A DNA stretch of 55,085 nucleotides, taken from positions 1 through 55,085 of IMG/VR virus record IMGVR_UViG_3300021185_000718. The stretch is one strand, 5' to 3'. Positions 1-55,085 of the stretch are shown in pieces (within the stretch, counting starts at the first letter, position 1; each line of letters begins with the position of its first letter). The notes beneath the pieces were generated by a model. The model was given only the letters and a program-made list of their open reading frames with translations. It was not told the DNA's origin and did not search any database. Both the position numbers and the translations under genes were made by a program. This stretch comes from a virus.

Positions 1-263
1 CGGAATTCATGATCTGGAAGTTTCTTAAGAACATCTACTTTGTCTTTCCACTTAGTGCTTTCTTTACAATAGGCTAATACCCAAAGTTTAAAATCGCTAG
101 GCTTAAACTCCATTCGGTAGAAGTCCATTGCTGATGACCTAAGCCGACCAAACTGTTCACCAGTTAAGTCTGCCGCGCCTTCGTAGTTTGGCTCTCCACC
201 TTTATTAGACACTCGCCTAGTAACTGGCTTCTTTCTTTTTGGAATTTTTATTCCTATGCCCAT
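1..263 (-). CDS. Conserved hypothetical phage protein, C-terminus off the window
   Basis: The frame opens at ATG 263 and runs off the left edge without a stop (87 codons visible). The N-terminus is basic (MGIGIKIPKRKK), followed by an aromatic/charged region containing FYRMEFKPSDFKLW. A clear Shine-Dalgarno (AAGGAGAA) lies about 7 nt upstream and a sigma70-like promoter at 299-326. I do not recognise a family and infer no function. Confidence 0.75.
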   Translation of the reverse strand, partial: MGIGIKIPKRKKPVTRRVSNKGGEPNYEGAADLTGEQFGRLRSSAMDFYRMEFKPSDFKLWVLAYCKESTKWKDKVDVLKKLPDHEF

Positions 264-298
264 CGGACGTTCTCCTTCAAAAATCTCGTGTAACAGTA

Positions 299-326
299 AC
301 TATATAGCAAAAAGATAAAAAGTCAA
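299..326 (-). promoter_or_regulatory. Sigma70-type promoter for the left-edge gene
   Basis: On the minus strand TTGACT (321-326) and TATAGT (299-304) are separated by 16 nt, upstream of the start at 263. Confidence 0.6.
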
Positions 327-348
327 CTAAAAATGATGACTTGTGTTA

Positions 349-1683
349 TCAAAGTTTTTCATTAGAGTCAAAGCCACGAAACGTTTTAAATCGTGGAAAA
401 CGTAAACTATACGTTTCACTATCTTGTGATTTAGTACGAGCATCTGCTCTTATTTCTACTAAAGAACCAATGATGTTAGTACGGTCAGCCCAGAAGCTAC
501 TACGTTGATCGTCAGTGAAACCACTTCCACAGTTAAGGTGATAATTGTATCCATCGTCCTCTCCTTCTACTATTATGGCACCAAGTCGGCCTTCATTACG
601 TCCAGTGCCTTCTTCAACGTCTACGACTTTTAGTGTAATTTCGATAAATGGTTTTGCCTTTAACCAAGCATGAGTTCGCTTACATTCATAGGGTGCATCA
701 ATATCTTTGATCATAACACCTTCATAACCACCGTCTACAGCCGTCTTATTAAGCTCTACAAAGCGTTTATTGCCTTCAGGAGTACTTAGGTCTACCTCCT
801 CCCACTCAAGTGCTTGTACGTGCTTTAAAACGCTTGAGTGTTTTTCTACCCAAGCCTTGGTTGCCGCACTTCTAAAACTCTGTGGTTTATCCCATTTGCC
901 TTTCTTAAAATCCTCTAACGGACAAATGTCAAACAAATGTAATACTGCATCACTATTTTGGACAGTTTCTTTACGATGTATCTGTTTCATTAAGTCTTGG
1001 AAGTTAGCACTCATTACTTCTCCGTCTAGCACAAGATCATATGGTGCTTGGTTGTCTTTGAGTACTTCTTTAATTTCTTCAATGATGTGATCAAAGTTAT
1101 GAAACTGTTTTCCATTACGGCTAAACATTTCTACTTTGTTACCACGTATAATAGTTAGTACACGTACACCATCTAGTTTAACTTCAATTTGTTTCTTACC
1201 AACCATTTTCTTTTCATGGTTAGCTGAGTCGTGTGCAAGTGAACAAGTAAATGTAGGAATACTGTACTGTGGCATTCCAATTTTCTTAGCAACCTTGTTT
1301 ACTGTTTTTTCACTAACGCCACAACGTAAATCTTTAATAAGGATTCTACGATAGAACATATTCCATTGCTCTGCCGTTGCAAGGTCTTTACAAAGTATAA
1401 TGGCATCTCTAGCATTATGACCTGTAAGTTTTCTATCAATTAAGTTACGTGCTAATTCTTTAAATGTAGGCCATGCAAGACCTTGTGCTGAAAGTACTTC
1501 GTTTTCTTCTTTTTGTGGTACTTGTTTAACACCAAAAGTTACAAGCGGGTCAAGTGCCATTTTTACACCTTCGAAAAACTCATCTAGTTCTTCTTCCATC
1601 GCTTCTACGATAACTTCTTCTTTTGCTAGGCGACTGTTGTCTGCCTCTAATTTTGCAATAATTTCTTGTGGTTGTGTTCTCAT
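349..1683 (-). CDS. ATP-dependent DNA ligase
   Basis: Joins DNA nicks using ATP through a covalent enzyme-AMP intermediate, expected to act in phage replication and repair. The 444-aa protein has the superfamily motifs in order: motif I KLDGVR (residues about 168-173, lysine nucleophile), DGEVM near 222, EGVMIKD (motif IV) near 325, and KAKPF (motif V) before an OB-fold-like C-terminal domain with GRNEGRLGAI. The length is close to T4 gp30 (487 aa). It has its own near-perfect promoter (1723-1751) and stands between a hypothetical gene and tRNA-Arg. An RNA-joining role is less likely given the full OB domain. Confidence 0.93.
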   Translation of the reverse strand: MRTQPQEIIAKLEADNSRLAKEEVIVEAMEEELDEFFEGVKMALDPLVTFGVKQVPQKEENEVLSAQGLAWPTFKELARNLIDRKLTGHNARDAIILCKDLATAEQWNMFYRRILIKDLRCGVSEKTVNKVAKKIGMPQYSIPTFTCSLAHDSANHEKKMVGKKQIEVKLDGVRVLTIIRGNKVEMFSRNGKQFHNFDHIIEEIKEVLKDNQAPYDLVLDGEVMSANFQDLMKQIHRKETVQNSDAVLHLFDICPLEDFKKGKWDKPQSFRSAATKAWVEKHSSVLKHVQALEWEEVDLSTPEGNKRFVELNKTAVDGGYEGVMIKDIDAPYECKRTHAWLKAKPFIEITLKVVDVEEGTGRNEGRLGAIIVEGEDDGYNYHLNCGSGFTDDQRSSFWADRTNIIGSLVEIRADARTKSQDSETYSLRFPRFKTFRGFDSNEKL

Positions 1684-1722
1684 ATTGTGCCTCTGTTGCC
1701 TTAATAATTAATTGTTATATAC

Positions 1723-1751
1723 ATAATACAGTCAAATGTGGCTTTTGTCAA
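1723..1751 (-). promoter_or_regulatory. Sigma70-type promoter for the DNA ligase gene
   Basis: TTGACA (1746-1751), 17-nt spacer, TATTAT (1723-1728), reading toward the ligase start at 1683. Confidence 0.75.
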
Positions 1752-1760
1752 CCTCTTTAT

Positions 1761-1837
1761 TGGCGCACCCGAAAGGATTCGAACCTCTGACCCCAACTTC
1801 CGCAAAGTTGTGCTCTATCCAGCTGAGCTACGGGTGC
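1761..1837 (-). tRNA. tRNA-Arg (anticodon GCG), CCA encoded
   Basis: The 77-nt minus-strand cloverleaf has acceptor GCACCCG/CGGGTGC, discriminator G and an encoded CCA. The anticodon stem CAACT/AGTTG encloses loop TTGCGGA, giving GCG, which would read CGC and CGU. The D and T arms match proteobacterial tRNA-Arg. Bacteria usually read these codons with an A34/inosine tRNA, so a G34 version is uncommon. Confidence 0.9.
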
Positions 1838-1845
1838 GTAAATGA

Positions 1846-1879
1846 AAACAGGCGACACAAATTAATGAGCCGCCTGTTT
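1846..1879 (-). terminator. Rho-independent terminator after the small winged-helix gene
   Basis: A 9-bp inverted repeat (1846-1854 with 1871-1879) followed on the minus strand by a T-rich stretch, lying directly between the 1901-2149 gene and tRNA-Arg. Confidence 0.65.
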
Positions 1880-1900
1880 CCTAGTAAAACTAACGTTATA

Positions 1901-2149
1901 TTAGCTTACTAAACCTTTTGCAAGTGCTTTGTAACCAGCGGCTACGATTGCTCTTGACGGTGTTCCCAATCTGTACTTTTTAACACCATTTTTCTTAGTG
2001 TTCAAATACACAGGGTGTCCTGCGAATCTTAGTGATTGGATTACAGCTTGAGGATTACCAGCTTTGAATCTTGATTTAAGTTCAGCTGAAGTATACTCTT
2101 TGCCGCTTTGAAGTGCTGTTAGCACACTATCTTGGATAGTTGTTTTCAT
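1901..2149 (-). CDS. Small winged-helix/HTH-like phage protein
   Basis: The 82-aa protein has an N-terminal helical region (TALQSGKEYTSAELKSRF) that reads like a winged-helix recognition unit and a C-terminal YRLGTPSRAIVAAGY block, a combination I associate with small proteins of T4-like marine phages. It has a TATAAT promoter (2215-2243) and its own terminator, so it is a single-gene, probably early, transcription unit. DNA binding is inferred; the target is unknown. Confidence 0.75.
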   Translation of the reverse strand: MKTTIQDSVLTALQSGKEYTSAELKSRFKAGNPQAVIQSLRFAGHPVYLNTKKNGVKKYRLGTPSRAIVAAGYKALAKGLVS

Positions 2150-2214
2150 ATGTTTTCTCCTTTTATAATTATAAAAACGTCACACATAAAGCCGTTACAG
2201 CCTTAAGTTTATAT

Positions 2215-2243
2215 ATTATAACAGGAGTTTATTAAGAAGTCAA
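2215..2243 (-). promoter_or_regulatory. Consensus sigma70 promoter for the winged-helix gene
   Basis: TTGACT (2238-2243), 17-nt spacer and a perfect TATAAT (2215-2220) about 65 nt upstream of ATG 2149. Confidence 0.8.
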
Positions 2244-2259
2244 ATACTTATGTAACCAA

Positions 2260-2847
2260 TTACACAAAATCGGGTCCATGTACCCACCCAACAATACTTT
2301 TGCGAATGCCTTTAGTAACAGGAGTTACTTTGTGAGGTAACCAACTTGGGAAGAAACAGATCTCATGCTTTTGTAAATCTGTCTTAATACCTTGAAAGTC
2401 TGGCATTAGTAATAACTCGCCGCCTTCAAAATCTTTTGGATCACTAAGAAGAATACTAAAAGATATCTTCCGAACCTGGCCGTGTTGTCCTTTAAAGGCC
2501 CCGTCCGAATGAGTGTCGTAGTGTCCTTTCTTGTCAGCGTCATATACTCCGTACTGGCAAGGTTCTAAATCTGTAATTGCATATTTGAATAATGTGTTGT
2601 TTGCATAATGGACAACATTACCTAGTAGTGCATAAAAGTCTGGTTGCATACGAGTATCAATCCAATCAATGTCTGTACTACGTATTGATGTGTCATCATC
2701 TTTACCATTATCAGTAATATACTTTGCAGGTTGAACATTAATTTGGTCTTCAATAGCATCAATCATTGATTGTTCAAGACCCCATTCCTGTAACTTAAAG
2801 TACGGCATTGGGTTATTACGTATGTTAGGCGGAGTTAGTTGATACAT
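2260..2847 (-). CDS. 2OG-Fe(II) oxygenase, PKHD-hydroxylase-like
   Basis: Putative iron- and 2-oxoglutarate-dependent oxygenase of 195 aa. The double-stranded beta-helix core shows the HxD pair in GHYDTHSDG (about residue 114), the EGGELLL strand, and the distal His with the 2OG-binding Arg in PHKVTPVTKGIRKSIVGW. This layout matches prolyl-4-hydroxylase/PiuC-like PKHD proteins common in marine T4-like phages. Substrate unknown. It is last in a run with a second oxygenase and KdsB/KdsA; ATG 2847 abuts the stop of the next gene upstream. Confidence 0.85.
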   Translation of the reverse strand: MYQLTPPNIRNNPMPYFKLQEWGLEQSMIDAIEDQINVQPAKYITDNGKDDDTSIRSTDIDWIDTRMQPDFYALLGNVVHYANNTLFKYAITDLEPCQYGVYDADKKGHYDTHSDGAFKGQHGQVRKISFSILLSDPKDFEGGELLLMPDFQGIKTDLQKHEICFFPSWLPHKVTPVTKGIRKSIVGWVHGPDFV

Positions 2848-3359
2848 TATTTAAACCTCGCTTGTACAGTTACTCTTGTTTGTTTAGCCCAAGGAGTAAT
2901 AGCACTTACACTATGCATTGTTGAATTTTTTCTATTGTCGTTTAGTATCAATCTATTAAACTTTGGTTCTTGTGCTAGAATTTGTTCATCTTCTTTGTAT
3001 AAGAATAACCCACCGTCTGCTGAATCCCAATGTTGATTAAGATAAATTGTACCACTTGCTACATATCCTGAATCATCATGCCAGTCTAGCATACTGTTTC
3101 TATTCCATAAGTATATAAATGCTTCAAACTGTAACCCACTATAAAACGGATTTAAGTTTACAAACTTTTGACGTAGTTCATGTATACCGTTTTTCAAAGG
3201 ACTCATGTTAGCACTATTAGATCCTTCAACAACTATACCTTCCCAACTATGACTAGTAGCCCAGACAGCTTCTGACGACTGGATCTTTGTTTTGATCTCA
3301 GTTGCAATAGTATCAATTAGTTTTTGATCTAAGAAGTTATCTTTTACTATTATTGCCAT
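2847..3359 (-). CDS. 2OG-Fe(II) oxygenase superfamily protein
   Basis: The 170-aa protein has WHDDSGY (HxD, residues about 95-97), a strand DGGLFLY, and a distal MHSVSAI...TRVTVQ segment providing the third His and the 2OG-binding Arg. It differs from its neighbour at 2260-2847, so this is not a simple tandem duplication. Its start overlaps the kdsB 3' end by about 23 nt, indicating translational coupling. The substrate is not predictable. Confidence 0.8.
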   Translation of the reverse strand: MAIIVKDNFLDQKLIDTIATEIKTKIQSSEAVWATSHSWEGIVVEGSNSANMSPLKNGIHELRQKFVNLNPFYSGLQFEAFIYLWNRNSMLDWHDDSGYVASGTIYLNQHWDSADGGLFLYKEDEQILAQEPKFNRLILNDNRKNSTMHSVSAITPWAKQTRVTVQARFK

Positions 3360-4032
3360 TCAGTTCGTTCCATTGTTCTAATTCTTCTGGTGTATTAATT
3401 TCCATTCCGCTAAACTCACAAGGAAGTACACCAATATTCCATCCGTTCTTTAACCAACGAAGCTGTTCTAAACTTTCGTGGCGTTCTTCTTTTGTAACAA
3501 TTAAGTTATCGTATTGTTCTAATGCTTTACGTTTGTAACCGTAAATACCTAAATGCCAATCACCGTAGCCGGTCATGCCTCTACCAAACCATAAACACTT
3601 ACCTGCACCTCTAACTAGTTTAACTGTGTGAGGGTCGTTCTGTTTTTCTTCTGGCATCATTGCACACATTGTGGACACATCATAGTCTTTTAAGTTGCTT
3701 AATGTTCCTTCAATCATGTCTAGTGTAACATCTGGCATGTCACCTTGTACGTTAATAAATGTATCGTACTTGCTAAAAAACTCGTGCTTAATTGCACCTG
3801 CACATCTTGCAGTTCCGTTTTCATACTCCGTTTCTTCAATAAAACAAGTGTCTGCATTGAACTGGTTGTATATCTGCATACTGTCAGTTACTACATATGT
3901 TGGTATCTTAGACGCAATACAAGCGTCATACACACGCCTGATCATAGTCTTTTTGCCCAACATAGCTAATGGCTTGCCAGGAAAACGTGTACTAGCAAAT
4001 CTAGCCGGAATAAGAATAGCTGACGATGTCAT
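3337..4032 (-). CDS. kdsB: 3-deoxy-manno-octulosonate cytidylyltransferase (CMP-KDO synthetase)
   Basis: Activates KDO with CTP to CMP-KDO for lipopolysaccharide core synthesis. The 231-aa protein begins ILIPARFASTRFPGKPLAMLG, the nucleotide-binding signature of KdsB, and has the NVQGDMPDV metal/CTP site near residue 93 and GRGMTGYGDWHLGIYGYKR in the central region. It overlaps kdsA by 32 nt, so the pair supplies two consecutive steps. It is slightly shorter than bacterial KdsB (about 245-250 aa). It could serve LPS remodelling or a KDO-like sugar. Confidence 0.9.
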   Translation of the reverse strand: MTSSAILIPARFASTRFPGKPLAMLGKKTMIRRVYDACIASKIPTYVVTDSMQIYNQFNADTCFIEETEYENGTARCAGAIKHEFFSKYDTFINVQGDMPDVTLDMIEGTLSNLKDYDVSTMCAMMPEEKQNDPHTVKLVRGAGKCLWFGRGMTGYGDWHLGIYGYKRKALEQYDNLIVTKEERHESLEQLRWLKNGWNIGVLPCEFSGMEINTPEELEQWNELNGNNSKR

Positions 4033-4780
4033 TTATAACCCTTTCAAAATTATCTAAGTGTAGCATGTTAGGACCATCACTTGGGGCATTATCAGGGTCA
4101 TCATGTACTTCTAAGAAGAAGTCTGTAATACCCAAAGCACTACCTGCCCTACATAAGCCAGGCACATAATCGCGATTACCGCCACTACTACTTCCATTAC
4201 CGCCTGGCTTCTGTACTGAGTGTGTGGCATCCAATATAATAGGATTGCTAAAATTATCAAGCATATAATTAAGGCCGGTGAAATCAACCACCAAAGTATT
4301 ATATCCAAAACTTGTTCCCCTTTCGGTTATCCAAACTTGTTTAGCATCAGTACACTTGCTTAGAATACCTTTCATGTCCCAAGGTGCTAAGAACTGTCCT
4401 TTTTTGATGTTAACAATTTTGCCTGTTTCGCATGCCGCTTGTACCAAGTCAGTTTGCCTACAAAGGAATGCGGGTATTTGTAATACGTCTACTAAGTCAC
4501 AGAATTCATCCATCTCTAACTTTTCAATTTGGTCTACATCATGTACATCTGTAAGAATTTTAAGATTTGGTATTGCATCTTTTAATCTTCTAAAGTCGTT
4601 TAGTGTATTAATAAGTCCAACACCACGTTTACCTTGCATACTACTTCTATTTGCTTTGTCAAAACTTGCTTTGAAGTAATAGTCAATACCTAACTTATCA
4701 CAAATTGCTTTGCAATGTTTGGCAATCATTAAACTGTGTTCGTATGATTCGTGTTGGCAAGGCCCTGCAATAATTCTCAT
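4001..4780 (-). CDS. kdsA: 3-deoxy-D-manno-octulosonate 8-phosphate synthase
   Basis: Condenses arabinose-5-phosphate and phosphoenolpyruvate to KDO-8-phosphate. The 259-aa protein carries family motifs: IAGPCQHES at the N-terminus, FKASFDKANRSS near residue 38, LTDVHD near 96, LQIPAFLCRQTDLV near 120, and DATHSVQKPGG near 190. The length is near that of bacterial KdsA (about 280). It has a GGAG ribosome site and follows a small AbrB-like gene. No KDO-8-P phosphatase is seen, so the host would have to supply that step. Confidence 0.93.
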   Translation of the reverse strand: MRIIAGPCQHESYEHSLMIAKHCKAICDKLGIDYYFKASFDKANRSSMQGKRGVGLINTLNDFRRLKDAIPNLKILTDVHDVDQIEKLEMDEFCDLVDVLQIPAFLCRQTDLVQAACETGKIVNIKKGQFLAPWDMKGILSKCTDAKQVWITERGTSFGYNTLVVDFTGLNYMLDNFSNPIILDATHSVQKPGGNGSSSGGNRDYVPGLCRAGSALGITDFFLEVHDDPDNAPSDGPNMLHLDNFERVINDIVSYSYSG

Positions 4781-4962
4781 GTTATCTCCGTTAATATTAG
4801 AGTACCCATATCACCTACTTCAATTTTAAGTTTAGTTCCTTCGTCCCATCCTTTTTCTTTAAGAAGCTCTGGAGGAAGAGTTAAAATAGTTTCACCTGCA
4901 CGTGGTCCTTTGGTTTCAACGTGAAATAGGTCTTCGTACTTGTATTCTTTACTGATGGTCAT
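4777..4962 (-). CDS. AbrB-like small DNA-binding protein
   Basis: The 61-aa protein has a SpoVT/AbrB-type swapped-hairpin pattern: ETILTLPPELLKEKGWDEGTKLKIEV followed by a short strand. Similar short proteins, often starting with KYEYEDLF-like segments, occur in T4-like marine phages. It overlaps kdsA by 4 nt. A DNA-binding or antitoxin-like regulatory role is possible, but no toxin partner is adjacent. Confidence 0.75.
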   Translation of the reverse strand: MTISKEYKYEDLFHVETKGPRAGETILTLPPELLKEKGWDEGTKLKIEVGDMGTLILTEIT

Positions 4963-5674
4963 TGTGTAACCTACTTTGTATGTCGTAGCTTCTAGCTATA
5001 AGATCACAAAATCTTGTAAACTGGTCTCCTAAGGTAACACTAGCAATGTGTGTATGTGCATCTTGAGTTGATGATGTGTTAATGTATGCATATTGTTTAG
5101 TAGGATTTAATAGATACATTGATCCTTCATTCATTGGTACAATGCCACAATCTTCTACTACTAACTTACAATCATGTCCAGGTCGCTTCATAGCTAAATG
5201 AACAGGTAGTCCGTGATCAATTACTTCAAATACATTATCACCTTTAGGACCTAAATCAATACGTGGTCCTAATCCTTGCAATGGTTCAATGAAGTTTACT
5301 TTAATAAAGTTATATTTTTCAGAAGGAAAACATTTATGCCACCAATCTTTTGAAGCTGGTGCTGTTTCTCTTGCTAATGTCCAATGGTTAGCTAAATTTA
5401 AATTTGTTTCTTTACCCTTGTACTGGTTTTTAATTTTGTCGCACTCAATTCGACCTGTAAAGTGTTGTGGAAGATGTTCGTAGCCTGGATCGTTAACTGT
5501 ACGTACTGCGATGTTTAACCAACCTACATTACTGTGTAGCATTTGGTCTATAAACCATTTAGCAACATTTACTCCGTCCCAAGGTTGAATGTTATCAGGT
5601 AATATAGGAAAGTCAAAGCTCTTGTCTTTGTGTGCATCGTAAAAATCGATTAGTTCTTTATTATCGTGTTGCAT
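4949..5674 (-). CDS. Hypothetical protein, possible beta-helix oxygenase fold
   Basis: The 241-aa protein is not firmly recognised. Its second half (VIDHGLPVHLAMKRPGHDCKLVV, then MNEGSMYLLNP, then DAHTHIASVTLGD) is reminiscent of aspartyl/asparaginyl-hydroxylase-like double-stranded beta-helix proteins, with candidate metal ligands among these histidines, but the HxD motif is not clean. It lies among real 2OG oxygenases. It overlaps the AbrB-like gene by 14 nt. Confidence 0.6.
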   Translation of the reverse strand: MQHDNKELIDFYDAHKDKSFDFPILPDNIQPWDGVNVAKWFIDQMLHSNVGWLNIAVRTVNDPGYEHLPQHFTGRIECDKIKNQYKGKETNLNLANHWTLARETAPASKDWWHKCFPSEKYNFIKVNFIEPLQGLGPRIDLGPKGDNVFEVIDHGLPVHLAMKRPGHDCKLVVEDCGIVPMNEGSMYLLNPTKQYAYINTSSTQDAHTHIASVTLGDQFTRFCDLIARSYDIQSRLHNDHQ

Positions 5675-5825
5675 TAAATCTTTTTAACTCCTCTCCTAAT
5701 TGTCTTTGTAATCTAAACACTTCTTCTCGAACAGCAGAAATCCGTTGAGCTTTTGCACCATTTTGACGCATTCGCTGAACTTCATCTGCTTTAGATTGGA
5801 TTGTTCTACGCAATCCATCTATCAT
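5661..5825 (-). CDS. Small coiled-coil protein
   Basis: About 54 aa, highly charged, with a heptad-like helix across most of its length (LRRTIQSKADEVQRMR...VREEVFRLQRQLGEEL). I prefer ATG 5825, next to the upstream stop, over ATG 5849. No function is assigned; a DNA/RNA-binding or assembly helper is conceivable. Confidence 0.55.
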   Translation of the reverse strand: MIDGLRRTIQSKADEVQRMRQNGAKAQRISAVREEVFRLQRQLGEELKRFNATR

Positions 5826-5826
5826 A

Positions 5827-6051
5827 TCATTCGTCGGTTGATTCTTCATCTTCAGTAGTACTTATTTCTGGGGCCGGTGGCTGAGACATTATTTTGACTA
5901 GCTCGTTTAGATCAATAGTATCTGTATTAATTAAGTCTACTGCGGCTTTTGGAGTTTTTACCATTCCTGATTTAACCATATAACGACAAATATGAACGAA
6001 CGTATATTTGCCTAATGAAACGTATTTATTATGTATATGCGAATCAATCAT
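5827..6051 (-). CDS. Hypothetical small acidic-tailed protein
   Basis: The 74-aa protein has a helical N-terminal domain and an acidic tail (TTEDEESTDE). It is flanked by overlapping genes in one operon (8-nt overlap with the upstream gene). Not recognised. Confidence 0.55.
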   Translation of the reverse strand: MIDSHIHNKYVSLGKYTFVHICRYMVKSGMVKTPKAAVDLINTDTIDLNELVKIMSQPPAPEISTTEDEESTDE

Positions 6052-6352
6052 TAGCGGTATCTTTCAGCTCGACAGTTTGAACTCTGTCATATCTAAAAGA
6101 TCGCCACCCATTGGCATTCACGTCCCATACTGAACACACTTTATCAGAAATTTCTCTAACTTTCTTTTGACTTAATGTATCAGTTTTAGTTGCTTTTGGT
6201 TTAATGTCCTCTTTAAGTGTACAGGTCATTATCCTTTGGTCTCCGTCTAGTTTTAAGAATGTAACAACTACAACATTCTCCTCTAGCATTTTCATGAGGT
6301 CATCCTTAGTAGGTATGCCCTTCATTTCTGCAATTTTGTCTGCAACTTCCAT
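6044..6352 (-). CDS. WYL_2/Sm-like SH3-barrel phage protein
   Basis: The 102-aa protein starts at ATG 6352, which fits between the neighbouring stop and the coding similarity better than the upstream start at 6424. The pattern ENVVVVTFLKLDGDQRIMTCTLKED...VWDVNANGWRSFRYDRV matches a small SH3/Sm-like barrel family frequent in T4-like marine phages. Nucleic-acid binding is suspected in the family but unproven. Confidence 0.75.
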   Translation of the reverse strand: MEVADKIAEMKGIPTKDDLMKMLEENVVVVTFLKLDGDQRIMTCTLKEDIKPKATKTDTLSQKKVREISDKVCSVWDVNANGWRSFRYDRVQTVELKDTAND

Positions 6353-6353
6353 A

Positions 6354-6587
6354 TTAGAATCCTCTTCCAGGGTTGACTTTATATTCACGTGGACCAGGTG
6401 TAGTAAATTCAAACCCAAATGCATTTCCTACAAATACTCTACCATTCCACATCATTTTAATTTTGTTACCTGCCATGAAGATATTTAAAAACTTTTTACT
6501 TTCAAAATGGTCAACATCTGCTTGTGCAACTCTATCATTGTCCGTGCATACTACTTCGCACGTTTTGTCGTATTCAGTTCTCGTCAT
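6354..6587 (-). CDS. Hypothetical protein
   Basis: The 77-aa protein has predicted beta-strands (KIKMMWNGRVFVG) and no recognised motif. It shares the 4-nt overlap pattern with the GNAT gene upstream, so it is in the same operon. Confidence 0.6.
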   Translation of the reverse strand: MTRTEYDKTCEVVCTDNDRVAQADVDHFESKKFLNIFMAGNKIKMMWNGRVFVGNAFGFEFTTPGPREYKVNPGRGF

Positions 6588-7087
6588 TTCTTCTCCTTTA
6601 GGTTATATTCAAAATTCTGTGTTTCTTTATTGATACTAATTTGTTTAGCACCATTACGTATATGGAAATGTGTTGCCATAGGAGTTAAAGGACTTAGTGT
6701 TACTACTTGGTTAATCCCTTCCTTCTTTGCAAACTCTAATACTTTGTGTATAATTTCTTTACCTGCACCTCGCTTACGTGACCAAACAGTATATGCAATA
6801 GCAATATTCTTTTCGTCTTTTAAATGTGCAAGTTCGCTCATCATATCAAGTTCTTTAACACTATGCGGAATATCGTTTGTATATGCAATACAAATAATAC
6901 CTTCAACAGTATCGTCATATTTCAAACCGTAAATCTTACGACCGTTAGTGATACGCCAGCCAAGAGTTAGTTCTGGTCTAACAGGATCTTCGCTTACGTC
7001 GATATCGTCTAGTTCAACGAGCTCAGTACCCTTTACCCAGCGAAAAAACTCTTCACTCTTATCTTTAAATAATTTCAATTTATACAC
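6584..7087 (-). CDS. GNAT-family acetyltransferase-like protein
   Basis: The 167-aa protein ends with a GNAT acetyl-CoA-binding region: IAIAYTVWSRKRGAGKEII (motif A, with R/K-x-x-G-x-G/A around residues 107-113), then HKVLEFAKKEG and a strand-turn ending FHIRNGAKQIS. The acceptor substrate is unknown. It overlaps the GIY-YIG gene by 8 nt. Phage GNATs may act on proteins or on DNA bases; nothing here distinguishes these. Confidence 0.75.
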   Translation of the reverse strand: MYKLKLFKDKSEEFFRWVKGTELVELDDIDVSEDPVRPELTLGWRITNGRKIYGLKYDDTVEGIICIAYTNDIPHSVKELDMMSELAHLKDEKNIAIAYTVWSRKRGAGKEIIHKVLEFAKKEGINQVVTLSPLTPMATHFHIRNGAKQISINKETQNFEYNLKEKK

Positions 7088-7721
7088 CTAATAATAATTT
7101 AACTCTACGTAAATCGTTGTCTGGATTACATAAAGGTACTCTGTTATATTTTTTATAATAGTCTGACAACAAGTTCATTTCATATGACTTAACTAGGCTA
7201 CTATGCATTGGAAGATATGCCTGGTAACAATGGTCAAGGTCTTCAATGTTATAGTTATTCTTAAATGCAGTACCACAGCCATAAGGGCTAAGGCGTTCAT
7301 TTCGAATAGTACCTTTAAAGTCTGTGCGTCTGCCTAGCATACAGTTTCTGCTCACTGCTCTGCTTTCGCCTATGTAAATGACTTCATTACTAAGAAAGTC
7401 TGCGGGACCTTCTGGTTCACCTAACGGAAAATATCCATATAGGTAACAGCCGGCATCTTTTTTACTAAATCCCCAAGATGCATCATGTTTAGAATCAATG
7501 TGATGCCACTTTGTAAAATCACCTGATTGTGGCTCACCAATGGAGATATCCTGTGTACTGAAAAAATCAGAACCACTTAAAGAAATAACTTTTTGAAAAG
7601 TATAACACAGGTCGTCGAGCTTGTCCTCGTGTTGAGCAAAGATTTGTTCTAGTATCTCTTGTTTTAATCCGTGACCGCCACTTCCGTTTGCGATATTTTT
7701 TGCTAGAATCTCTGCCTTCAT
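7080..7721 (-). CDS. GIY-YIG-like endonuclease
   Basis: The 213-aa protein has the two-strand signature as YLYGYFP and VIYIGESRAVSR (about residues 92-125), with the catalytic Arg candidate following YIG and a C-terminal SYEMNLLSDYYKKYNRVPLCN carrying the expected metal-binding Glu and Asn. The domain sits in the C-terminal half after a helical N-terminus. It may be a homing-type or DNA-processing nuclease; as it stands inside an operon rather than interrupting a gene, homing cannot be shown. Confidence 0.75.
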   Translation of the reverse strand: MKAEILAKNIANGSGGHGLKQEILEQIFAQHEDKLDDLCYTFQKVISLSGSDFFSTQDISIGEPQSGDFTKWHHIDSKHDASWGFSKKDAGCYLYGYFPLGEPEGPADFLSNEVIYIGESRAVSRNCMLGRRTDFKGTIRNERLSPYGCGTAFKNNYNIEDLDHCYQAYLPMHSSLVKSYEMNLLSDYYKKYNRVPLCNPDNDLRRVKLLLGV

Positions 7722-7733
7722 TATATGTACTCC

Positions 7734-7931
7734 TTACATATTTTGTTCACGTTCTCTACGAAGTTTGGCTTGTCTTTTAATACCACGTTTCTTCGCTTCT
7801 CTTTTCTTTTCGCTTGGCTTACTATAATACATTCTTTCTTTAAGCTCAAGCATCATGCCTGAATTTTTTAACTTTTTCTTCATTACCCTTAGGGCTTTTT
7901 CTACGTTGCCATTTCTTACTTCTATCTTCAT
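7734..7931 (-). CDS. rpsU: Ribosomal protein bS21 homolog, copy 1
   Basis: The 65-aa protein matches bS21: KIEVRNGNVEKALRVMKKKLKNSG, ELKERMYYSKPSEKKREAKK, and an Arg/Lys-rich tail. bS21 sits on the 30S platform near the anti-Shine-Dalgarno and affects initiation. Phage copies may exchange into host ribosomes to favour phage mRNAs (inference). A second, divergent copy is at 18239-18478. Confidence 0.9.
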   Translation of the reverse strand: MKIEVRNGNVEKALRVMKKKLKNSGMMLELKERMYYSKPSEKKREAKKRGIKRQAKLRREREQNM

Positions 7932-7946
7932 TAGTCTCCTTTGTTA

Positions 7947-8180
7947 CTAGTGGATGGCTACACTTACCATCGGTTGTTTAATTAAATCTTCTGTTGCATC
8001 ATTAGGGTCTACTCCAAAATATTTGTTGCATATTACAACAATAGAGTGTGGAACATCTTCATCTTCAAATCCGGGTGGAATATATAGTCCACGTAAACTT
8101 CCGTCATTTGCAATAATCAATCCCCAGTCGTCATCGGCCCATTCTACAGTTCTATCCTCATACTTGTATTCGTTTGACAT
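7947..8180 (-). CDS. Hypothetical acidic protein
   Basis: The 77-aa protein is started at ATG 8180, which has a strong AGGAGAGAGG ribosome site; the further-upstream in-frame start lacks one. The sequence is acidic with YKYEDRTVEWADDDWG and IPPGFEDEDVPHS. The promoter at 8209-8237 precedes it. Not recognised. Confidence 0.65.
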   Translation of the reverse strand: MSNEYKYEDRTVEWADDDWGLIIANDGSLRGLYIPPGFEDEDVPHSIVVICNKYFGVDPNDATEDLIKQPMVSVAIH

Positions 8181-8208
8181 ACCTCTCTCCTGATCTAACA
8201 TTATATTA

Positions 8209-8237
8209 ATAATACAAGAGTTCAAGTTAATTGTCAA
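8209..8237 (-). promoter_or_regulatory. Sigma70-type promoter before the 8180 gene
   Basis: TTGACA (8232-8237), 17-nt spacer, TATTAT (8209-8214). Confidence 0.75.
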
Positions 8238-8923
8238 CCTATCTTTACGTAATTGAGTATAGTCTCAGGCAGTTTGGTAACATAGTGCTGACCATGTCTT
8301 TTAACCTTACCGCTGATTTTGAAAGTGCTTCCTTTAATGGGAAGTTCATTAGTTTGATCGAAATTCTTGAAAAAACTAATTAAGTCACCTTCAATATGTC
8401 CATTCAAAACGTAACAAGAAAACTTGTCAACAAACTTTATTCCTTGTAGGGTAAAGTTACCTTCAACTCTACTCCCAATAGTACTTATCAATTTTGACTC
8501 ACCAAAGTTTGTCTTAAGATCCTTTTTATGTTCTTTTCGTTCACGAGATTCAAAATAAACTTTAGGTACAACAGATAATAAACCAATATTCTGTGTAGTT
8601 GATGTAGTGCTTGAAATACTTGACATTATGTTTTGCATGAAATCGTTTAGTGTTCCTCCGATAATAGCAAGTGCATTATCTTTGTGCAACCATTCTACAC
8701 TTTCTTTTGCGTTTGAATAATCTTCGTCAGTAATAGTAATATAAGAAAAGTCATTAGGGCCATTAGACTCTAATTGAAACTTCACTGCTTCTTTATTACT
8801 AAACAATGTAGGAGTGTCTTCTGAAAACCTACGTGTGTCTTTATAGTATCCGCCATTAACTCTGTGTACTGCGAATGCTACTGCTAATATTTCGTGTGTT
8901 AAGTATTCGTTTGCCTGTGCCAT
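8234..8923 (-). CDS. Hypothetical phage protein
   Basis: The 229-aa protein has a helical N-terminal half and a beta-rich C-terminal half (VEGNFTLQGIKFVDKFSCYVLNG, TFKISGKVKRHGQHYVTKLPE) that could be an OB-like barrel. I do not recognise a family. It is the first gene after the promoter at 8952-8980 and may be expressed early. Confidence 0.65.
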   Translation of the reverse strand: MAQANEYLTHEILAVAFAVHRVNGGYYKDTRRFSEDTPTLFSNKEAVKFQLESNGPNDFSYITITDEDYSNAKESVEWLHKDNALAIIGGTLNDFMQNIMSSISSTTSTTQNIGLLSVVPKVYFESRERKEHKKDLKTNFGESKLISTIGSRVEGNFTLQGIKFVDKFSCYVLNGHIEGDLISFFKNFDQTNELPIKGSTFKISGKVKRHGQHYVTKLPETILNYVKIG

Positions 8924-8951
8924 AAGTTGCCTTTTGCCTAATTATGTTAAT

Positions 8952-8980
8952 ATAATAACATCAAAAACTAAACTTGTCAA
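8952..8980 (-). promoter_or_regulatory. Sigma70-type promoter for the 8923 gene
   Basis: TTGACA (8975-8980), 17-nt spacer, TATTAT (8952-8957). Confidence 0.75.
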
Positions 8981-8981
8981 C

Positions 8982-9545
8982 CTATAATATTTCGTCGGCT
9001 ATACCAAGATCAACCAATTGTTTGGCTGTGTAGTATTGATCACTTGGATTTTTGATGAATTTGGTGTTTACTTCTTGGATAGTCATACCCGTTGCTTCAC
9101 GTAGTATTTGCATACATCTCATTTCACAGTTTTTATTCTCTTTCATCTGTGCTTTCATATCATGCATTTTGGCATCCATGTTGTCGCTGTGTTGATGATT
9201 CATTATACCTGTGTTCTTACCAATCCAACGATATCCTTTTGTACCACTTGCAAATAGCATAAATCCTGCACTCATAATAGCACCTACGCCTACTGTGCTT
9301 ATGTTGTGATAGCTATTCTTCATTACGTCAATAAGAGCAAACATCTCATAGAGATCTCCGCCTGTAGTGTTAATATAAAGTTCAAGTGTTCTTTTGGGCT
9401 TTTTTGTTAGGTTAGCACTAAGGATCCATTTAATTGTTTCACCTACATTTTCACCTGTAAGTTCTCCATTCAGATAGTGTATGTCGTTATCTAATAACGA
9501 TCGTTCTACTGCATCTGAGCTATTCCAATTATCGTATTTAGGCAT
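8982..9545 (-). CDS. ClpP-like serine protease
   Basis: The 187-aa protein has the ClpP/crotonase fold signature: INTTGGDLYEMFALIDVM, then GVGAIMSAGFMLFASGTKGYR with Ser92, IMNHQHSD with His117, and SDQYYTAKQLVDLGIADEIL with Asp169, so the Ser-His-Asp triad is complete. The length matches ClpP (about 195 aa). Phage homologs may act as prohead proteases or as regulatory peptidases. With clpS at 15050 and a tmRNA at 24.4 kb, a role in redirecting host Clp proteolysis is plausible. A TATAAATA motif lies 16-23 nt upstream of the start. Confidence 0.88.
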   Translation of the reverse strand: MPKYDNWNSSDAVERSLLDNDIHYLNGELTGENVGETIKWILSANLTKKPKRTLELYINTTGGDLYEMFALIDVMKNSYHNISTVGVGAIMSAGFMLFASGTKGYRWIGKNTGIMNHQHSDNMDAKMHDMKAQMKENKNCEMRCMQILREATGMTIQEVNTKFIKNPSDQYYTAKQLVDLGIADEIL

Positions 9546-9560
9546 AATTTATTATATACG

Positions 9561-9568
9561 TATTTATA
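9561..9568 (-). promoter_or_regulatory. Late promoter for the ClpP-like gene
   Basis: Exact T4 late octamer TATAAATA on the minus strand, 16 nt before ATG 9545, in the short gap between two genes. Confidence 0.7.
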
Positions 9569-10040
9569 CCTGAGTCCATTGCAAGTGGCCTAGGTTTCTA
9601 CTTTCAGCCCATCTTACAAATAACCCAACTTCTCTGCCATGTGCATCAATTTCCCATGGTAGGTCAAAATAGTGGTATTTTGTACGGTTGTAACGCTTAC
9701 CCTTCCAATTTACTATATCAGTATCAGATTGTAAATCACGCATTTCGCCTGTAGCAAATTGCTTTACATGTACTAACTCGTGACACAATGTTTCAATAAT
9801 AGTACGTTTATCTTGGGTTGGGTCAATTTCAATAGTGAATTCTTTTGGACGTACATAATCATCTTCCCAAATACAGTTACCGCATTGGCGTGATGCTTCA
9901 AATAGTCCTGGTATAAATTTAACAGTAATATCAAGATTTTCTTGTAGGCGTTTGCTCATTAATAATGAACAGCAGAAATTAACTACATCGATAGCGTATT
10001 CTTTTTCAAAATCCGATGCACCTCTAAGTTTGATTCTCAT
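9564..10040 (-). CDS. Zinc metallopeptidase-like protein (HExxH)
   Basis: About 158 aa from ATG 10040, chosen because it follows GAGAGGAA at correct spacing; an in-frame TTG lies 5 codons upstream. The zincin motif HELVHVKQF (about residue 87) with a downstream WEIDAHGREVGLF helix, where E or H could be the third ligand, suggests a SprT-like or related protease. A CGNC pair and a tyrosine/basic stretch follow no known family that I can name. It has its own TATAAT promoter. Confidence 0.75.
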   Translation of the reverse strand: MRIKLRGASDFEKEYAIDVVNFCCSLLMSKRLQENLDITVKFIPGLFEASRQCGNCIWEDDYVRPKEFTIEIDPTQDKRTIIETLCHELVHVKQFATGEMRDLQSDTDIVNWKGKRYNRTKYHYFDLPWEIDAHGREVGLFVRWAESRNLGHLQWTQV

Positions 10041-10066
10041 ACCTATTCCTCTCAACGTTTGTATAT

Positions 10067-10095
10067 ATTATACACTCGTTAGTAAGTAATGTCAA
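10067..10095 (-). promoter_or_regulatory. Consensus sigma70 promoter for the metallopeptidase gene
   Basis: TTGACA (10090-10095), 17-nt spacer, perfect TATAAT (10067-10072). Confidence 0.8.
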
Positions 10096-10280
10096 CCTTT
10101 TTCGTAAGGGCTTCTATCATGGTATATGTCGCCTGCTAATGCTTGAAGGTTTTCAATATTAGCTTGTATTAGTACTTGGTCTTTTGGTGCCGGGCTTTCA
10201 TACTTTAACTTGTAAAGTTCTTGTGATACTTTGTGCATGGCATCTACTTTTGCACACAAATCGCTAATCTTATGTAACAT
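10092..10280 (-). CDS. Small helical hypothetical protein
   Basis: The 62-aa protein is predicted helical throughout (LCAKVDAMHKVSQELYKLKYE, then QVLIQANIENLQALAGDIYHDR). It has its own promoter at 10334-10362. Function unknown. Confidence 0.6.
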   Translation of the reverse strand: MLHKISDLCAKVDAMHKVSQELYKLKYESPAPKDQVLIQANIENLQALAGDIYHDRSPYEKG

Positions 10281-10329
10281 ACATGTCCTTTCGGTTAGTT
10301 CCTGTTAAAAATACTTATCAACAGTATAT

Positions 10330-10337
10330 AATAAATA
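10330..10337 (+). promoter_or_regulatory. Late promoter for the DUF3307-like gene
   Basis: AATAAATA on the plus strand, upstream of the GGAGG ribosome site (10349-10353). It overlaps the minus-strand promoter 10334-10362, making a compact divergent control region. Confidence 0.6.
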
Positions 10338-10362
10338 TACTATAAACTGGAGGCAAAGTCAA
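10334..10362 (-). promoter_or_regulatory. Sigma70-type promoter for the 10280 gene
   Basis: TTGACT (10357-10362), 17-nt spacer, TATATT (10334-10339). Confidence 0.65.
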
Positions 10363-10363
10363 G

Positions 10364-10726
10364 TTGGAAATTTTTCTATTATTAATGCTCAAACACGCTA
10401 TTGTAGATTTGGGCTTTCAGCCTTTTGGTTTAGGAGCAACCAAATTAAGATATTTTGGTTGGGCGGCACATCAACAACATTATATTCCACATGGTTTACT
10501 AACTATGGTCGCACTTGCAATGACCTTGCAAGGGTCCTTAGAGCTTATTATACTGTTGGGAATACTTGATTACGTACTACACTGGCATACCGACTACATT
10601 AAGACCCATATAAGAGAAAAGATGCAATGGAAGTCAAACCAAAGAGCATTTTGGGTACTGAACATGTTTGATCAGATGGTACACTTCTTTGGATATTATA
10701 TAATTGTTAGATTAGCTATTGGTTAA
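10364..10726 (+). CDS. DUF3307-like membrane protein
   Basis: The 120-aa protein is started at TTG 10364 because GGAGG ends 10 nt before it, while the first ATG (10385) would be too far away. Histidines and aspartates in membrane-embedded helices (LKHAIVDLGFQP, HQQHYIPHG, DYVLHWHTDYIKTHIREK, MFDQMVHFFGYY) follow the pattern of DUF3307, a poorly understood integral membrane family. It is the only plus-strand gene in the first 24 kb; its stop overlaps the converging 10723-12315 gene by 4 nt. Confidence 0.75.
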   Translation: MEIFLLLMLKHAIVDLGFQPFGLGATKLRYFGWAAHQQHYIPHGLLTMVALAMTLQGSLELIILLGILDYVLHWHTDYIKTHIREKMQWKSNQRAFWVLNMFDQMVHFFGYYIIVRLAIG

Positions 10727-12315
10727 GTTTTAATCATTCTACCAAATCCAAAACTCATTGAACCTGGTAATGCCATAGTAGCATAAAACTCTTTGCCCGA
10801 ATCAAATCTAATTTGTCCTTCAAACACTGGTGGATAAATGACAGCCATTTTAGTAAACTTACCTTTATCATCACCTTGCATTTGGAATGAACTTTTAATT
10901 TGAATCATGTTAGAACTTTCAAGTACTGTTTTAAAGAACCTGTTTAACATTTCTGGGTTTTTGTTCATTGCATTCTGTGTTGCTTTTGCAAGAACTGTTG
11001 TCCAATGCCATAGCTTCTTGTACTTGGCATTGTTAATAGATGAATCCTTAGGACGATATGTGTCTGAATTCATATATGAATTGTAGTGTCTTGGTAGTGC
11101 TTTACTAATAGCACCTTCGTCATTCCATGTATTAGGATCGTTAACTAAACCTTTAACTGCTTCTAATTCAGTTTCATTTAAAATTCCAACTGATGCCGCA
11201 AGTTTATAAATTTGATGTTTCTTATCTTTCTCTTTAATGATGTTCATCCAAGAAAGGTATTCTGCAAACTCTTCAAAGAATTTAGGATTAGCCTTTTTAA
11301 GCTGATCTGGTTTGTTGTCAATAGTTTCTGCAATACTAATTGCACTTGCTTTTGCACCACCCTTACCGTCTTTAGCACTAATACCAACTCTAGTTCCTTT
11401 AGGTGATATTAAAAAGCTATCAATAAGTTTCTGTGTTTCGTCTGCAGGGTAATCAACTGTTTTCATTGCACCCCATGTCAACCCTGGCTCTAGTACCTGT
11501 AAAAGATTTTCTTCAGCTTCTTTTACACTACCTGTTACGATGCTAGACCCTTGTGATAACGCAATAGGCCCTGCTATCTCACCAATCTGTACTTCGTAGT
11601 TTCCTTTATAGTCTTTAGTAGCAGGCATTACTTCATCTAAGTTATCAATTATGTCTGCAACAATTTTTCTTTCTTCTGCCGGCACATCATCTGGATACAA
11701 TGTTGATGTTCTAATTGCGTTAGCAACTGCGTCAACTTGCATTGGTCCATTAGTAACACCTAGTCTGTTTGGAAACATTCTAATGTTAGGGTGTGCTTTG
11801 TTTGAGTTCTTTGCTTTAGTTTTAACAATGTCAAAACCTAATGGAGCAATGTTTCTCATAAAATCTGTTTGTTCCCATTTGATGTAATTACTAGTTTTTT
11901 GTTTATAGTATCTTACAAAATGGAGTGTTCCTGAGTCTGTAGTAATTTCAACAACAATAGCCGCAAATGGACCTAATGGTTGTTTGTTTACTTCTTTTAA
12001 GTCTGCTGTTGCTACACCGGCTGTTGCTAAATCGTTTTGGAATTGTTCTGCTGGTGTTTCGCTCTTTGGTCCTACTGCTGAACCGTTTTGTGCATCAGCT
12101 GGATCAGTTGATTGTTGTGCTTCTACTGGAACGTATTGTGCTTGACTAGCCTCTAAAGGAAAGAACCAACTATTAGAAGGGATAAACTTACCACCTTCTT
12201 TAGTACTAAAAGGACTTTCCATTCCTTTGTCGTTAACATCGTCTACTGCACCTTTGATGCCTCTAGTGCTTTCAATGACTGGCTTATTGTATTTTTTAAA
12301 CTCGAAGAATCTCAT
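10723..12315 (-). CDS. Large conserved phage protein, possibly packaged in the head
   Basis: The 530-aa protein is not recognised. The N-terminus MRFFEFKKYNKPVIE|S resembles a T4-type capsid-targeting peptide followed by an [LIV]xE cleavage site, as in the cluster at 40-46 kb. A region near residue 300 (DSFLISPKGTRVGISAKDGKGG) has the D...(S/A)xK spacing of PD-(D/E)XK nucleases, but this is only suggestive. A TATAAATA motif 9-16 nt upstream of ATG points to late expression. A virion-associated role is inferred. Confidence 0.7.
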   Translation of the reverse strand: MRFFEFKKYNKPVIESTRGIKGAVDDVNDKGMESPFSTKEGGKFIPSNSWFFPLEASQAQYVPVEAQQSTDPADAQNGSAVGPKSETPAEQFQNDLATAGVATADLKEVNKQPLGPFAAIVVEITTDSGTLHFVRYYKQKTSNYIKWEQTDFMRNIAPLGFDIVKTKAKNSNKAHPNIRMFPNRLGVTNGPMQVDAVANAIRTSTLYPDDVPAEERKIVADIIDNLDEVMPATKDYKGNYEVQIGEIAGPIALSQGSSIVTGSVKEAEENLLQVLEPGLTWGAMKTVDYPADETQKLIDSFLISPKGTRVGISAKDGKGGAKASAISIAETIDNKPDQLKKANPKFFEEFAEYLSWMNIIKEKDKKHQIYKLAASVGILNETELEAVKGLVNDPNTWNDEGAISKALPRHYNSYMNSDTYRPKDSSINNAKYKKLWHWTTVLAKATQNAMNKNPEMLNRFFKTVLESSNMIQIKSSFQMQGDDKGKFTKMAVIYPPVFEGQIRFDSGKEFYATMALPGSMSFGFGRMIKT

Positions 12316-12323
12316 AACACTAG

Positions 12324-12331
12324 TATTTATA
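12324..12331 (-). promoter_or_regulatory. Late promoter for the 530-aa protein
   Basis: TATAAATA on the minus strand, 9 nt before ATG 12315, leaving almost no 5' leader. Confidence 0.7.
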
Positions 12332-13022
12332 CTATTTTAGGAAACAGAGCATCTGCACAAAACTCATCAACATCAGCTTCAGGTAATCCTAAAGACTTCA
12401 TTGTACGTGGCGTATGTGGGTTTTGTTGCTGGTTATGACAGTAATAGTTCTGTGCTCCAGCGGTAAGTTCAATATTAGCATTGCCTGTATACTGAGGAAC
12501 ACTTTCAAACCATGTTCTTAAGTTATCTACTGCTAGGTCGCATATTGCAGTAGCTTCTTCTACTGTGTTTACATTACCAGCGGCAATCATACTTGGACTA
12601 AAAATATTACGAGCCCATTCAGGTAGTTCACGTTTCTTACTTGGAATAAAGTCTGCAACTGCATCTTGATACCAATCAACTAACGGATGGTCTTCTCCAC
12701 CACTACTTGCACTAAAGTCATGGAAAGCACCTGTCATCTTGTTCTTACCTGCAATAACATCAAAGCCGTATATAGGAGCATCGTTAGTTAGTGTAGGAAA
12801 ACAACATACATGCATCATCCATAAGCCTTTGCTATCACGTACATCAACTACATCAATGTGAGCTCTGCGTACATGCGGATTAGCCCATACTTTATTAAGC
12901 CATCCATTCTCTGGTTGGTGAAATTTGTTTAGTGTTTTTTCTTCTTTCTCAACTGCAAACTCATCAAAAATACCAAGTATACGATCCTGTGTTTCAATTA
13001 GTTTATTCCATATTACGCTCAT
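12327..13022 (-). CDS. pcyX: Ferredoxin-dependent bilin reductase, PcyA/PcyX type
   Basis: Expected to reduce biliverdin IXalpha with electrons from ferredoxin. The 231-aa protein follows PcyA through its whole length: RRAHIDVVDV, MMHVCCFP, APIYGFDVIAG, ELPEWARNIFS and NYYCHNQQQNP. Compared with Synechocystis PcyA, His74, His88 and Asp105 correspond to His55, His71 and Asp88 here, while Glu76, which acts in reducing the exo-vinyl group, is replaced by Asp57. Oceanic-virus PcyX enzymes are known to make phycoerythrobilin; this protein is inferred to be one. The start overlaps the halogenase stop by 4 nt, and heme oxygenase is two genes upstream, giving heme -> biliverdin -> bilin. Confidence 0.9.
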   Translation of the reverse strand: MSVIWNKLIETQDRILGIFDEFAVEKEEKTLNKFHQPENGWLNKVWANPHVRRAHIDVVDVRDSKGLWMMHVCCFPTLTNDAPIYGFDVIAGKNKMTGAFHDFSASSGGEDHPLVDWYQDAVADFIPSKKRELPEWARNIFSPSMIAAGNVNTVEEATAICDLAVDNLRTWFESVPQYTGNANIELTAGAQNYYCHNQQQNPHTPRTMKSLGLPEADVDEFCADALFPKIV

Positions 13023-14512
13023 CTATTACTCCACTCTCTGTTAGATATACCTGGCATTGATTCCCTTAATTCAACTTCGTGCATACTTTTAATTATGTCA
13101 ATTGCGTTTTGTTTTTTAATTTTTGGTGTTGCTGGATTAATGCCTGTAGCATGTAGCCATAACTTCCAGTTAGTTTCTGCAAATATTTCCGTGTTACGTG
13201 GAAAGAACTGCGATTCGTCTAGTGTTGGGGTATACGTTCTTGCATACCCTGTTGCCAATTCTTCTAGCTTAGGTGTTTCTTTAAAGTTTTCGTAAACGTG
13301 TTTCCAAAACTTACCTTGTCTTGGATTATTAAAGTAGTGCAATGCTACAAAGTTCATGCTATCTTCGTATACTGTTTCAATGTCGTTATTATAACCATCT
13401 ACATCTTCTTGTGTAAAATGTCCTTTTTGTAAACATCTAAGTCCAGTAGCACCAATGATTAGTAATGCAAGTCCTGTACTTTCTAATGGCTCAATAAATC
13501 CACTAGCAAGTCCTACACTAAAACAATTACCTCTCCAATTCTTTCTATTATACTTAGGCTCAAACGGTATGTGGTTAAACTTACCTGTACGTAGTCTATG
13601 TTCTCCCCAATGTTGTACAAAGTGATCTTCTGCTTCTTGTTTAGTTGTTAGGTCACTGTTGTAACATAGCCCACTACCTATTCTATCTCTAACAGGAGTT
13701 TTCCATATCCAACCTAGGTCAGTTGCTTGTGCAGTAACATAAGGTACTTGTGGTTCGTCATCTGTTTCGTAATCAATTTGACTTGCAACCGCGGCATTAG
13801 TAAACAGCATATGACTTCTGTCAACCCAGTCTGCACCTGGTATTGCGTTTGATAATAGTTTCTTAAATCCTGTACAGTCAACAAAGAAGTCAGCAACAAG
13901 TTCTTGTCCATCTTCTAATATAACTTTTTCAACTTGACATTTATTAATTACAGGCTTACTAATATGTTTTTTAATGTGTGTTAGTTTAGTATACTTTTTG
14001 TTTAGATATTCTGATAAGAAGTTTGCAAGTTTGATAGCATCTAAATGATATCCTACATGAGCGTTGCCGCCTTTAACACTTGTGTTCTCTGGAACAACGT
14101 TGTTTGTAATACAAGTGTTGTACCATGACATGTACGTTTCCATATCAGTTTGTGTAGCACCAGCATCAAGAGCTAAGTTTACAATGTCGCCCATGTGTCC
14201 TTCGTCACTAGTACCTACTGGAAAATAAAACGGTTGCCAAATATTTGTATTGTCGCCTTTCCAATTAGGAAAGTATGTTCCGCATTTAATAGTTGCGTCT
14301 GATGCCTTGGTCCATAACTCCATTGGAATACCACAGTCTTTTAAGTAATGGTCAAAGCCTAGTATAGTTGCTTCACCTACTCCTACTGTCGGAATGTTAG
14401 GACTTTCTACAAGGGTAACGTTTACGTTGGGTAAGTTATATAAAGCATAAGCGGCTGTCATCCAACCTGCTGTGCCACCTCCAACAATACAAATACTTGA
14501 TACGTTAGTCAT
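13019..14512 (-). CDS. Flavin-dependent (tryptophan-type) halogenase
   Basis: Uses FADH2, oxygen and halide to halogenate an aromatic substrate. The 497-aa protein has GGGTAGW (11-17) for FAD, the VGVGEAT segment near 43-49, the catalytic lysine in ATIKCGTYFPNW (Lys76, equivalent to PrnA Lys79), and WIWKTP (268-273) in place of the WxWxIP signature. The C-terminal FVALHYFNNPRQGKFW is also typical. A related viral halogenase (VirX1, cyanophage) is known. Its place between heme oxygenase and bilin reductase, with 4- and 8-nt overlaps, raises the possibility of a tetrapyrrole or indole substrate; this is speculation. Confidence 0.92.
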   Translation of the reverse strand: MTNVSSICIVGGGTAGWMTAAYALYNLPNVNVTLVESPNIPTVGVGEATILGFDHYLKDCGIPMELWTKASDATIKCGTYFPNWKGDNTNIWQPFYFPVGTSDEGHMGDIVNLALDAGATQTDMETYMSWYNTCITNNVVPENTSVKGGNAHVGYHLDAIKLANFLSEYLNKKYTKLTHIKKHISKPVINKCQVEKVILEDGQELVADFFVDCTGFKKLLSNAIPGADWVDRSHMLFTNAAVASQIDYETDDEPQVPYVTAQATDLGWIWKTPVRDRIGSGLCYNSDLTTKQEAEDHFVQHWGEHRLRTGKFNHIPFEPKYNRKNWRGNCFSVGLASGFIEPLESTGLALLIIGATGLRCLQKGHFTQEDVDGYNNDIETVYEDSMNFVALHYFNNPRQGKFWKHVYENFKETPKLEELATGYARTYTPTLDESQFFPRNTEIFAETNWKLWLHATGINPATPKIKKQNAIDIIKSMHEVELRESMPGISNREWSNR

Positions 14513-15053
14513 TGCGTTCGTGTTCCATCATTTCCTTAAATGCCTTAGTTGCAAAGTCAAAACATATTTTAGCTTCGTCAGCCAAATCGTCGTGTATCTT
14601 TGCTCTAATCTTTGTTTTAAGGTCGTTGACTTCTCCATCGAACTCGTACATAGTTCCTTTGCCAGGAACTTTCTTCTTAATCATTTGACCACCACTTAGG
14701 TCGCCCATATGCCTAACATACAAGTGAGCCATAATTTTTTCTTTATCGTCTTTAATAGACATAATGTGATCGGTGTATTCTTTTGTTACGTTTAATAACG
14801 TTGGCGTATTATCTTTATCTTCCCATAGTTCTTCATAGTCTGCAAAGATACGAGGTGCTCTACGCACTTCAGGAATGTCGTCGAACAATCCATGTGTCAT
14901 AGCAATTACTTCTAATAGGTTATAACACGGGTGTTGATTGAATAAAAATGTAGCATAAGTCTCAGGGCTAATGTCTCCGCCCATTAAGACTTTTACAAAT
15001 TCTTGTCTTTCTGCGTTCTTATGATGTTCCCAAGTAAGGTCTTTTAAGCTCAT
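14505..15053 (-). CDS. ho1: Heme oxygenase
   Basis: Opens heme to biliverdin, CO and iron using reduced ferredoxin. The 182-aa protein has the proximal heme ligand in LTWEHHKNAER (His10 or His11), YATFLFNQHPCYNLLE, and the distal-helix HLYVRHMGDLSGGQ (110-123), a hallmark of the family. It is shorter than cyanobacterial HO1 (about 240 aa), as phage versions often are. It overlaps clpS by 4 nt and the halogenase by 8 nt, so the four genes must be co-translated from one message. Released iron could feed the many iron enzymes encoded nearby (inference). Confidence 0.93.
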   Translation of the reverse strand: MSLKDLTWEHHKNAERQEFVKVLMGGDISPETYATFLFNQHPCYNLLEVIAMTHGLFDDIPEVRRAPRIFADYEELWEDKDNTPTLLNVTKEYTDHIMSIKDDKEKIMAHLYVRHMGDLSGGQMIKKKVPGKGTMYEFDGEVNDLKTKIRAKIHDDLADEAKICFDFATKAFKEMMEHERND

Positions 15054-15361
15054 TCTTGCTCCACTTTGATTTGTAATGGAAATCCATGACTTCTACTCAA
15101 AGTGGTTGCTTCTACGGCTTTCTGTTCTGCTATTTCAAAGTTGTAAATACCAACTACAGACGAGCCTTGCTCGTGTATCTCCATAGTTATATCTCTAGCA
15201 GTATCTGGCGAATGCCTAAAAATTCCAGTAAGTATCTCAATCACGAAATCCATTGGGGTTGCGTTATCATTGAGGAAGATTACTTTATACATATTTGGTT
15301 CAGTAACCTTAATCTTGATCTTTTCGTCTATTTCTACGTCCATACTATTACTTATCATCAT
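15050..15361 (-). CDS. clpS: ClpS-like N-end rule adaptor
   Basis: Delivers proteins with bulky hydrophobic N-termini to ClpAP. The 103-aa protein has the core YKVIFLNDNATPMDFVIEIL, followed by FRHSPDTARDITMEIHEQGSSVVGIYNFEIAEQKAVEA, matching ClpS in order and length. It begins the pigment operon. It may redirect host ClpAP, or partner with the ClpP-like protein at 8982. No promoter is evident between it and the hairpin at 15384-15405, so it may depend on read-through from hsp20. Confidence 0.9.
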   Translation of the reverse strand: MMISNSMDVEIDEKIKIKVTEPNMYKVIFLNDNATPMDFVIEILTGIFRHSPDTARDITMEIHEQGSSVVGIYNFEIAEQKAVEATTLSRSHGFPLQIKVEQE

Positions 15362-15383
15362 GTTTGCTCCGTTGGTAGTAATT

Positions 15384-15405
15384 AGGGGGAAGTTGCCCTC
15401 CCCCT
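15384..15405 (-). terminator. Hairpin between hsp20 and clpS
   Basis: A 7-bp G/C-rich inverted repeat (15384-15390 with 15399-15405), but with no T-run on the minus strand. It may act as a partial terminator or RNA-stability element separating hsp20 from the downstream pigment operon. Confidence 0.5.
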
Positions 15406-15413
15406 AGACTTGA

Positions 15414-15872
15414 TTACTTACTGTCGATAACTGAATTATCTACAATCTTAATCTTCTTTGGTTGTAGTTCTTCTGGTACATTACGTTTTAAGTGTACATT
15501 AAGCATACCTAGTTCAAGGCCTGCACTTTCTACTTCAACGTGGTCAGCAAGTGTGAACTCTCTACGGAAGTTGCGTCCGCCAATACCCTTGTGTAGGTAA
15601 TTAACTTCGTCATCTCCTTTAGGAGCAGTCCCTTCAATACGTAACATCTTTCCATCTTTTTCGATTTCTAAGTTGTCCATGCCAAATCCTGCAACTGCTA
15701 ATGAGATCATATACTCATCTTCGTTGATTTGTGCAATGTTGTATGGGGGATAACCATTTCCGTTAGGGCTATTAGCAAACTGTCTTTCAAGTTCGGTAAA
15801 CATTTGGTCGAAGCCAATTGTTGCTCTGTGGAAGTGTGGTAGGTCTAGAGTTGTTAGTCTTTGTCTTGTCAT
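15414..15872 (-). CDS. Hsp20/alpha-crystallin small heat-shock protein
   Basis: The 152-aa protein starts at ATG 15872, behind an AAGGAGA site. The IbpA-like N-terminus (LPHFHRATIGFDQMF) and the alpha-crystallin domain (NIAQINEDEYMISLAVAGF, GGRNFRREFTLADHVEVESAGLELGMLNV) are clear. Such proteins are common in T4-like marine phages, where they are thought to aid virion assembly. The late promoter at 15962-15969 precedes it. Confidence 0.92.
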   Translation of the reverse strand: MTRQRLTTLDLPHFHRATIGFDQMFTELERQFANSPNGNGYPPYNIAQINEDEYMISLAVAGFGMDNLEIEKDGKMLRIEGTAPKGDDEVNYLHKGIGGRNFRREFTLADHVEVESAGLELGMLNVHLKRNVPEELQPKKIKIVDNSVIDSK

Positions 15873-15961
15873 TTTGTTTCTCCTTATAATAAGCAAGATT
15901 TATATTACGATGTTCCTTTTGGACACATCATGTACATTGAGCTCTTCTCTTTGTACACATT

Positions 15962-15969
15962 TATTTATC
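15962..15969 (-). promoter_or_regulatory. Late promoter for hsp20 and possibly the pigment operon
   Basis: GATAAATA on the minus strand about 90 nt before the hsp20 start. No sigma70 promoter is visible between here and the end of the bilin reductase gene, so the whole clpS-ho-halogenase-pcyX set may be late. Confidence 0.6.
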
Positions 15970-15975
15970 TCGGAT

Positions 15976-16533
15976 TTACGAGATATTGACAAAAAAGAAC
16001 TGATTTAGGCTAAATCTGCCTGGTCCTTGTACAGGATTGACAGCATGTAGCTCAAAACTAGGGAATATCATAATGCTATTGTTTACTATATCAGGTGTGT
16101 AACGATGCTCCGTAAACACTAGTTCTCCGCCTTTATAGGGCTTTGGTTCCCTATAAAACAAGCTAACTGCTGACATAACTGCACTATCTCTATGCCCATG
16201 GTATAGTCCATTTTCGTACATATTCAGCTGAGTAACATCAAAATTACTTTGCCAAATAAACTGTGAAAATATGTTTTCTTTTAATTCTTCTTCTAAATTG
16301 AATATTTTTCTATTGTGTTTAAGGATTTTACTTTTGCCACGATTATCAGCAAAGTGTCTATCCACATGCACACTAGTCATATTCATTGCTCTAGGATCAC
16401 CTTCATCTCTAGTGTCCTTGCAATACTGTTGCAACTCATCTATTTCTTGCCATACTTCTGATAGTTCACTTGGTGAAAAGTAATCGTATATAATCGTATG
16501 ATAAAAGGGTTCTTTGAAATGTTTAACTTGCAT
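15976..16533 (-). CDS. 2OG-Fe(II) oxygenase superfamily protein
   Basis: The 185-aa protein has YHGHRDSAV (HxD, about residues 120-124), KGGELVF, and FELHAVNPVQGPGRFSLNQFFF for the distal His and the 2OG-binding Arg. It is an orthodox PKHD/P4H-like core. It overlaps the GMP reductase gene by 11 nt. Substrate unknown. Confidence 0.83.
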   Translation of the reverse strand: MQVKHFKEPFYHTIIYDYFSPSELSEVWQEIDELQQYCKDTRDEGDPRAMNMTSVHVDRHFADNRGKSKILKHNRKIFNLEEELKENIFSQFIWQSNFDVTQLNMYENGLYHGHRDSAVMSAVSLFYREPKPYKGGELVFTEHRYTPDIVNNSIMIFPSFELHAVNPVQGPGRFSLNQFFFVNIS

Positions 16534-17638
16534 TAAACTGATTGAACACTTGATTTACCTGTTGTGTACATCTTACGAATGTAGTACACTTTGGCATGTC
16601 CTTAATACGTTTAGCACCAATGTAAGTACAAGTAGATCTTAGTCCACCAAGTATCTCTGTTAGTGTACCTTCTACTTCTCCTTTGTAAGGAATAGAAACA
16701 AGTTTGCCTTCAGCACCTCTGTATCCATCTTTACGTGTACCATGTGTTGCCATTGCCGCATCTGAACTCATACCGTAGAACTCAACAAAGTTTTGTTCTT
16801 CAAAACGTGGAACATAAGTTCCGTTGTCTAACTTGTGAGCACCACCTGTTGCAGTATGTTTTGTAATAATGTTACCGCCACCTTCTTTGTGTCCTGCTAA
16901 CATACCGCCAAGCATAACAAAGTGAGCACCTGCTCCAAAGGCTTTACTTACATCTCCTGGATACACACAACCGCCATCAGCAATAATGTGTCCACCAATA
17001 CCGTTGGCCGCATCAGCACATTCAATAATGCCTGATAGTTGTGGCACACCAACACCTGTCATTAGTCGTGTAGTACATACTGATCCTGGACCAATACCAC
17101 ACTTAACAATGTCAGCACCTTTAATAATAAGTTCTTCTGTCATCTCTGCTGAAATAACATTACCAGCAATAATAGTTTTGTCTGGATATGCATCACGTAA
17201 ACGTGCAATAAAGTCTGCATAGTTTTCATGATAAGCATTTGCAACATCAACTGTAATAAATTTAATGTCTGGATACATTTCTAAGACTGCTTTCATAGTA
17301 GCATAGTCTTTTGCATCTTTATCCCAAATAACTCCTGTACCTGTGCAAACACTTAGGTACTTCATCTTAACACCTTGACTCTGTTCTTTCCAGTCATCAA
17401 CGGAGTAATGCTTTCTCATAATAGTAAGCATTTTGTGTTCTTGTAATACTTTGGCCATTTCAAATGTACCAACACCGTCCATGTTACTTGACATGATAGG
17501 TACACCAGTCCATTCATTACCGTGATGAAATCTAAATGTACGAGTTAGATCCACATCACGTCTGCTTTCTAATTTTGATCTCTTAGGTTTAAACAGTACG
17601 TCTTTATAGTCTAACTTAATGTCTTGTTCAATTCTCAC
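16523..17638 (-). CDS. guaC: GMP reductase (IMPDH/GMPR family)
   Basis: Reductively deaminates GMP to IMP with NADPH. The 371-aa TIM-barrel protein carries the catalytic loop GIGPGSVCTTR with Cys188, followed by TGVGVPQLSGIIECADAA, IIADGGCVYPGDVSKAFGAGA and VMLGGMLAGHKEGGG. The lack of CBS domains and the details of these motifs favour GuaC over GuaB. Together with PRPP synthetase and ribonucleotide reductase it would rebalance purine pools during infection. The C-terminus is about 20 residues longer than E. coli GuaC. Confidence 0.9.
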   Translation of the reverse strand: MRIEQDIKLDYKDVLFKPKRSKLESRRDVDLTRTFRFHHGNEWTGVPIMSSNMDGVGTFEMAKVLQEHKMLTIMRKHYSVDDWKEQSQGVKMKYLSVCTGTGVIWDKDAKDYATMKAVLEMYPDIKFITVDVANAYHENYADFIARLRDAYPDKTIIAGNVISAEMTEELIIKGADIVKCGIGPGSVCTTRLMTGVGVPQLSGIIECADAANGIGGHIIADGGCVYPGDVSKAFGAGAHFVMLGGMLAGHKEGGGNIITKHTATGGAHKLDNGTYVPRFEEQNFVEFYGMSSDAAMATHGTRKDGYRGAEGKLVSIPYKGEVEGTLTEILGGLRSTCTYIGAKRIKDMPKCTTFVRCTQQVNQVFNQFNAS

Positions 17639-18237
17639 TTTTTAACTCCGTAATTAAAAGAGACTGCAATCCGTTGCAAATCACTTTGGTTTGATTTAAC
17701 TTGATGTTTGACCCAGCTAGGAAAGATTACTATCATTCCGTCTTTTGGAGGATACGTTGCCATTGTACTTGTTATTGTATTATATGAATCAAAGTTATCT
17801 GGAATATAATACTGTGCATCATCGCCTCTAAAAAATTGTAAGTCACCCATATTCTCTGCAGGAACGTCTATATAAAATACACCACTCAACATAGCATCTT
17901 GGTGGTTGTGTAATGTATGATATGCTCCCGGACCATTAATGTTAATCCAGAAGTTTTGGAATTCTAATTCAGGTAGTCCCATAGTTTTGCGACAGTAGTC
18001 TACTTGTGCATCTAGTTCTTTTACAAACGTATTAAGAGCAAACACATAGTTAGGATCAACTAAATTAATGTTCTCAATACTGCGACTATGCCAACCATTC
18101 ATATTACTGTTGCCACCAAGGTTAGGTTCTTTTGCCTGCCATGCAAGAGCAATTTGTTTTAATGAATCTCTATCAATTGATTCTACATAACCTGCAAATA
18201 CAATCGATGGAAACCAAAGGTCAGCTTTTAAACTCAT
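17635..18237 (-). CDS. 2OG-Fe(II) oxygenase (2OG-FeII_Oxy_5-like)
   Basis: The 200-aa protein begins LWFPSIVFAGYV and contains WININGPGAYHTLHNHQDAMLSGVFYIDVP and VIFPSWVKHQVKSNQSDLQRIAVSFNYG, the order of the TIGR02466-type family frequent in cyanophages and pelagiphages. HQD provides the HxD pair; the distal His and Arg are present. Its stop overlaps guaC by 4 nt. Function in phages unknown. Confidence 0.85.
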   Translation of the reverse strand: MSLKADLWFPSIVFAGYVESIDRDSLKQIALAWQAKEPNLGGNSNMNGWHSRSIENINLVDPNYVFALNTFVKELDAQVDYCRKTMGLPELEFQNFWININGPGAYHTLHNHQDAMLSGVFYIDVPAENMGDLQFFRGDDAQYYIPDNFDSYNTITSTMATYPPKDGMIVIFPSWVKHQVKSNQSDLQRIAVSFNYGVKK

Positions 18238-18238
18238 A

Positions 18239-18478
18239 TTAAAATCCTAGTTCTTTATTACGTTCTCTCATCGCTTTCAAGTGTCTAGCTCGTCCAGCCG
18301 CCTTGGCTTTCTTTCGCTTTAAACTTGGCTTCTCATAGTGTTGTTTTTCTTTGTATTCGATCAACACACCTTCTAATGCAACTTTCTTTTTGAACTTTCT
18401 TAAAGCCCCTGCAAAGTCACCATTACGCACTTCTACTTTTAGACCCGTCTTTGGCCTGTCGTTGCTGTACTTTGACAA
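18239..18478 (-). CDS. rpsU: Ribosomal protein bS21 homolog, copy 2
   Basis: The 79-aa protein has the bS21 core LKVEVRNGDFAGALRKFKKKVALEG, YKEKQHYEKPSLKRKKAKAAGR, plus an N-terminal extension and a longer basic tail relative to copy 1 (7734-7931); the two differ at many positions. A TATAAT promoter (18537-18566) lies inside the upstream gene, so it can be expressed separately. The start overlaps the upstream gene by 56 nt; a shorter start nearer LKVEV is possible. Confidence 0.9.
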   Translation of the reverse strand: MSKYSNDRPKTGLKVEVRNGDFAGALRKFKKKVALEGVLIEYKEKQHYEKPSLKRKKAKAAGRARHLKAMRERNKELGF

Positions 18479-18854
18479 AATAGTTTTCTCCTTCTGCTAT
18501 CTGTCTAATATCATAAACTCTATTGATATTAAGTATATTATACTGCATCTCTGCCTGGTTTGTCAAGTAATATGTTTTATCAAAACTTAACAAATGACCA
18601 ATTATCCATTGCGACTCTTTAGTGTTATCAATATCAATAATAATATAGTTAACACTTTGAGCAACGTCTAGTACCCAAGCAATGTCATTCTCGTCTTCCG
18701 AAAGATACAAATTGATAGGTGCGTCTGAAAGTTCTTTTAACATATCGTTAAATTGTTCTTTAACTGTAACAGACGGATTAAGCAATAAGAAACTAAGGTT
18801 ATCGTTTAATAACTTGTCAGGTGAGGTAATTAGATTTACTGTTGGCTTAGACAT
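18423..18854 (-). CDS. Hypothetical phage protein
   Basis: About 143 aa from the ATG at 18854 (an ATG 13 codons upstream is also open). Alternating helices and strands (INLYLSEDENDIAWVLDVAQ, VNYIIIDIDNT, KTYYLTNQ) suggest a small Rossmann-like or receiver-like fold, but no motif is recognised. Overlaps bS21 copy 2. Confidence 0.6.
   Translation of the reverse strand: MSKPTVNLITSPDKLLNDNLSFLLLNPSVTVKEQFNDMLKELSDAPINLYLSEDENDIAWVLDVAQSVNYIIIDIDNTKESQWIIGHLLSFDKTYYLTNQAEMQYNILNINRVYDIRQIAEGENYFVKVQQRQAKDGSKSRSA
18537..18566 (-). promoter_or_regulatory. Internal sigma70 promoter for bS21 copy 2
   Basis: TTGACA (18561-18566), 18-nt spacer, perfect TATAAT (18537-18542), within the coding region of the upstream gene. 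Confidence 0.7.
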
Positions 18855-18956
18855 AGTAATATTACTTATTCTTGTGGATTGTTTGCCAAACACTATTCTG
18901 GCTCTGTTCTGAATTTTGTTTATAGTTTGGTTCTATTACTTCAGTAAAGTCAGGTC

Positions 18957-20921
18957 TTATTCTTGAGTCTTGAGTCTGACTTGTTTGTTCTCTACTTTGG
19001 TTATGTACGAAGTTTTTTTTTGAGGTAGCTTTTGTCTAGTACCTTGTTCGCCTTCACCTAGTTGGGTAACTTCTAATTCAGCTTCTTTGTTAGCGGCCTC
19101 TACCCAGTCATTCCATTTATCTAGATCGTCCGTTTCAATCATCTCGTTATTAAGTTCTTCTTGACTAGGTTTTTTATTAAAGTCAAGCTCTAATTGATTT
19201 GGGTCAGCAACTACTTCAGGAGTTTCAATTTTTGTAGGTACTACAGGTTCTGGGTCAATGTCTGGGAACAATAATAATTGATCACTATGTTCACTCTTAG
19301 TTGGTTCTTCTTCTTTTTCAAAGTCTGGTGGAACATTGTCAGCAATAGCTTGGGCTCTTGCTTGTTCGTATTCCCTACGTTCTTCTTCTGCTAGTTCTTC
19401 TGGGCTAACATCTTCAAACTCAGGATCGTCTTGTGGATCGTCCTCGTCTGACTTTGGGCGGCCGCCTCCACCTGTACTACCACTGTTTACCCAATGGAAT
19501 GTATACTGTGAAGCAATAAGCATTAATACTGCTAATGGATCAAATACAAATATAATAATTATAATAACCCAACGTACTGCTTCTTCAAGCATATTGTTAT
19601 CGGCTGTTTCGCCATAAACAAATTCAGCAATGTATTTGATAGGTCCTACTTCTGCTTCTAACTGACGATACTCACCTTGTAGTTTATATTTTTCTTCAAT
19701 AATAGTATCTAGTTCTGTTTCAGCATTTTTAATCTTAGCTAGTTGTTCTTCAACTTGTGCATCAATATCATCTGCATTACTTGTGTCAGCTAATTGAGAA
19801 CGTAGTCTTTCAATTAGTTCTTGACTGTTCTTAACTGAATCTTCAGCACTTTGACGTAGTCTATTAATTTCATCTCTTGCTGTCTGTATAACAGGAGATT
19901 CTGTTTGACGTACTTCGTCAATCTTACCTAGCATTACAAGTTCACGTTCTTTGAGTGCAGGTATTTGTTTTTCTCTAATATCTTTAATTACGTTGCCTAA
20001 ACGGAAACGTTCCATGTCAACAGTTTTCTTAGCATCAGCACGTAGTTGAGATACATCATTTTGTATTTGTGTAATTCTATCACGTTGAGCTTTGACCCAT
20101 TTAGCAAGAGCTGAACGAGTGTTGCCACCAAATAGTCCATCACTACTTACACCAATGATAGCCTGGCCTGCTCTTACTTCGCTTTGTTCTGTTGATTGTA
20201 GTTGATTAGTAACACGAATAATCTCTGCTTCAATAGTATCAATACTATCTAATAATGGTTGTACTGCACTTGTATCTTGTTCTAGTGATGCAATCTTATC
20301 TTCGTACTCTCTTGCACTAGCTTCTAAACGAAGGACTTCTGCACTAATAGTTGCAAGTTGTTCTTCATAAGGTTTAGTACGTGCTGAGTCAGTTTCTCTA
20401 GCGTCTTCAATAATTTTGTTCTGTTGTTCAATAGCAGGTTTGATACGTTCAAATGCTTTGTCAATACGATCTTGTTCTTTATCAATCTGTGATTGTATGT
20501 TAGCGTCACTACCTGAACCACTAGTTTCTAATGCTTCAATTTTATCATCAGCTCTATCAATAACTGCATTAAGTCTTACAATCTCATTTTCAATTTGTTC
20601 TACTTTTGCAATGCTTTCTTCGCCTGCACTTGTTTGTTCGATGTGAGCTTTACTTAAGAAACCAAAAATACCCATACTTGTAATAAACATGAGTACTACG
20701 ACAGCTATACTTAAATAAGTTTTAAGCCACCATGTTGCTTGACTCCAATACCTGTGTAGCCATACTGCGGTAACAAGTTTACCAACTTCAAGTACACCAC
20801 CCATAATCATAATAGGTATAGCCGCCGCGGCAAAGATAGCCACTAGTCCTGCTATGGAGTAATATATTGCTACTGCTGATATAGATATAGCAGATAAAAA
20901 AGTTAGTATTCCTATTAACAT
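18957..20921 (-). CDS. Large membrane-anchored coiled-coil protein
   Basis: The 654-aa protein starts at ATG 20921 after AAAGGAAAC. Predicted: two or three N-terminal membrane helices (LIGILTFLSAISISAVAIYY, IMIMGGVLEVGKLVTAVW, VVVLMFITSMGIFGFL), about 330 residues of coiled coil, a GLFGGNTRSALAKWVKAQ segment resembling a peptidoglycan-binding domain 1 repeat within it, another membrane helix near residue 470, and a long acidic, disordered tail. It may span or anchor in the host envelope during infection. Function unknown. Confidence 0.75.
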   Translation of the reverse strand: MLIGILTFLSAISISAVAIYYSIAGLVAIFAAAAIPIMIMGGVLEVGKLVTAVWLHRYWSQATWWLKTYLSIAVVVLMFITSMGIFGFLSKAHIEQTSAGEESIAKVEQIENEIVRLNAVIDRADDKIEALETSGSGSDANIQSQIDKEQDRIDKAFERIKPAIEQQNKIIEDARETDSARTKPYEEQLATISAEVLRLEASAREYEDKIASLEQDTSAVQPLLDSIDTIEAEIIRVTNQLQSTEQSEVRAGQAIIGVSSDGLFGGNTRSALAKWVKAQRDRITQIQNDVSQLRADAKKTVDMERFRLGNVIKDIREKQIPALKERELVMLGKIDEVRQTESPVIQTARDEINRLRQSAEDSVKNSQELIERLRSQLADTSNADDIDAQVEEQLAKIKNAETELDTIIEEKYKLQGEYRQLEAEVGPIKYIAEFVYGETADNNMLEEAVRWVIIIIIFVFDPLAVLMLIASQYTFHWVNSGSTGGGGRPKSDEDDPQDDPEFEDVSPEELAEEERREYEQARAQAIADNVPPDFEKEEEPTKSEHSDQLLLFPDIDPEPVVPTKIETPEVVADPNQLELDFNKKPSQEELNNEMIETDDLDKWNDWVEAANKEAELEVTQLGEGEQGTRQKLPQKKTSYITKVENKQVRLKTQE

Positions 20922-20979
20922 ATGGTTTCCTTTTGTATACACTATTTACCTGCCTTTTTATTGTTAATTAAGTTACTAT

Positions 20980-21408
20980 TTAAGTTTGAAACCGCCAACC
21001 TGGGTGTCCTGATTCTTTACAAGCAATTTCTTTGAAGATTCGTTCTTTACTTTTGTAGTGTAAACGTGTCACTACAGTTCTACAATAACCTGACCCTTGT
21101 GGGAATGTAGATAATATTTGTACTACACCATTTGTTCCTGTAGTATTATTATACCAACTAGTTGTTTGTCCGTTTTCAGAGTTATCTAGTGCAAAGAACA
21201 ATGCTCGTTCTTGTTTCATACGGTCTTCAGTTGGAAGTCTATACCAATGCCATTTAGTAACGTTTACTAATATATTAACATATCCATTATTAGGCTGATA
21301 TGTTGACTGTACACTTGCATTAGTAGTTTGAGAAGTTGTTACGTCAGACCCAGTTGTGCTACATGCACTAGTAAGGGCTATCAACAATATACCAACGAGA
21401 GCTCTCAT
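20980..21408 (-). CDS. Lipoprotein 3 of a three-gene set
   Basis: The 142-aa protein starts at ATG 21408 with AAAGGAAAAG upstream. The signal peptide RALVGILLIALTSAC ends in lipobox LTSAC, predicting an acylated Cys. The mature part is Thr/Asn-rich then ends in HYKSKERIFKEIACKES, a pattern like small bacterial outer-membrane surface antigens. It overlaps the 3' end of the next lipoprotein by 41 nt. Confidence 0.75.
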   Translation of the reverse strand: MRALVGILLIALTSACSTTGSDVTTSQTTNASVQSTYQPNNGYVNILVNVTKWHWYRLPTEDRMKQERALFFALDNSENGQTTSWYNNTTGTNGVVQILSTFPQGSGYCRTVVTRLHYKSKERIFKEIACKESGHPGWRFQT

Positions 21409-21703
21409 AATCTTTTCCTTTGAATAAACAAGCATAGCCTTTTCTTTCAACCATCTTGCCATTAATATTAACGGAATACCAGTGTTCTCTACAGTTAGAT
21501 CCTAATCCCATTTTAGGAGGAATCAACTTCTTTACTGGGCTGTCTGAACAGGTAAGTGTCGTTTCACTGCTAACAGTTTTATCATTAGATTTTTTAATGA
21601 TTTGATCTGTTTCACAATACTGCATCTGAGTTTTACCCAAAGGAGGTGTCGTGCTACAAGCCGACACTCCGAGGATTAGTCCAAGTAACAGGAGTATCCT
21701 CAT
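21368..21703 (-). CDS. Lipoprotein 2 of a three-gene set
   Basis: The 111-aa protein has signal peptide RILLLLGLILGVSAC with lipobox GVSAC. The mature part is Cys-containing and ends in KGYACLFKGKDYESSRWYIV. Start ATG 21703 abuts the upstream gene. Not recognised beyond its lipoprotein nature. Confidence 0.75.
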   Translation of the reverse strand: MRILLLLGLILGVSACSTTPPLGKTQMQYCETDQIIKKSNDKTVSSETTLTCSDSPVKKLIPPKMGLGSNCREHWYSVNINGKMVERKGYACLFKGKDYESSRWYIVDSPY

Positions 21704-21704
21704 G

Positions 21705-22184
21705 TTACTGACTCTTTGATTGTGCTACGAGTGAATCGAATACTGCCTTTGGCATTCTTAGTTTGACAAAGGTATACTGTTTACCTGCATATACAAACGT
21801 TGAACGTTCTTCTTCAAGGTGTTGTGTAATTGCCGTATCATTTACCTTGTACGAAATAAACGTGTTTGTATCTTTAGTATCATTTGTAAAATTCATAGTT
21901 GTTTCACTATTCACTCTACCATTAATACGTTTTGCAAAGTTATTCATTGCAATAGCATACATTTGCTCTTCTGCGGCTTGTTGGAAAATACTTTCTCCTG
22001 CCCCACATGCATATGCATACTCTTCTTTCCACCAGAACCAACCTTCGGTTCCTGCTTGGGCACATGATGCATACCACTTAGGTTGTGCATACGTGTCTCT
22101 TTCAGCAATGGTAGTCATACTTGAACAAGCACCCAACATAGATACTAGGGTACCTGCCATTGCTAGTTTCATTATTGCCTTCAT
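21705..22184 (-). CDS. Lipoprotein 1, LPP20-like
   Basis: The 159-aa protein has signal peptide KAIMKLAMAGTLVSMLGAC with lipobox MLGAC, followed by PKWYASC, an Ala-rich helix with GAGESIFQQAAEEQMYAIAMNNFAKRINGRV and a beta-rich end; the order resembles LPP20-family lipoproteins. The sigma70 promoter at 22226-22254 drives the set. Possibly modifies the outer membrane or blocks superinfection (inference). Confidence 0.75.
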   Translation of the reverse strand: MKAIMKLAMAGTLVSMLGACSSMTTIAERDTYAQPKWYASCAQAGTEGWFWWKEEYAYACGAGESIFQQAAEEQMYAIAMNNFAKRINGRVNSETTMNFTNDTKDTNTFISYKVNDTAITQHLEEERSTFVYAGKQYTFVKLRMPKAVFDSLVAQSKSQ

Positions 22185-22225
22185 TATAAGCCTCCTATTT
22201 TTGCCTATTTGTTAATTATGTATAT

Positions 22226-22254
22226 ACTATAGCACCATTAATTCAAATGGTCAA
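22226..22254 (-). promoter_or_regulatory. Sigma70-type promoter for the lipoprotein operon
   Basis: TTGACC (22249-22254), 17-nt spacer, TATAGT (22226-22231). Confidence 0.7.
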
Positions 22255-22274
22255 CCTTTTGTTTACCAAAATGT

Positions 22275-22361
22275 TTAACCACAATTTGCCACACAAATCA
22301 TTAGTAAATCTTGTGCGTTCAATAATCGAACTACAAGTGCAAAACCAATAAATTCAACCAT
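22275..22361 (-). CDS. 28-residue hydrophobic peptide
   Basis: A short frame coding for M-VEFIGFALVVRLL followed by a second hydrophobic stretch and ending CVANCG. ATG 22361 sits 7 nt after a strong GAGGAGA ribosome site overlapping the end of the upstream gene. A single-membrane-span micropeptide; unknown role. Confidence 0.5.
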   Translation of the reverse strand: MVEFIGFALVVRLLNAQDLLMICVANCG

Positions 22362-22362
22362 T

Positions 22363-22815
22363 TTAATTTCTCCTCATCTGTGCGATTTCAGTTGCTTGTT
22401 TTGATCCTGTTTTGTCATCGTCGTCTGCAAACACAGGAACCAAGTTACTTTTATGCATCATAGCAATACCTACAAGTTTACGTTCACCTGTGTATTGCAT
22501 AGATTCTTTTTTGGTTGCTGGAGCAAAACTATCCTTAGTAACACGACTAGGAATGTATTCTGTTTCACGTACTTTTGGACCTTCCCAAGTCCATGCCTTA
22601 GTAGATGTTTTTGTTTTGGGTTTAAAGTTACCACTTACGTATTCAACATATTCATCAAATGTCATTATATTACTGTGTGCATGAATACGTTTCATAGACT
22701 TATTATGTTCACGATGCTCTTTGACAAGACGTTCGAGTCTGCCTTTAGTCATCTTGGTAGCTTTACGTTTCTTAGTATTAAGGGAAGTCATTCCACGTAC
22801 CAAACTCATAGTCAT
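22363..22815 (-). CDS. Conserved hypothetical phage protein
   Basis: The 150-aa protein is basic at the N-terminus (TKKRKATKMTKGRLERLVKEHREHNK) and ends with ESMQYTGERKLVGIAMMHKSNLVPVFADDDD and a KATEIAQMRRN-type tail. I have an impression of similar proteins in other marine phages but no function. Its promoter is at 22850-22878. Confidence 0.7.
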   Translation of the reverse strand: MTMSLVRGMTSLNTKKRKATKMTKGRLERLVKEHREHNKSMKRIHAHSNIMTFDEYVEYVSGNFKPKTKTSTKAWTWEGPKVRETEYIPSRVTKDSFAPATKKESMQYTGERKLVGIAMMHKSNLVPVFADDDDKTGSKQATEIAQMRRN

Positions 22816-22849
22816 AATAATGTTACCTCTACTTTACTTTAATACTATT

Positions 22850-22878
22850 ATTGTAACGCAGAGTTAACATTATGTCAA
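22850..22878 (-). promoter_or_regulatory. Sigma70-type promoter for the 22815 gene
   Basis: TTGACA (22873-22878), 17-nt spacer, TACAAT (22850-22855). Confidence 0.75.
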
Positions 22879-22894
22879 GAGTTAGTTTACCAAT

Positions 22895-23950
22895 TTACTG
22901 ATACGGGTCAACATCCAAATACTTGCCCCATTCTGAATAGTAATGACGCATACCTACTTCATCATGTATAGTTCCATTTTCATGTCTACCATGTAATATG
23001 TTACGTGCTTCTGTACCTTCACGCATTGTAGTACCTTGTCCTGCTACACCAATTAGGTCTTCATGTAGGTTACGTCCGAACGGTCCCCATATGCTGTTGT
23101 GATGTTTGATACGTGTTAGTCTTTCTTCAGGTGTATCCTTACGCAGTCCATAACCTCTAAACTCAATAAGAACTTTGTTACAACTTAGGGGAGTAACTGA
23201 ATCACTACGGTAGGCGGAGCCTCGAAGGTTGAAGTTGAATCCAGGGAACAGATCAACCATGTACCATTGATTGGGTGGCAAGTTTGGGAATGATAATTCT
23301 CCTCTATCTTCAAAGCCTTCGTACTCCTCATAGTTGACAGTAAAACTAGACACATTAACATGCCCATTATCAAAAGGTATATTCTTACGTGCGAAGTACT
23401 CATCATTGAACCCACTTACTCTATTGAAGTAGTGCATGAAGTCGTGATAGAATTCACTATTGGTATCATGCCATAACTTATAATTGGTATTTATAATTGC
23501 TTTGTGATAATGAAACACTTCCATTTCTTCTGTGTCAATAGCATCAGCAATACAATCAAATGCACCTGCTGTCCATTCCTCAACACTCTGCGTTGGATTA
23601 GGATCAAGTGTTACCCATACCATGCCTCCGTGCTTTACTTCACAATGCAACTGTGGTTCAACAGTTACAATAGGTGCTCCAAGAGTACCACTAGGTGCCC
23701 AACTGCCATAGTTACGATATGCTCGAACACCATCGCCTGTGTTGTATGCAATAACATTAACACCTGCTATCTGTGTTGTTCGGTAGTCTAGTTTGTTATA
23801 CATCTCAGAGATGTGGCACATAGGTACCCATACTTTACTAAAGATACGTTCTTGCTCTTGTGCAAATATTTCTGGATCGTTATATGCTGAACTGCTGATT
23901 GATTCTACGTTTGGTTGTGCTAACCAACTCTTATGATTACGTGGTGGCAT
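22895..23950 (-). CDS. Ring-hydroxylating-oxygenase-like protein lacking the Rieske domain
   Basis: The 351-aa protein follows the alpha subunit of Rieske non-heme iron oxygenases at its N-terminus (EQERIFSKVWVPMCHISEM, then GDGVRAYRN at 72-80) and in its catalytic domain (NTNYKLWHDTNSEFYHDFMH, with Tyr168, His169, His173; C-terminal WGPFGRNLHEDLIG and GTIHDEVGMRHYYSEW). Between Asn80 and Gly108, where the family has CxH and CxxH with about 80 residues, there are only about 28 residues and no cluster ligands. The two histidines are four apart instead of the usual five. With no [2Fe-2S] cluster it could not receive electrons in the usual way; it might use another donor, a co-substrate, or have a new function. 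Preceded by TATAAT and a good AAGGAGA site. Confidence 0.85.
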   Translation of the reverse strand: MPPRNHKSWLAQPNVESISSSAYNDPEIFAQEQERIFSKVWVPMCHISEMYNKLDYRTTQIAGVNVIAYNTGDGVRAYRNYGSWAPSGTLGAPIVTVEPQLHCEVKHGGMVWVTLDPNPTQSVEEWTAGAFDCIADAIDTEEMEVFHYHKAIINTNYKLWHDTNSEFYHDFMHYFNRVSGFNDEYFARKNIPFDNGHVNVSSFTVNYEEYEGFEDRGELSFPNLPPNQWYMVDLFPGFNFNLRGSAYRSDSVTPLSCNKVLIEFRGYGLRKDTPEERLTRIKHHNSIWGPFGRNLHEDLIGVAGQGTTMREGTEARNILHGRHENGTIHDEVGMRHYYSEWGKYLDVDPYQ

Positions 23951-24017
23951 GTTTTCTCCTTATGCTATATTTAAATTATTATAACACAGAAAAATGCCTA
24001 AGTCTAATAGGCTGTGT

Positions 24018-24206
24018 CTATAAGCCAATATTTTCTAACTGTAACCAACGAAGTATTATGTAGCTAGGAAGGCCAACTAAGAAACCTACTGTCTCTGGGT
24101 CTTCTGGCTCAAAGAACATTAGTACTGAAAATGTTATTCCTAAAGACATTATAACCATCTTTAGATCTTTAATAGCATCTTGTGTTGTTTGCCCAGGTTC
24201 TTTCAC
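24018..24206 (-). CDS. Small two-helix membrane protein
   Basis: The 62-aa frame has a GTG start just beyond the tmRNA coding piece. Two hydrophobic segments (MVIMSLGITFSVLMFF and ETVGFLVGLPSYIILRWL) separated by an acidic turn suggest a hairpin membrane protein. The start and even the reality of the gene are moderately uncertain because the ribosome site is weak. Confidence 0.5.
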   Translation of the reverse strand: MKEPGQTTQDAIKDLKMVIMSLGITFSVLMFFEPEDPETVGFLVGLPSYIILRWLQLENIGL

Positions 24207-24209
24207 ATT

Positions 24210-24492
24210 GCCCCCAATAGTAAAAACGCAACTTTTCTGTTGCCAGGTAAGTTGCCAACCCCGTAACCTAGTTAATTACTAGGCCGCAAGAGCAAAGTTT
24301 TCGTTTGCGTCTGTAGTTTTCTTCGCGATAACCGTGCTTAGATCCGGATAACTCCACTAACTCTATTAACTACCAGTCGATCCTAGTTCGCCCCCATCAT
24401 AAGCACACTCCTGTGCTTAATGTGTTTATGGTGGAGGCGTCGGGTACTGCCCCCGAGTCCTGTATAGCGTTTGAATTGCTTCAACGTTATGA
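24210..24492 (-). ncRNA. ssrA: Circularly permuted two-piece tmRNA (approximate ends)
   Basis: Rescues stalled ribosomes and tags the nascent protein for proteolysis. Reading the minus strand: an acceptor piece with a 5-bp stem TCGGG/CCCGA around GGCAGTA and the end GCCTCC-A-CCA (CCA at 24429-24431); a 33-nt intervening loop (24396-24428) containing an inverted repeat; then the coding piece beginning GGGGGCGAACTAGGATCGAC (24395 down), whose GGGGGC pairs with GCCUCC of the acceptor. The tag frame at 24279-24308 encodes ANENFALAA then TAG, with A at the -4 position before the GCA resume codon. The order acceptor-loop-coding is the permuted form known in alphaproteobacteria, some betaproteobacteria and marine cyanobacteria. 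The 5' and 3' ends are estimates. Confidence 0.9.
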
Positions 24493-24495
24493 GTA

Positions 24496-24526
24496 TATTT
24501 ATACACTCATTATGCGGCTATGTCAA
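24496..24526 (-). promoter_or_regulatory. Superimposed sigma70 and late promoters for the tmRNA
   Basis: TTGACA (24521-24526), 17-nt spacer, TATAAA (24498-24503); the -10 is also the start of the late octamer TATAAATA (24496-24503). The predicted start is near the acceptor-piece 5' end. Confidence 0.8.
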
Positions 24527-24815
24527 GTTCTTTTTCTACTTTTTCTTTTGTTTTGGAATTTGGATTCTTTAAAGGCTCTAACCAACTGTCGGCAATGTAT
24601 GCTCTTGGGCTAGGTCCAAACAGGCTTGATAAGTCTTCTGCTTCAATCCACCAATAGTGATCTGTAACAGGGCATTGGCAGGGCATACCTCTAAACTCAA
24701 ACTGTTCTCCTTGTTTGAATTTACCAATATAATCTACGCATTTGACAATTCGTCCAATATTCTCAGGACGTACTGAATATATGATTTGGGCTAAGTCGCC
24801 TTTAGTACACTTCAT
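24510..24815 (-). CDS. Hypothetical phage protein
   Basis: About 101 aa from ATG 24815, preferred over the much earlier in-frame start because the extra N-terminus is low-complexity and overlaps the divergent gene. The beta-rich pattern MKCTKGDLAQIIYSVRPEN, RIVKCVDYIGKFKQG, HYWWIEAEDL suggests a small SH3-like barrel. The tmRNA promoter lies just beyond its stop. Confidence 0.6.
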   Translation of the reverse strand: MKCTKGDLAQIIYSVRPENIGRIVKCVDYIGKFKQGEQFEFRGMPCQCPVTDHYWWIEAEDLSSLFGPSPRAYIADSWLEPLKNPNSKTKEKVEKELDIAA

Positions 24816-24854
24816 GTCTATATTTAATAAGTAGAAACTAAAAGAAAGGTCGTT

Positions 24855-25109
24855 ATGGCTAAAATGAGAAAGTTCCATTTTTGGAATGAAGCAGGTGATG
24901 AAAAAGATACAGAGCAATTAAGTTTAACAAGAGCAGTTAAGGCTGTGCAAAGTGACTTCAAAGATATGTTTATTGGTGTTGAGTATATCAGTAAGAAAGG
25001 TAAAGAAATTGCAGAAACAATTAAATTACCTTGGGGTAGAAAAGTAAGACAATCAATTGAAGCTGAGAAGAAGAGAGCGGCATTAAAGGCTAAACAAGCC
25101 TTACGTTAA
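24855..25109 (+). CDS. Small basic hypothetical protein
   Basis: The 84-aa plus-strand protein starts MAKMRKFHFWNEAGDE and ends in a Lys/Arg/Ala-rich helix. AAAGG lies upstream of ATG 24855. It is isolated, divergent from the gene at 24510 and convergent with cspA. Not recognised. Confidence 0.6.
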   Translation: MAKMRKFHFWNEAGDEKDTEQLSLTRAVKAVQSDFKDMFIGVEYISKKGKEIAETIKLPWGRKVRQSIEAEKKRAALKAKQALR

Positions 25110-25112
25110 TTG

Positions 25113-25340
25113 TTACCTATTAAAACTGTCGGGTATTGCCAAGTTGCCAGCTATCATTCGTCCACGGTTATCAACCATTTCAAATTCAAGTTGCATCTTG
25201 TTTTGGATATTTGTAATCTGTGCGGCGTTAAAAGCACTGACATGTACAAACACATCTTGTCCACCGGATGACGGAGTAATAAATCCGTAACCTTTTTTCG
25301 CATCAAACCACTTTAGAATGCCATGTATTCTATCGCTCAT
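25113..25340 (-). CDS. cspA: Cold-shock protein, CspA family
   Basis: The 75-aa single-domain OB-fold RNA/DNA-binding protein has GILKWFDAKKGYGFITPSS with RNP1 (KGYGFI) and VFVHVSAF (RNP2), at family length. Expected to melt mRNA secondary structure or bind single-stranded nucleic acid. It has overlapping sigma70 and late promoters, suggesting expression throughout infection. Confidence 0.92.
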   Translation of the reverse strand: MSDRIHGILKWFDAKKGYGFITPSSGGQDVFVHVSAFNAAQITNIQNKMQLEFEMVDNRGRMIAGNLAIPDSFNR

Positions 25341-25386
25341 AAGTTTATTATTTCCTTAATATAACAATGTTAATTATTGCTACTGT

Positions 25387-25415
25387 TGTATAGTGTATTT
25401 ATAGCTTTATGTCAA
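25387..25415 (-). promoter_or_regulatory. Sigma70 promoter with a late octamer in its spacer, for cspA
   Basis: TTGACA (25410-25415), 17-nt spacer, TATACA (25387-25392). The spacer contains TATAAATA at 25396-25403. Confidence 0.7.
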
Positions 25416-25424
25416 AATTAAGCC

Positions 25425-25460
25425 AAAAAAATAGCACGGCCTTTTGAGGGGCCGTGCTAT
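25425..25460 (-). terminator. Strong Rho-independent terminator
   Basis: An 11-bp perfect stem (25431-25441 with 25450-25460), an 8-nt loop and a run of six T on the minus strand (25425-25430), directly after the 59-aa gene. Confidence 0.9.
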
Positions 25461-25468
25461 ATTATAAA

Positions 25469-25648
25469 CTACATTGAGTTCTTTTTTTCCTGAATTTCAG
25501 CACGTCTTGCCTTAGTAAGTTTACCAAGTTCACCTAGTGCTTTTCTTGCTCTTGCCGCGGCCGCTTTAACACCCTTAGTTTCGAAAGACTCGCTTTCAGC
25601 TAAGTATGATTCCATTGCCGCTTTAATCGCTTCGTGATGTTGTGACAT
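25469..25648 (-). CDS. Small Ala/Lys-rich helical protein, 59 aa
   Basis: Begins MSQHHEAIKAAMESYLAE and continues with KGVKAAAARARKALGELGKL and a charged end EIQEKKNSM. The Ala/Lys/Arg helices recall histone H1-like or nucleoid-associated peptides. ATG 25648 has a GGAGATAA site, and a strong terminator follows the TAG. A monocistronic unit with these signals is likely well expressed; function unknown. Confidence 0.75.
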   Translation of the reverse strand: MSQHHEAIKAAMESYLAESESFETKGVKAAAARARKALGELGKLTKARRAEIQEKKNSM

Positions 25649-25717
25649 AATTATCTCCTATTGTGTTTAACACGCTTTTATTTACTATCATAGCATTTAA
25701 GGCGTGTTAAATGTGGT

Positions 25718-26791
25718 TTAGAATTTATATTTCACAGATCCCAGGATTGATGTTGTATCAGCATAATCTGCACCAGTGATAGTTGATGTTCCACTCTTAT
25801 CGTGTAGATATAAACCAATCTCTAATCCATCTTGCTTATCAGCACGTTTGCCAGCGTCATAGTTAGCATACACGTTATGAACAACACCGTAATAGTTACC
25901 ATCGTAACCTAAGTCATCATTCATAGTTCTATGAGCAGTAACATAAGTTGCTGGAGTAACATTATACATTACACCCATATCAATTCTGTCATCACTTGCA
26001 AGACCTGTGTCTTTGTCGTCCCACAACTCAACACCCCATTGCATTGGGATATCCCATCTACGAAGTGTTCCGCCAATAGCGTATCCTTCTTGACGAGTGT
26101 CTGTTGTGTAACTTGCTGAACCTGCCGCAGTTGTGTCAATGATCATGTATGATACATCAGCTAAACCTAATAAGCTAACTGTTGCACTTGCATACAATGA
26201 GTCTTCGTTGTTATCGTAACCAACAACTACACCCCATGGCTTTTCTCTTTTAAGTCTGTACGCATCAAATTCGAATTCAGTTTCTTTTTCAAATCCGCCT
26301 AATACTAAAACAGTCTTTTCATTGTGATCCAACCTACTACTTGATTCAGTAATGATAATTGGTGCTCCAATCTTTGATGTTTTTGCAAAGCCAATGCGTT
26401 GTGCATCAGTTTCACCAACATAGATTGTTGCGAAGTCATTACCAAAACCTAATTGCTTTTCAACAATAGTATTGTCAAGAGTACTATCTAATGCATAATC
26501 ACTATCATACGTCATAGTTGCACCAACCCAGTTAAGGTTAAGCATGTTCTTGTCAATATCTAAGTCTTGGCTAATACCAACTTGCAATTCAGCACGTGAG
26601 TCCCAACCAGAGTCATAAGTTTTATCGTCATATATACCCTCAATTTCACCATTGACATAAAGTCCAGCTGGTAAATTTGGCATACTACTTTCAAGGGCCT
26701 GTACTCTACTTTCGAGACCTGCATCGTCAGCCAAGGTTCCTGTCGCAAGAGTTGCGAACAAGACGGCTAACACCATCGTTACTTTTTTCAT
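25718..26791 (-). CDS. Porin-like outer-membrane beta-barrel protein
   Basis: The 357-aa protein has a Sec signal peptide (MKKVTMVLAVLFATLATGTLA, cleavage before DD), a short coiled coil (GLESRVQALESS), about 16 amphipathic beta-strand segments, and ends in VKYKF, the C-terminal aromatic strand typical of porins recognised by the Bam machinery. It is therefore expected in the host outer membrane, not the virion. A late-type CATAAATA lies upstream. It may alter permeability or mask phage receptors (inference). Confidence 0.8.
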   Translation of the reverse strand: MKKVTMVLAVLFATLATGTLADDAGLESRVQALESSMPNLPAGLYVNGEIEGIYDDKTYDSGWDSRAELQVGISQDLDIDKNMLNLNWVGATMTYDSDYALDSTLDNTIVEKQLGFGNDFATIYVGETDAQRIGFAKTSKIGAPIIITESSSRLDHNEKTVLVLGGFEKETEFEFDAYRLKREKPWGVVVGYDNNEDSLYASATVSLLGLADVSYMIIDTTAAGSASYTTDTRQEGYAIGGTLRRWDIPMQWGVELWDDKDTGLASDDRIDMGVMYNVTPATYVTAHRTMNDDLGYDGNYYGVVHNVYANYDAGKRADKQDGLEIGLYLHDKSGTSTITGADYADTTSILGSVKYKF

Positions 26792-26829
26792 TTTATTTTA
26801 TTATATCCTTATCTATATTATAACATAAA

Positions 26830-26848
26830 AAGACTCCGGGAGAGTCTT
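26830..26848 (-). terminator. Rho-independent terminator after the PAAR gene
   Basis: A 7-bp stem (26830-26836 with 26842-26848), followed on the minus strand by TTTTTA. Confidence 0.75.
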
Positions 26849-26854
26849 CGAGCT

Positions 26855-26862
26855 TATTTATG
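26855..26862 (-). promoter_or_regulatory. Late-type octamer upstream of the porin gene
   Basis: CATAAATA on the minus strand, but it is before the terminator at 26830-26848, so its use for the porin gene is uncertain. A TATAAT nearer the gene (about 26809-26814) may also serve. Confidence 0.4.
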
Positions 26863-26894
26863 CTATCTTTGAGTGCATTTATCTTTAAAGTGGT

Positions 26895-27944
26895 TTAACT
26901 AGTAGCATATCCATTAGCTTTTAAGGTCTGTTGTGCCCATGGATATTTTGGTAGGCCAGTTCTACTTCCATTGGAACCCCAAGCCACTTTTGCACCTCTA
27001 ATATCAATGTGCGTAAATGTATTGTATATGCCAATTGCAGTAAACCCTGCGTCAATAGCCGCTTGAATGAACTTTTGACGTTGTGCTGTTGTTAGTCCTG
27101 TCTGAACAATGTCGACAGCATTTCCTAACATGTGTTGACTTTTCTTAGATCCACCAACTCTTGAATTGTATTCTGGACTTCTATATCCACTAGTACAAAC
27201 TAATTGGAAACCCATCTCTCTAGATATTCTTTCTAAGCCTGTTACAACTTGTGGTTTCACTCTACTGTCAACGTGTGGTAACCATTTAATAAATTGTCCA
27301 TCTGCATTTGATGGTTGTTTACTTGGAACTTCTTCAACTAACTCTCCATCTGACGATGAACTTGCTGGAGCCGGTTGTGGTCCTGCTGTATTTGTTACTC
27401 CGGATTCTCCACCTGTAAGTACAGGACTTTCATTACCACGTCTAGCAGTTGGAATACCACCATCGCCATATTCTACTGCTTCTGTTGTATCTGGATCAAC
27501 TCCGTTATCTCTTTCAATCTTACGACCAATAATAATGTCTGCGGCTTCTACTGGATCAAGTGTAACCTTTTCAAAGCCCATTGCTTGTGCAACTACGTTA
27601 CCTATTGCGTTCGCTTGTTCTTCTGCTGTTGCTTGTGGATCACCTGCTACGTCTGTACTACCTGTAACAATAACTGCCTTGTAAGGAGCGTCTGTATCAA
27701 TTACATCACCAATCCTTGCTGTAAGTAACTCATTAGTAATGTCTATTGTTGATCCTGTTATAATTTTACCTATATGCCCACAGTCAGTTTCAACTAGGTC
27801 TCCTAGTCTTGCTGTAGGAATGTTGTTAGTAAACACGTTCGGACTACCTGTTATAATAGTACCACCAATGTCTAAAGGTGGATGACTAGGATGATAACAA
27901 GTACCTTGTGTCCTGTCGCCAATTCTTGCTATTGGTTGTCCCAT
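26895..27944 (-). CDS. PAAR spike-tip protein fused to an M15 peptidase
   Basis: The 349-aa protein has N-terminal PAAR repeats (IARIGDRTQGTCYHP..., TARLGDLVETDCGHIGKIITGS, TARIGDVID) that form the sharp tip of the tail spike, a flexible Ser/Pro linker, and a C-terminal D-Ala-D-Ala-type peptidase: SGYRSPEYN, SQHMLGNAVDI (Zn ligands His and Asp) and FTHIDIRG (third His). It would pierce the outer membrane and cleave peptidoglycan during injection, combining roles split between gp5 and gp5.4 in T4. A strong terminator follows. Confidence 0.9.
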   Translation of the reverse strand: MGQPIARIGDRTQGTCYHPSHPPLDIGGTIITGSPNVFTNNIPTARLGDLVETDCGHIGKIITGSTIDITNELLTARIGDVIDTDAPYKAVIVTGSTDVAGDPQATAEEQANAIGNVVAQAMGFEKVTLDPVEAADIIIGRKIERDNGVDPDTTEAVEYGDGGIPTARRGNESPVLTGGESGVTNTAGPQPAPASSSSDGELVEEVPSKQPSNADGQFIKWLPHVDSRVKPQVVTGLERISREMGFQLVCTSGYRSPEYNSRVGGSKKSQHMLGNAVDIVQTGLTTAQRQKFIQAAIDAGFTAIGIYNTFTHIDIRGAKVAWGSNGSRTGLPKYPWAQQTLKANGYATS

Positions 27945-28592
27945 CTATGCTGACCCTGTTGGAAATTGTGAATCTAGTTGTGCTTGTGTACCGTATATTC
28001 TGTACAGTTTTAAACCTTCGCTCATGTAATCATACATAACATCTTTGTACGGAAGTTTCTTATTAACATTAAAGTTAACAATGCCACCACCGCTTTGTAT
28101 CTGTAATGACTTCGCAGGCTTGTTACTTGGTTCAGCTGACTTAGGTTCTGCTGATGCAGGAACATCACCAAGTAATACTTTAGCGTTATGAATCTTTGCT
28201 TCTAGTTCTCCTAATGATGCAAGTTCAGATATCTTTCTTGTATCTAAACCAGCAAAGCTAGTAAACAAATTACCTATCTTAGAACTTGCACTTGCTGTTG
28301 ATTGTTTAGCTAGTTCTAATTTGTTAGCTGTAGCATTTTTAATTGAATCTGGTATAAGTCCACCTAGATCAGATGGTATTACAGGTAAGTCTGCCGCAGG
28401 ATCAGGAATGCCAAAGTCGGGTAACGATGCTTCTGGTAGGTCAGGAAATCGTTCAGCAATCATTGAAGGATCACCAAACACTTCTGTTTCTACACCATTT
28501 ATAACTTTGATTTCACTATTCAACTTAGTATTAACATTAAAGTTAACAAGTTGACTGTTAGCTTTTAATTGAACTTTAGGTATAGCACTCAT
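27945..28592 (-). CDS. Probable baseplate/spike-associated protein with repeated VNFNV domain
   Basis: The 215-aa protein carries a repeated domain of about 40 residues at both ends: LVNFNVNTKL...VEVFGDPSMIAERFP (about 16-50) and GIVNFNVNKKLPYKDVM...YRIYGTQAQLDSQFP (about 170-212), joined by a Pro/Ala-rich linker. The neighbouring 28592-29557 gene has the same two-end layout. Its position next to the PAAR protein suggests a virion role. Confidence 0.75.
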   Translation of the reverse strand: MSAIPKVQLKANSQLVNFNVNTKLNSEIKVINGVETEVFGDPSMIAERFPDLPEASLPDFGIPDPAADLPVIPSDLGGLIPDSIKNATANKLELAKQSTASASSKIGNLFTSFAGLDTRKISELASLGELEAKIHNAKVLLGDVPASAEPKSAEPSNKPAKSLQIQSGGGIVNFNVNKKLPYKDVMYDYMSEGLKLYRIYGTQAQLDSQFPTGSA

Positions 28593-29557
28593 TATACTGC
28601 TACCAATATTGATTCAGGAAATGCTTTGTCTAGTTGTTCTGTTGTAGCATATACTCTTGTTAGCTTACCTTGGTGCATAACATCTCTGAAAGGTTTCTTC
28701 TTGTCAATATTCCAGTTAACAATACTACCATTTGATTGTATAGTTCTTGTTTGTGCCGGAACATCGCTTTTCATTTTCTCTTTAATCTCACCTGCTTGTC
28801 CACTAGGTGTAAACTTTGTATTTTGTAGTGCAGTTGTTATTCCTTTACAGTTACCTGTTTTAACTGCGGCAACCATTGCACTTAGTTCACCTTGACATGC
28901 ACCAATGTTTTCTGACACTACTGCACACGCATCGTTAATCTCTTGTCCAACGTCTGGTGCTTCATCACCTAGTACTTCATTTAAGTCGTTCATTGTCTCA
29001 GACACACCATTAATATAATTGTCTAAGGCAGTTTCTAATTCTTCTCTTGCTACTGTGTACAGTTGCGGATCCGGAGTATCATCGTCAAGTTCTATTGCTT
29101 CTAAACGTTCGATAAGAGCATTAACTTCTTCTGTCTTAGCTGTTGCATCTGTAATGTTAGTATTGATTTCAGAAATCTTTTCAGTTGCCTCACCTGCCAC
29201 GTCCATAGACTCTGTTAGTAACTCGTTAATTTTTTCTTCTGTTTCGGAGGCTGATATAGCTGTTTCAACATCAGGTGCTAATGAACCAATACTACCCATA
29301 ACTGCACAGGCATCTGTTGCAGTTGCCATTGTAGCATCACAGGCAGTTTCAAGTTTAACTGCTTTAGCATCTACAGTATCATCAACATACTTAGGTGTTC
29401 CACCTGCAAACTTTTTATCAAGAGCGGCTTGTGGGCCATGTACCCTTGTTTCTTTTCCTAAATATGTAACAATAATAAATGGTGTACCTTCTTTTTCAAC
29501 ATTAAAGTTAACAATACTACCATTGTCTTGAATACGTCTATAAATCATTTCTGGCAT
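28592..29557 (-). CDS. Probable structural protein with repeated VNFNV domain
   Basis: The 321-aa protein has an N-terminal domain SIVNFNVEKEGTPFIIVTYLGKETRVHG and a C-terminal SIVNWNIDKKKPFRDVMHQGK...RVYATTEQLDKAFP, flanking a long acidic helical region with evenly spaced Cys residues. ATG 29557 has AGAGGAG upstream, and GATAAATA at 29579-29586. Probably assembled with its neighbour and the spike (inference). Confidence 0.75.
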   Translation of the reverse strand: MPEMIYRRIQDNGSIVNFNVEKEGTPFIIVTYLGKETRVHGPQAALDKKFAGGTPKYVDDTVDAKAVKLETACDATMATATDACAVMGSIGSLAPDVETAISASETEEKINELLTESMDVAGEATEKISEINTNITDATAKTEEVNALIERLEAIELDDDTPDPQLYTVAREELETALDNYINGVSETMNDLNEVLGDEAPDVGQEINDACAVVSENIGACQGELSAMVAAVKTGNCKGITTALQNTKFTPSGQAGEIKEKMKSDVPAQTRTIQSNGSIVNWNIDKKKPFRDVMHQGKLTRVYATTEQLDKAFPESILVAV

Positions 29558-29578
29558 ATTAATACTCCTCTTACAAAG

Positions 29579-29586
29579 TATTTATC
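29579..29586 (-). promoter_or_regulatory. Late promoter for the spike operon
   Basis: GATAAATA on the minus strand, 22 nt before ATG 29557; it would drive the two repeat-domain proteins and the PAAR gene down to the terminator at 26830. Confidence 0.7.
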
Positions 29587-29588
29587 TG

Positions 29589-29906
29589 CTATTTAATGAT
29601 GTCAGCTAATCCTGCAGGTGCTTTGATGATTGGTGATGTTTGTTTTTCGTATGCTTCAGCAAACTGTTTTGCAGTAGGTACACATAAAGAAATAGCAGTA
29701 TGCTTAACAGTATAGCTTCTGTTTACTTCTGCTGTAAACAAGAACTGTTGTAAGCCAATACCTTTTTCACTAGCAACTAGTGTTAGTGGATAATGAAGTT
29801 GGATTTGTTTATCATCTTCTTTTTCAAACCTACCTACAAGCTCTTCGCCTGACATAAGTTTAATAGTAACAATATCGCCTTTTTTGTAAGGTGCTTCAAT
29901 TAACAT
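29589..29906 (-). CDS. Sm-like hypothetical protein
   Basis: The 105-aa protein has KGDIVTIKLMSGEELVGRFEKEDDKQIQLHYPLTLV, which has the strand pattern of an Sm/SH3-like barrel, with a Pro-rich tail. It follows grx and nrdB in the same operon. A similar gene accompanies structural genes in T4-like marine phages (impression). Function unknown. Confidence 0.65.
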   Translation of the reverse strand: MLIEAPYKKGDIVTIKLMSGEELVGRFEKEDDKQIQLHYPLTLVASEKGIGLQQFLFTAEVNRSYTVKHTAISLCVPTAKQFAEAYEKQTSPIIKAPAGLADIIK

Positions 29907-29909
29907 ATA

Positions 29910-30173
29910 TTATTCTCCAGTTTCTAAGTGTTTTTCTAATTCGTGATAACCACCCATATACTTACCCTTGAAAATAATTTGCGGAGCAGTTCGTGGCATT
30001 GGAAGATTATTAACTTTGAATTCTTCCATCAACTGTTCAACTGGAATGTCTTTACCAATAATCATTTCGATAAAGTCTACGCCTTTACTTTTTAATAGAT
30101 GTTTTGCTTTTACACAATAGCTACAATTTGGTTTTGAATATACTACTGTGGTGTTGTTGTCTGCCTTTTGCAT
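29910..30173 (-). CDS. grx: Glutaredoxin
   Basis: The 87-aa thioredoxin-fold protein has the active site CSYC (residues 17-20), cis-Pro region RTAPQIIF and GGYHELE for glutathione binding. Expected to re-reduce ribonucleotide reductase, as its place directly after nrdB suggests; the NrdA C-terminus provides a matching CDSC pair. Confidence 0.92.
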   Translation of the reverse strand: MQKADNNTTVVYSKPNCSYCVKAKHLLKSKGVDFIEMIIGKDIPVEQLMEEFKVNNLPMPRTAPQIIFKGKYMGGYHELEKHLETGE

Positions 30174-31276
30174 TATAGTTTAAATCCTTTTAGACTGTCT
30201 GTTGACACGTCTTGTTTAATCCCACCGATGATATAACTTTCAACTTCTGTCTCTTGAGGTGCAACTTGCAAGCCTGAGCTAGATAGCCAATGTTGTGTCC
30301 ACGGTAGCGGGTTTTGGGTTGATGATGCATCAAAGATAGTTGAGTATCCTAATGCTTTAAGCCTACGGTTGGCAATGTACTCTACGTAATCGCCTAACAG
30401 TCTTTCGTTCAGACCAATAATTGATCCGTCTTTCATTAAATGTTTAGCCCATGCTTTTTCTTCGTTAACACATGCCTTCCACATTTCATAAACTTCTGCT
30501 TCACATTCTTTTGCAATCTTAGCCATCTCTGGATCGTCATCGCCACGCATCCAATTCTTAAGAACGTGTGAACTTAATGCAAGGTGTTGACTTTCATCAC
30601 GAGCAATAAGACTAATAATCTTTGCTGAGCCTTCCATTTTCTTTAGCTCACCAAATGCAAATGTACATGCAAACGAAACATAAAAACGTAATCCTTCTAA
30701 GATGTTTACGTTCATCATAGCAAGGAACATTTTTTTCTTAACGTCACGCATGGTTCCTTCTTTACGATGAATGAATGCGTCTGCCGCACCTGTAAATGCA
30801 TCATAGTTTTTAGTTACACTAACTGCACGTTTAATAATTTCATCGTCATTTAAAATATGATCTAATACTTCACTTGGATTAGGATATACATTCTTCATAA
30901 TGTGTGTATAACTACGTGAGTGAATAGTTTCAAAGAAGTCCCAAGTAACAATACAACCTTCTAGTTCTGGTAAAGATACATGAGGCAAGAAAGCAAGACA
31001 TGGTCCTCTTCCTTGTACACTATCTAGTAGTGTTTGATACTTTAGGTTACTTGTAAAAATGTGTTTTTCTTCTGGACGAAAGTTTTGGAAGTCAGCTCTA
31101 TCTTTTTGTAACGATACTTCCTCAGGACGCCAAAAGTAACCAAGCATTGTTTGGTTAAGTTTGTCAAATACAGGGAAACGAAATGTATCGTATCTCTGTG
31201 TGTTTTGATCTGCTCCGAAGAACATATGTTGCTTTGTGAAGTCTACAGCTTCACGATTAAATACTGTCTTTGCCAT
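30173..31276 (-). CDS. nrdB: Ribonucleotide reductase class Ia, beta subunit
   Basis: Houses the diferric-tyrosyl radical cofactor. The 367-aa protein (E. coli 376) shows WDFFETIHSRSYTHI with Glu116, His119 and radical Tyr123, NVNILEGLRFY with another Glu ligand, and ARDESQHLALSSH with Glu and His ligands. It has combined sigma70/late promoters upstream. Its stop overlaps the grx start. Confidence 0.96.
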   Translation of the reverse strand: MAKTVFNREAVDFTKQHMFFGADQNTQRYDTFRFPVFDKLNQTMLGYFWRPEEVSLQKDRADFQNFRPEEKHIFTSNLKYQTLLDSVQGRGPCLAFLPHVSLPELEGCIVTWDFFETIHSRSYTHIMKNVYPNPSEVLDHILNDDEIIKRAVSVTKNYDAFTGAADAFIHRKEGTMRDVKKKMFLAMMNVNILEGLRFYVSFACTFAFGELKKMEGSAKIISLIARDESQHLALSSHVLKNWMRGDDDPEMAKIAKECEAEVYEMWKACVNEEKAWAKHLMKDGSIIGLNERLLGDYVEYIANRRLKALGYSTIFDASSTQNPLPWTQHWLSSSGLQVAPQETEVESYIIGGIKQDVSTDSLKGFKL

Positions 31277-31302
31277 GTCTCTCTCTTTTTTCTCTAATAG
31301 CG

Positions 31303-31339
31303 TATTTATTAATATACACTAGTCTTATGTATTTGTCAA
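31303..31339 (-). promoter_or_regulatory. Tandem sigma70 and late promoters for nrdB-grx
   Basis: TTGACA (31334-31339), 17-nt spacer, TATATT (31311-31316), immediately followed by AATAAATA (31303-31310). Confidence 0.75.
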
Positions 31340-31342
31340 GTA

Positions 31343-33697
31343 CTAAATTGCACAACTGTCGCAATATTCTTCGTACTCATCGTCTGTGCCGTTAAACTCC
31401 GCACGTCCAATCTGTGGTTCAAAGCCGTTAATAGGGCTTTCTAACTTAACTTCTTCTTGTTCATCTTCTAAATCGTTAGGATCAGACTTGAAGTCATAGG
31501 TGTTTTGGTAGTATGAAGTTTTCCAACCTAGCTTATATGTAGTTAACATATCTTGTAGCATTACACTCATTGGAACTTCATTGTTTTCAAAGTGTGTTGG
31601 GTTGTAACTCCAGTTACCTGAAATTGCTTGATCAAAGAACTTTTGCATTACTGCTACTATGTTAATATAGCCTTCGTTGCTAGGCATATCCCATAGCAAT
31701 GTGTAATAGTTCTTTAATGACTGATACTGTGGAACAATCTGCTTAAGAGGCCCTTTTTTGCTTTTCTTAATGGACAAGAATCCTCTAGGTGGCTCAATAC
31801 CGTTTGTGGCATTCGACACAATGGAACTGCTTTCCGATGGCATCTGTGCGGACAACGTTGAGTGCCTAAGTCCGTCCTTAACAATTGAAGATCTAAGAGT
31901 CTCCCAATCATATTTTAGTGTAATCTTGCATACGTCATCCAAGTCCTTTTTATATGTGTCAATGGGTAGTACTCCATCGCTATATTTAGTACGGTCAAAA
32001 TATTCACACTTGCCTTTTTCTTTAGCTAGATTGTTTGACGCTTGTAACAGATAATATTGAAATGCTTCTGTTAGCTCGTGTACTTTTGTTAATGCTTTTT
32101 TGTCGCTATACTTAACTTGATTCTTAGCTAGGTAATGTGCTAGTCCAATGTAACCTACACCTAAGCTACGTCTTGCTTTAGTACTTTTCTCTGCGGCTAA
32201 AATTGGATACTTCTGATAGTCAATAATTTCATCTAATGCTCTTACTGCCATATCACACAAGTCTTCTAGTTCATCTAGATTGTTAATTTTACCTACGTTA
32301 ATAGCACTAAGAATACACAATGCAATTTCACCTTCTGGATCGTCAATGTGTTGTAGTGGCTTAGTTGGTAATGTAATCTCTTGACACAAGTTACTCATGT
32401 AAACTGTGTCCTTAAATGAACTGTGTGTATTAGCATGATCAACATTCATAATATAGATACGTCCTGTTTCTGCACGTTCTTTAATTAATGCACTAAACAA
32501 GTCCATTGCTGAAATAGTTTTTGTACGTAATGTTTTGCTACGTTCATATTTTGCATACAACTCTGCAAACTTATCTTGGTCTGAATAAAATGCTTCGTAT
32601 AAGTCTGGCACTTCATGTGGCGAGAACAAAGTTATATCGCCGCCGGATAATAATCTTTCATACATAGTTTTATTAAGCTGAATTGAATAATCTAACTTAC
32701 GTACTCTGTTATCCTCTGTACCTTTGTTATTCTTTAGCACAAGGATGTCTTCAATTTCGTAATGCCATATTGGGAAGTGTGTAGTTGCACTACCACCACG
32801 TACACCATTTTGTGTACAACAACGTACTGTTGCTTCAAACTTCTTTAGGAATGGGACAACACCTGTGTGTGCTACTTCACCACCTCTAATTTTACTGTTT
32901 ACTGCTCTAATACGTCCTGCGTTAATTCCTATTCCTGCTCTTTGTGCGGTATAACGCCCAATAGCCATATCAGAACTAAAAATGGAATTAAGGGTATCAT
33001 CGCTATCAACAAGTACGCAAGAAGCAAATTGTCTAAGAGGTGTGCGGACGCCGGCCATAACGGGCGTCGGGATATTGATTTTAAAAAGGGAGGTCGCATC
33101 GTAGTATCTCCTTACATATTGCATACGTGATTGTGCTGGATATTCTGCGAACAATGTTGCCGCGATCATCATGTACATCATTTGTGGAGATTCATAAATG
33201 TCACCACTGCTTCTATCTTGTACAAGGTACTTGTCAACTACTTGACGAAGTCCTGCATACGTAAAGTTCTCATCACGTTTATGCTTAATGTATTTGTTTA
33301 ATGTTGAAAGTTCGTCTTCGGTATACTTTTCTAAGATAGCTGGATCGTATACACCACGGTCAATGTTACGTTTGATTACATCAATTAAAGGAATAGGATT
33401 GTATTGGCCAAATGACTCTTTGTAGATAGGGTATAATAATAAACGTGCCGCGACAAACTGATAGTTAGGATTTTCTAATGTAATTAAATCGTTTGCACTT
33501 TTAACTAGGATTTCTTGAATCTCTGCTGTACTCATGTCGTCATAGAATTGAATGTTTGCATTCATTTCAATTTGACTACTACTAACTCCTGCTAGTCCTT
33601 CACACGCTTCTTCTACAACAAAGTGAATTTTATTGATGTCTAGTGGTACACTTGACCCATCTCTTTTTTGGATTTGGATTCCCAAGCCGTTTGTCAT
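31343..33697 (-). CDS. nrdA: Ribonucleotide reductase class Ia, alpha subunit
   Basis: The 784-aa catalytic subunit (E. coli 761) converts ribonucleoside diphosphates to deoxy forms. It has an N-terminal ATP-cone (IQKRDGSSVPLDINKIHFVV), FASCVLVDSDDTLNSIF, NGVRGGSATTHFPIWHYEIEDIL, SNLCQEITLPTKPL, the MPSESSSIVSNATNGIEPPR region and the C-terminal CDSCAI redox pair. Late promoter 33746-33753 precedes it; it is separated from nrdB by that gene's own promoters. Confidence 0.97.
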   Translation of the reverse strand: MTNGLGIQIQKRDGSSVPLDINKIHFVVEEACEGLAGVSSSQIEMNANIQFYDDMSTAEIQEILVKSANDLITLENPNYQFVAARLLLYPIYKESFGQYNPIPLIDVIKRNIDRGVYDPAILEKYTEDELSTLNKYIKHKRDENFTYAGLRQVVDKYLVQDRSSGDIYESPQMMYMMIAATLFAEYPAQSRMQYVRRYYDATSLFKINIPTPVMAGVRTPLRQFASCVLVDSDDTLNSIFSSDMAIGRYTAQRAGIGINAGRIRAVNSKIRGGEVAHTGVVPFLKKFEATVRCCTQNGVRGGSATTHFPIWHYEIEDILVLKNNKGTEDNRVRKLDYSIQLNKTMYERLLSGGDITLFSPHEVPDLYEAFYSDQDKFAELYAKYERSKTLRTKTISAMDLFSALIKERAETGRIYIMNVDHANTHSSFKDTVYMSNLCQEITLPTKPLQHIDDPEGEIALCILSAINVGKINNLDELEDLCDMAVRALDEIIDYQKYPILAAEKSTKARRSLGVGYIGLAHYLAKNQVKYSDKKALTKVHELTEAFQYYLLQASNNLAKEKGKCEYFDRTKYSDGVLPIDTYKKDLDDVCKITLKYDWETLRSSIVKDGLRHSTLSAQMPSESSSIVSNATNGIEPPRGFLSIKKSKKGPLKQIVPQYQSLKNYYTLLWDMPSNEGYINIVAVMQKFFDQAISGNWSYNPTHFENNEVPMSVMLQDMLTTYKLGWKTSYYQNTYDFKSDPNDLEDEQEEVKLESPINGFEPQIGRAEFNGTDDEYEEYCDSCAI

Positions 33698-33745
33698 TCT
33701 CTATCTCCTAATCTTTAATCTTAATCTTTAATATTAATGTAAGTG

Positions 33746-33753
33746 TATTTATT
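33746..33753 (-). promoter_or_regulatory. Late promoter for nrdA
   Basis: AATAAATA on the minus strand about 49 nt before ATG 33697, just beyond the stop of the upstream gene. Confidence 0.6.
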
Positions 33754-34174
33754 GAAGCCGGGGCATTCGATATATGCGTTGTGATATAAATTCTGTTGGT
33801 AAATCTGCTCTTTGGCAAACCTCGTCAAATTCATAACACAATACATGGTTATCTACGAATACAGGATAAAAAAATACCTCACTTGTCTTATCTGTACTGA
33901 TATGTATCTCAAAATCACTTTGGGAAAACCTATCAGTTAATTGTAAAGTATAACACACAGCTAGGCTATGTGTCAAGTCACAAATTTTATTTTGGAGTAA
34001 TATCTCCCACGGACTAGGCCATGTTGCACGATCCCAAGGATCAATGCTTAATTTACAGCGTTCGTGTCTATCATAGTAGGAGATTGCGTCCTGGAAGGGC
34101 TTATTACTTGTTTCTAGTTTCTTTCTAAATCTAGACCAGTCAAAGAGCCTGCTCTCAAAATTTAATTCTTGCAT
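33749..34174 (-). CDS. Hypothetical protein linked to the tail fibre gene
   Basis: The 141-aa protein is aromatic-rich (FDWSRFRKKLETSNKPFQDAISYYDRHERC, WDRATWPSPWEILLQNKICD). It overlaps the end of the fibre gene by 1 nt, so it may be a fibre chaperone or baseplate part, but nothing in its sequence proves that. Confidence 0.65.
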   Translation of the reverse strand: MQELNFESRLFDWSRFRKKLETSNKPFQDAISYYDRHERCKLSIDPWDRATWPSPWEILLQNKICDLTHSLAVCYTLQLTDRFSQSDFEIHISTDKTSEVFFYPVFVDNHVLCYEFDEVCQRADLPTEFISQRIYRMPRLQ

Positions 34175-35802
34175 TAAGTCTTATATGTAACGTTAAAGGA
34201 TATTGACCCTGTATCACTAGTTGTTGTATTCTTCATCTGCACAACTATTGTTTCGTTAGTTGCATCTCCATCCTCATCAGCTAATGCTGTTTGAAATTCT
34301 AAATTAGGTCTGTATGCGTCAGTTCCTAAAAATGTAAACTCGTCTGTTGTTTGCGTAGTTCCGTCTGCAAGGTTAACAAAGATGTTTAGTACACCTTCTC
34401 TAATTGCGTTAACGGCTGTTGATTTGTATACATACGCAATTTGTACGTTTTTACTAACTTCGCCACTACACTTTAATACTCTTACAAATGTATTCTGTTG
34501 TGCTACAGGAATTCTATATGAAAACTCATTTTTAAATAATCCTGGCCCTTCAACTTCTGGTACATATTTGTAGCCTGAAATCAATGTTTGGTTATATGAC
34601 AAATCTGCTGTTCTGTCAAAGAAGTCACCGTCACTGCTATTAGTTAATGCAGTACCGTCTGTAAACTTAATAATAGCAAATGAAGCATTTGAGTTTGCTC
34701 CACCATTGTTACCAACACTAGTAAATGTGTTATGTGTGCTTCTATTATAGTTACCCTTGTTAACAAATATACCGTATTCGTCAATGTCTGTAAATGTACT
34801 ACTAGTAATTGTATTTTTCTGTGGACCTGTTAATTGTCCTTGAGCACCAATAGTAGTTCCTTGTCCAAATACAACACCTCTGTCTAAAGTTTTAAATGTT
34901 GTATTACTAAACGTATTTTCTTTAATATCAAAATCACTAAACACACCATATGAGTGTCCTTCGATAGTACAGTTAGTAAACGTATTATTGTTTGAACTTA
35001 CTGCTGTTGATAAACTGTTTAATAGTACACCAACTTGTGTTGCTGTTACTACTGTACCTGTTGACCAAGTGCCTTTAATAGTAATATCTTCAAACGTACT
35101 GTTTCTACAACTAGTCAATGCTAGTCCTGTATTAACAGTTTGTTGTACTAGTGTAAAGCCTGACACTTTAATATCTTGTGCTTGATTAATAAATGAGCTA
35201 GTTGCATCACTGGCATATGTACCTGGAGTACTTGTGCTATTAACAGTTTCTATAATTGGAAACGCACCAGTCTGTGTAATGATTGTTCTTTCACTGCCTT
35301 CACCAACTAGTGTAGCATGTGGCGGAACTTTTAAACTGTTTGATAATGTGTAATTACCTGCTGGAAAATATAATTTTACTCTACTTGTAACACTTCCTTT
35401 TGATGCATTGTTTAGGTATAGTTGATCAATAGCTCTTTGTAAAACTGTTGTTTGATCTGAACCATCACCTAATGCACCAAACGACAATACATTTACTGTT
35501 TCGTCTAGTCTTTCTTGTAATGTTCTAGTAACTGGAGTTGTAGCAGTAGCACCTGTTTGGATTGTTTCATCCGTTGCTTTGTACTTGTATGTGTCTGCAA
35601 ACGTAAACAAGTTATCATGTTGTGTAATAATCTTTGTATTACCAACTGCTGGTGCACCTTCTGATACTGAACCGTTACCAATGTAAAGTTCTCTAGCATC
35701 TACAGCCCAGCCAAACTCACCGCCAGCTAATTGCGGTATGCCAGTACCTGCATTCTTTTGTCCGCGTCTAACCTGTATACGTGAAATTTGTACAATCGCC
35801 AC
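34174..35802 (-). CDS. Tail fibre/tailspike with parallel beta-helix (pectate-lyase fold)
   Basis: The 542-aa protein has an N-terminal attachment segment typical of T4-like marine phage fibres (RIQVRRGQKNAGTGIPQLAGGEFGWA, ELYIGNGS), then VLSFGALGDGSDQTTVLQRAID and YFPAGNYTLSNSLKVPPHATLVGEG, the entry to a pectate-lyase_3 right-handed beta-helix with repeated NNTFTNC-type turns, and a beta-rich C-terminal domain. It likely binds or degrades surface polysaccharide. The late promoter 35828-35835 precedes it. Confidence 0.88.
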   Translation of the reverse strand: MAIVQISRIQVRRGQKNAGTGIPQLAGGEFGWAVDARELYIGNGSVSEGAPAVGNTKIITQHDNLFTFADTYKYKATDETIQTGATATTPVTRTLQERLDETVNVLSFGALGDGSDQTTVLQRAIDQLYLNNASKGSVTSRVKLYFPAGNYTLSNSLKVPPHATLVGEGSERTIITQTGAFPIIETVNSTSTPGTYASDATSSFINQAQDIKVSGFTLVQQTVNTGLALTSCRNSTFEDITIKGTWSTGTVVTATQVGVLLNSLSTAVSSNNNTFTNCTIEGHSYGVFSDFDIKENTFSNTTFKTLDRGVVFGQGTTIGAQGQLTGPQKNTITSSTFTDIDEYGIFVNKGNYNRSTHNTFTSVGNNGGANSNASFAIIKFTDGTALTNSSDGDFFDRTADLSYNQTLISGYKYVPEVEGPGLFKNEFSYRIPVAQQNTFVRVLKCSGEVSKNVQIAYVYKSTAVNAIREGVLNIFVNLADGTTQTTDEFTFLGTDAYRPNLEFQTALADEDGDATNETIVVQMKNTTTSDTGSISFNVTYKT

Positions 35803-35827
35803 TATATTTCTCCTAATTTGCTATTAG

Positions 35828-35835
35828 TATTTATC
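35828..35835 (-). promoter_or_regulatory. Late promoter for the tail fibre gene
   Basis: GATAAATA on the minus strand, 26 nt before ATG 35802. Confidence 0.65.
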
Positions 35836-36514
35836 ACTTCATGGAGTCATAATATTGATATACACGGTCCCACCACTTAGATTCCCACTCCTTAAATTCG
35901 TCTGGCCATAGATCAAACTGCTGATACGTTAAGTCGCGACAGCATACAAATACATGCCCTTCTTTAATGTCTGTGCCGTATATTTCGTTATGTGCTAAGG
36001 CATAGGCTGTTAACTGCAAATAGTAATCTTCAATCCATTCTTTCTTCTTAGGCTTGTTAGATTGTTTAAAGTCCATAATACAAGGCTGGCCTTTGTATGT
36101 TCCTACAAGATCAGTCGTTCCTGCGTAGATTTGAGGGTGATAAAGCATCACTTCTGTACCCCATATAGCATCTACGTCAACCATAGCATTATCACGGATT
36201 TGTTCACCCATCTTGTTTGCTTGTTGACTGTAAGGGTTACTGCCTGGTTGTGGCCATTCGCCTTCTAGTATGTAATCCTCTAAGAACTTGTGCATACGTG
36301 TTCCAACACTAGCGGCTTCTGTTACAATCTCTTGTGCTTTCTTTTCTCCAACACGCTTACGCCATGCGTTTAAATGCGTCATATCCTTCGTTTTACTAAG
36401 GATTGTTGTAACACTTGCTACATGGTTACCATCTGGACAAGCGTACAAACGCTTGCCGTTTACGCTTTCTCTTTTTAGCTCTTTATAATCATACTGTTCG
36501 GTTATTAAACTCAT
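35834..36514 (-). CDS. RecB-like PD-(D/E)XK nuclease
   Basis: The 226-aa protein has GTRMHKFLEDYI (with upstream conserved His), YAGTTDLVGTYKGQPCIMDFKQSNKPKK (catalytic Asp in TDLVG, Asp and Lys in DFK) and YYLQLTAYALAHN (the QxxxY motif), the order of the Cas4/RecB exonuclease superfamily. Likely used in DNA recombination or host DNA breakdown. It overlaps the 2OG gene upstream by 4 nt. Confidence 0.87.
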   Translation of the reverse strand: MSLITEQYDYKELKRESVNGKRLYACPDGNHVASVTTILSKTKDMTHLNAWRKRVGEKKAQEIVTEAASVGTRMHKFLEDYILEGEWPQPGSNPYSQQANKMGEQIRDNAMVDVDAIWGTEVMLYHPQIYAGTTDLVGTYKGQPCIMDFKQSNKPKKKEWIEDYYLQLTAYALAHNEIYGTDIKEGHVFVCCRDLTYQQFDLWPDEFKEWESKWWDRVYQYYDSMK

Positions 36515-37053
36515 TTAATTTCTTCCTCTGGCTCTAGCCATTCTGTTACAAAATTGATAACCAATGCACTCCTTACGTTGTGGTAAGGGTACGTTCCATG
36601 ATTAACGTTGCCTGTCATTAGTACTGTTTTACCTGGTGTAGGTACTATCTCATTAATACTAAGGGTAAGATCTCTTTCTGCAATAATCGTGTATAACGAA
36701 CCCGAATTATCGTTTGGTAGATCTAATTCTAAATCTTGTGCATACATTACTAAACTAATTAGATTAGGTTTGCCTGTATGATTATGTACACTCTGATACT
36801 CGTGTGGTTTGTAGTTGTGCAACCAGCTTTCGTCTACTGTTACTTTCTTTACGGGTATGTTATGTTCATTCATTTTATCTCTAACCCAGTTTTCCATACC
36901 TACAAAACAGTTAGGATCAATAGTACTTTGTATTCGTCTAGGATAGTCTTTAACTTCTGTAACGTGATTGTTTGCTTGTTGATGTACAACAGACCATCCG
37001 TCATAGTGTGTTTCAATTACAGCTTGATTGTATCCTGTGTATACTTTATCCAT
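36511..37053 (-). CDS. 2OG-Fe(II) oxygenase-like protein
   Basis: The 180-aa protein has a VTVDESWLHNYKPHEYQSVHNHTGKPNLISLVMYAQ strand region with candidate ligands and a GKTVLMTGNVNHGTYPYHNVRSALVINF ending. It is related to the neighbour at 37213-37974 (similar QSVHNH/QAIHNH and WHGVYP/NHGTYP blocks). HxH appears in place of HxD, so activity is unproven. Confidence 0.75.
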   Translation of the reverse strand: MDKVYTGYNQAVIETHYDGWSVVHQQANNHVTEVKDYPRRIQSTIDPNCFVGMENWVRDKMNEHNIPVKKVTVDESWLHNYKPHEYQSVHNHTGKPNLISLVMYAQDLELDLPNDNSGSLYTIIAERDLTLSINEIVPTPGKTVLMTGNVNHGTYPYHNVRSALVINFVTEWLEPEEEIK

Positions 37054-37220
37054 TACTTAAATTTCCTGTCTATCCACTTCTTGCCTACATATAATAATGC
37101 TATAACAATTACAATACCACCAAGTACTGTTGCTTCTAATATAATATCACCTTGACTTGAATCTATTTCAATGCCGTCCTCGCTGATTGCAATACGACAT
37201 GTTTCACATGTTTCACTCAT
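37053..37220 (-). CDS. Small single-span membrane protein
   Basis: The 55-aa protein from ATG 37220 starts MSETCETCRIAISEDG and has one membrane helix (LEATVLGGIVIVIALLYVG) with a basic end. Start overlaps the stop of the 37213 gene (ATGAGTGA). The CxxC near the N-terminus could bind metal. Unknown function. Confidence 0.6.
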   Translation of the reverse strand: MSETCETCRIAISEDGIEIDSSQGDIILEATVLGGIVIVIALLYVGKKWIDRKFK

Positions 37221-37974
37221 TAGGATCAAACTCCTCGTCTGGTGCAAAGTAATCAAAGTCAAAGTCAACTACCCATGTACGCCTTGGTGCTTTACAAGGA
37301 TAAACTCCGTGCCACACTCTACCATCCATAATAACTGTTCTACCTGGATATGGTGCAAATTGATTGTATTCTTGTGTACCATCTGGATTAGGCATTAGTG
37401 TGTAAAGCATACCGTTGTCAGGTGACATAGTTTTATGGTCACTGTCGTTAACAGGAGTTTCATCCATAGCCATTACCATACTAATACATGCACTTCCGTG
37501 ATTGTGTATTGCTTGGTATCCGCCATCACTATAGTCAACACACCAAGTCTTACTTACTTTAATAGTTTTAACAGGAATGCCGTTGCGTCTAACAACTTTC
37601 ATTACCCATTCCATTAGTTGTTTCCAATCAATGTTATCAAACTTTTCTTTGTCTATAGGAGGAAAGTTTGACTGTACTGATGGTTCAAATCTTGTTTCTT
37701 TAAGAAGTTTACTGCTTGGAAAGCCTTGTTGTTCAGGTGTGTCAGGATTCATCTTATCTGACCTTACAACTTTGCCACCCCATGCAGGTAAGTTAGGAGG
37801 AGTAATATCATATTGGTAACCATTGAATGTTGTTTTAACTTTGCTTTGGTCTTCACCCCTAAACTTGTCATTTTCAAATAGCTGTAAAAACTGTTCATGG
37901 AAAGGACATCTAATATCTACTATCCATTGATTACTTGCACTCATTAATGTGCCTAGGTCCATACGTTGTGTCAT
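37213..37974 (-). CDS. 2OG-Fe(II) oxygenase-like protein
   Basis: The 253-aa protein has SKTWCVDYSDGGYQAIHNHGSACISMVMAMDET, a middle insert, and GRTVIMDGRVWHGVYPCKAPRRTWVVDFDFDYF with the distal His and the Arg. It is the longer relative of the gene at 36511. Overlaps the next 2OG gene by 4 nt. Substrate unknown. Confidence 0.77.
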   Translation of the reverse strand: MTQRMDLGTLMSASNQWIVDIRCPFHEQFLQLFENDKFRGEDQSKVKTTFNGYQYDITPPNLPAWGGKVVRSDKMNPDTPEQQGFPSSKLLKETRFEPSVQSNFPPIDKEKFDNIDWKQLMEWVMKVVRRNGIPVKTIKVSKTWCVDYSDGGYQAIHNHGSACISMVMAMDETPVNDSDHKTMSPDNGMLYTLMPNPDGTQEYNQFAPYPGRTVIMDGRVWHGVYPCKAPRRTWVVDFDFDYFAPDEEFDPNE

Positions 37975-38564
37975 AGTGGTATATCGTTCCTATCTCTGCC
38001 GTTGGTATTAATAGTAAATGTAATTCTATCTTCATCGCTGTTACTTGCTTGAGTCTTGTGTGTTAGCCAACCCGGAAATATTACAACGTCATTAGTTTGT
38101 ACACTTACTTCTTTCCAGTAATCGTGTATTGTGTTAGTAGGAATACGTGAATAACCTGACCAGTTAGTTCTTAGTAACTGTTCAAACTCTATGTTACCAC
38201 TTTGTGGTGGAACTTGTACGTATGCAGACACTACTACGTTTGCACTACCATGATCATGTGGTAATGTATGTGCATCTCGTTTGTGTAAATTAGTCCAACT
38301 ACCTGTAGCAATAATATCTGTGTACTGTATATCCCATTCAGCTAGAGCTATTTCAATCTTTGGACGTAACCAAATCATAAAATCTCTATTACATTCCCAT
38401 TCGTGAGGAGGGTTAGCATGACCTGCCGTACTCTTGCCACCATCAGCTTCTGTTTGATGTAACTGTGCTTCTGTGGATTGGTAGTCTTTAAATGCTTGTA
38501 CATCAAAGCCTGGACTATAATTATATTTCCAAACTAGATTAGGTACAATAGATACTTCATTCAT
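37971..38564 (-). CDS. 2OG-Fe(II) oxygenase (2OG-FeII_Oxy_5-like)
   Basis: The 197-aa protein has ATGSWTNLHKRDAHTLPHDHGSANVVVSAYVQVP and VIFPGWLTHKTQASNSDEDRITFTINTN, the family order seen in the gene at 17635. HDH is where HxD is expected. First gene of the three-oxygenase operon, after the promoter 38587-38615. Confidence 0.8.
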   Translation of the reverse strand: MNEVSIVPNLVWKYNYSPGFDVQAFKDYQSTEAQLHQTEADGGKSTAGHANPPHEWECNRDFMIWLRPKIEIALAEWDIQYTDIIATGSWTNLHKRDAHTLPHDHGSANVVVSAYVQVPPQSGNIEFEQLLRTNWSGYSRIPTNTIHDYWKEVSVQTNDVVIFPGWLTHKTQASNSDEDRITFTINTNGRDRNDIPL

Positions 38565-38586
38565 AGTTTCCTCCTATACATTATAT

Positions 38587-38615
38587 AGTATACAGGAAGT
38601 GTTCTACGTTGTCAA
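38587..38615 (-). promoter_or_regulatory. Sigma70-type promoter for the three-oxygenase operon
   Basis: TTGACA (38610-38615), 17-nt spacer, TATACT (38587-38592), 23 nt before ATG 38564. Confidence 0.8.
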
Positions 38616-38624
38616 GTGGTTTTG

Positions 38625-38906
38625 TTATGCAGTTGCTTTTGATGTTGCACGTTGAGCCATTTTATCTACTTCGCCGTCAGTCTTTTGACCTTTTGGTGCA
38701 TCGCTAGGTGCTTCTTTCTTTGTGTAAAGAGTAATACCTTTTGAATCAAAGTTTTTAACTAATGGTTGTATCTCTGGATTCTCATCATAAATTCTTTTGA
38801 AGCCATCGTAATCAAACTGTGGCTTTTTTAAGTTCTTCATGATAGTGTTCATTGCATCAAATGAAAGATAGGCAGGCTGATTTTGAGTATCGGCACTACC
38901 TATCAC
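38625..38906 (-). CDS. Frameshift-expressed C-terminal extension of the 38960-39901 gene
   Basis: The frame codes for about 93 aa from a weak GTG (38906) with no ribosome site, containing ADTQNQPAYLSFDAMNTIMKN and KKPQFDYDGFKRIYDENPE. The same frame is open further upstream, through VAEASDSDTKSSLINVFRN, exactly to the A AAA AAG heptamer at 38963-38969 at the end of the previous gene. It is most simply read as the downstream part of a -1 frameshift product. Probably virion-related; not otherwise recognised. Confidence 0.7.
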   Translation of the reverse strand: MIGSADTQNQPAYLSFDAMNTIMKNLKKPQFDYDGFKRIYDENPEIQPLVKNFDSKGITLYTKKEAPSDAPKGQKTDGEVDKMAQRATSKATA

Positions 38907-38959
38907 ATTTCTAAATACGTTTATTAAGGAAGACTTGGTGTCTGAATCGGAAGCCTCAG

Positions 38960-39901
38960 CTACTTTTTTGCTTGAGGTACTACCTTTTTTTTTGAATCAG
39001 TTAATAACTGAGCTAGTCTGCGTGAGCGTAAAACACTTTCTCGTTTACCTCTGTCCGCAATTTCTTCTCCGCCTGTTGCAGGTTCACTTGCTCCAAATTC
39101 ATCATCTACTGGTGCTTCAGCATCGGCGTCTTGGTCAACTGTTGGTTCCATAGCTGGGTCCTCTGCAGGAGCCTCAACGTCTGTTCCCATAGTCTCTGGA
39201 GCGCCTTCGCCTGTTACGATAGCTACGCCACCTGTTAATGCTTCTCTGGTTGTTTCAAATACTGTGTAAAGATTTTCTAGTGCTGGTTTTACAGTTCCAA
39301 TAAATGTTTCAGATGCTTCTGAACCCATCTCATCTCTAATTTTGTCGCCTAGTTCTAGCATACTTTCTGTTTGCATTTCTGCTGTGTCTTCCATCCAACC
39401 TGTAACACGGTCTACCATGTCTTTGGCCGCCATAACTAAAGTGGCCGCTTCTTCTGCGCCTTCATTAGTTTTCTTTTTGCCTGCAATAGCTTTTTGCAAA
39501 CCTGCTGGAAGTTTCTTTTGTTTTGCTGATAAGCCTTTTGAGTCTGAATCTTTTGAATCGCCTTTTTCTTTTGCGGCTTTCTTCATTGGCTCTTTCTTGT
39601 CGCCGTCTTTGTCTAAATCTAAAAAGTCTGGTTTCGCTTCGTTAGCAGTTTCTCTTTCAAGCATCTCTTGATTGATAACGTCTAGGAACATTTTAGCTTT
39701 CTGATATGTATCACTTGAATGTACGCTTTCAAACTGTTCGCTTGTTTCAACTTGGCTTAGCTGTGTACGTAATTTATTACGTGCATCTTCTAGTTGCTCC
39801 ACAGTAAATTTATCAAGAGCAATTCTTGTTCCAAAAGTTTTAGCTAGGCTTTCATTTAAAGCATTAGCTGTTAAAGGTTTTTTCAAATCGTTAAGTTTCA
39901 T
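38960..39901 (-). CDS. Probable virion-associated protein, zero-frame product
   Basis: The 313-aa protein has the N-terminus MKLNDLKKPLTANALNESLAKTFG, a helical section, a Lys-rich linker, then a long helix (AATLVMAAKDMVDRVTGWMEDTAEMQTESMLELGDKI) and an acidic Ala/Glu/Asp tail ending KKKVVPQAKK-stop. The final codons are GCA AAA AAG TAG, containing the slippery heptamer. A run of nine A lies 18 nt earlier. Late promoter at 39926-39933. A scaffold or head-internal role is suggested by composition and neighbours only. Confidence 0.75.
   Translation of the reverse strand: MKLNDLKKPLTANALNESLAKTFGTRIALDKFTVEQLEDARNKLRTQLSQVETSEQFESVHSSDTYQKAKMFLDVINQEMLERETANEAKPDFLDLDKDGDKKEPMKKAAKEKGDSKDSDSKGLSAKQKKLPAGLQKAIAGKKKTNEGAEEAATLVMAAKDMVDRVTGWMEDTAEMQTESMLELGDKIRDEMGSEASETFIGTVKPALENLYTVFETTREALTGGVAIVTGEGAPETMGTDVEAPAEDPAMEPTVDQDADAEAPVDDEFGASEPATGGEEIADRGKRESVLRSRRLAQLLTDSKKKVVPQAKK
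38963..38969 (-). promoter_or_regulatory. Candidate -1 ribosomal frameshift site (A AAA AAG)
   Basis: The minus strand reads GC A AAA AAG TAG, with the zero-frame stop directly after the heptamer. Slippage by -1 joins GTA GCT GAG and runs without a stop to 38625. An AAGG sequence about 13 nt upstream could act as the stimulatory internal Shine-Dalgarno known from dnaX. A second slippery A-run at 38985-38993 enters the same frame. Confidence 0.7.
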
Positions 39902-39925
39902 ATCAGTTGTTCCTTACATTAATAT

Positions 39926-39933
39926 TATTTATC
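39926..39933 (-). promoter_or_regulatory. Late promoter for the frameshift gene
   Basis: GATAAATA on the minus strand, 25 nt before ATG 39901. Confidence 0.65.
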
Positions 39934-40360
39934 ATTCTTCGTTAAAGATGAACCTGTCGATTTGGTCCATATATTGAAAAGTACGGTCTTTTGCTATCTC
40001 AAACCTAGTTTCTAACGCCATTTTACGCATTTCGTCGTTCGTTTGTTCAATGCTATGCTTATGGAACAAGCTATCCATGTAATGTTTGCTTAATCCTGCA
40101 TCTAAATCTAGTATTTCACTACACTTTGCATCATATCCTTTAGCACGAGCTTTTGCATAAGCAATGGCTCCACGCTTACTAAATGTTTCTGCTATTCTTG
40201 TATGTGTCTTTACGTCAAACACTAAAAATCCTTGTTTCGTCTGTCTAATCACGGTGTTCTTTATACGAACACTCTTACCCTTTGCATATGGAACATGTAC
40301 CCTATTAAGGCCTTCTTCCATAATACTATCTAAATCTTCAATTATACGTTTCGAGTTCAT
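39932..40360 (-). CDS. Hypothetical protein, internal-protein cluster
   Basis: The 142-aa protein has a basic central part (AYAKGKSVRIKNTVIRQTKQGFLVFD, SKRGAIAYAKARAKGY) and a helical C-terminus. N-terminus MNSKRIIEDLDSIMEE. It overlaps the upstream gene by 23 nt. Not recognised. Confidence 0.6.
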   Translation of the reverse strand: MNSKRIIEDLDSIMEEGLNRVHVPYAKGKSVRIKNTVIRQTKQGFLVFDVKTHTRIAETFSKRGAIAYAKARAKGYDAKCSEILDLDAGLSKHYMDSLFHKHSIEQTNDEMRKMALETRFEIAKDRTFQYMDQIDRFIFNEE

Positions 40361-40553
40361 TTGCGATCACCATTGTCATACCTTTGTTAGCAACTTTTGT
40401 TACCAACGCTTTTCTAATCAAATTCTCAATAATAAATTGTTCCCTCTGAGGAAAAGCATTGAGAGGAGTAATATGAGTCATTCTATCTAGAATTTCCTGT
40501 TCCTCATTGCTTACTTGTATTGTAAATCCCTCTAGCACTTGTTTTAGTTTCAT
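40338..40553 (-). CDS. Small protein with CTS-like N-terminus
   Basis: The 71-aa protein starts MKLKQVLE|GF, fitting the capsid-targeting/cleavage pattern ([LIV]xE then small residue), followed by a helical domain. It overlaps its neighbours by 1 and 23 nt. Function unknown. Confidence 0.6.
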   Translation of the reverse strand: MKLKQVLEGFTIQVSNEEQEILDRMTHITPLNAFPQREQFIIENLIRKALVTKVANKGMTMVIANELETYN

Positions 40554-41011
40554 TAACTTTTACCCATTTGTGCTATTGCATCAGCTTTTTGTTTTACTAC
40601 ATCGTCTAAGTCTTTTTTGTTATAGACAAACGACTGTGGTTCACCTGCTTTTGGTTTTGGATTCTTTAAGATGACTTGATCGCCTTGGACGTCATCTATA
40701 TCAAATTCTTGTTCTTTGCCACCTGGCCCTGCTGTTGGCATTGCTAACTTGGCACCTTTTTTAAGTATGCTCTTTGTTATGTTAGCCTGTGCCTTGCCAA
40801 TTGATTTCATTGCCGCTTTACCTGCACCTTTAGCTAGATTGGCTCCAGCTTTAGCACCTGCTTTCATTCCAGCAGTAGCAACTTTCATACCGGCCTTCGC
40901 GGCCGCTGTACCCATTTGAGCACCGACTCTACCAACTGCCGCCGCAATAGCCGGAACTACTTCAACAACCTGTTGTTCTTGTTTTGGTTTTGTAAACTCG
41001 TCTGCTCTCAT
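40553..41011 (-). CDS. Ala/Lys/Gly-rich amphipathic protein, probable packaged protein
   Basis: The 152-aa protein starts MRADEFTKPKQE, then an imperfect repeat region of about 70 residues rich in Ala, Gly, Met and Lys (AKAGMKVATAGMKAGAKAGANL), and a folded C-terminal part (EFDIDDVQGDQVILKNP). Could bind DNA or insert in membranes during ejection. Both are inference from composition. Confidence 0.65.
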   Translation of the reverse strand: MRADEFTKPKQEQQVVEVVPAIAAAVGRVGAQMGTAAAKAGMKVATAGMKAGAKAGANLAKGAGKAAMKSIGKAQANITKSILKKGAKLAMPTAGPGGKEQEFDIDDVQGDQVILKNPKPKAGEPQSFVYNKKDLDDVVKQKADAIAQMGKS

Positions 41012-41340
41012 TATTTAGATCTCTTTTTAAAACTCTTTTTTCTTGTAGGCTTTTTATACCTTGCTTGTGACTGTGGCTTATTTGCCCCAGCAACTCTCTT
41101 ACTTAATCCACTTGCACGTTTAGTACGAGAGGATCTGACTTGCATTGTACTACCTCTTTTAGCCTTAGCACGTTTAATATTTAACGCACTTCCAACTCTT
41201 TTAGTTGCGTTACATGTTGCCGGCTTAGCAACAATACGCCCTTTACGTGTTCCGCTTGTACATCTGTATTTACGTACTAACTTGCCTTTTGTCTTGCCCC
41301 ATATGCCGATAACGCCTTCTTTAATCTCTGCTATCTTCAT
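41011..41340 (-). CDS. Basic two-Cys protein, tandem paralog A
   Basis: The 109-aa protein is about one third Lys/Arg. It starts MKIAEIKE|GVIGIWGKT (CTS-like) and contains KLVRKYRCTSGTRKGRIVAKPATC, then a tail of KR-rich repeats. Clear paralog of the next gene; both are probably DNA-condensing proteins packaged with the genome. Confidence 0.75.
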   Translation of the reverse strand: MKIAEIKEGVIGIWGKTKGKLVRKYRCTSGTRKGRIVAKPATCNATKRVGSALNIKRAKAKRGSTMQVRSSRTKRASGLSKRVAGANKPQSQARYKKPTRKKSFKKRSK

Positions 41341-41621
41341 CTTCTGCGTCCAGCTTTATTTAACGCTTGTACTCTGCGTGAAACAGGATTAACACGTTTA
41401 GTTCTGCGAGCCTTACGCATCATCTTGCCGCCTATCTTAGCTCGTAAGCGTTTCATGTTAATTCTTGCTTTAATATTAGGTGCCGCAAAACATTGCGACA
41501 TCTTCTTCACTATACGTCCTTTACGAGGACCTTGGGTACAACGGTACTTGCGGACTACTTTCTTTCCAGAACGTGCCCAAATTTGTTTTTCGTCTATTGA
41601 TGTGACTTCACGTATCAGCAT
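41337..41621 (-). CDS. Basic two-Cys protein, tandem paralog B
   Basis: The 94-aa protein has the N-terminus MLIREVTSIDE|KQIWARSG, then KVVRKYRCTQGPRKGRIVKK and a KR-rich tail (TKRVNPVSRRVQAL). It shares RKYRCT-G-RKGRIV, the second Cys and a TKR segment with paralog A. It overlaps paralog A by 4 nt; late promoter at 41627-41634. Confidence 0.75.
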   Translation of the reverse strand: MLIREVTSIDEKQIWARSGKKVVRKYRCTQGPRKGRIVKKMSQCFAAPNIKARINMKRLRAKIGGKMMRKARRTKRVNPVSRRVQALNKAGRRR

Positions 41622-41626
41622 ACGTG

Positions 41627-41634
41627 TATTTATC
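41627..41634 (-). promoter_or_regulatory. Late promoter for the basic-protein pair
   Basis: GATAAATA on the minus strand, 6 nt from ATG 41621, predicting a nearly leaderless message. Confidence 0.6.
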
Positions 41635-41655
41635 TATGTAAGTAGGGAAGTGTAA

Positions 41656-41889
41656 TTAGTTGGTAAAGTTCATTAGTATGACTACAATAGTACTAAGTAG
41701 TCCTGCAACAATGGTTCCTGTTGCACCAATTAAAACTTTAAACATAGCTTTGTTGCCATGTGTAATATCATTATGGACATGCTCTAGCTTGTCCTCAACG
41801 CTGGCTAAACGTGACTCTAAACGTATATATCGTTGTTCGCACAAATCAACGTGTGCTTCTAAGTTCTTTTTTTCTAACGGCGTTGCCAT
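41656..41889 (-). CDS. Putative holin, XhlA-like
   Basis: The 77-aa protein has an N-terminal coiled coil (EKKNLEAHVDLCEQRYIRLESRLASVEDKLE), then a single membrane helix AMFKVLIGATGTIVAGLLSTIVVILM with a short tail, the layout of haemolysin XhlA/holin-accessory proteins. ATG 41889 has AAAGGATAAA upstream. No adjacent endolysin is present, so holin function is tentative. Confidence 0.6.
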   Translation of the reverse strand: MATPLEKKNLEAHVDLCEQRYIRLESRLASVEDKLEHVHNDITHGNKAMFKVLIGATGTIVAGLLSTIVVILMNFTN

Positions 41890-41992
41890 ATATTTTATCC
41901 TTTAAACCCATTGCTCAAATGGTGATTAGTAAACTTTTCTGTTAGCCTAATGTGTTTATATGCGAGATGTTATATGTGCCTTTTTACTATAG

Positions 41993-42000
41993 TATTTATT
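41993..42000 (-). promoter_or_regulatory. Late promoter for the holin-like gene
   Basis: AATAAATA on the minus strand about 104 nt before ATG 41889. Confidence 0.5.
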
Positions 42001-42006
42001 AGCAGT

Positions 42007-42411
42007 TTATACGTCTTTATCTACTACTTTAAAAATAATATTAATACGCTCTGAATCTTTTGTTCTGAACGCACTATTATTTATAGTAATTGTGCTATCT
42101 AAACCAGGTATAACTGGTATTAAATCAAAGTCATCTTTTAGTGCATCAACACTTAGGGCACCTTCTTGTTCAACATCAAAACGAAACGACCATACATTAT
42201 GTTTGCCCTTAAACGCTGTACCAAAGTCTTTAATATCTCTTTTTTCAACTGTGGGCTTTGTATCAAAGTATATGTTTGCTCTCATACTCATAACTTGCTG
42301 TGCTGTATTCCAGTTAGACTGTTGATTAATCAAATGACGATCTTCAGTTTTGAACTTGTTCAATCCAGTATTGGTTATGTCTACGAGTGTTTCAATGATG
42401 AATGTGTCCAT
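42007..42411 (-). CDS. Hypothetical late protein
   Basis: About 134 aa from ATG 42411 (an in-frame ATG six codons upstream overlaps the late octamer). It has beta-rich blocks (ANIYFDTKPTVEKRD, KHNVWSFRFDVEQEG, STITINNSAFRTKDSERINIIFKVV) suggesting a structural sandwich fold. No ribosome site is seen. Not recognised. Confidence 0.6.
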   Translation of the reverse strand: MDTFIIETLVDITNTGLNKFKTEDRHLINQQSNWNTAQQVMSMRANIYFDTKPTVEKRDIKDFGTAFKGKHNVWSFRFDVEQEGALSVDALKDDFDLIPVIPGLDSTITINNSAFRTKDSERINIIFKVVDKDV

Positions 42412-42416
42412 GCATC

Positions 42417-42424
42417 TATTTATG
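42417..42424 (-). promoter_or_regulatory. Late promoter immediately before ATG 42411
   Basis: CATAAATA whose expected start site (about 6 nt downstream) is at the ATG itself, consistent with a leaderless transcript. Confidence 0.5.
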
Positions 42425-42433
42425 GCCATAAAA

Positions 42434-42461
42434 AAAGGGCCCAGTAAAAACTGAGCCCTTT
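42434..42461 (-). terminator. Terminator after the 112-aa protein gene
   Basis: An 11-position stem with one mismatch (42434-42444 with 42451-42461), then a run of T on the minus strand. Confidence 0.85.
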
Positions 42462-42487
42462 CTAAGTTTTAATTTACGTTAGTACTA

Positions 42488-42826
42488 TTATGCACTTACG
42501 ATGAATTGTCCACCTGCAGTTACAGTTGCACCAGTCGCGTCATAGTCGCCTGATCCAGCCGCCGCACCTAAGTGTCTGATTGCCGCTTGTAAAGAAGCCG
42601 CGTCCCACTGTGTGTCGTCAACTACAATGTTTAACAATCCAGCAGTACCTTCACTGTTCATTGCGATTGGGTTAATTGCTTGTGCAATTAGTTCTAATGC
42701 TTTACCAATTCCGCCTTCAGCCGCTAATGAAGCTCCTGCGTCAACTACGTAAAATCCTAAATTTGCTGTACTATATAACGTTGCGTGTGCATGTCCTAGT
42801 CCAGTTGTTCTTGCTACTCCAGCCAT
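42488..42826 (-). CDS. Probable abundant virion protein, 112 aa
   Basis: The 112-aa protein is Ala/Gly-rich (MAGVARTTGLGHAHATLY, GASLAAEGGIGKALELIAQA, GATVTAGGQFIVSA). It has its own late promoter, a strong AGGAGAAA site and a strong terminator, the arrangement of a highly expressed single-gene unit. A head decoration or tail-associated protein is likely (inference). Confidence 0.7.
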   Translation of the reverse strand: MAGVARTTGLGHAHATLYSTANLGFYVVDAGASLAAEGGIGKALELIAQAINPIAMNSEGTAGLLNIVVDDTQWDAASLQAAIRHLGAAAGSGDYDATGATVTAGGQFIVSA

Positions 42827-42906
42827 TTTATTTCTCCTATGTTATAAATGAGGTTTCCCTCGGCTCTAATGGCCACACACTTTTTCTCGTGTATTGTGGT
42901 TACTTT

Positions 42907-42914
42907 TATTTATC
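42907..42914 (-). promoter_or_regulatory. Late promoter for the 112-aa protein
   Basis: GATAAATA on the minus strand, about 80 nt before ATG 42826. Confidence 0.65.
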
Positions 42915-42935
42915 CGTTTTAGGAAAATGGATGGA

Positions 42936-43808
42936 TTATCGGCTGTTTTTAGCTCTTTTTTGCAATGCTCGTAGCATTTGTATGTATCCTGGGCCTGCTT
43001 TTACGATATCGTCTATTAATTCTACTGCTGGTAGATATGCTTTAACGAATGCAGGTGACATACTTTGACCTTTCTTTGCCGCATCTAAAAACTTTTTAGT
43101 TCCCATTACGTTCTTTGCACCAACAATGTATCTGTATAGTGCTAGGTCTTGTGCAGTAGTTGGAACCATGTCTGGCTTACTTACTGTAGGTTCGTTGTCT
43201 TTTACTTTAGTATCTTCAAGGTTAGCTTTTCTTGCTAGTTCTTCAAGGTACATAATAATATCACTGTTACGAAGTTTAGCTCTTGAAGCAAGTAATAGTT
43301 TAGTTACCCATTTCTTTTTATCTGCGCCACTAAGCCTATCCCAATTAGTTACTGCTCGTCTAATTGTTTTGTAATCAGTATTAGTAATTTTACAAGCACG
43401 TTCAATTGACATAAGCATTTCACTGCCTGATGTTTTGCTTGTACCTTTTAAAGTTATTAGCCATCTGTTTAATCCCATTACAGGTAAAAATGTACTAGCT
43501 CTAACTTTCTTTGCACTTTCAAAGTCTTTGAGTTTCATCATTGCATCATCGTCTCCACTAACAAAATATATTAAGTTATAGAGATCAGTGCCATGCATCC
43601 TAAACTGTCTATAGTTTTGATTCTGTGTAGTCTTTGTTGCGTATCCTGCTACGGTACCATTGAACTCTGAAAACTTTCTTAACAGTTCTAACACTAATGT
43701 CATCAAGTAAAGACGCTCACAACAATCTGTATAACTTAATTTAGAGTTATCAGACGTGTTGCGAGTCATCCTCGCTTCGTGTAGTTCTGTTAAAAAGTTA
43801 AGTTCCAT
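42936..43808 (-). CDS. Hypothetical protein with CTS-like N-terminus
   Basis: The 290-aa protein starts MELNFLTELHE|ARMTRN, fitting the targeting/cleavage pattern. The rest is mainly helical and basic, ending RALQKRAKNSR. It overlaps the upstream gene by 1 nt. Function unknown; possibly packaged. Confidence 0.65.
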   Translation of the reverse strand: MELNFLTELHEARMTRNTSDNSKLSYTDCCERLYLMTLVLELLRKFSEFNGTVAGYATKTTQNQNYRQFRMHGTDLYNLIYFVSGDDDAMMKLKDFESAKKVRASTFLPVMGLNRWLITLKGTSKTSGSEMLMSIERACKITNTDYKTIRRAVTNWDRLSGADKKKWVTKLLLASRAKLRNSDIIMYLEELARKANLEDTKVKDNEPTVSKPDMVPTTAQDLALYRYIVGAKNVMGTKKFLDAAKKGQSMSPAFVKAYLPAVELIDDIVKAGPGYIQMLRALQKRAKNSR

Positions 43809-44215
43809 TATGCGTAATTACTTCTGCGTTCTGTGTTGCCACCATCTTTCATATACTTGTCTTTAAAGATGTTGACCATTTCTTCTTGACTCTTAGCACT
43901 TAACATTTTACCTAACAGTTCGTCTTGTGCAATGTCTAATGTAAACTCACGTTTGATTGCAGGCTTAACTGCATCAGTTGTTAACATCATTTTAAGTGTT
44001 TGTGCATGTGTAACACTAGCTTTGTATTTCTTGCCAGTTTCACTTGTTAAATGTGTAACTGGATTAGGGTTACCTCTTGAATCTAAAATCTTACCAATCT
44101 GTGTAATCATTGGCATTTGCTTAAATTCTTTATCCATATCTGCATTATCATCGTCCGCTGGGTCAAACCCTTTTTTCATGTCGGCGAAGTCGCTATCAAA
44201 ATCAGATGCTTTCAT
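43808..44215 (-). CDS. Hypothetical acidic-to-basic protein
   Basis: The 135-aa protein has an acidic N-terminus (MKASDFDSDFADMKKGFDPADDDNADMDKEF) and a helical C-terminus. It overlaps the ligase-like gene by 14 nt. Not recognised. Confidence 0.6.
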   Translation of the reverse strand: MKASDFDSDFADMKKGFDPADDDNADMDKEFKQMPMITQIGKILDSRGNPNPVTHLTSETGKKYKASVTHAQTLKMMLTTDAVKPAIKREFTLDIAQDELLGKMLSAKSQEEMVNIFKDKYMKDGGNTERRSNYA

Positions 44216-45344
44216 GTTTACTCTCCCGTTTAATTGCTCTGTTAGCTTTACTAAATTCAGAGCGGTTTACTAATTTAATATCGCCGCCTGGGTTGGCTAA
44301 TACATAGCCCTCGCCACCTGGCTTCCCTGCGATAGATGCCTTAATGTCTGTTTGTTTGCTTTCCATTTGTGTAATAATGTCGTCCTTGACTTCCATTATC
44401 CCTGAAACAGTTTGCCACATTGCCTGAAACGCCTTCATGTGCGTTTTAATATACTCAATAATTTTTGCTTGTTTCTTCTTAGATACTTTGCTAGTTGTTA
44501 ACCATTGTACAAAGTCTTTACCTAAGTTGGCTAATCCTGAGTCTACTTTACTATTTGTATAAGCATAAAGTATTTGTGCAAAGTCACTAACTTGCATTTG
44601 CTGTAATGTAGCTGTGTCTAACAGACTATCAATAGCAGGACCATTCTTAGCAACAACACCTTGTAAACTTTTTAGTTTAGTTAGGTCAACCTCTGGAGCC
44701 GTTTGTGCAACTACTGGAGGTAACACTAATAGTTTTGATCCTTGGAACATGTCGTAATCTTTTAAAGGACTTTCAGCACCTGCCGCATCTACTACTCTGT
44801 GAATAACTACACCAGCTTGACTTGCTAGTATCTTCTTACCTACATCGCTGTCTGCTTGTACTGTGTAAGTTACTGTGTTAGGAGTAAACTGTAATACGCC
44901 TTTGTTGTTAGTTGGTGTATCAAAGTAAAGCATGTCGCCTTTAAAGAATCCTCTGTGTTCAATTGGAACAGCTTTTTCTGCAATAGGAAACAGAGCTTTC
45001 ATTCTACCTGCGAATGCTACATAGCCTGGTTTATCTCTGTTCTTTCCACCACTACGGTTGAGGAACATTTGCTCAAGGTCATCAGCACTTTTTGATTTGC
45101 CGTCGTATCCTTTTGCACCAAAGCCTGACTTGTCTGTAAGTATGAACTCTCCATTTTCATCGCGGCCAAAAATGACTGCGGGAGATCCATCCCATTTAAT
45201 TGTTGCATTAGTATGTCCTCCTGTACCCATGCTGGCAATTGAATCCAATGCACGTTTGGCACCTGCACTACCATGGAAGAAGATTAAGTCTTCAGCATGT
45301 TGTATTCGAGCTTCTGCTTCGTTTATTATTTCGTTAAATCTCAT
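44202..45344 (-). CDS. DUF6267-like protein with ligase-type nucleotidyltransferase motifs
   Basis: The 380-aa protein begins MRFNEIINE|AEARIQ, a good capsid-targeting peptide and cleavage site. The motif TIKWDGSPAVIFG (Lys50-Trp-Asp-Gly) matches motif I (KxDG) of covalent nucleotidyltransferases (DNA/RNA ligases); KGDMLYF near 136-141, EGYVL near 345 and IKLVNR near 356 resemble motifs III, IV and V. It directly follows a polymerase-beta-type nucleotidyltransferase with a 4-nt overlap. RNA or DNA end-joining is an inference. Confidence 0.7.
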   Translation of the reverse strand: MRFNEIINEAEARIQHAEDLIFFHGSAGAKRALDSIASMGTGGHTNATIKWDGSPAVIFGRDENGEFILTDKSGFGAKGYDGKSKSADDLEQMFLNRSGGKNRDKPGYVAFAGRMKALFPIAEKAVPIEHRGFFKGDMLYFDTPTNNKGVLQFTPNTVTYTVQADSDVGKKILASQAGVVIHRVVDAAGAESPLKDYDMFQGSKLLVLPPVVAQTAPEVDLTKLKSLQGVVAKNGPAIDSLLDTATLQQMQVSDFAQILYAYTNSKVDSGLANLGKDFVQWLTTSKVSKKKQAKIIEYIKTHMKAFQAMWQTVSGIMEVKDDIITQMESKQTDIKASIAGKPGGEGYVLANPGGDIKLVNRSEFSKANRAIKRESKHESI

Positions 45345-46045
45345 TTGGGTAACTCTAGTCCGTTCTTTTCGAAGTTGTCTCTAGCGTCTTTAACTAAGTT
45401 TTCGTAGTTAGGGTCTGTTTTAATTTTTGCAATGATTGTTTCAACACTATCCATATCTTTTGCTGTAGCAGTATCGCCCATTAATGTTTTTGCAATCTCA
45501 TCTGGGTTTTTAGATATAGTTTGATTTGTAATTCTATCTACTAATCCTGCTCCACTACTAAACTTGTATCCTTGTGCTTTAGCAATACTGCTAATAAGGA
45601 TCATTCTATGTTGTCCTTTGTATGGTGTGTTGTCGCCACTGCCTTTGAGTGCGAACTTCATGAACTCAGGCTCACCAAACATTAAATCTGTTTGTACATA
45701 GCCTTCTTCAGGGTTGCCATTGATTGGAGTTAGGAAGTGTACGTTGATGCCACTTTTTCTAATCCATTTTTTAAGATCGTCTCCTGGGTGATTCTTTTGT
45801 ACCCATGCCGCAAGTTTAGCAACCATTTCATCTTTGGTAACTTCATCTTGGTTAACAGCAATATCCATATCGCCACTTGTACTTCTAATTCCTGTGCTAC
45901 CTAATTTAAAATCTTTATGTGGTAGTCCTGTAATCTTTTCTAACCATGCAAGTGTAGGATCAACGTCAGCTTGATTGATACGCTGTGTTACAGGTTCTTT
46001 AGTCTCTGGATCTTTGAATATGTTTCCGCCTTCATTAAGAATCAT
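45341..46045 (-). CDS. Pol-beta-type nucleotidyltransferase
   Basis: The 234-aa protein starts at ATG 46045, after AAAGGA, in preference to the in-frame ATG 46078. FKLGSTGIRSTSGDMDIAV (Gly49-Ser50...Asp59-Met-Asp61) and YVQTDLMF (third carboxylate) form the catalytic core; KGQHRMILISSIAKAQG follows. The N-terminus MILNE|GG again fits an [LIV]xE cleavage site. A partner for the adjacent ligase-like protein is suggested by the overlap. Confidence 0.8.
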   Translation of the reverse strand: MILNEGGNIFKDPETKEPVTQRINQADVDPTLAWLEKITGLPHKDFKLGSTGIRSTSGDMDIAVNQDEVTKDEMVAKLAAWVQKNHPGDDLKKWIRKSGINVHFLTPINGNPEEGYVQTDLMFGEPEFMKFALKGSGDNTPYKGQHRMILISSIAKAQGYKFSSGAGLVDRITNQTISKNPDEIAKTLMGDTATAKDMDSVETIIAKIKTDPNYENLVKDARDNFEKNGLELPK

Positions 46046-46310
46046 TGTTTGTATCCTTTTTGTTGCGTGATTCAACAATTTTATCTACACCACGTTTGAA
46101 CTTGCGAGGGTCGCCACTACGTATACTGTTAATGAATCGTCTTTCTAAGTCCGAAGCAGTTTCAGCATCGTATTGTTCTGCAATGCGATTAAGTAAGTTA
46201 ATAGAACTTTCAATAAGGTTATTACCCGTAGTTTGTACGAGTGCTTCATTGTCTGTAGTTTGTCTAAAGCTACTAAGTTCTTCTAGTATTGATCTTGTAC
46301 GTTTTCTCAT
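46035..46310 (-). CDS. Conserved helical phage protein
   Basis: The 91-aa protein starts MRKRTRSILEE|LSSF and is helical, with SINLLNRIAEQYDAETASDLERRF and a KR-rich end. It overlaps the nucleotidyltransferase start by 11 nt. Possibly a packaged protein; no function known. Confidence 0.65.
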   Translation of the reverse strand: MRKRTRSILEELSSFRQTTDNEALVQTTGNNLIESSINLLNRIAEQYDAETASDLERRFINSIRSGDPRKFKRGVDKIVESRNKKDTNNDS

Positions 46311-46369
46311 ATTATCCAGTTCCTATGTTGTATTTAGTAAAGAAATAAACAAACTTGTTCATAAAGAGA

Positions 46370-46398
46370 TTGACTAAGCCGAACACATGCTATATAGT
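46370..46398 (+). promoter_or_regulatory. Sigma70-type promoter for the tRNA-Gly/tRNA-Thr pair
   Basis: TTGACT (46370-46375), 17-nt spacer, TATAGT (46393-46398), 20 nt before tRNA-Gly. Confidence 0.8.
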
Positions 46399-46417
46399 AT
46401 GTATATTAAACACATGA

Positions 46418-46491
46418 GCGGGTGTTGTGTAATGGTAAGACCTTAGCCTTCCAAGCTAATGATAGGAGTTCGATTCTCCTCACCCGCTCCA
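46418..46491 (+). tRNA. tRNA-Gly (anticodon TCC), CCA encoded
   Basis: Acceptor GCGGGTG/CACCCGC, anticodon stem TTAGC/GCTAA with loop CTTCCAA, T-loop TTCGATT, discriminator T and encoded CCA (74 nt). Confidence 0.93.
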
Positions 46492-46493
46492 AG

Positions 46494-46569
46494 GCCGGCA
46501 TAGCTCAGTTGGTAGAGCAACTGATTTGTAATCAGTAGGTCCGCGGTTCGAGTCCGTGTGCCGGCACCA
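46494..46569 (+). tRNA. tRNA-Thr (anticodon TGT), CCA encoded
   Basis: Acceptor GCCGGCA/TGCCGGC, anticodon stem ACTGA/TCAGT with loop TTTGTAA, T-loop TTCGAGT, discriminator A and encoded CCA (76 nt). Two nt after tRNA-Gly. Confidence 0.94.
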
Positions 46570-46577
46570 CTTTTAGG

Positions 46578-46606
46578 TTGACAACCGTCAATTCCTATGT
46601 TACATT
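46578..46606 (+). promoter_or_regulatory. Sigma70-type promoter for the 46641 gene
   Basis: TTGACA (46578-46583), 17-nt spacer, TACATT (46601-46606), starting 9 nt after the tRNA-Thr end. Confidence 0.78.
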
Positions 46607-46640
46607 AGTCGTACGTATAGACAAGCAAAAGGAGACTCTT

Positions 46641-46934
46641 ATGAGGAAATGGGTATACGACAGTTGGAATGTAGTAATGGATCATGAAAAGAATCCGTTA
46701 AGTGTTATTCCAGACTTTAGTACACGACATATGATTATGCAAGTTCTTGCATGGATGTGGTGTACAGTATTTGGTATCATTGTAGGTAGCATGTACATGG
46801 GTGTGTTCAGTATGGTACTACACACATTATTACTTGGTGCCATAGCGGTCACTGTTGCAACATTTGAAACTGCAAAACGTAAGCCAGAGTACTTTGGCGG
46901 CTTTGGTCGCGGAGCAGGTGGCGAACATGAGTGA
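46641..46934 (+). CDS. Small membrane protein
   Basis: The 97-aa protein from ATG 46641 (AAAGGAGA upstream; the longer frame start lacks one) begins MRKWVYDSWNVVMDHEKNPLSVIPD and has two membrane helices (MQVLAWMWCTVFGIIVGSMY, VLHTLLLGAIAVTVATF). A similar small protein is, as an impression, common in T4-like marine phages. Unknown role. Confidence 0.75.
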   Translation: MRKWVYDSWNVVMDHEKNPLSVIPDFSTRHMIMQVLAWMWCTVFGIIVGSMYMGVFSMVLHTLLLGAIAVTVATFETAKRKPEYFGGFGRGAGGEHE

Positions 46935-47088
46935 GCAAACTAATTATTGCACACTAAAAGGACTAGGATGGGCGTTCTTGATTATCATTATTGGTATGGT
47001 AGGTATGCCTATACTTGGTTCAGCTATTGCTTATCCAGATAACTGTAAGCAATCTATTCTTATTCCTTGTATAGGATTACAAGATTAG
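46927..47088 (+). CDS. Small membrane protein, 53 aa
   Basis: Starts MSEQTNYCTLKGLGWAFL at an ATG overlapping the previous stop (ATGAGTGA). One long hydrophobic stretch (FLIIIIGMVGMPILGSAI) followed by a short Cys-containing loop. Translationally coupled to 46641. Confidence 0.7.
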   Translation: MSEQTNYCTLKGLGWAFLIIIIGMVGMPILGSAIAYPDNCKQSILIPCIGLQD

Positions 47089-47259
47089 ATGTTTAATGCT
47101 GTTAAAGAGATCATATGGCATTTAACTTGCACTAGTTGTTCTAACTGGTTCACCTATGCGACAATGGAAGAAAAGTTACGTATTGAACGTTACACTTTCC
47201 ATTGTCCGCATTGCGGCAAAACAGGAGTCGCGAGGATAAATAATGAGAAGGAAAATTAA
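47089..47259 (+). CDS. Zinc-ribbon protein, 56 aa
   Basis: ATG directly follows the previous stop. The protein has two CxxC knuckles, CTSC near residue 14 and CPHC near 39, spaced as in a zinc ribbon, with basic flanks. Such small proteins may bind RNA polymerase or nucleic acids. The late promoter of the next gene lies within its 3' end. Confidence 0.75.
   Translation: MFNAVKEIIWHLTCTSCSNWFTYATMEEKLRIERYTFHCPHCGKTGVARINNEKEN
47235..47242 (+). promoter_or_regulatory. Late promoter for the synthetase-like gene and its tRNA
   Basis: GATAAATA on the plus strand, 72 nt before ATG 47314. Confidence 0.6.
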
Positions 47260-47313
47260 GCTCGGCACTTGTTGAGCAAATTTTTTTTGACTAATGAAAA
47301 GGAAAAAAAGAAA

Positions 47314-48144
47314 ATGACGCAGTTGATATCCCCAAATAAATTTACGAAGACAGTTGGCCTTTTAAGGTCATTTTTTTTGGATAAAGGATTTTTAGAAGTC
47401 CATACCCAAAACAGACTAAGCATACTTGCCGCATGTGAAGATCCATTCAATGTAGCAACATACAATTACGCAGGCCAGGTTTGGCCATTGCCGCAAACAG
47501 GCCAGATGTGGTTAGAACATGAATTATTAAGTAGCCCCGATAGTAAGGGGTTTTTTTGTGTCTCCACTTCCTATAGACAGGAACCAAACGCAATACCAGG
47601 CAGACATGATATAATATTTCCAATGTTTGAATTTGAAATGCCAGGTAATGTAGATGATCTAAAAGCAATGGAGTATGAACTATGTGAATACTTAGGCTTT
47701 GGCAACATTACAGAAAAGACTTATGCTGAATGGCAACAACACTTTGGACTAAGTGCTGATACAGAAATGGAAGCAGAACACGAACTTGCAATGGAAAAAG
47801 AGTTTGGTCAAACACTTATTACAAACTTCCCTGAACTAACATCACCTTTCTGGAACATGGCTAGAAACGATGACGGAAATACTGCAAAGAAGATGGACGT
47901 TATACTAGGTGGTATGGAAACTATTGGATCAGCAGAACGCTCATGTGATGTTGATATGATGCGTGATACATTCCATAGTATTACAGACGGTGCTTATTCA
48001 GAGTTACTATTCAAACTATTCGGTAAGGAAAGAGTTGAAGCGGAACTAGAAAAGTTCTTAGAGTTTGACTTCTTTCAAAGAGTAGGCGGAGGCATAGGTA
48101 TAACACGTATGATTCCTGCACTAGAAAAGATTAACAAAGTATAA
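47314..48144 (+). CDS. Class IIb aminoacyl-tRNA synthetase-like core (Asx/LysRS type)
   Basis: The 276-aa protein from ATG 47314 (AAAGGA upstream) starts directly in a catalytic-core-like helix RSFFLDKGFLEVHTQNRLS, equivalent to the motif 1 region. Motif 2 is VSTSYRQEPNAIPGRHDIIF (Arg88, Glu90, Arg97-His98) followed by MFEFEM; the METIGSAERS segment near 201-210 corresponds to GEIxGGSxR of AspRS/AsnRS; motif 3 is GGGIGITRM near 258-266. The N-terminal OB anticodon-binding domain of class IIb enzymes is absent. It may charge the adjacent tRNA, make an amide, or modify another target, as other orphan cores (AsnA, EpmA) do. Confidence 0.83.
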   Translation: MTQLISPNKFTKTVGLLRSFFLDKGFLEVHTQNRLSILAACEDPFNVATYNYAGQVWPLPQTGQMWLEHELLSSPDSKGFFCVSTSYRQEPNAIPGRHDIIFPMFEFEMPGNVDDLKAMEYELCEYLGFGNITEKTYAEWQQHFGLSADTEMEAEHELAMEKEFGQTLITNFPELTSPFWNMARNDDGNTAKKMDVILGGMETIGSAERSCDVDMMRDTFHSITDGAYSELLFKLFGKERVEAELEKFLEFDFFQRVGGGIGITRMIPALEKINKV

Positions 48145-48150
48145 GAATAA

Positions 48151-48250
48151 TCTGGGGTGGTGAAATTGGTAGACACGCACGATTGTTTCTCGTGTGGTAA
48201 ATGACGGCAAATTATTTATCGTGGAGGTTCGAGTCCTTCCCCCAGAGCCA
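48151..48250 (+). tRNA. Unusual class II tRNA with GUU anticodon, CCA encoded
   Basis: A 100-nt RNA beginning 6 nt after the synthetase-like stop. Acceptor TCTGGGG/CCCCAGA, discriminator G, encoded CCA. The D arm GTGAAATTGGTAGACAC and a long variable arm (7-bp stem GGTAAAT/ATTTATC) are those of tRNA-Leu, but the anticodon stem CACGA/TCGTG holds loop TTGTTTC, giving GUU (Asn). U1-A72 and G73 also fit tRNA-Asn rather than tRNA-Leu. Positions 37 (T) and 38 (C) are unusual. Its identity cannot be settled by reading. Confidence 0.8.
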
Positions 48251-48258
48251 ATATAAGT

Positions 48259-48266
48259 TATAAATA
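48259..48266 (+). promoter_or_regulatory. Late promoter for iscU
   Basis: TATAAATA on the plus strand, 28 nt before ATG 48294. Confidence 0.7.
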
Positions 48267-48293
48267 GATGTAGTATAACTACACGAGGCTAAT

Positions 48294-48674
48294 ATGGCAT
48301 ACTCTGAAAAGGTACTTGACCATTACGAAAACCCACGCAACGTCGGAACATTTGATCCAAAGAAAGATAATATAGGAACAGGAATGGTAGGTGCACCAGC
48401 ATGTGGTGATGTTATGCGTCTACAGATAGAAGTTGAAGAAGGTATAATAACAGATGCTAAATTTAAAACTTATGGTTGCGGTAGTGCAATAGCAAGTTCA
48501 AGTTTAGTAACTGAGATGGTTAAAGGTATGACACTAGACGAAGCATCAGCAGTAAAGAATATGGACATTGTAGAAGAACTTGCATTACCGCCAGTTAAAA
48601 TACATTGTTCAGTTCTAGCCGAAGATGCAATTAAATCTGCAATAAAAGATTATAAATCTAAAATAAAAGGTTGA
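48294..48674 (+). CDS. iscU: IscU-like iron-sulfur cluster scaffold
   Basis: The 126-aa protein has the three cysteines and histidine of IscU: GAPACGDVM (Cys37, Asp39), TYGCGSAIASSS (Cys62) and LPPVKIHCSVLAEDAI (His-Cys near 104-105). Length and start (YSEKVLDHYENPRNVG) match IscU. No IscS or IscA is present, so it would work with host partners. It may supply clusters for ferredoxin-dependent pigment synthesis (inference). Confidence 0.93.
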   Translation: MAYSEKVLDHYENPRNVGTFDPKKDNIGTGMVGAPACGDVMRLQIEVEEGIITDAKFKTYGCGSAIASSSLVTEMVKGMTLDEASAVKNMDIVEELALPPVKIHCSVLAEDAIKSAIKDYKSKIKG

Positions 48675-48699
48675 CAACACTAAATACAGATGTTATATT
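48671..48699 (+). promoter_or_regulatory. Consensus sigma70 promoter for the leader/terminator unit
   Basis: TTGACA (48671-48676), 17-nt spacer, TATATT (48694-48699), overlapping the iscU stop. Confidence 0.8.
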
Positions 48700-48734
48700 A
48701 TATGTATAACTAAGAACACAGGAAAATTTCAAAC

Positions 48735-48788
48735 ATGTCAAAGACTATCAGAACACAATTATGTTGGCCCTTGAGGGGTATGTCTTGA
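48735..48788 (+). CDS. 17-residue leader-like peptide
   Basis: An ATG with AGGA about 12 nt upstream codes for MSKTIRTQLCWPLRGMS then TGA. It is the only frame between a strong promoter and a strong terminator. It could be a leader peptide, or incidental within a small RNA. Confidence 0.4.
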   Translation: MSKTIRTQLCWPLRGMS

Positions 48789-48817
48789 TGTGACTTTCTA
48801 AAAAAAGTTATATTGCG

Positions 48818-48854
48818 AAGCCCCTAGTAATTAATTTTATTAGGGGCTTTTTTT
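48818..48854 (+). terminator. Rho-independent terminator before tRNA-Trp
   Basis: A 9-bp stem (48818-48826 with 48841-48849) and a T7 run on the plus strand. Confidence 0.88.
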
Positions 48855-48928
48855 ATGGGTGTGGTGTAATGGTAACACAACTGATTCCAAACCAGTTAAT
48901 GGGGGTTCGATTCCCTCCACCTATGCCA
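48855..48928 (+). tRNA. tRNA-Trp (anticodon CCA), CCA encoded
   Basis: Acceptor ATGGGTG/CACCTAT, discriminator G and encoded CCA. The anticodon stem ACTGA/CCAGT has one A-C mismatch at its end and encloses TTCCAAA, giving CCA. A1-U72 and G73 match the bacterial tRNA-Trp identity set. It begins inside the terminator T-run, so how it is transcribed is unclear. Confidence 0.85.
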
Positions 48929-48930
48929 AC

Positions 48931-49119
48931 TTAACGTTGTCTAACACTATCTATAAAGTTGTACACACGACCAAACTGTTTGTCAATACTTATTAGGTCT
49001 TGTTCAATCATACTAACTAGTATCTGTAACTCCATCAATGTAATCAATGTCCATGAAGCTAAGCCTAGAAGTATAGTACCAAGTAGGCCTATCAACATGG
49101 TATTTGTTTTACGAGTCAT
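48931..49119 (-). CDS. Small membrane protein, 62 aa
   Basis: Starts MTRKTNTMLIGLLGTILLGLASWTLI with a membrane helix and a helical C-terminus (EQDLISIDKQFGRVYNFID). It follows the lipase gene by 3 nt. Weak ribosome site; possibly a holin-like or lysis accessory protein (speculation). Confidence 0.55.
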   Translation of the reverse strand: MTRKTNTMLIGLLGTILLGLASWTLITLMELQILVSMIEQDLISIDKQFGRVYNFIDSVRQR

Positions 49120-49122
49120 ATT

Positions 49123-49917
49123 TTATTTTTGTGGGTTTTCTTTTCCGTCTTTGTAGTTTTGTAAATGTTCAATGTAGTTATGAATCAAATGATCTGAAAA
49201 GTTATCTATTTTTCCTTTTTTGATTCCTGTCCACATGCCACGTAATCTATCTTTAATCATTTGCCAACCAGTAGGTCTACGTACATTTCCATAACTGTTT
49301 AGGTAGTGCATAGTTCCGTGATGTTTGAAACCCATAATTGCAAGAGGAACAGTTGTTACTATATCGTTATTGTTCTTCCAACGATGATGGGTAATGCCTA
49401 AACTATCAACGTAACCTTTCCAACCTACTCTTGGTGATCCGTATGTGTAAAGTTCTTCTGGGTTAGGTACTAGCTCAAAGAACATACAACGACTAGCCAT
49501 AATAGTTGCCATTGCCGCTCCTAAACTGTGTCCTGTAAACCACACATCTTTATTTTTATTTTGTGTACGAGTTAAGTCTTCTCTAATAGCTGGCCATAGC
49601 TCGTCTACTTGCCCTTTGAATCCTTTGTGTACTCTACTAACTGTTTCTGCTATAACTGGCAATGCATTGGCATCAGCTTTAATATCAGCATATTGTGTTG
49701 GCTCTGTTCCCCTACAAGCTATAACTAAATCACGTTTATTCATAAAACGGTAAGATTGAGCTCCTTTTACATCGTAGTACTCTACAGTTGTAAAACCTAT
49801 TTTTTTAGCCTGCTTTGTAGCATTGGCTTTATTTAAGTAAGCAATTTGGCTTATTTTTGCAAACAATAAACTTCTTTGCTTGAAGTTCATAGTCATAATC
49901 CCTTGTTCTGGTATCAT
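49123..49917 (-). CDS. Class 3 lipase-like alpha/beta hydrolase
   Basis: The 264-aa protein (start at 49917, or a nearby internal ATG) has the nucleophile elbow WFTGHSLGAAMA, the Asp region NNNDIVTTVPL and C-terminal His in DHLIHNYIEHL, as in class 3 lipases. Upstream is the oxyanion region IACRGTEP. No signal peptide is seen, so it may act in the cytoplasm on host membrane lipids, or reach the membrane through a partner. A late promoter precedes it. Confidence 0.85.
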   Translation of the reverse strand: MIPEQGIMTMNFKQRSLLFAKISQIAYLNKANATKQAKKIGFTTVEYYDVKGAQSYRFMNKRDLVIACRGTEPTQYADIKADANALPVIAETVSRVHKGFKGQVDELWPAIREDLTRTQNKNKDVWFTGHSLGAAMATIMASRCMFFELVPNPEELYTYGSPRVGWKGYVDSLGITHHRWKNNNDIVTTVPLAIMGFKHHGTMHYLNSYGNVRRPTGWQMIKDRLRGMWTGIKKGKIDNFSDHLIHNYIEHLQNYKDGKENPQK

Positions 49918-49941
49918 CGTTTTCCCTCTCAGTAATATGAG

Positions 49942-49949
49942 TATTTATT
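49942..49949 (-). promoter_or_regulatory. Late promoter for the lipase gene
   Basis: AATAAATA on the minus strand, 25 nt before 49917; it is 10 nt from the plus-strand octamer of the speD-like gene, forming a divergent late pair. Confidence 0.65.
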
Positions 49950-49959
49950 AGAACTTTGT

Positions 49960-49967
49960 TATAAATA
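49960..49967 (+). promoter_or_regulatory. Late promoter for the speD-like gene
   Basis: TATAAATA on the plus strand, 12 nt before ATG 49980. Confidence 0.7.
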
Positions 49968-49979
49968 ACTCTGACATAA

Positions 49980-50351
49980 ATGCAGTTAGTTCACAAACAT
50001 GTGATAATTCGAGCGGAAGTTACTAATCCGCCAACAGATGAAACCCTTACAAGTAATGATGTAAAAGCCTTGATAGAAGCAATAGGTATGAAGATCCTAA
50101 TGGGACCATATGCCAAATATTGTAATATGAAAGGTAATAGAGGGTTGACTGTTGCTACTATTATAGAAACTAGTCATGTTATAATACACACATGGGATGA
50201 AACAGATCCTGCTATGATACAACTTGATGTATATACTTGCGGAGTATTTGATCCTAATATAGTATTTGATTGGTTGCAAAAATATAACCCTACCAAGATA
50301 GATTTTAAATACCTTGATAGGGAAAATGGTTTAACAGAAATTAAACTTTAA
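49980..50351 (+). CDS. speD: S-adenosylmethionine decarboxylase-like protein
   Basis: The 123-aa protein has GLTVATIIETSHVIIHTWDE and DVYTCG, the order of bacterial SpeD/SpeH. The cleavage Ser (Ser65) and His66 are present, but the residue before Ser is Thr, where the usual motif is Glu-Ser-His; self-processing to form the pyruvoyl group may therefore differ. If active it would supply decarboxylated SAM for spermidine, useful in condensing phage DNA. Confidence 0.83.
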   Translation: MQLVHKHVIIRAEVTNPPTDETLTSNDVKALIEAIGMKILMGPYAKYCNMKGNRGLTVATIIETSHVIIHTWDETDPAMIQLDVYTCGVFDPNIVFDWLQKYNPTKIDFKYLDRENGLTEIKL

Positions 50352-51307
50352 TATCCGTTTGGTACGATAACATAGTGTATCATTAACACTACTCCCACAG
50401 AAGCACCCAAGCCAATCATCATCTTAATGAAGTCTTTAGTTACAAGTGGAAATACTGTCTTGAACTTTTCCTTGCCTGTCATAGTTGCCATAGCAAGTTC
50501 ACGTCCACATAATAGTCCAACGAACACCCAAGTTGTCGACATAGGTATATCGTTATACTCTTTGAAGAACCAAAGGATCAACCAATACACACCGTCAATG
50601 ATAGTAGCACTACGAACATATCTTGTATTGTGCTTTTCAATAACAATCTTTTGTATCTTACCTCCGCCTTCTTTAAACATATAAGCAAGTCCGCCTACAA
50701 ATACAAGTGAGATAATAACCATTAAGTCCCAAGGTATCTCTCTAGGTAGGAACACGGCAATGTTTGCCATGTCATGACTGAGCCAAGTAAACCACAGGAA
50801 GCCTGTTGTTACCCATTGTGCTACACGCCATGCTTTCTTATGTTCTTCTTTAACAGGCTTTGCTTCATCTAGTAGTTTAGTAACCACTATCCAAATACAA
50901 TATGCCGCCACAGCCGCGACTGCATATCCCATCATACTCTTTACGAGCATCTTCTCTAATACAAATGTACTTGCAAAGGCACTTAAAACTAAAAATGACG
51001 TACTCACTGGTACGCCAATTCTTGTTAGTATTAATAGTAGTCCTGGTGCCGCCGCATGGTACCATTGTATTTCTTGGAACGGTATCTTGTTAAGTCTACC
51101 GTAACTGATGTCTCCACCATTTACTGTCCAACCGTACCACAATGTATAAAGGAGAACTGCACTTGCACACCCCCACATAATTTTCCAATTGAATTTATCG
51201 TTATTACTTGCGATCCATGTACCTAGTGTTTGTACTGAATCATTTGCTATTACTGAATAGGCCGCGAAAAGAAATCCGATTGCCATCCATAGGGTGAGTG
51301 CGTCCAT
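50348..51307 (-). CDS. PiT-family phosphate permease
   Basis: The 319-aa integral membrane protein has about 9-10 helices. The two inverted PiT repeats are recognisable: SVIANDSVQTLGTW and RIGVPVSTSFLVLSAF in the first half, WLSHDMANIAVFLPRE and IPMSTTWVFVGLLCGRELAMA in the second. It would import phosphate with a cation. Shorter than E. coli PitA (499 aa). Sigma70 and late promoters are superimposed upstream. Its stop overlaps the converging speD-like gene by 4 nt. Confidence 0.88.
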   Translation of the reverse strand: MDALTLWMAIGFLFAAYSVIANDSVQTLGTWIASNNDKFNWKIMWGCASAVLLYTLWYGWTVNGGDISYGRLNKIPFQEIQWYHAAAPGLLLILTRIGVPVSTSFLVLSAFASTFVLEKMLVKSMMGYAVAAVAAYCIWIVVTKLLDEAKPVKEEHKKAWRVAQWVTTGFLWFTWLSHDMANIAVFLPREIPWDLMVIISLVFVGGLAYMFKEGGGKIQKIVIEKHNTRYVRSATIIDGVYWLILWFFKEYNDIPMSTTWVFVGLLCGRELAMATMTGKEKFKTVFPLVTKDFIKMMIGLGASVGVVLMIHYVIVPNGY

Positions 51308-51426
51308 TATTATTTCTCCTATCTGCTTGATGCTTTTACCACATCGCTCACAAGTTAAAAGAGATTGGGCTCAACGTTGCCCAACTTCCATGCTTTGCAT
51401 AATTCGAACAATTATACAAACAGTTT

Positions 51427-51457
51427 TATTTATAGCACAGGTTTTAGCAAAAGTCAA
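51427..51457 (-). promoter_or_regulatory. Superimposed sigma70 and late promoters for the PiT gene
   Basis: TTGACT (51452-51457), 17-nt spacer, TATAAA (51429-51434), part of TATAAATA (51427-51434). Confidence 0.75.
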
Positions 51458-51470
51458 GAGTGAAACAAAA

Positions 51471-51504
51471 AGAAAACCCTCTACATCATTATAGAGGGTT
51501 TTCT
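51471..51504 (-). terminator. Terminator after the 47-aa membrane peptide gene
   Basis: A 13-bp stem (51471-51483 with 51492-51504), then a T-rich minus-strand stretch. A second small hairpin (51505-51522) stands just upstream in the transcript. Confidence 0.88.
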
Positions 51505-51532
51505 GAACACTCGGAAGTGTTCGGGGGCATTC

Positions 51533-51676
51533 TTATTTGTTTATTATTTCGTCAACTTCGTTCCAAGCCTTTTCGTCTGGATCATAAATTTTTTCTTGGG
51601 GGACATGTCCTGGCTTGACAAATAATGCTAACATGGCAAGAGCAAATAGAAGTATCAATGTAAAACGAAAATCCAT
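51533..51676 (-). CDS. 47-aa single-span membrane protein
   Basis: Starts MDFRFTLILLFALAMLALFVKPG (one membrane helix or uncleaved signal) and ends in a soluble acidic segment DPDEKAWNEVDEIINK. It has a GAGAGGG sequence upstream and two hairpins downstream, and is bordered upstream by an 18-bp palindrome. Unknown role. Confidence 0.6.
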   Translation of the reverse strand: MDFRFTLILLFALAMLALFVKPGHVPQEKIYDPDEKAWNEVDEIINK

Positions 51677-51697
51677 CCTAGAGCCCTCTCATGTTAG

Positions 51698-51715
51698 GTG
51701 TAAATATATTTACAC
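51698..51715. repeat. 18-bp perfect palindrome
   Basis: GTGTAAATATATTTACAC reads the same on both strands, 22 nt upstream of the 51676 start. It could be an operator for a dimeric regulator or an AT-rich promoter element. Confidence 0.5.
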
Positions 51716-51756
51716 TCTTATTTAATGGCTTTAAGTTGTATAATTAAATACTACTA

Positions 51757-52266
51757 TTATATGTAGTTGGTCCAGGAAGGGTGTTTGATCTTTAGATCCA
51801 TTTGTTTACGCTTGTTAACTAGATCGTAATAGTCTGGAGCATATGGTTCACGTTTAGGTTTCATTGCAGTTTTGTTACCCTTACGAGTGTTACAAGGCAT
51901 ACAAGCCGCCACAATGTTTTCCCAAGATGTACGTCCACCTTTACTCAAAGGTATAACATGATCAAGGGTAAGTTCTTTTTTAATTAATTGTATGTCGCAG
52001 TATTGGCAAGTGTATAAGTCACGAATGTATAAGTTTACTTTAGAGAAGCGAGGCTTCCGCCGTTTACGTTGTTGTTGCTTTAGCATGATCACAGCCGGTA
52101 CACGAGTTTCCCAAGTAGGAGAACTTACAATCCAATCATCATACCAATCTAATACTGTAACCTTATCCATCCACAGATAGGTTATTGCTTCTTTCCATTG
52201 AATTGCTGATAGGGGTAGATATGATAATGGTTGTGCGTCTGCATTAAGTACAAGTACGTCAGACAA
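51757..52266 (-). CDS. HNH endonuclease
   Basis: The 169-aa protein has an N-terminal domain of the kind found in McrA-like proteins (VLVLNADAQPLSYLPLSAIQWKEA) and a C-terminal HNH domain: RDLYTCQYCDIQLIKKELTLDHVIPLSKGG, WENIVAACMPCNTRKGN, with CxxC pairs for a structural zinc and the DH of the active site. May nick host or competing phage DNA. A late promoter lies 31-38 nt upstream. Confidence 0.9.
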   Translation of the reverse strand: MSDVLVLNADAQPLSYLPLSAIQWKEAITYLWMDKVTVLDWYDDWIVSSPTWETRVPAVIMLKQQQRKRRKPRFSKVNLYIRDLYTCQYCDIQLIKKELTLDHVIPLSKGGRTSWENIVAACMPCNTRKGNKTAMKPKREPYAPDYYDLVNKRKQMDLKIKHPSWTNYI

Positions 52267-52296
52267 ATCATTGTCTCCTTTGCTATGCTGTGTATG

Positions 52297-52304
52297 TATT
52301 TATT
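52297..52304 (-). promoter_or_regulatory. Late promoter for the HNH gene
   Basis: AATAAATA on the minus strand 31 nt before ATG 52266. Confidence 0.6.
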
Positions 52305-52527
52305 ACTGTTGGTTCTTCCACTGAAGATATGTAAAGTAATCTATTACGAGAATTTGTATTAAGAGTCCTAATGGAGTTAGTACTGCACCAAATAAAACAA
52401 AAGGAATTATTACAGTCCAAAAGAATAATCGCCATAGGATAAACATAGCCATGTCTCTTGGCCAAATCCATTCAGCCCAACTTGGTACTGGTTTCTTTGG
52501 TCTAAAATCTTGTACTTCCCAATTCAT
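52303..52527 (-). CDS. Small membrane protein, 74 aa
   Basis: Starts [23 protein letters not shown] and has two hydrophobic segments (ILWRLFFWTVIIPFVLFGAV, LGLLIQILVIDYFTYL). The start overlaps the PRPP synthetase stop by 1 nt. Weak ribosome site. Unknown role. Confidence 0.6.
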   Translation of the reverse strand: MNWEVQDFRPKKPVPSWAEWIWPRDMAMFILWRLFFWTVIIPFVLFGAVLTPLGLLIQILVIDYFTYLQWKNQQ

Positions 52528-53480
52528 TATACAAACAGACTACTTACTGATTCTTCATTAGTAACTCTGCGTATTGCTTCGCCAAATAGGTTACTAACAC
52601 TTACTTGTCTAGTTTTCTTACAGTTCTTAGGACAACGATTAGGAATAGTATCAGTAACTACTAATTCATCTAGTACTGACTTCTCAACCTTTTGACATGC
52701 TTCGTTACTTAATACTCCGTGTGTAATATAAGCACGAACACTACTAGCACCTGCATCCATAATTGCTTTGGCCGCATTGCATAATGTCCCGCCTGAGTCT
52801 ACAATGTCATCTACTAGGATAGCATGTTTGCCTTGTACATCGCCAATTAGATTCATTACTTCGCTCTTACCTGCTTCTGGTCTACGTTTGTCTACTATAG
52901 CAATGTCGCCACCAAACATATCAGCAAACTTCCTAGCACGAACAACACCACCTGCGTCTGGTGATACAAATACTGTTCCTTGTTGTTGTACTTCTGGATC
53001 ATCTCTCCAACCAATTGAACGTTTGATATCTTTTGCAAAGACTACACGGCTTGTTAAATCGTCCACAGGAATATCAAAGAAGCCTTGTATCTGTCCTGCA
53101 TGTAAATCCATTGTTAAGATTCTATCTGCACCTGCTGTTGTTAATAAGTTACTAACAAGTTTTGCTGTGATAGGAGTACGTGAAGCACTCTTACGATCTT
53201 GTCTTGCGTAACCAAAGTAAGGAATGACTGCTGTAATTCTACTTGCACTTGATCTACGTGCCGCATCAATCATAATCATAAGTTCCATAACACTATCATT
53301 AACAGGTGTACAGGTACTCTGTATAATAAACACATCTTCGCCACGTACATTTTCTAAAAACTCTACGCTACTTTCTCCATCAGCAAACGTCGATACGTTA
53401 GCCGGTACTAGTGTTGCAAAACAATGTTCTGCAATCTGTTGTGCTAAATCTGGATTAGCATTTCCTGTGATAATTTTCAT
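52527..53480 (-). CDS. prs: Ribose-phosphate pyrophosphokinase (PRPP synthetase)
   Basis: Makes PRPP from ribose-5-phosphate and ATP. The 317-aa protein has the family order: [69 protein letters not shown] and the PRPP motif [13 protein letters not shown]. Start is taken at ATG 53480 behind AAGGAC; a TTG two codons earlier overlaps the upstream stop. It would feed purine synthesis along with guaC and RNR. Confidence 0.95.
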
Positions 53481-53482
53481 TT

Positions 53483-54238
53483 TCAAACGTTGTCCTTCCT
53501 TACTTGGTAATTGTACTTAATAGCACATTCAATTAACGACAGATCAACACCATGTTGTTCTGCCAACTTTGTTAGAGCTAGTGTGTCTTTAGGAAAACAA
53601 TGTCCTCCAAAGCCACGCTCTGTCGTTATACTTGTATGGCTTTCACCAATACGTTTGTCTACACTTACACCATTAGCAACCGAAGTATAGTTAACACCAC
53701 TTGCTTCACATAAGTCATACACTTGATTGAAGAAACTTACCTTAGTCGCTAAGAAACTATTTCTTAGATACTTTATTAGTATAAGTTCTTCAGGGGAGTT
53801 TTTAGTATTCACGTTAATCTTACCAAGAGCTTCTATTAATATAGTTGCCCAAAAGTTTGTATCGCCTTTAGCAAGATAGTGTGTTTCTGCATTGCACAGA
53901 TCCTTTACGGCTGTTTCAGCACGTAGGAACTCTGGACTAAAGGTTGTGTTGAACTCTTTGATTTGATCCCAGACTTGAAGATCAATAGTACTTTTAACAA
54001 GCACAGGAATATTATCTAACTGTCTTGCTTGATTAACAACGTCAATGACACTACTGCCATCACATGATCCGTCTGCGTTAGACGGCGTTGACACACAACA
54101 AATGATTCCTTGGCAAACTTTATCAAAATCAGCGACATACCCAAGCCGCGGGTCATGAATTTCAACGTCCCAAGACTCTTTAAGTATAGCATGGTATGCC
54201 TTACCAACATACCCATACCCTGCAATGATTAGTTTCAT
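53483..54238 (-). CDS. UDP-sugar dehydrogenase-like protein, short form
   Basis: The 251-aa protein has the NAD fold [25 protein letters not shown], the [14 protein letters not shown] central motif and the catalytic Cys in [10 protein letters not shown]. It stops near residue 250, so the C-terminal UDP-binding domain of typical UDP-glucose/GDP-mannose dehydrogenases (about 390-450 aa) is missing; the catalytic residues are intact. It could make a sugar acid for surface polysaccharide or be specialised for another nucleotide sugar. Promoter at 54264-54292. Confidence 0.88.
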
Positions 54239-54263
54239 TAAGCAATCCTCGTAATGTGCTACT

Positions 54264-54292
54264 AGTATATACTTAATTATCTATTATGTCAA
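54264..54292 (-). promoter_or_regulatory. Sigma70-type promoter for the dehydrogenase-prs operon
   Basis: TTGACA (54287-54292), 17-nt spacer, TATACT (54264-54269). Confidence 0.78.
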
Positions 54293-54298
54293 GATAAA

Positions 54299-54325
54299 AT
54301 AGGCGAGCTGAGTTAACTCGCCTAT
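54299..54325 (-). terminator. Terminator after the 63-aa gene
   Basis: A 9-bp stem (54299-54307 with 54317-54325), then TTTTATC on the minus strand, running straight into the next promoter. Confidence 0.8.
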
Positions 54326-54330
54326 CCAAT

Positions 54331-54522
54331 TTATTTGTTGTCGTGGTTAATAGATATATGTTTTAAAACTTTACCAGAATTTTCTCCAGCAGTAACAGTA
54401 TATCCAGTCGTACCATTTCCATACACGTTTACTTCACTACGAGTTTTCATAAGGATTTTCTCCTTGCGTTCTCTCATTTTTTGCTCACGGTATGATTTAA
54501 GTAGGTAATCGTATCTGTTCAT
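54331..54522 (-). CDS. Small basic hypothetical protein
   Basis: The 63-aa protein has a charged helix (DYLLKSYREQKMRERKEKILMK) and a beta-like Gly/Thr section (VNVYGNGTTGYTVTAGE). It is a monocistronic unit with late promoter 54605-54612, a GGAGAG site and a terminator. Unknown role. Confidence 0.65.
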   Translation of the reverse strand: MNRYDYLLKSYREQKMRERKEKILMKTRSEVNVYGNGTTGYTVTAGENSGKVLKHISINHDNK

Positions 54523-54604
54523 TACACTCTCCTTTTTACAGTTAAGTGCGTTCCTTCAGCATAGTTGCTTACTTCCGGCCTATATCGGCTGAACGTTGTA
54601 TATG

Positions 54605-54612
54605 TATTTATC
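54605..54612 (-). promoter_or_regulatory. Late promoter for the 63-aa gene
   Basis: GATAAATA on the minus strand, about 83 nt before ATG 54522. Confidence 0.6.
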
Positions 54613-54629
54613 CAGCAATTAGAAAGAAA

Positions 54630-54652
54630 GGGTGCAACTTGTGATTGCACCC
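54630..54652 (-). terminator. Terminator after the AlkB-like gene
   Basis: An 8-bp stem (54630-54637 with 54645-54652) followed by TTTCTTTCT on the minus strand. Confidence 0.8.
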
Positions 54653-54660
54653 CAACAGGG

Positions 54661-55085
54661 TTAAACGAACTGTTTTCCTATTTCTCTTTCTGCTTCAGTA
54701 GCCATTTCTTTATCCCATTTGTCCAAATGCTTTTTCATAAAGCTATTGAACACTGGTGGTACTAATGCTAATGCAAAGAGTGTGAAGTAACCTACACCTG
54801 TGTTAGGTGCACCTACTTCGTCAAGTTCCCAGAAGTGTGTTTCACCTCTGTCATGATGATCAGCCTGGCGACCAATCTCTATGAAGAACCAGCTTGTGAA
54901 TAATGTTGAGTTATCCCATGAGTGTCTATAGTCTATTGGTTCGCTTTTAACACGAATCAAACCATAGTGTTCTAGATAGTTAAGTGCTTCAAGTTCGAAG
55001 TTTGATATTAACCAAACAAGTCCGATACATGCGACACCTAACCAACCACCTGCAAAGAAGAACAATGCAAGTGTAGGTACACTCA
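54661..55085 (-). CDS. AlkB-like alkane/fatty-acid hydroxylase, N-terminus off the window
   Basis: The frame remains open to the right edge, so only the C-terminal 141 codons are visible. The segment has a membrane helix (GGWLGVACIGLVWLI), then LEALNYLEHYGLIR, the HYG signature of AlkB-type di-iron monooxygenases, HSWDNS and the last histidine box RQADHHDRG (family RHSDHHA-type), followed by a final membrane helix. The first two histidine boxes would lie outside the window. Hydroxylation of alkanes or related lipids is inferred; a fatty-acid desaturase-type activity is the alternative. Confidence 0.82.
   Translation of the reverse strand, partial: SVPTLALFFFAGGWLGVACIGLVWLISNFELEALNYLEHYGLIRVKSEPIDYRHSWDNSTLFTSWFFIEIGRQADHHDRGETHFWELDEVGAPNTGVGYFTLFALALVPPVFNSFMKKHLDKWDKEMATEAEREIGKQFV

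Follow-up and report, generated by a model that had tools for sequence, protein, structure and literature searches.

The locus described here raises the question of how a conserved reading frame that runs past the stop of a probable virion protein gene, and that has no evident start of its own, comes to be translated. The 55,085-nt stretch of DNA analysed (hereafter, the window) is a viral fragment, positions 1 to 55,085 of IMG/VR record IMGVR_UViG_3300021185_000718. On its minus strand, the 3' end of ORF A reads GCA AAA AAG TAG, and the -1 frame is stop-free from 38996 down to the stop at 38625-38627 (123 codons). An earlier note, made from the letters alone, had proposed that a programmed -1 frameshift at the in-register A AAA AAG adjoining the ORF A stop joins the two frames. 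The features on which it relied are borne out: the heptamer is next to the stop, the -1 frame is open to 38625, and a nearby run of nine A residues (A9), read TCA AAA AAA AAG in the zero frame and thus itself containing an in-register A_AAA_AAG, leads to the same frame. The downstream frame likewise has no good start or ribosome site, as the first possible start, the GTG at 38906, falls within the first predicted helix of the encoded domain (B) and is not preceded by a Shine-Dalgarno (SD)-like site. The AAGG that had been likened to the dnaX stimulator does lie about 13 nt upstream, but it is the tail end of A9GG and is not conserved, and we reject it in that role.

Features of the window bearing on the expression of A and B and on the second A9 site
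Feature	Positions	Strand	Description
ORF A	38960-39901	minus	Made in the zero frame; 313 aa, acidic and largely helical; probably a structural protein of the virion
A9 run, followed by G at 38984	38985-38993	minus	Candidate principal -1 slip site
Second in-register A_AAA_AAG, adjoining the stop	38963-38969	minus	Candidate auxiliary or redundant slip site
Domain B, -1 frame	Coding 38628-38987, stop 38625-38627	minus	About 120 aa, winged-helix-like; without start or SD
Possible stem-loop, 6 nt 3' of A9G	38954-38977	minus	CCUCA-A-GC / GCUGAGG, loop AAAAAAGUA; suggestive only
Upstream neighbour	39932-40360	minus	142 aa, conserved; in L150 a similar protein of 140 aa immediately precedes A (by inspection)
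Exonuclease, syntenic downstream marker	35834-36514	minus	phrog_298
Second A9, candidate -1 recoding site	18862-19021	minus	CAA AAA AAA ACT; alternative tail ends RPDFTEVIEPNYKQNSEQSQNSVWQTIHKNK

Long homopolymers are in principle prone to error, and the break between the frames could be an artefact of sequencing or assembly, or the mark of a gene in decay. However, ORF A and the junction are identical in five IMG/VR contigs (L001-L005) from different samples, and this agreement of independent contigs excludes an assembly error. Moreover, the junction is conserved in 178 diverse loci, and B is under purifying selection (median dN/dS 0.18 over 670 pairs), leaving error or decay a negligible likelihood.

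These loci come from a survey for relatives of ORF A that comprised five scans over viral contigs and a sixth over genome contigs. It left 205 distinct A-B junctions from IMG/VR, among which the row L229 is a B hit that was wrongly assigned. In 178 of the 205, B lies in the -1 frame and is associated with a heptamer, A_AAA_AAG in 148 and A_AAA_AAA in 30, which is in register in every one of them. A run of 8-10 A residues is present in 174 of these frameshift junctions and is A9 in most; the main form is A9G in phase 2, and the minor ones are A9G in another phase, A9C, A10T and A8G. The other four (L287, L296, L297, L305) have only an A6G heptamer, in the context GGA AAA AAG TCG TAA. The open -1 frame seen in the window is thus a conserved arrangement. 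At 26 junctions the slippery run is absent, and B instead has its own ATG, 1-13 nt past the A stop and in any of the three frames; just one of these 26 has a heptamer within the last 45 nt of A. Two further apparent ATG cases (L217, L219) were discounted, as the ATG lies inside A.

The same survey bears on whether B might be a separate product, translated from a non-AUG codon beyond the A stop through reinitiation or coupling. Such a reading draws on the presence of B as its own gene right behind A in the isolated jumbo phages RaK2 (Klebsiella) and PA5oct (Pseudomonas) and in the 26 marine relatives with an own ATG. Nevertheless, the first ATG, GTG or TTG of the B frame at the 178 frameshift loci usually falls within conserved B sequence, and an SD-like site precedes the first possible start at only four of them, as against 21 of the 26 separate-gene junctions. 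The slippery run occurs exactly where the start is absent: every relative without an own B start has a run of 8-10 A, except for the four loci with A_AAA_AAG only. We therefore regard separate initiation of B as highly improbable here. The earlier note had held that homologs with an independent, own-start B would speak against a frameshift; such homologs do exist, but they are distant and all lack the slippery run, a distribution that backs rather than refutes a frameshift in this genome. Finally, none of the 205 junctions is an in-frame A-B fusion, even though a one-base indel in the homopolymer would create one, which suggests, on the pattern of junctions, that A alone and A-B are both needed.

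The relatives also indicate where the slip takes place. A9 is kept in every member of the window clade. In contrast, the stop-adjacent heptamer singled out by the earlier note is a separate second site in just 9 of the 175 A-run junctions, and the sister loci L009, L020, L025 and L028 have none. Its position nonetheless corresponds to that of the stop-adjacent A9G of other lineages, marking it as a genuine, though secondary, site, at which slippage in the window lineage is possible. Judged by conservation across the junctions, the slip site of the family is the A9G. Accordingly, the peptide expected across the joint is SKKKGSTSSKKVAEASD, and not only the QAKKVAEASD originally suggested. Of the initial proposal, then, programmed recoding that joins the two frames stands, on the strength of conservation, purifying selection and the exchange of run for start, while the location of the slip has to be moved.

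Taken together, programmed -1 recoding at A9G, giving both A and an A-B fusion, is a likely and the best explanation of the locus. Under this scheme, A would be translated normally to its stop at 38960, yielding the 313-aa protein. On A9G, a fraction of decoding events would slip back by one base, most likely as two lysyl-tRNAs slip in tandem on A_AAA_AAG, and translation would then go on in the -1 frame to give a fused A-B product of about 425 aa. The short and the long form would thereby be produced at a fixed ratio, such that a minority of A subunits would bear the winged-helix-like B domain in the virion. We infer the existence of the fusion protein, its ratio to A and its role in the virion on these grounds.

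The evolutionary history of the junction points to repeated exchange between the two modes of expression. A tree of 77 A proteins, from which the C-terminal columns were left out, calls for about four changes of state, from slippery run to own start or the reverse, three of which are forced by well-supported branches; L084, with its own ATG, neighbours L085, with A9. An independent-pairs test gave three concordant pairs, no discordant pair and one without difference (p 0.25), the switches being too few for significance.

Whether the ribosome or the RNA polymerase slips on the run is a distinct question. In programmed transcriptional slippage, the polymerase would add one A (or drop two) within A9, so that part of the mRNA would encode A-B. 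Several features of the family are in line with this: the length of the A9 is kept across distant relatives, beyond what the heptamer needs; runs of at least nine A/T are depleted elsewhere in related genomes (357 kb contain 3 where 16.7 are expected, and 117 kb contain 2 where 14.7 are expected); and another gene of the same genome has a second conserved A9, whose register differs and whose next base is C or G. A conserved run of nine A residues was regarded by Baranov et al. (PMC1088944) as a strong sign of purposeful transcriptional slippage. On the other side, A8 loci occur, and in the four A6G loci the ribosomal heptamer is all that is retained, while B still has no start provided with a ribosome site; A6G is too short for usual transcriptional slippage. 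A hairpin in the nascent RNA that aids polymerase slippage is expected upstream of the run, but the stimulatory-looking structure in this family lies downstream of it.

As a candidate stimulator of -1 frameshifting, that structure is convincing in the A6G lineage and modest in the window clade. In the A6G lineage, a predicted structure begins about 6 nt downstream (-15.2 kcal/mol over 55 nt and -18.7 over 70 nt), and a 76-nt block, from -12 to +64, is 98-100% identical while its flanks are mostly 75-90% identical. In the window, the stem-loop has a predicted energy of -7.8 kcal/mol (z -0.9); it is stronger in the sister loci L018 (z -3.6) and L028 (z -2.4). The 5' arm of the stem changes within the window clade in a manner that keeps complementarity, a modest covariation judged by eye, and RNAalifold found no shared stem in this clade. 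Structures also vary from clade to clade. Across the frameshift class, the 60 nt downstream of the slip site fold more stably, with a mean z of -1.43, against -0.27 upstream and -0.09 further downstream, but the separate-gene class has the same excess at this place (mean z -1.41), and this signal is hence not specific to frameshift loci. With the near-invariant block and its stem-loop 6 nt downstream in the A6G lineage as the deciding evidence, we lean toward the ribosome as the slipping machine and treat slippage by the polymerase as a serious but less probable alternative. As an observation in its own right, the 76-nt block over the slip sites of L287, L296, L297 and L305 has the makings of a compact natural frameshift cassette.

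The second A9 of the genome, at 19013-19021, lies near the 3' end of the minus-strand ORF 18957-20942; besides it and the A9 of ORF A, the window has no run of nine. Both this run and the C-terminal tail in its -1 frame are conserved in L391-L393 (about 38% identity to the window protein), G001, L437 and L440, the last of which encodes a protein 47% identical to that of G001. On inspection, a similar tail is found in frame in the 357-kb contig G012 (L410), which offers independent support that the tail is real protein. On this comparative evidence, the run is another conserved -1 recoding site. With regard to the wider set of contigs, runs of at least nine A/T in G001, G002, G012 and G013 (L394-L431) are 2- to 7-fold below the first-order Markov expectation.

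As for the proteins themselves, ORF A matches PHROG 14154, "virion structural protein" (E 4.9e-10). When the PA5oct and Phosso records were searched with a profile of A, it recovered PA5oct gp247 (E 1.8e-12), whose annotation reads virion structural protein and carries the note ESI-MS/MS; Sinorhizobium phage Phosso was matched as well. A tblastn search of phage records with A and B recovered no convincing isolate relative, giving just a weak match to Phosso and two tape-measure matches, and no PDB relative of A was found by sequence. The model of A is helical, with a low-confidence overall arrangement. That of B has an AF2 core with pLDDT of about 87, and its elements (H14-35, E39-42, H43-52, H60-69, E77-80, E84-87) were compared with the order H-E-H-H-E-E sought for a winged helix; its best match to solved structures has a Z of 6.3, which is below the safe level of the tool. 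On the basis of the model, B likely adopts a winged-helix fold.

In RaK2 and PA5oct, A is followed by a small protein (with one more in PA5oct), an exonuclease, other small genes and nrdA, and the window shares this order, but with 2OG oxygenases intervening. The small proteins gp399 of RaK2 and gp246 of PA5oct are annotated as structural, have own starts, a size like that of B and similar ends; the B profile matches gp246 and the RaK2/SCTP-2 proteins weakly, and these are called B by position. By analogy, this synteny would place A and B as adjacent virion proteins, which are made separately in those phages. The A-B pair is present on contigs of up to 357 kb, and the T4-like terminase of the 335-kb contig G011:C57 is 54% identical to that of PA5oct, suggesting that the carriers are probably RaK2/PA5oct-like jumbo phages. 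Searches of viral fragments with PF07068 (gp23) and PF03237 (terminase) were empty or uninformative, except for the terminase on G011:C57. The gene family is also found on contigs in metagenome-assembled genomes assigned to Neomarinimicrobiota and Rickettsiales (L150, PBPT01000016.1, 335 kb; L149, PALK01000009.1); as they carry a phage gene family, these are probably phage contigs sitting in bacterial bins. Regarding the gene content of the window, three consecutive 2OG-Fe(II) oxygenase-like genes on the minus strand (36511-38564) span the interval from B to the exonuclease and are absent at this position in RaK2 and PA5oct. A tryptophan-halogenase-like gene (phrog_2928, E 6.5e-102) lies at 13019-14512 on the same strand of this marine phage.

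Events of this kind are already known in phage structural genes (PMC5009743). On the other hand, the A-B family, the recurrent switches within it and the further site elsewhere in the genome are apparently undescribed, according to searches of open-access papers. We tentatively raise the wider idea, which we hold to be possible rather than probable, that in a marine jumbo phage clade the conserved A9 might be used deliberately for recoding in at least two genes, acting through slippage of the polymerase or of both polymerase and ribosome, and that lineages have switched to or from it several times. If true, the device would set fixed short:long ratios of virion and membrane proteins. More generally, the present results add a large candidate recoding family for uncultured phages and correct gene models that miss or separate B. 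The repeated exchange of run and own start amounts to an unusually clean evolutionary experiment on whether the covalent fusion or only the protein ratio is selected, and the existence of the A6G lineage makes ribosomal and transcriptional slippage on A9 distinguishable by test within one gene family.

Among known systems, RaK2 (gp400, gp399) and PA5oct (gp247, gp246) share the gene order, and in PA5oct also an A homologous by profile, but differ in that B is separate with its own start; the homology of B is mainly positional and weak by sequence. An operational analogy may be drawn with gpG/gpGT of phage lambda, where -1 slippage close to the stop adds a C-terminal domain to a minority of a morphogenesis protein (PMC5009743), as proposed for A. 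However, no homology was found, and the position differs: lambda G/GT lies between the major tail and tape-measure genes, whereas A has small virion genes on one side and an exonuclease/RNR block on the other. Its neighbours, small genes without known function, 2OG oxygenases, an exonuclease and RNR, are unlike those of the lambda-type position. Furthermore, lambda G and GT are absent from the mature virion, while the homolog of A is annotated as found in it. The T3 coat, the Lactobacillus phage A2 head and the Listeria A118 and A500 proteins are also extended C-terminally by -1 frameshifting (PMC5009743), and they present the same principle of one structural gene with two products, the longer with an extra C-terminal domain. 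There, the added domain is Ig-like rather than winged-helix-like as in B, and B is a separate gene in relatives rather than being absent. Escherichia coli dnaX and IS elements use A_AAA_AAG in the same register, with a downstream stem-loop as in the A6G lineage (PMC4066793), but the A-B loci have no conserved SD-like stimulator, and their heptamer is usually embedded in A9. In this last respect, they resemble Thermus thermophilus dnaX and Deinococcus IS elements, where transcriptional slippage on a conserved A9 tract likewise yields two proteins from one gene (PMC1088944); those, however, are cellular or IS genes, and in the phage family the A6G lineage argues for slippage by the ribosome.

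Follow-up and report, generated by a model that had tools for sequence, protein, structure and literature searches.

The right edge of the window, by which we mean the whole 55,085-nucleotide stretch of viral DNA analysed here (IMG/VR record IMGVR_UViG_3300021185_000718), carries part of a gene on the minus strand, read as an open reading frame of 140 amino acids that is open at its 5' end and runs from the end of the window to a stop at 54661. The first-pass annotation had placed an AlkB-like membrane hydroxylase at 54661-55085, and these coordinates are correct, although the strand was not given. The features within the window are as follows:

54661..55083, minus strand: 3' part (140 codons plus stop) of an AlkB/XylM-family membrane di-iron oxygenase gene, recognised from the open reading frame, Pfam and identical contigs
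54958..54981, minus strand: NYLEHYGL box, with Glu (54970-54972) and His (54967-54969) at the positions of the FtAlkB Fe2 ligands E271 and H272
54913..54924, minus strand: HSWD, which is HSWN in most AlkB/XylM rows of the alignment and has Asp in all in-clade rows
54853..54870, minus strand: RQADHH, the last box, with Gln (54865-54867) in the place of the AlkB Fe2 ligand His311

A stretch 100% identical to the 140-residue fragment was found in each of four other contigs (L002-L005), and the DNA of all four is 99.97-100% identical to that of the window over 6420 bases, so that they represent effectively the same virus. Three of them (L002-L004) contain the complete gene of 354 codons, the first 214 of which lie beyond the end of our contig. 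These identical stretches rule out a reading of the gene as chance or artefact, and bacterial contamination of the contigs is ruled out by the presence of T4 gp23 in 9 of 35 viral records together with the matches of the window to ribonucleotide reductase, DNA ligase and endolysin. The full-length protein (L002:5359-6420) contains HELSH and HVYNHH, the two histidine boxes that the first-pass annotation had proposed to seek in the adjoining sequence. Among 81 loci, all four boxes (HEL[SA]H, H[VC]YNHH, NYLEHYG and RQ[AG]DHH) occur in 72 of the 72 whose frames are closed at the 5' end, the other nine being 5'-truncated and set aside. In one viral record (L010/L182, IMGVR_UViG_3300006793_005160), there is an apparent frameshift near the 5' end, the match length not being a multiple of three.

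The 140-residue fragment matches the Pfam family FA_desaturase (E 6e-14) and no family in PHROGs; the full-length protein of 354 residues passes the PF00487 gathering cut-off of 29.7 bits with 99.7 bits and has no family in NCBIfam. Searches of the PDB with the full protein (profile/phmmer) returned the two structures of FtAlkB, 8sbb (E 6e-29) and 8f6t (E 2e-25), with a further pair of FtAlkB matches at E 5e-38 and 2e-37; a third match, to a photosystem I subunit at E 0.34, was taken as chance. An AlphaFold2 model of the protein has a mean pLDDT of 80, falling below 50 at residues 284-288 and 291-304, that is, around the last box, so that the predicted placing of Gln287 is tentative. The model aligns with 8f6t at Z 34.5 over 345 residues, with 24% identity over the structural alignment, and with 8sbb at Z 31.4 (TM-scores of 0.83 and 0.80, respectively, by query length). 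The next rows reach Z 9.9 at most, and mouse SCD1 reaches 3.9; the Ycf2/Orf2971-FtsHi complexes among the VIA-align rows at Z 9-10 were taken to reflect a common helical arrangement. PMC10110569 describes the AlkB fold as different from that of SCD1, and the Z scores of 34.5 and 31.4 to AlkB against 3.9 to SCD1 indicate that the fold of the viral protein is that of AlkB. A grouping with desaturases only, named beforehand as the outcome that would tell against an AlkB-like enzyme, is ruled out by this comparison and by the tree described below, which places the clade beside XylM. The earlier view of a phage-borne homologue of the AlkB-type membrane hydroxylases is thus upheld by the boxes and the fold. 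The protein is probably a di-iron oxygenase of the AlkB/XylM superfamily, integral to the membrane with six helices, and it falls in a separate clade that we refer to as the "QxxHH clade".

The name of the clade reflects its departure from AlkB at one of the iron sites. In FtAlkB, Fe1 is bound by H137, H141, H167, H172 and H314, and Fe2 by H171, H272, H311 and H315 together with E271, according to PMC10113152. The viral protein aligns so as to keep eight of the nine histidines and the glutamate, while H311 is replaced by Gln287 (54865-54867 in the window). The alignment comprises 93 rows (18 viral, 49 bacterial in-clade and 26 others, among them XylM, AlkBs from plasmids and further relatives from Gammaproteobacteria). 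At position 287, all 67 in-clade rows, viral and bacterial alike, have Gln, and all 26 outgroup rows have His. The first-pass annotation had taken NYLEHYGL, HSWD and RQADHH as alkane monooxygenase signatures; the motifs are indeed present, but RQADHH is not canonical, the AlkB box being RHSDHH, and the change of His to Gln removes a ligand of Fe2. The nine histidines of AlkB are called invariant and indispensable in PMC10110569. The clade, with eight histidines and Gln287 in all 67 of its rows, breaks this nine-histidine rule and by that test is not classed as AlkB; the loss of a ligand regarded as indispensable also means that, judged on sequence, the protein might be inactive. Front-end desaturases nevertheless have QxxHH as their usual last box, so that Gln at this position need not mean a dead enzyme. 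The viral protein has this feature of the front-end desaturases in its RQADHH box; no cytochrome b5 domain was found, PF00487 being the sole Pfam match of the 354-residue protein up to E 0.1.

The remodelling goes further in a few bacterial members of the clade. In six rows of SAR86/Woeseiaceae type (bacterial loci L151, L155, L157, L159, L160 and L161), the glutamate ligand of Fe2 is also replaced, by Gly, in addition to Gln for the Fe2 histidine, and this double change suggests a stepwise remodelling of the Fe2 site. It might be argued from such losses that the gene product is a relic, dead as a catalyst or not an oxygenase, that persists in some other role such as effects on the membrane or on superinfection. 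We regard this as improbable, since none of the histidine ligands apart from position 287 varies across 32 diverse rows, the same Gln is the rule in front-end desaturases, and dN/dS is low, at 0.05-0.18 in 10 viral pairs (one of which, with a dS of 1.27, is near saturation). Purifying selection thus acts on the viral copies. In sponge-symbiont and other gammaproteobacterial genomes (L082, L087 and L096), a further AlkB-like paralogue, distant in sequence and with a normal RHADHH box, lies a few kb from the QxxHH gene.

Relatives of the gene are numerous both in viral contigs and in bacterial genomes. A scan of the IMG/VR viral contigs yielded 219 stretches, of which 214 encode relatives, and a scan of bacterial and archaeal genomes yielded 209 stretches with 147 relatives; 80 were retained from each. 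The 80 prokaryotic relatives are 54-72% identical and, by their titles, come nearly all from Gammaproteobacteria, many of them sampled from the sea or as symbionts. Hits stronger than 1e-100 were found in 12 of 369 genomes of a gammaproteobacterial sample, in 3 of 385 genomes in the class of a genome labelled Rhodobiaceae, and in 19 of 25 genomes in one family of small genomes. The QxxHH clade is at home mainly in marine Gammaproteobacteria. Annotated plasmid AlkB and XylM proteins are only 23-34% identical to the viral protein, and the sole matches among annotated phages are a distant alkB1 (34%) in two records named "Acinetobacter phage MD-2021a".

In a tree of 93 rows, built by a quick search with SH-aLRT supports only, the QxxHH clade has a support of 100. 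It does not fall inside the XylM clade and forms a clade of its own with the XylM group as its sister at a support of 91, a relation made unsure by several long outgroup branches. On this tree, XylM rather than AlkB is the nearest characterised enzyme, and the first-pass reading is to that extent not supported as written; where bacterial relatives have a donor gene next to them, it encodes a 2Fe-2S protein and not rubredoxin. The viral copies are nested among bacterial copies, and on both trees it takes three changes to account for the viral rows. A single viral clade was rejected with a p-AU of 0.0009, in a test for which the viral group had been fixed in advance of the tree and which was run on the quick tree with its long outgroup branches. 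More than one capture by marine T4-like phages is shown, at least two and probably three in number.

The neighbourhoods of the 80 bacterial loci were scored for five types of partner gene lying no more than 4 kb downstream in the same orientation. A XylA-like 2Fe-2S/FAD/NAD reductase was present at 12 of the 80 loci and a lone 2Fe-2S ferredoxin at 10, so that 22 have one or the other; a globin gene was found at six. A gene resembling glutathione S-transferase (GST) lies downstream at 26 loci, 13 of which also have a 2Fe-2S partner. None of the five types was found downstream at 45 of the 80 loci, which include close relatives of the viral copies; 16 of the 80 hold less than 2.5 kb on that side. 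Among the 35 viral records, many of them fragments, one has a match to Fer2 (2Fe-2S ferredoxin) and none to rubredoxin, and we infer that the viral enzyme most likely depends on reductants of the host.

These neighbourhoods bear on the proposal that the gene encodes a true alkane 1-monooxygenase, by which the phage would let its host oxidise n-alkanes to alcohols for energy or carbon. All four box positions of AlkB, its fold and the matches to annotated AlkBs noted above speak for alkanes as substrate, but every member examined has Gln in place of the Fe2 histidine, the tree puts XylM closer, and the rubredoxin donor was not found in the 35 viral records. The conserved neighbours of those bacterial copies that were annotated or read also included no recognisable dehydrogenase for alcohols or aldehydes, unlike the situation in annotated plasmid alkB and xylM operons. 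The affinity with XylM and the ligand change do not favour alkane use, and we think it has little chance of being the correct account.

The GST-like neighbours in bacteria make a reactive product plausible, and the enzyme might accordingly oxidise a small methylated or unsaturated compound whose product is taken up by glutathione, in a C1- or epoxide-type route of which the phage would boost one step. Besides the GST-like genes and their 2Fe-2S partners, this is favoured by formate-dehydrogenase-like frames, recognised by eye, upstream of the gene in one group, and by four related loci (L131, L132, L134 and L135) where the QxxHH gene, near genes for DUF447 and 4-HFC-P synthase, has two to four GST-like genes behind it. 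The latter enzyme is known from methanofuran synthesis. The neighbour groups, on the other hand, come from few related genomes, and no full-length GST is recognisable in the viral records: the GST_N_3 matches in 16 of the 35 are to frames of 85-111 amino acids, four of them above the cut-off, that look to us like glutaredoxins instead. We consider a role of this kind rather unlikely. We abandoned a link to furan fatty acids, to which a MerR-type regulator next to some of the bacterial copies had pointed, since the portion of PMC7380195 that we consulted does not make UfaO or UfaD a relative. The viral genomes themselves provide a further set of clues.

The sequence TATAAATA, the core of the T4-type late promoter, lies at most 150 bases upstream of the gene in 12 of 25 dereplicated viral copies, where 1.2 would be expected from Markov shuffles, and has a background of 0.018 per 150 bases in the same loci. 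With a looser set of motifs the count is 33 of 48 against 7.7, some of the 48 having a downstream start that makes them less reliable. In the lineage of the window (L002), the exact TATAAATA is absent from the 150 bases upstream.

Among 25 representative viral loci, each of at least 7 kb, four genome settings can be distinguished: A (11 loci), B (8), C (3) and D (3). Setting A, to which the window is similar, includes genes for 5-aminolevulinate synthase, PRPP synthetase, Lipase_3 and DUF1127 proteins in varying combinations. In setting B, the oxygenase gene lies between the gene for gp23 (major capsid protein) and the tail-tube gene. These two genes are directly adjacent in pelagiphage Mosig, and the tail-tube proteins of setting B are 49-55% identical to that of Mosig, so that setting B represents an insertion at a known junction. 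The gp23 of locus L208 is 82.6% identical to that of Mosig and 76% to that of Methylophilales phage Melnitz. The host signals thus diverge, the gp23 of one setting being near Mosig and Melnitz whereas the bacterial relatives of the oxygenase are mostly gammaproteobacterial. No gp23 was found in the contigs examined from the window's lineage, and of 12 records searched for the terminase family PF03237 two gave a match, neither of them of that lineage. The gene combines residence in a phage genome, a host-like origin and selection, as is asked of auxiliary metabolic genes.

Several other genes of the window's lineage deserve mention. Just past the window (L002:1699-2877) lies a gene for 5-aminolevulinate synthase (TIGR01821, 572 bits), with an adjoining DUF454 gene and two DUF1127 genes further on. 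Within the window are a tryptophan-halogenase family gene at 13019-14512 (phrog_2928), about 30% identical to cyanophage versions, and an S-adenosylmethionine decarboxylase-like gene at 49980-50351 (phrog_3125), possibly for polyamine synthesis. A Lipase_3 (PF01764) family gene lies at 49123-49917 and has a relative in 8 of the 25 representative viral loci.

This lipase gene, the membership of the oxygenase in PF00487, the late promoters and the insertion among virion genes would all suit a lipid-modifying enzyme, an acyl hydroxylase or desaturase-like protein that alters the host membrane in late infection. One pelagiphage scaffold in PMC11480375 also carries a "fatty acid desaturase", which may or may not be a gene of the QxxHH clade. 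Against a lipid substrate, the fold is that of AlkB and not SCD-like, and the bacterial neighbours (GST, globin, ferredoxin reductase and response regulator) look catabolic or protective and not lipid-biosynthetic. Modification of host lipids is in our judgement a doubtful account, though one to be kept in mind.

We consider it likely that the gene, a member of a distinct clade taken up repeatedly by marine T4-like phages, is an auxiliary gene expressed late in infection, and that its product is a di-iron oxygenase of the membrane whose substrate is dissolved there. The enzyme would be made late in infection and seated in the inner membrane of the host, where it would draw electrons from a host 2Fe-2S ferredoxin or reductase, the phage carrying no dedicated partner, and use O2 to oxidise a hydrophobic substrate. 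This could be the acyl chain of a lipid or else a small compound, methylated or resembling a hydrocarbon, that dissolves in the membrane. More tentatively, and with rather less confidence than doubt, we propose that the oxygenases captured time and again by marine T4-like phages form a family not described before, in which the Fe2 site has been remodelled from His to Gln and the bacterial partners are linked to glutathione, and which might serve for late oxidation, with host electrons, of a membrane lipid or a small dissolved compound. If this were true, phages would be driving an oxidation step new to the sea by means of a new type of di-iron active site. If the enzyme is active, membrane oxygenases of this kind would be widespread among phages (one scan of IMG/VR gave 214 stretches encoding relatives) and would add an O2-dependent oxidation step to infected marine bacteria. 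A whole clade with Gln at the place of a structural Fe2 histidine further provides a natural test of which iron ligands of AlkB are truly needed.

Among the CC-licensed PMC papers, we found no description of a viral AlkB of the QxxHH kind, and the closest known systems each share only some of its traits. XylM, the membrane subunit of the xylene monooxygenase of TOL plasmid pWW0, is a membrane di-iron hydroxylase with the same order of boxes and an operon that includes a 2Fe-2S protein gene, as is found beside some bacterial copies of the QxxHH clade; it is about 30% identical to the viral protein and has NYFQHYGL and NHINHH where the latter has NYLEHYGL and RQADHH. FtAlkB shares the fold, eight of nine histidines and the glutamate ligand, but has His311 where the viral protein has Gln; AlkB uses rubredoxin, which was not found in the 35 viral records. 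The fatty acid desaturases of cyanophages (vFAD), which Roitman et al. 2018 reportedly described as phage-borne auxiliary genes in marine viruses, are likewise desaturase-type genes of marine phages, but they were not detected as relatives, the cyanophage records giving no match to the protein at E 1e-5. The marine phage valaS/hemO/FDBR cassettes are the subject of PMC11480375, which deals with tetrapyrrole genes and reports 5-aminolevulinate synthase in marine phages; the lineage of the window likewise has a 5-aminolevulinate synthase, which lies near the oxygenase gene.
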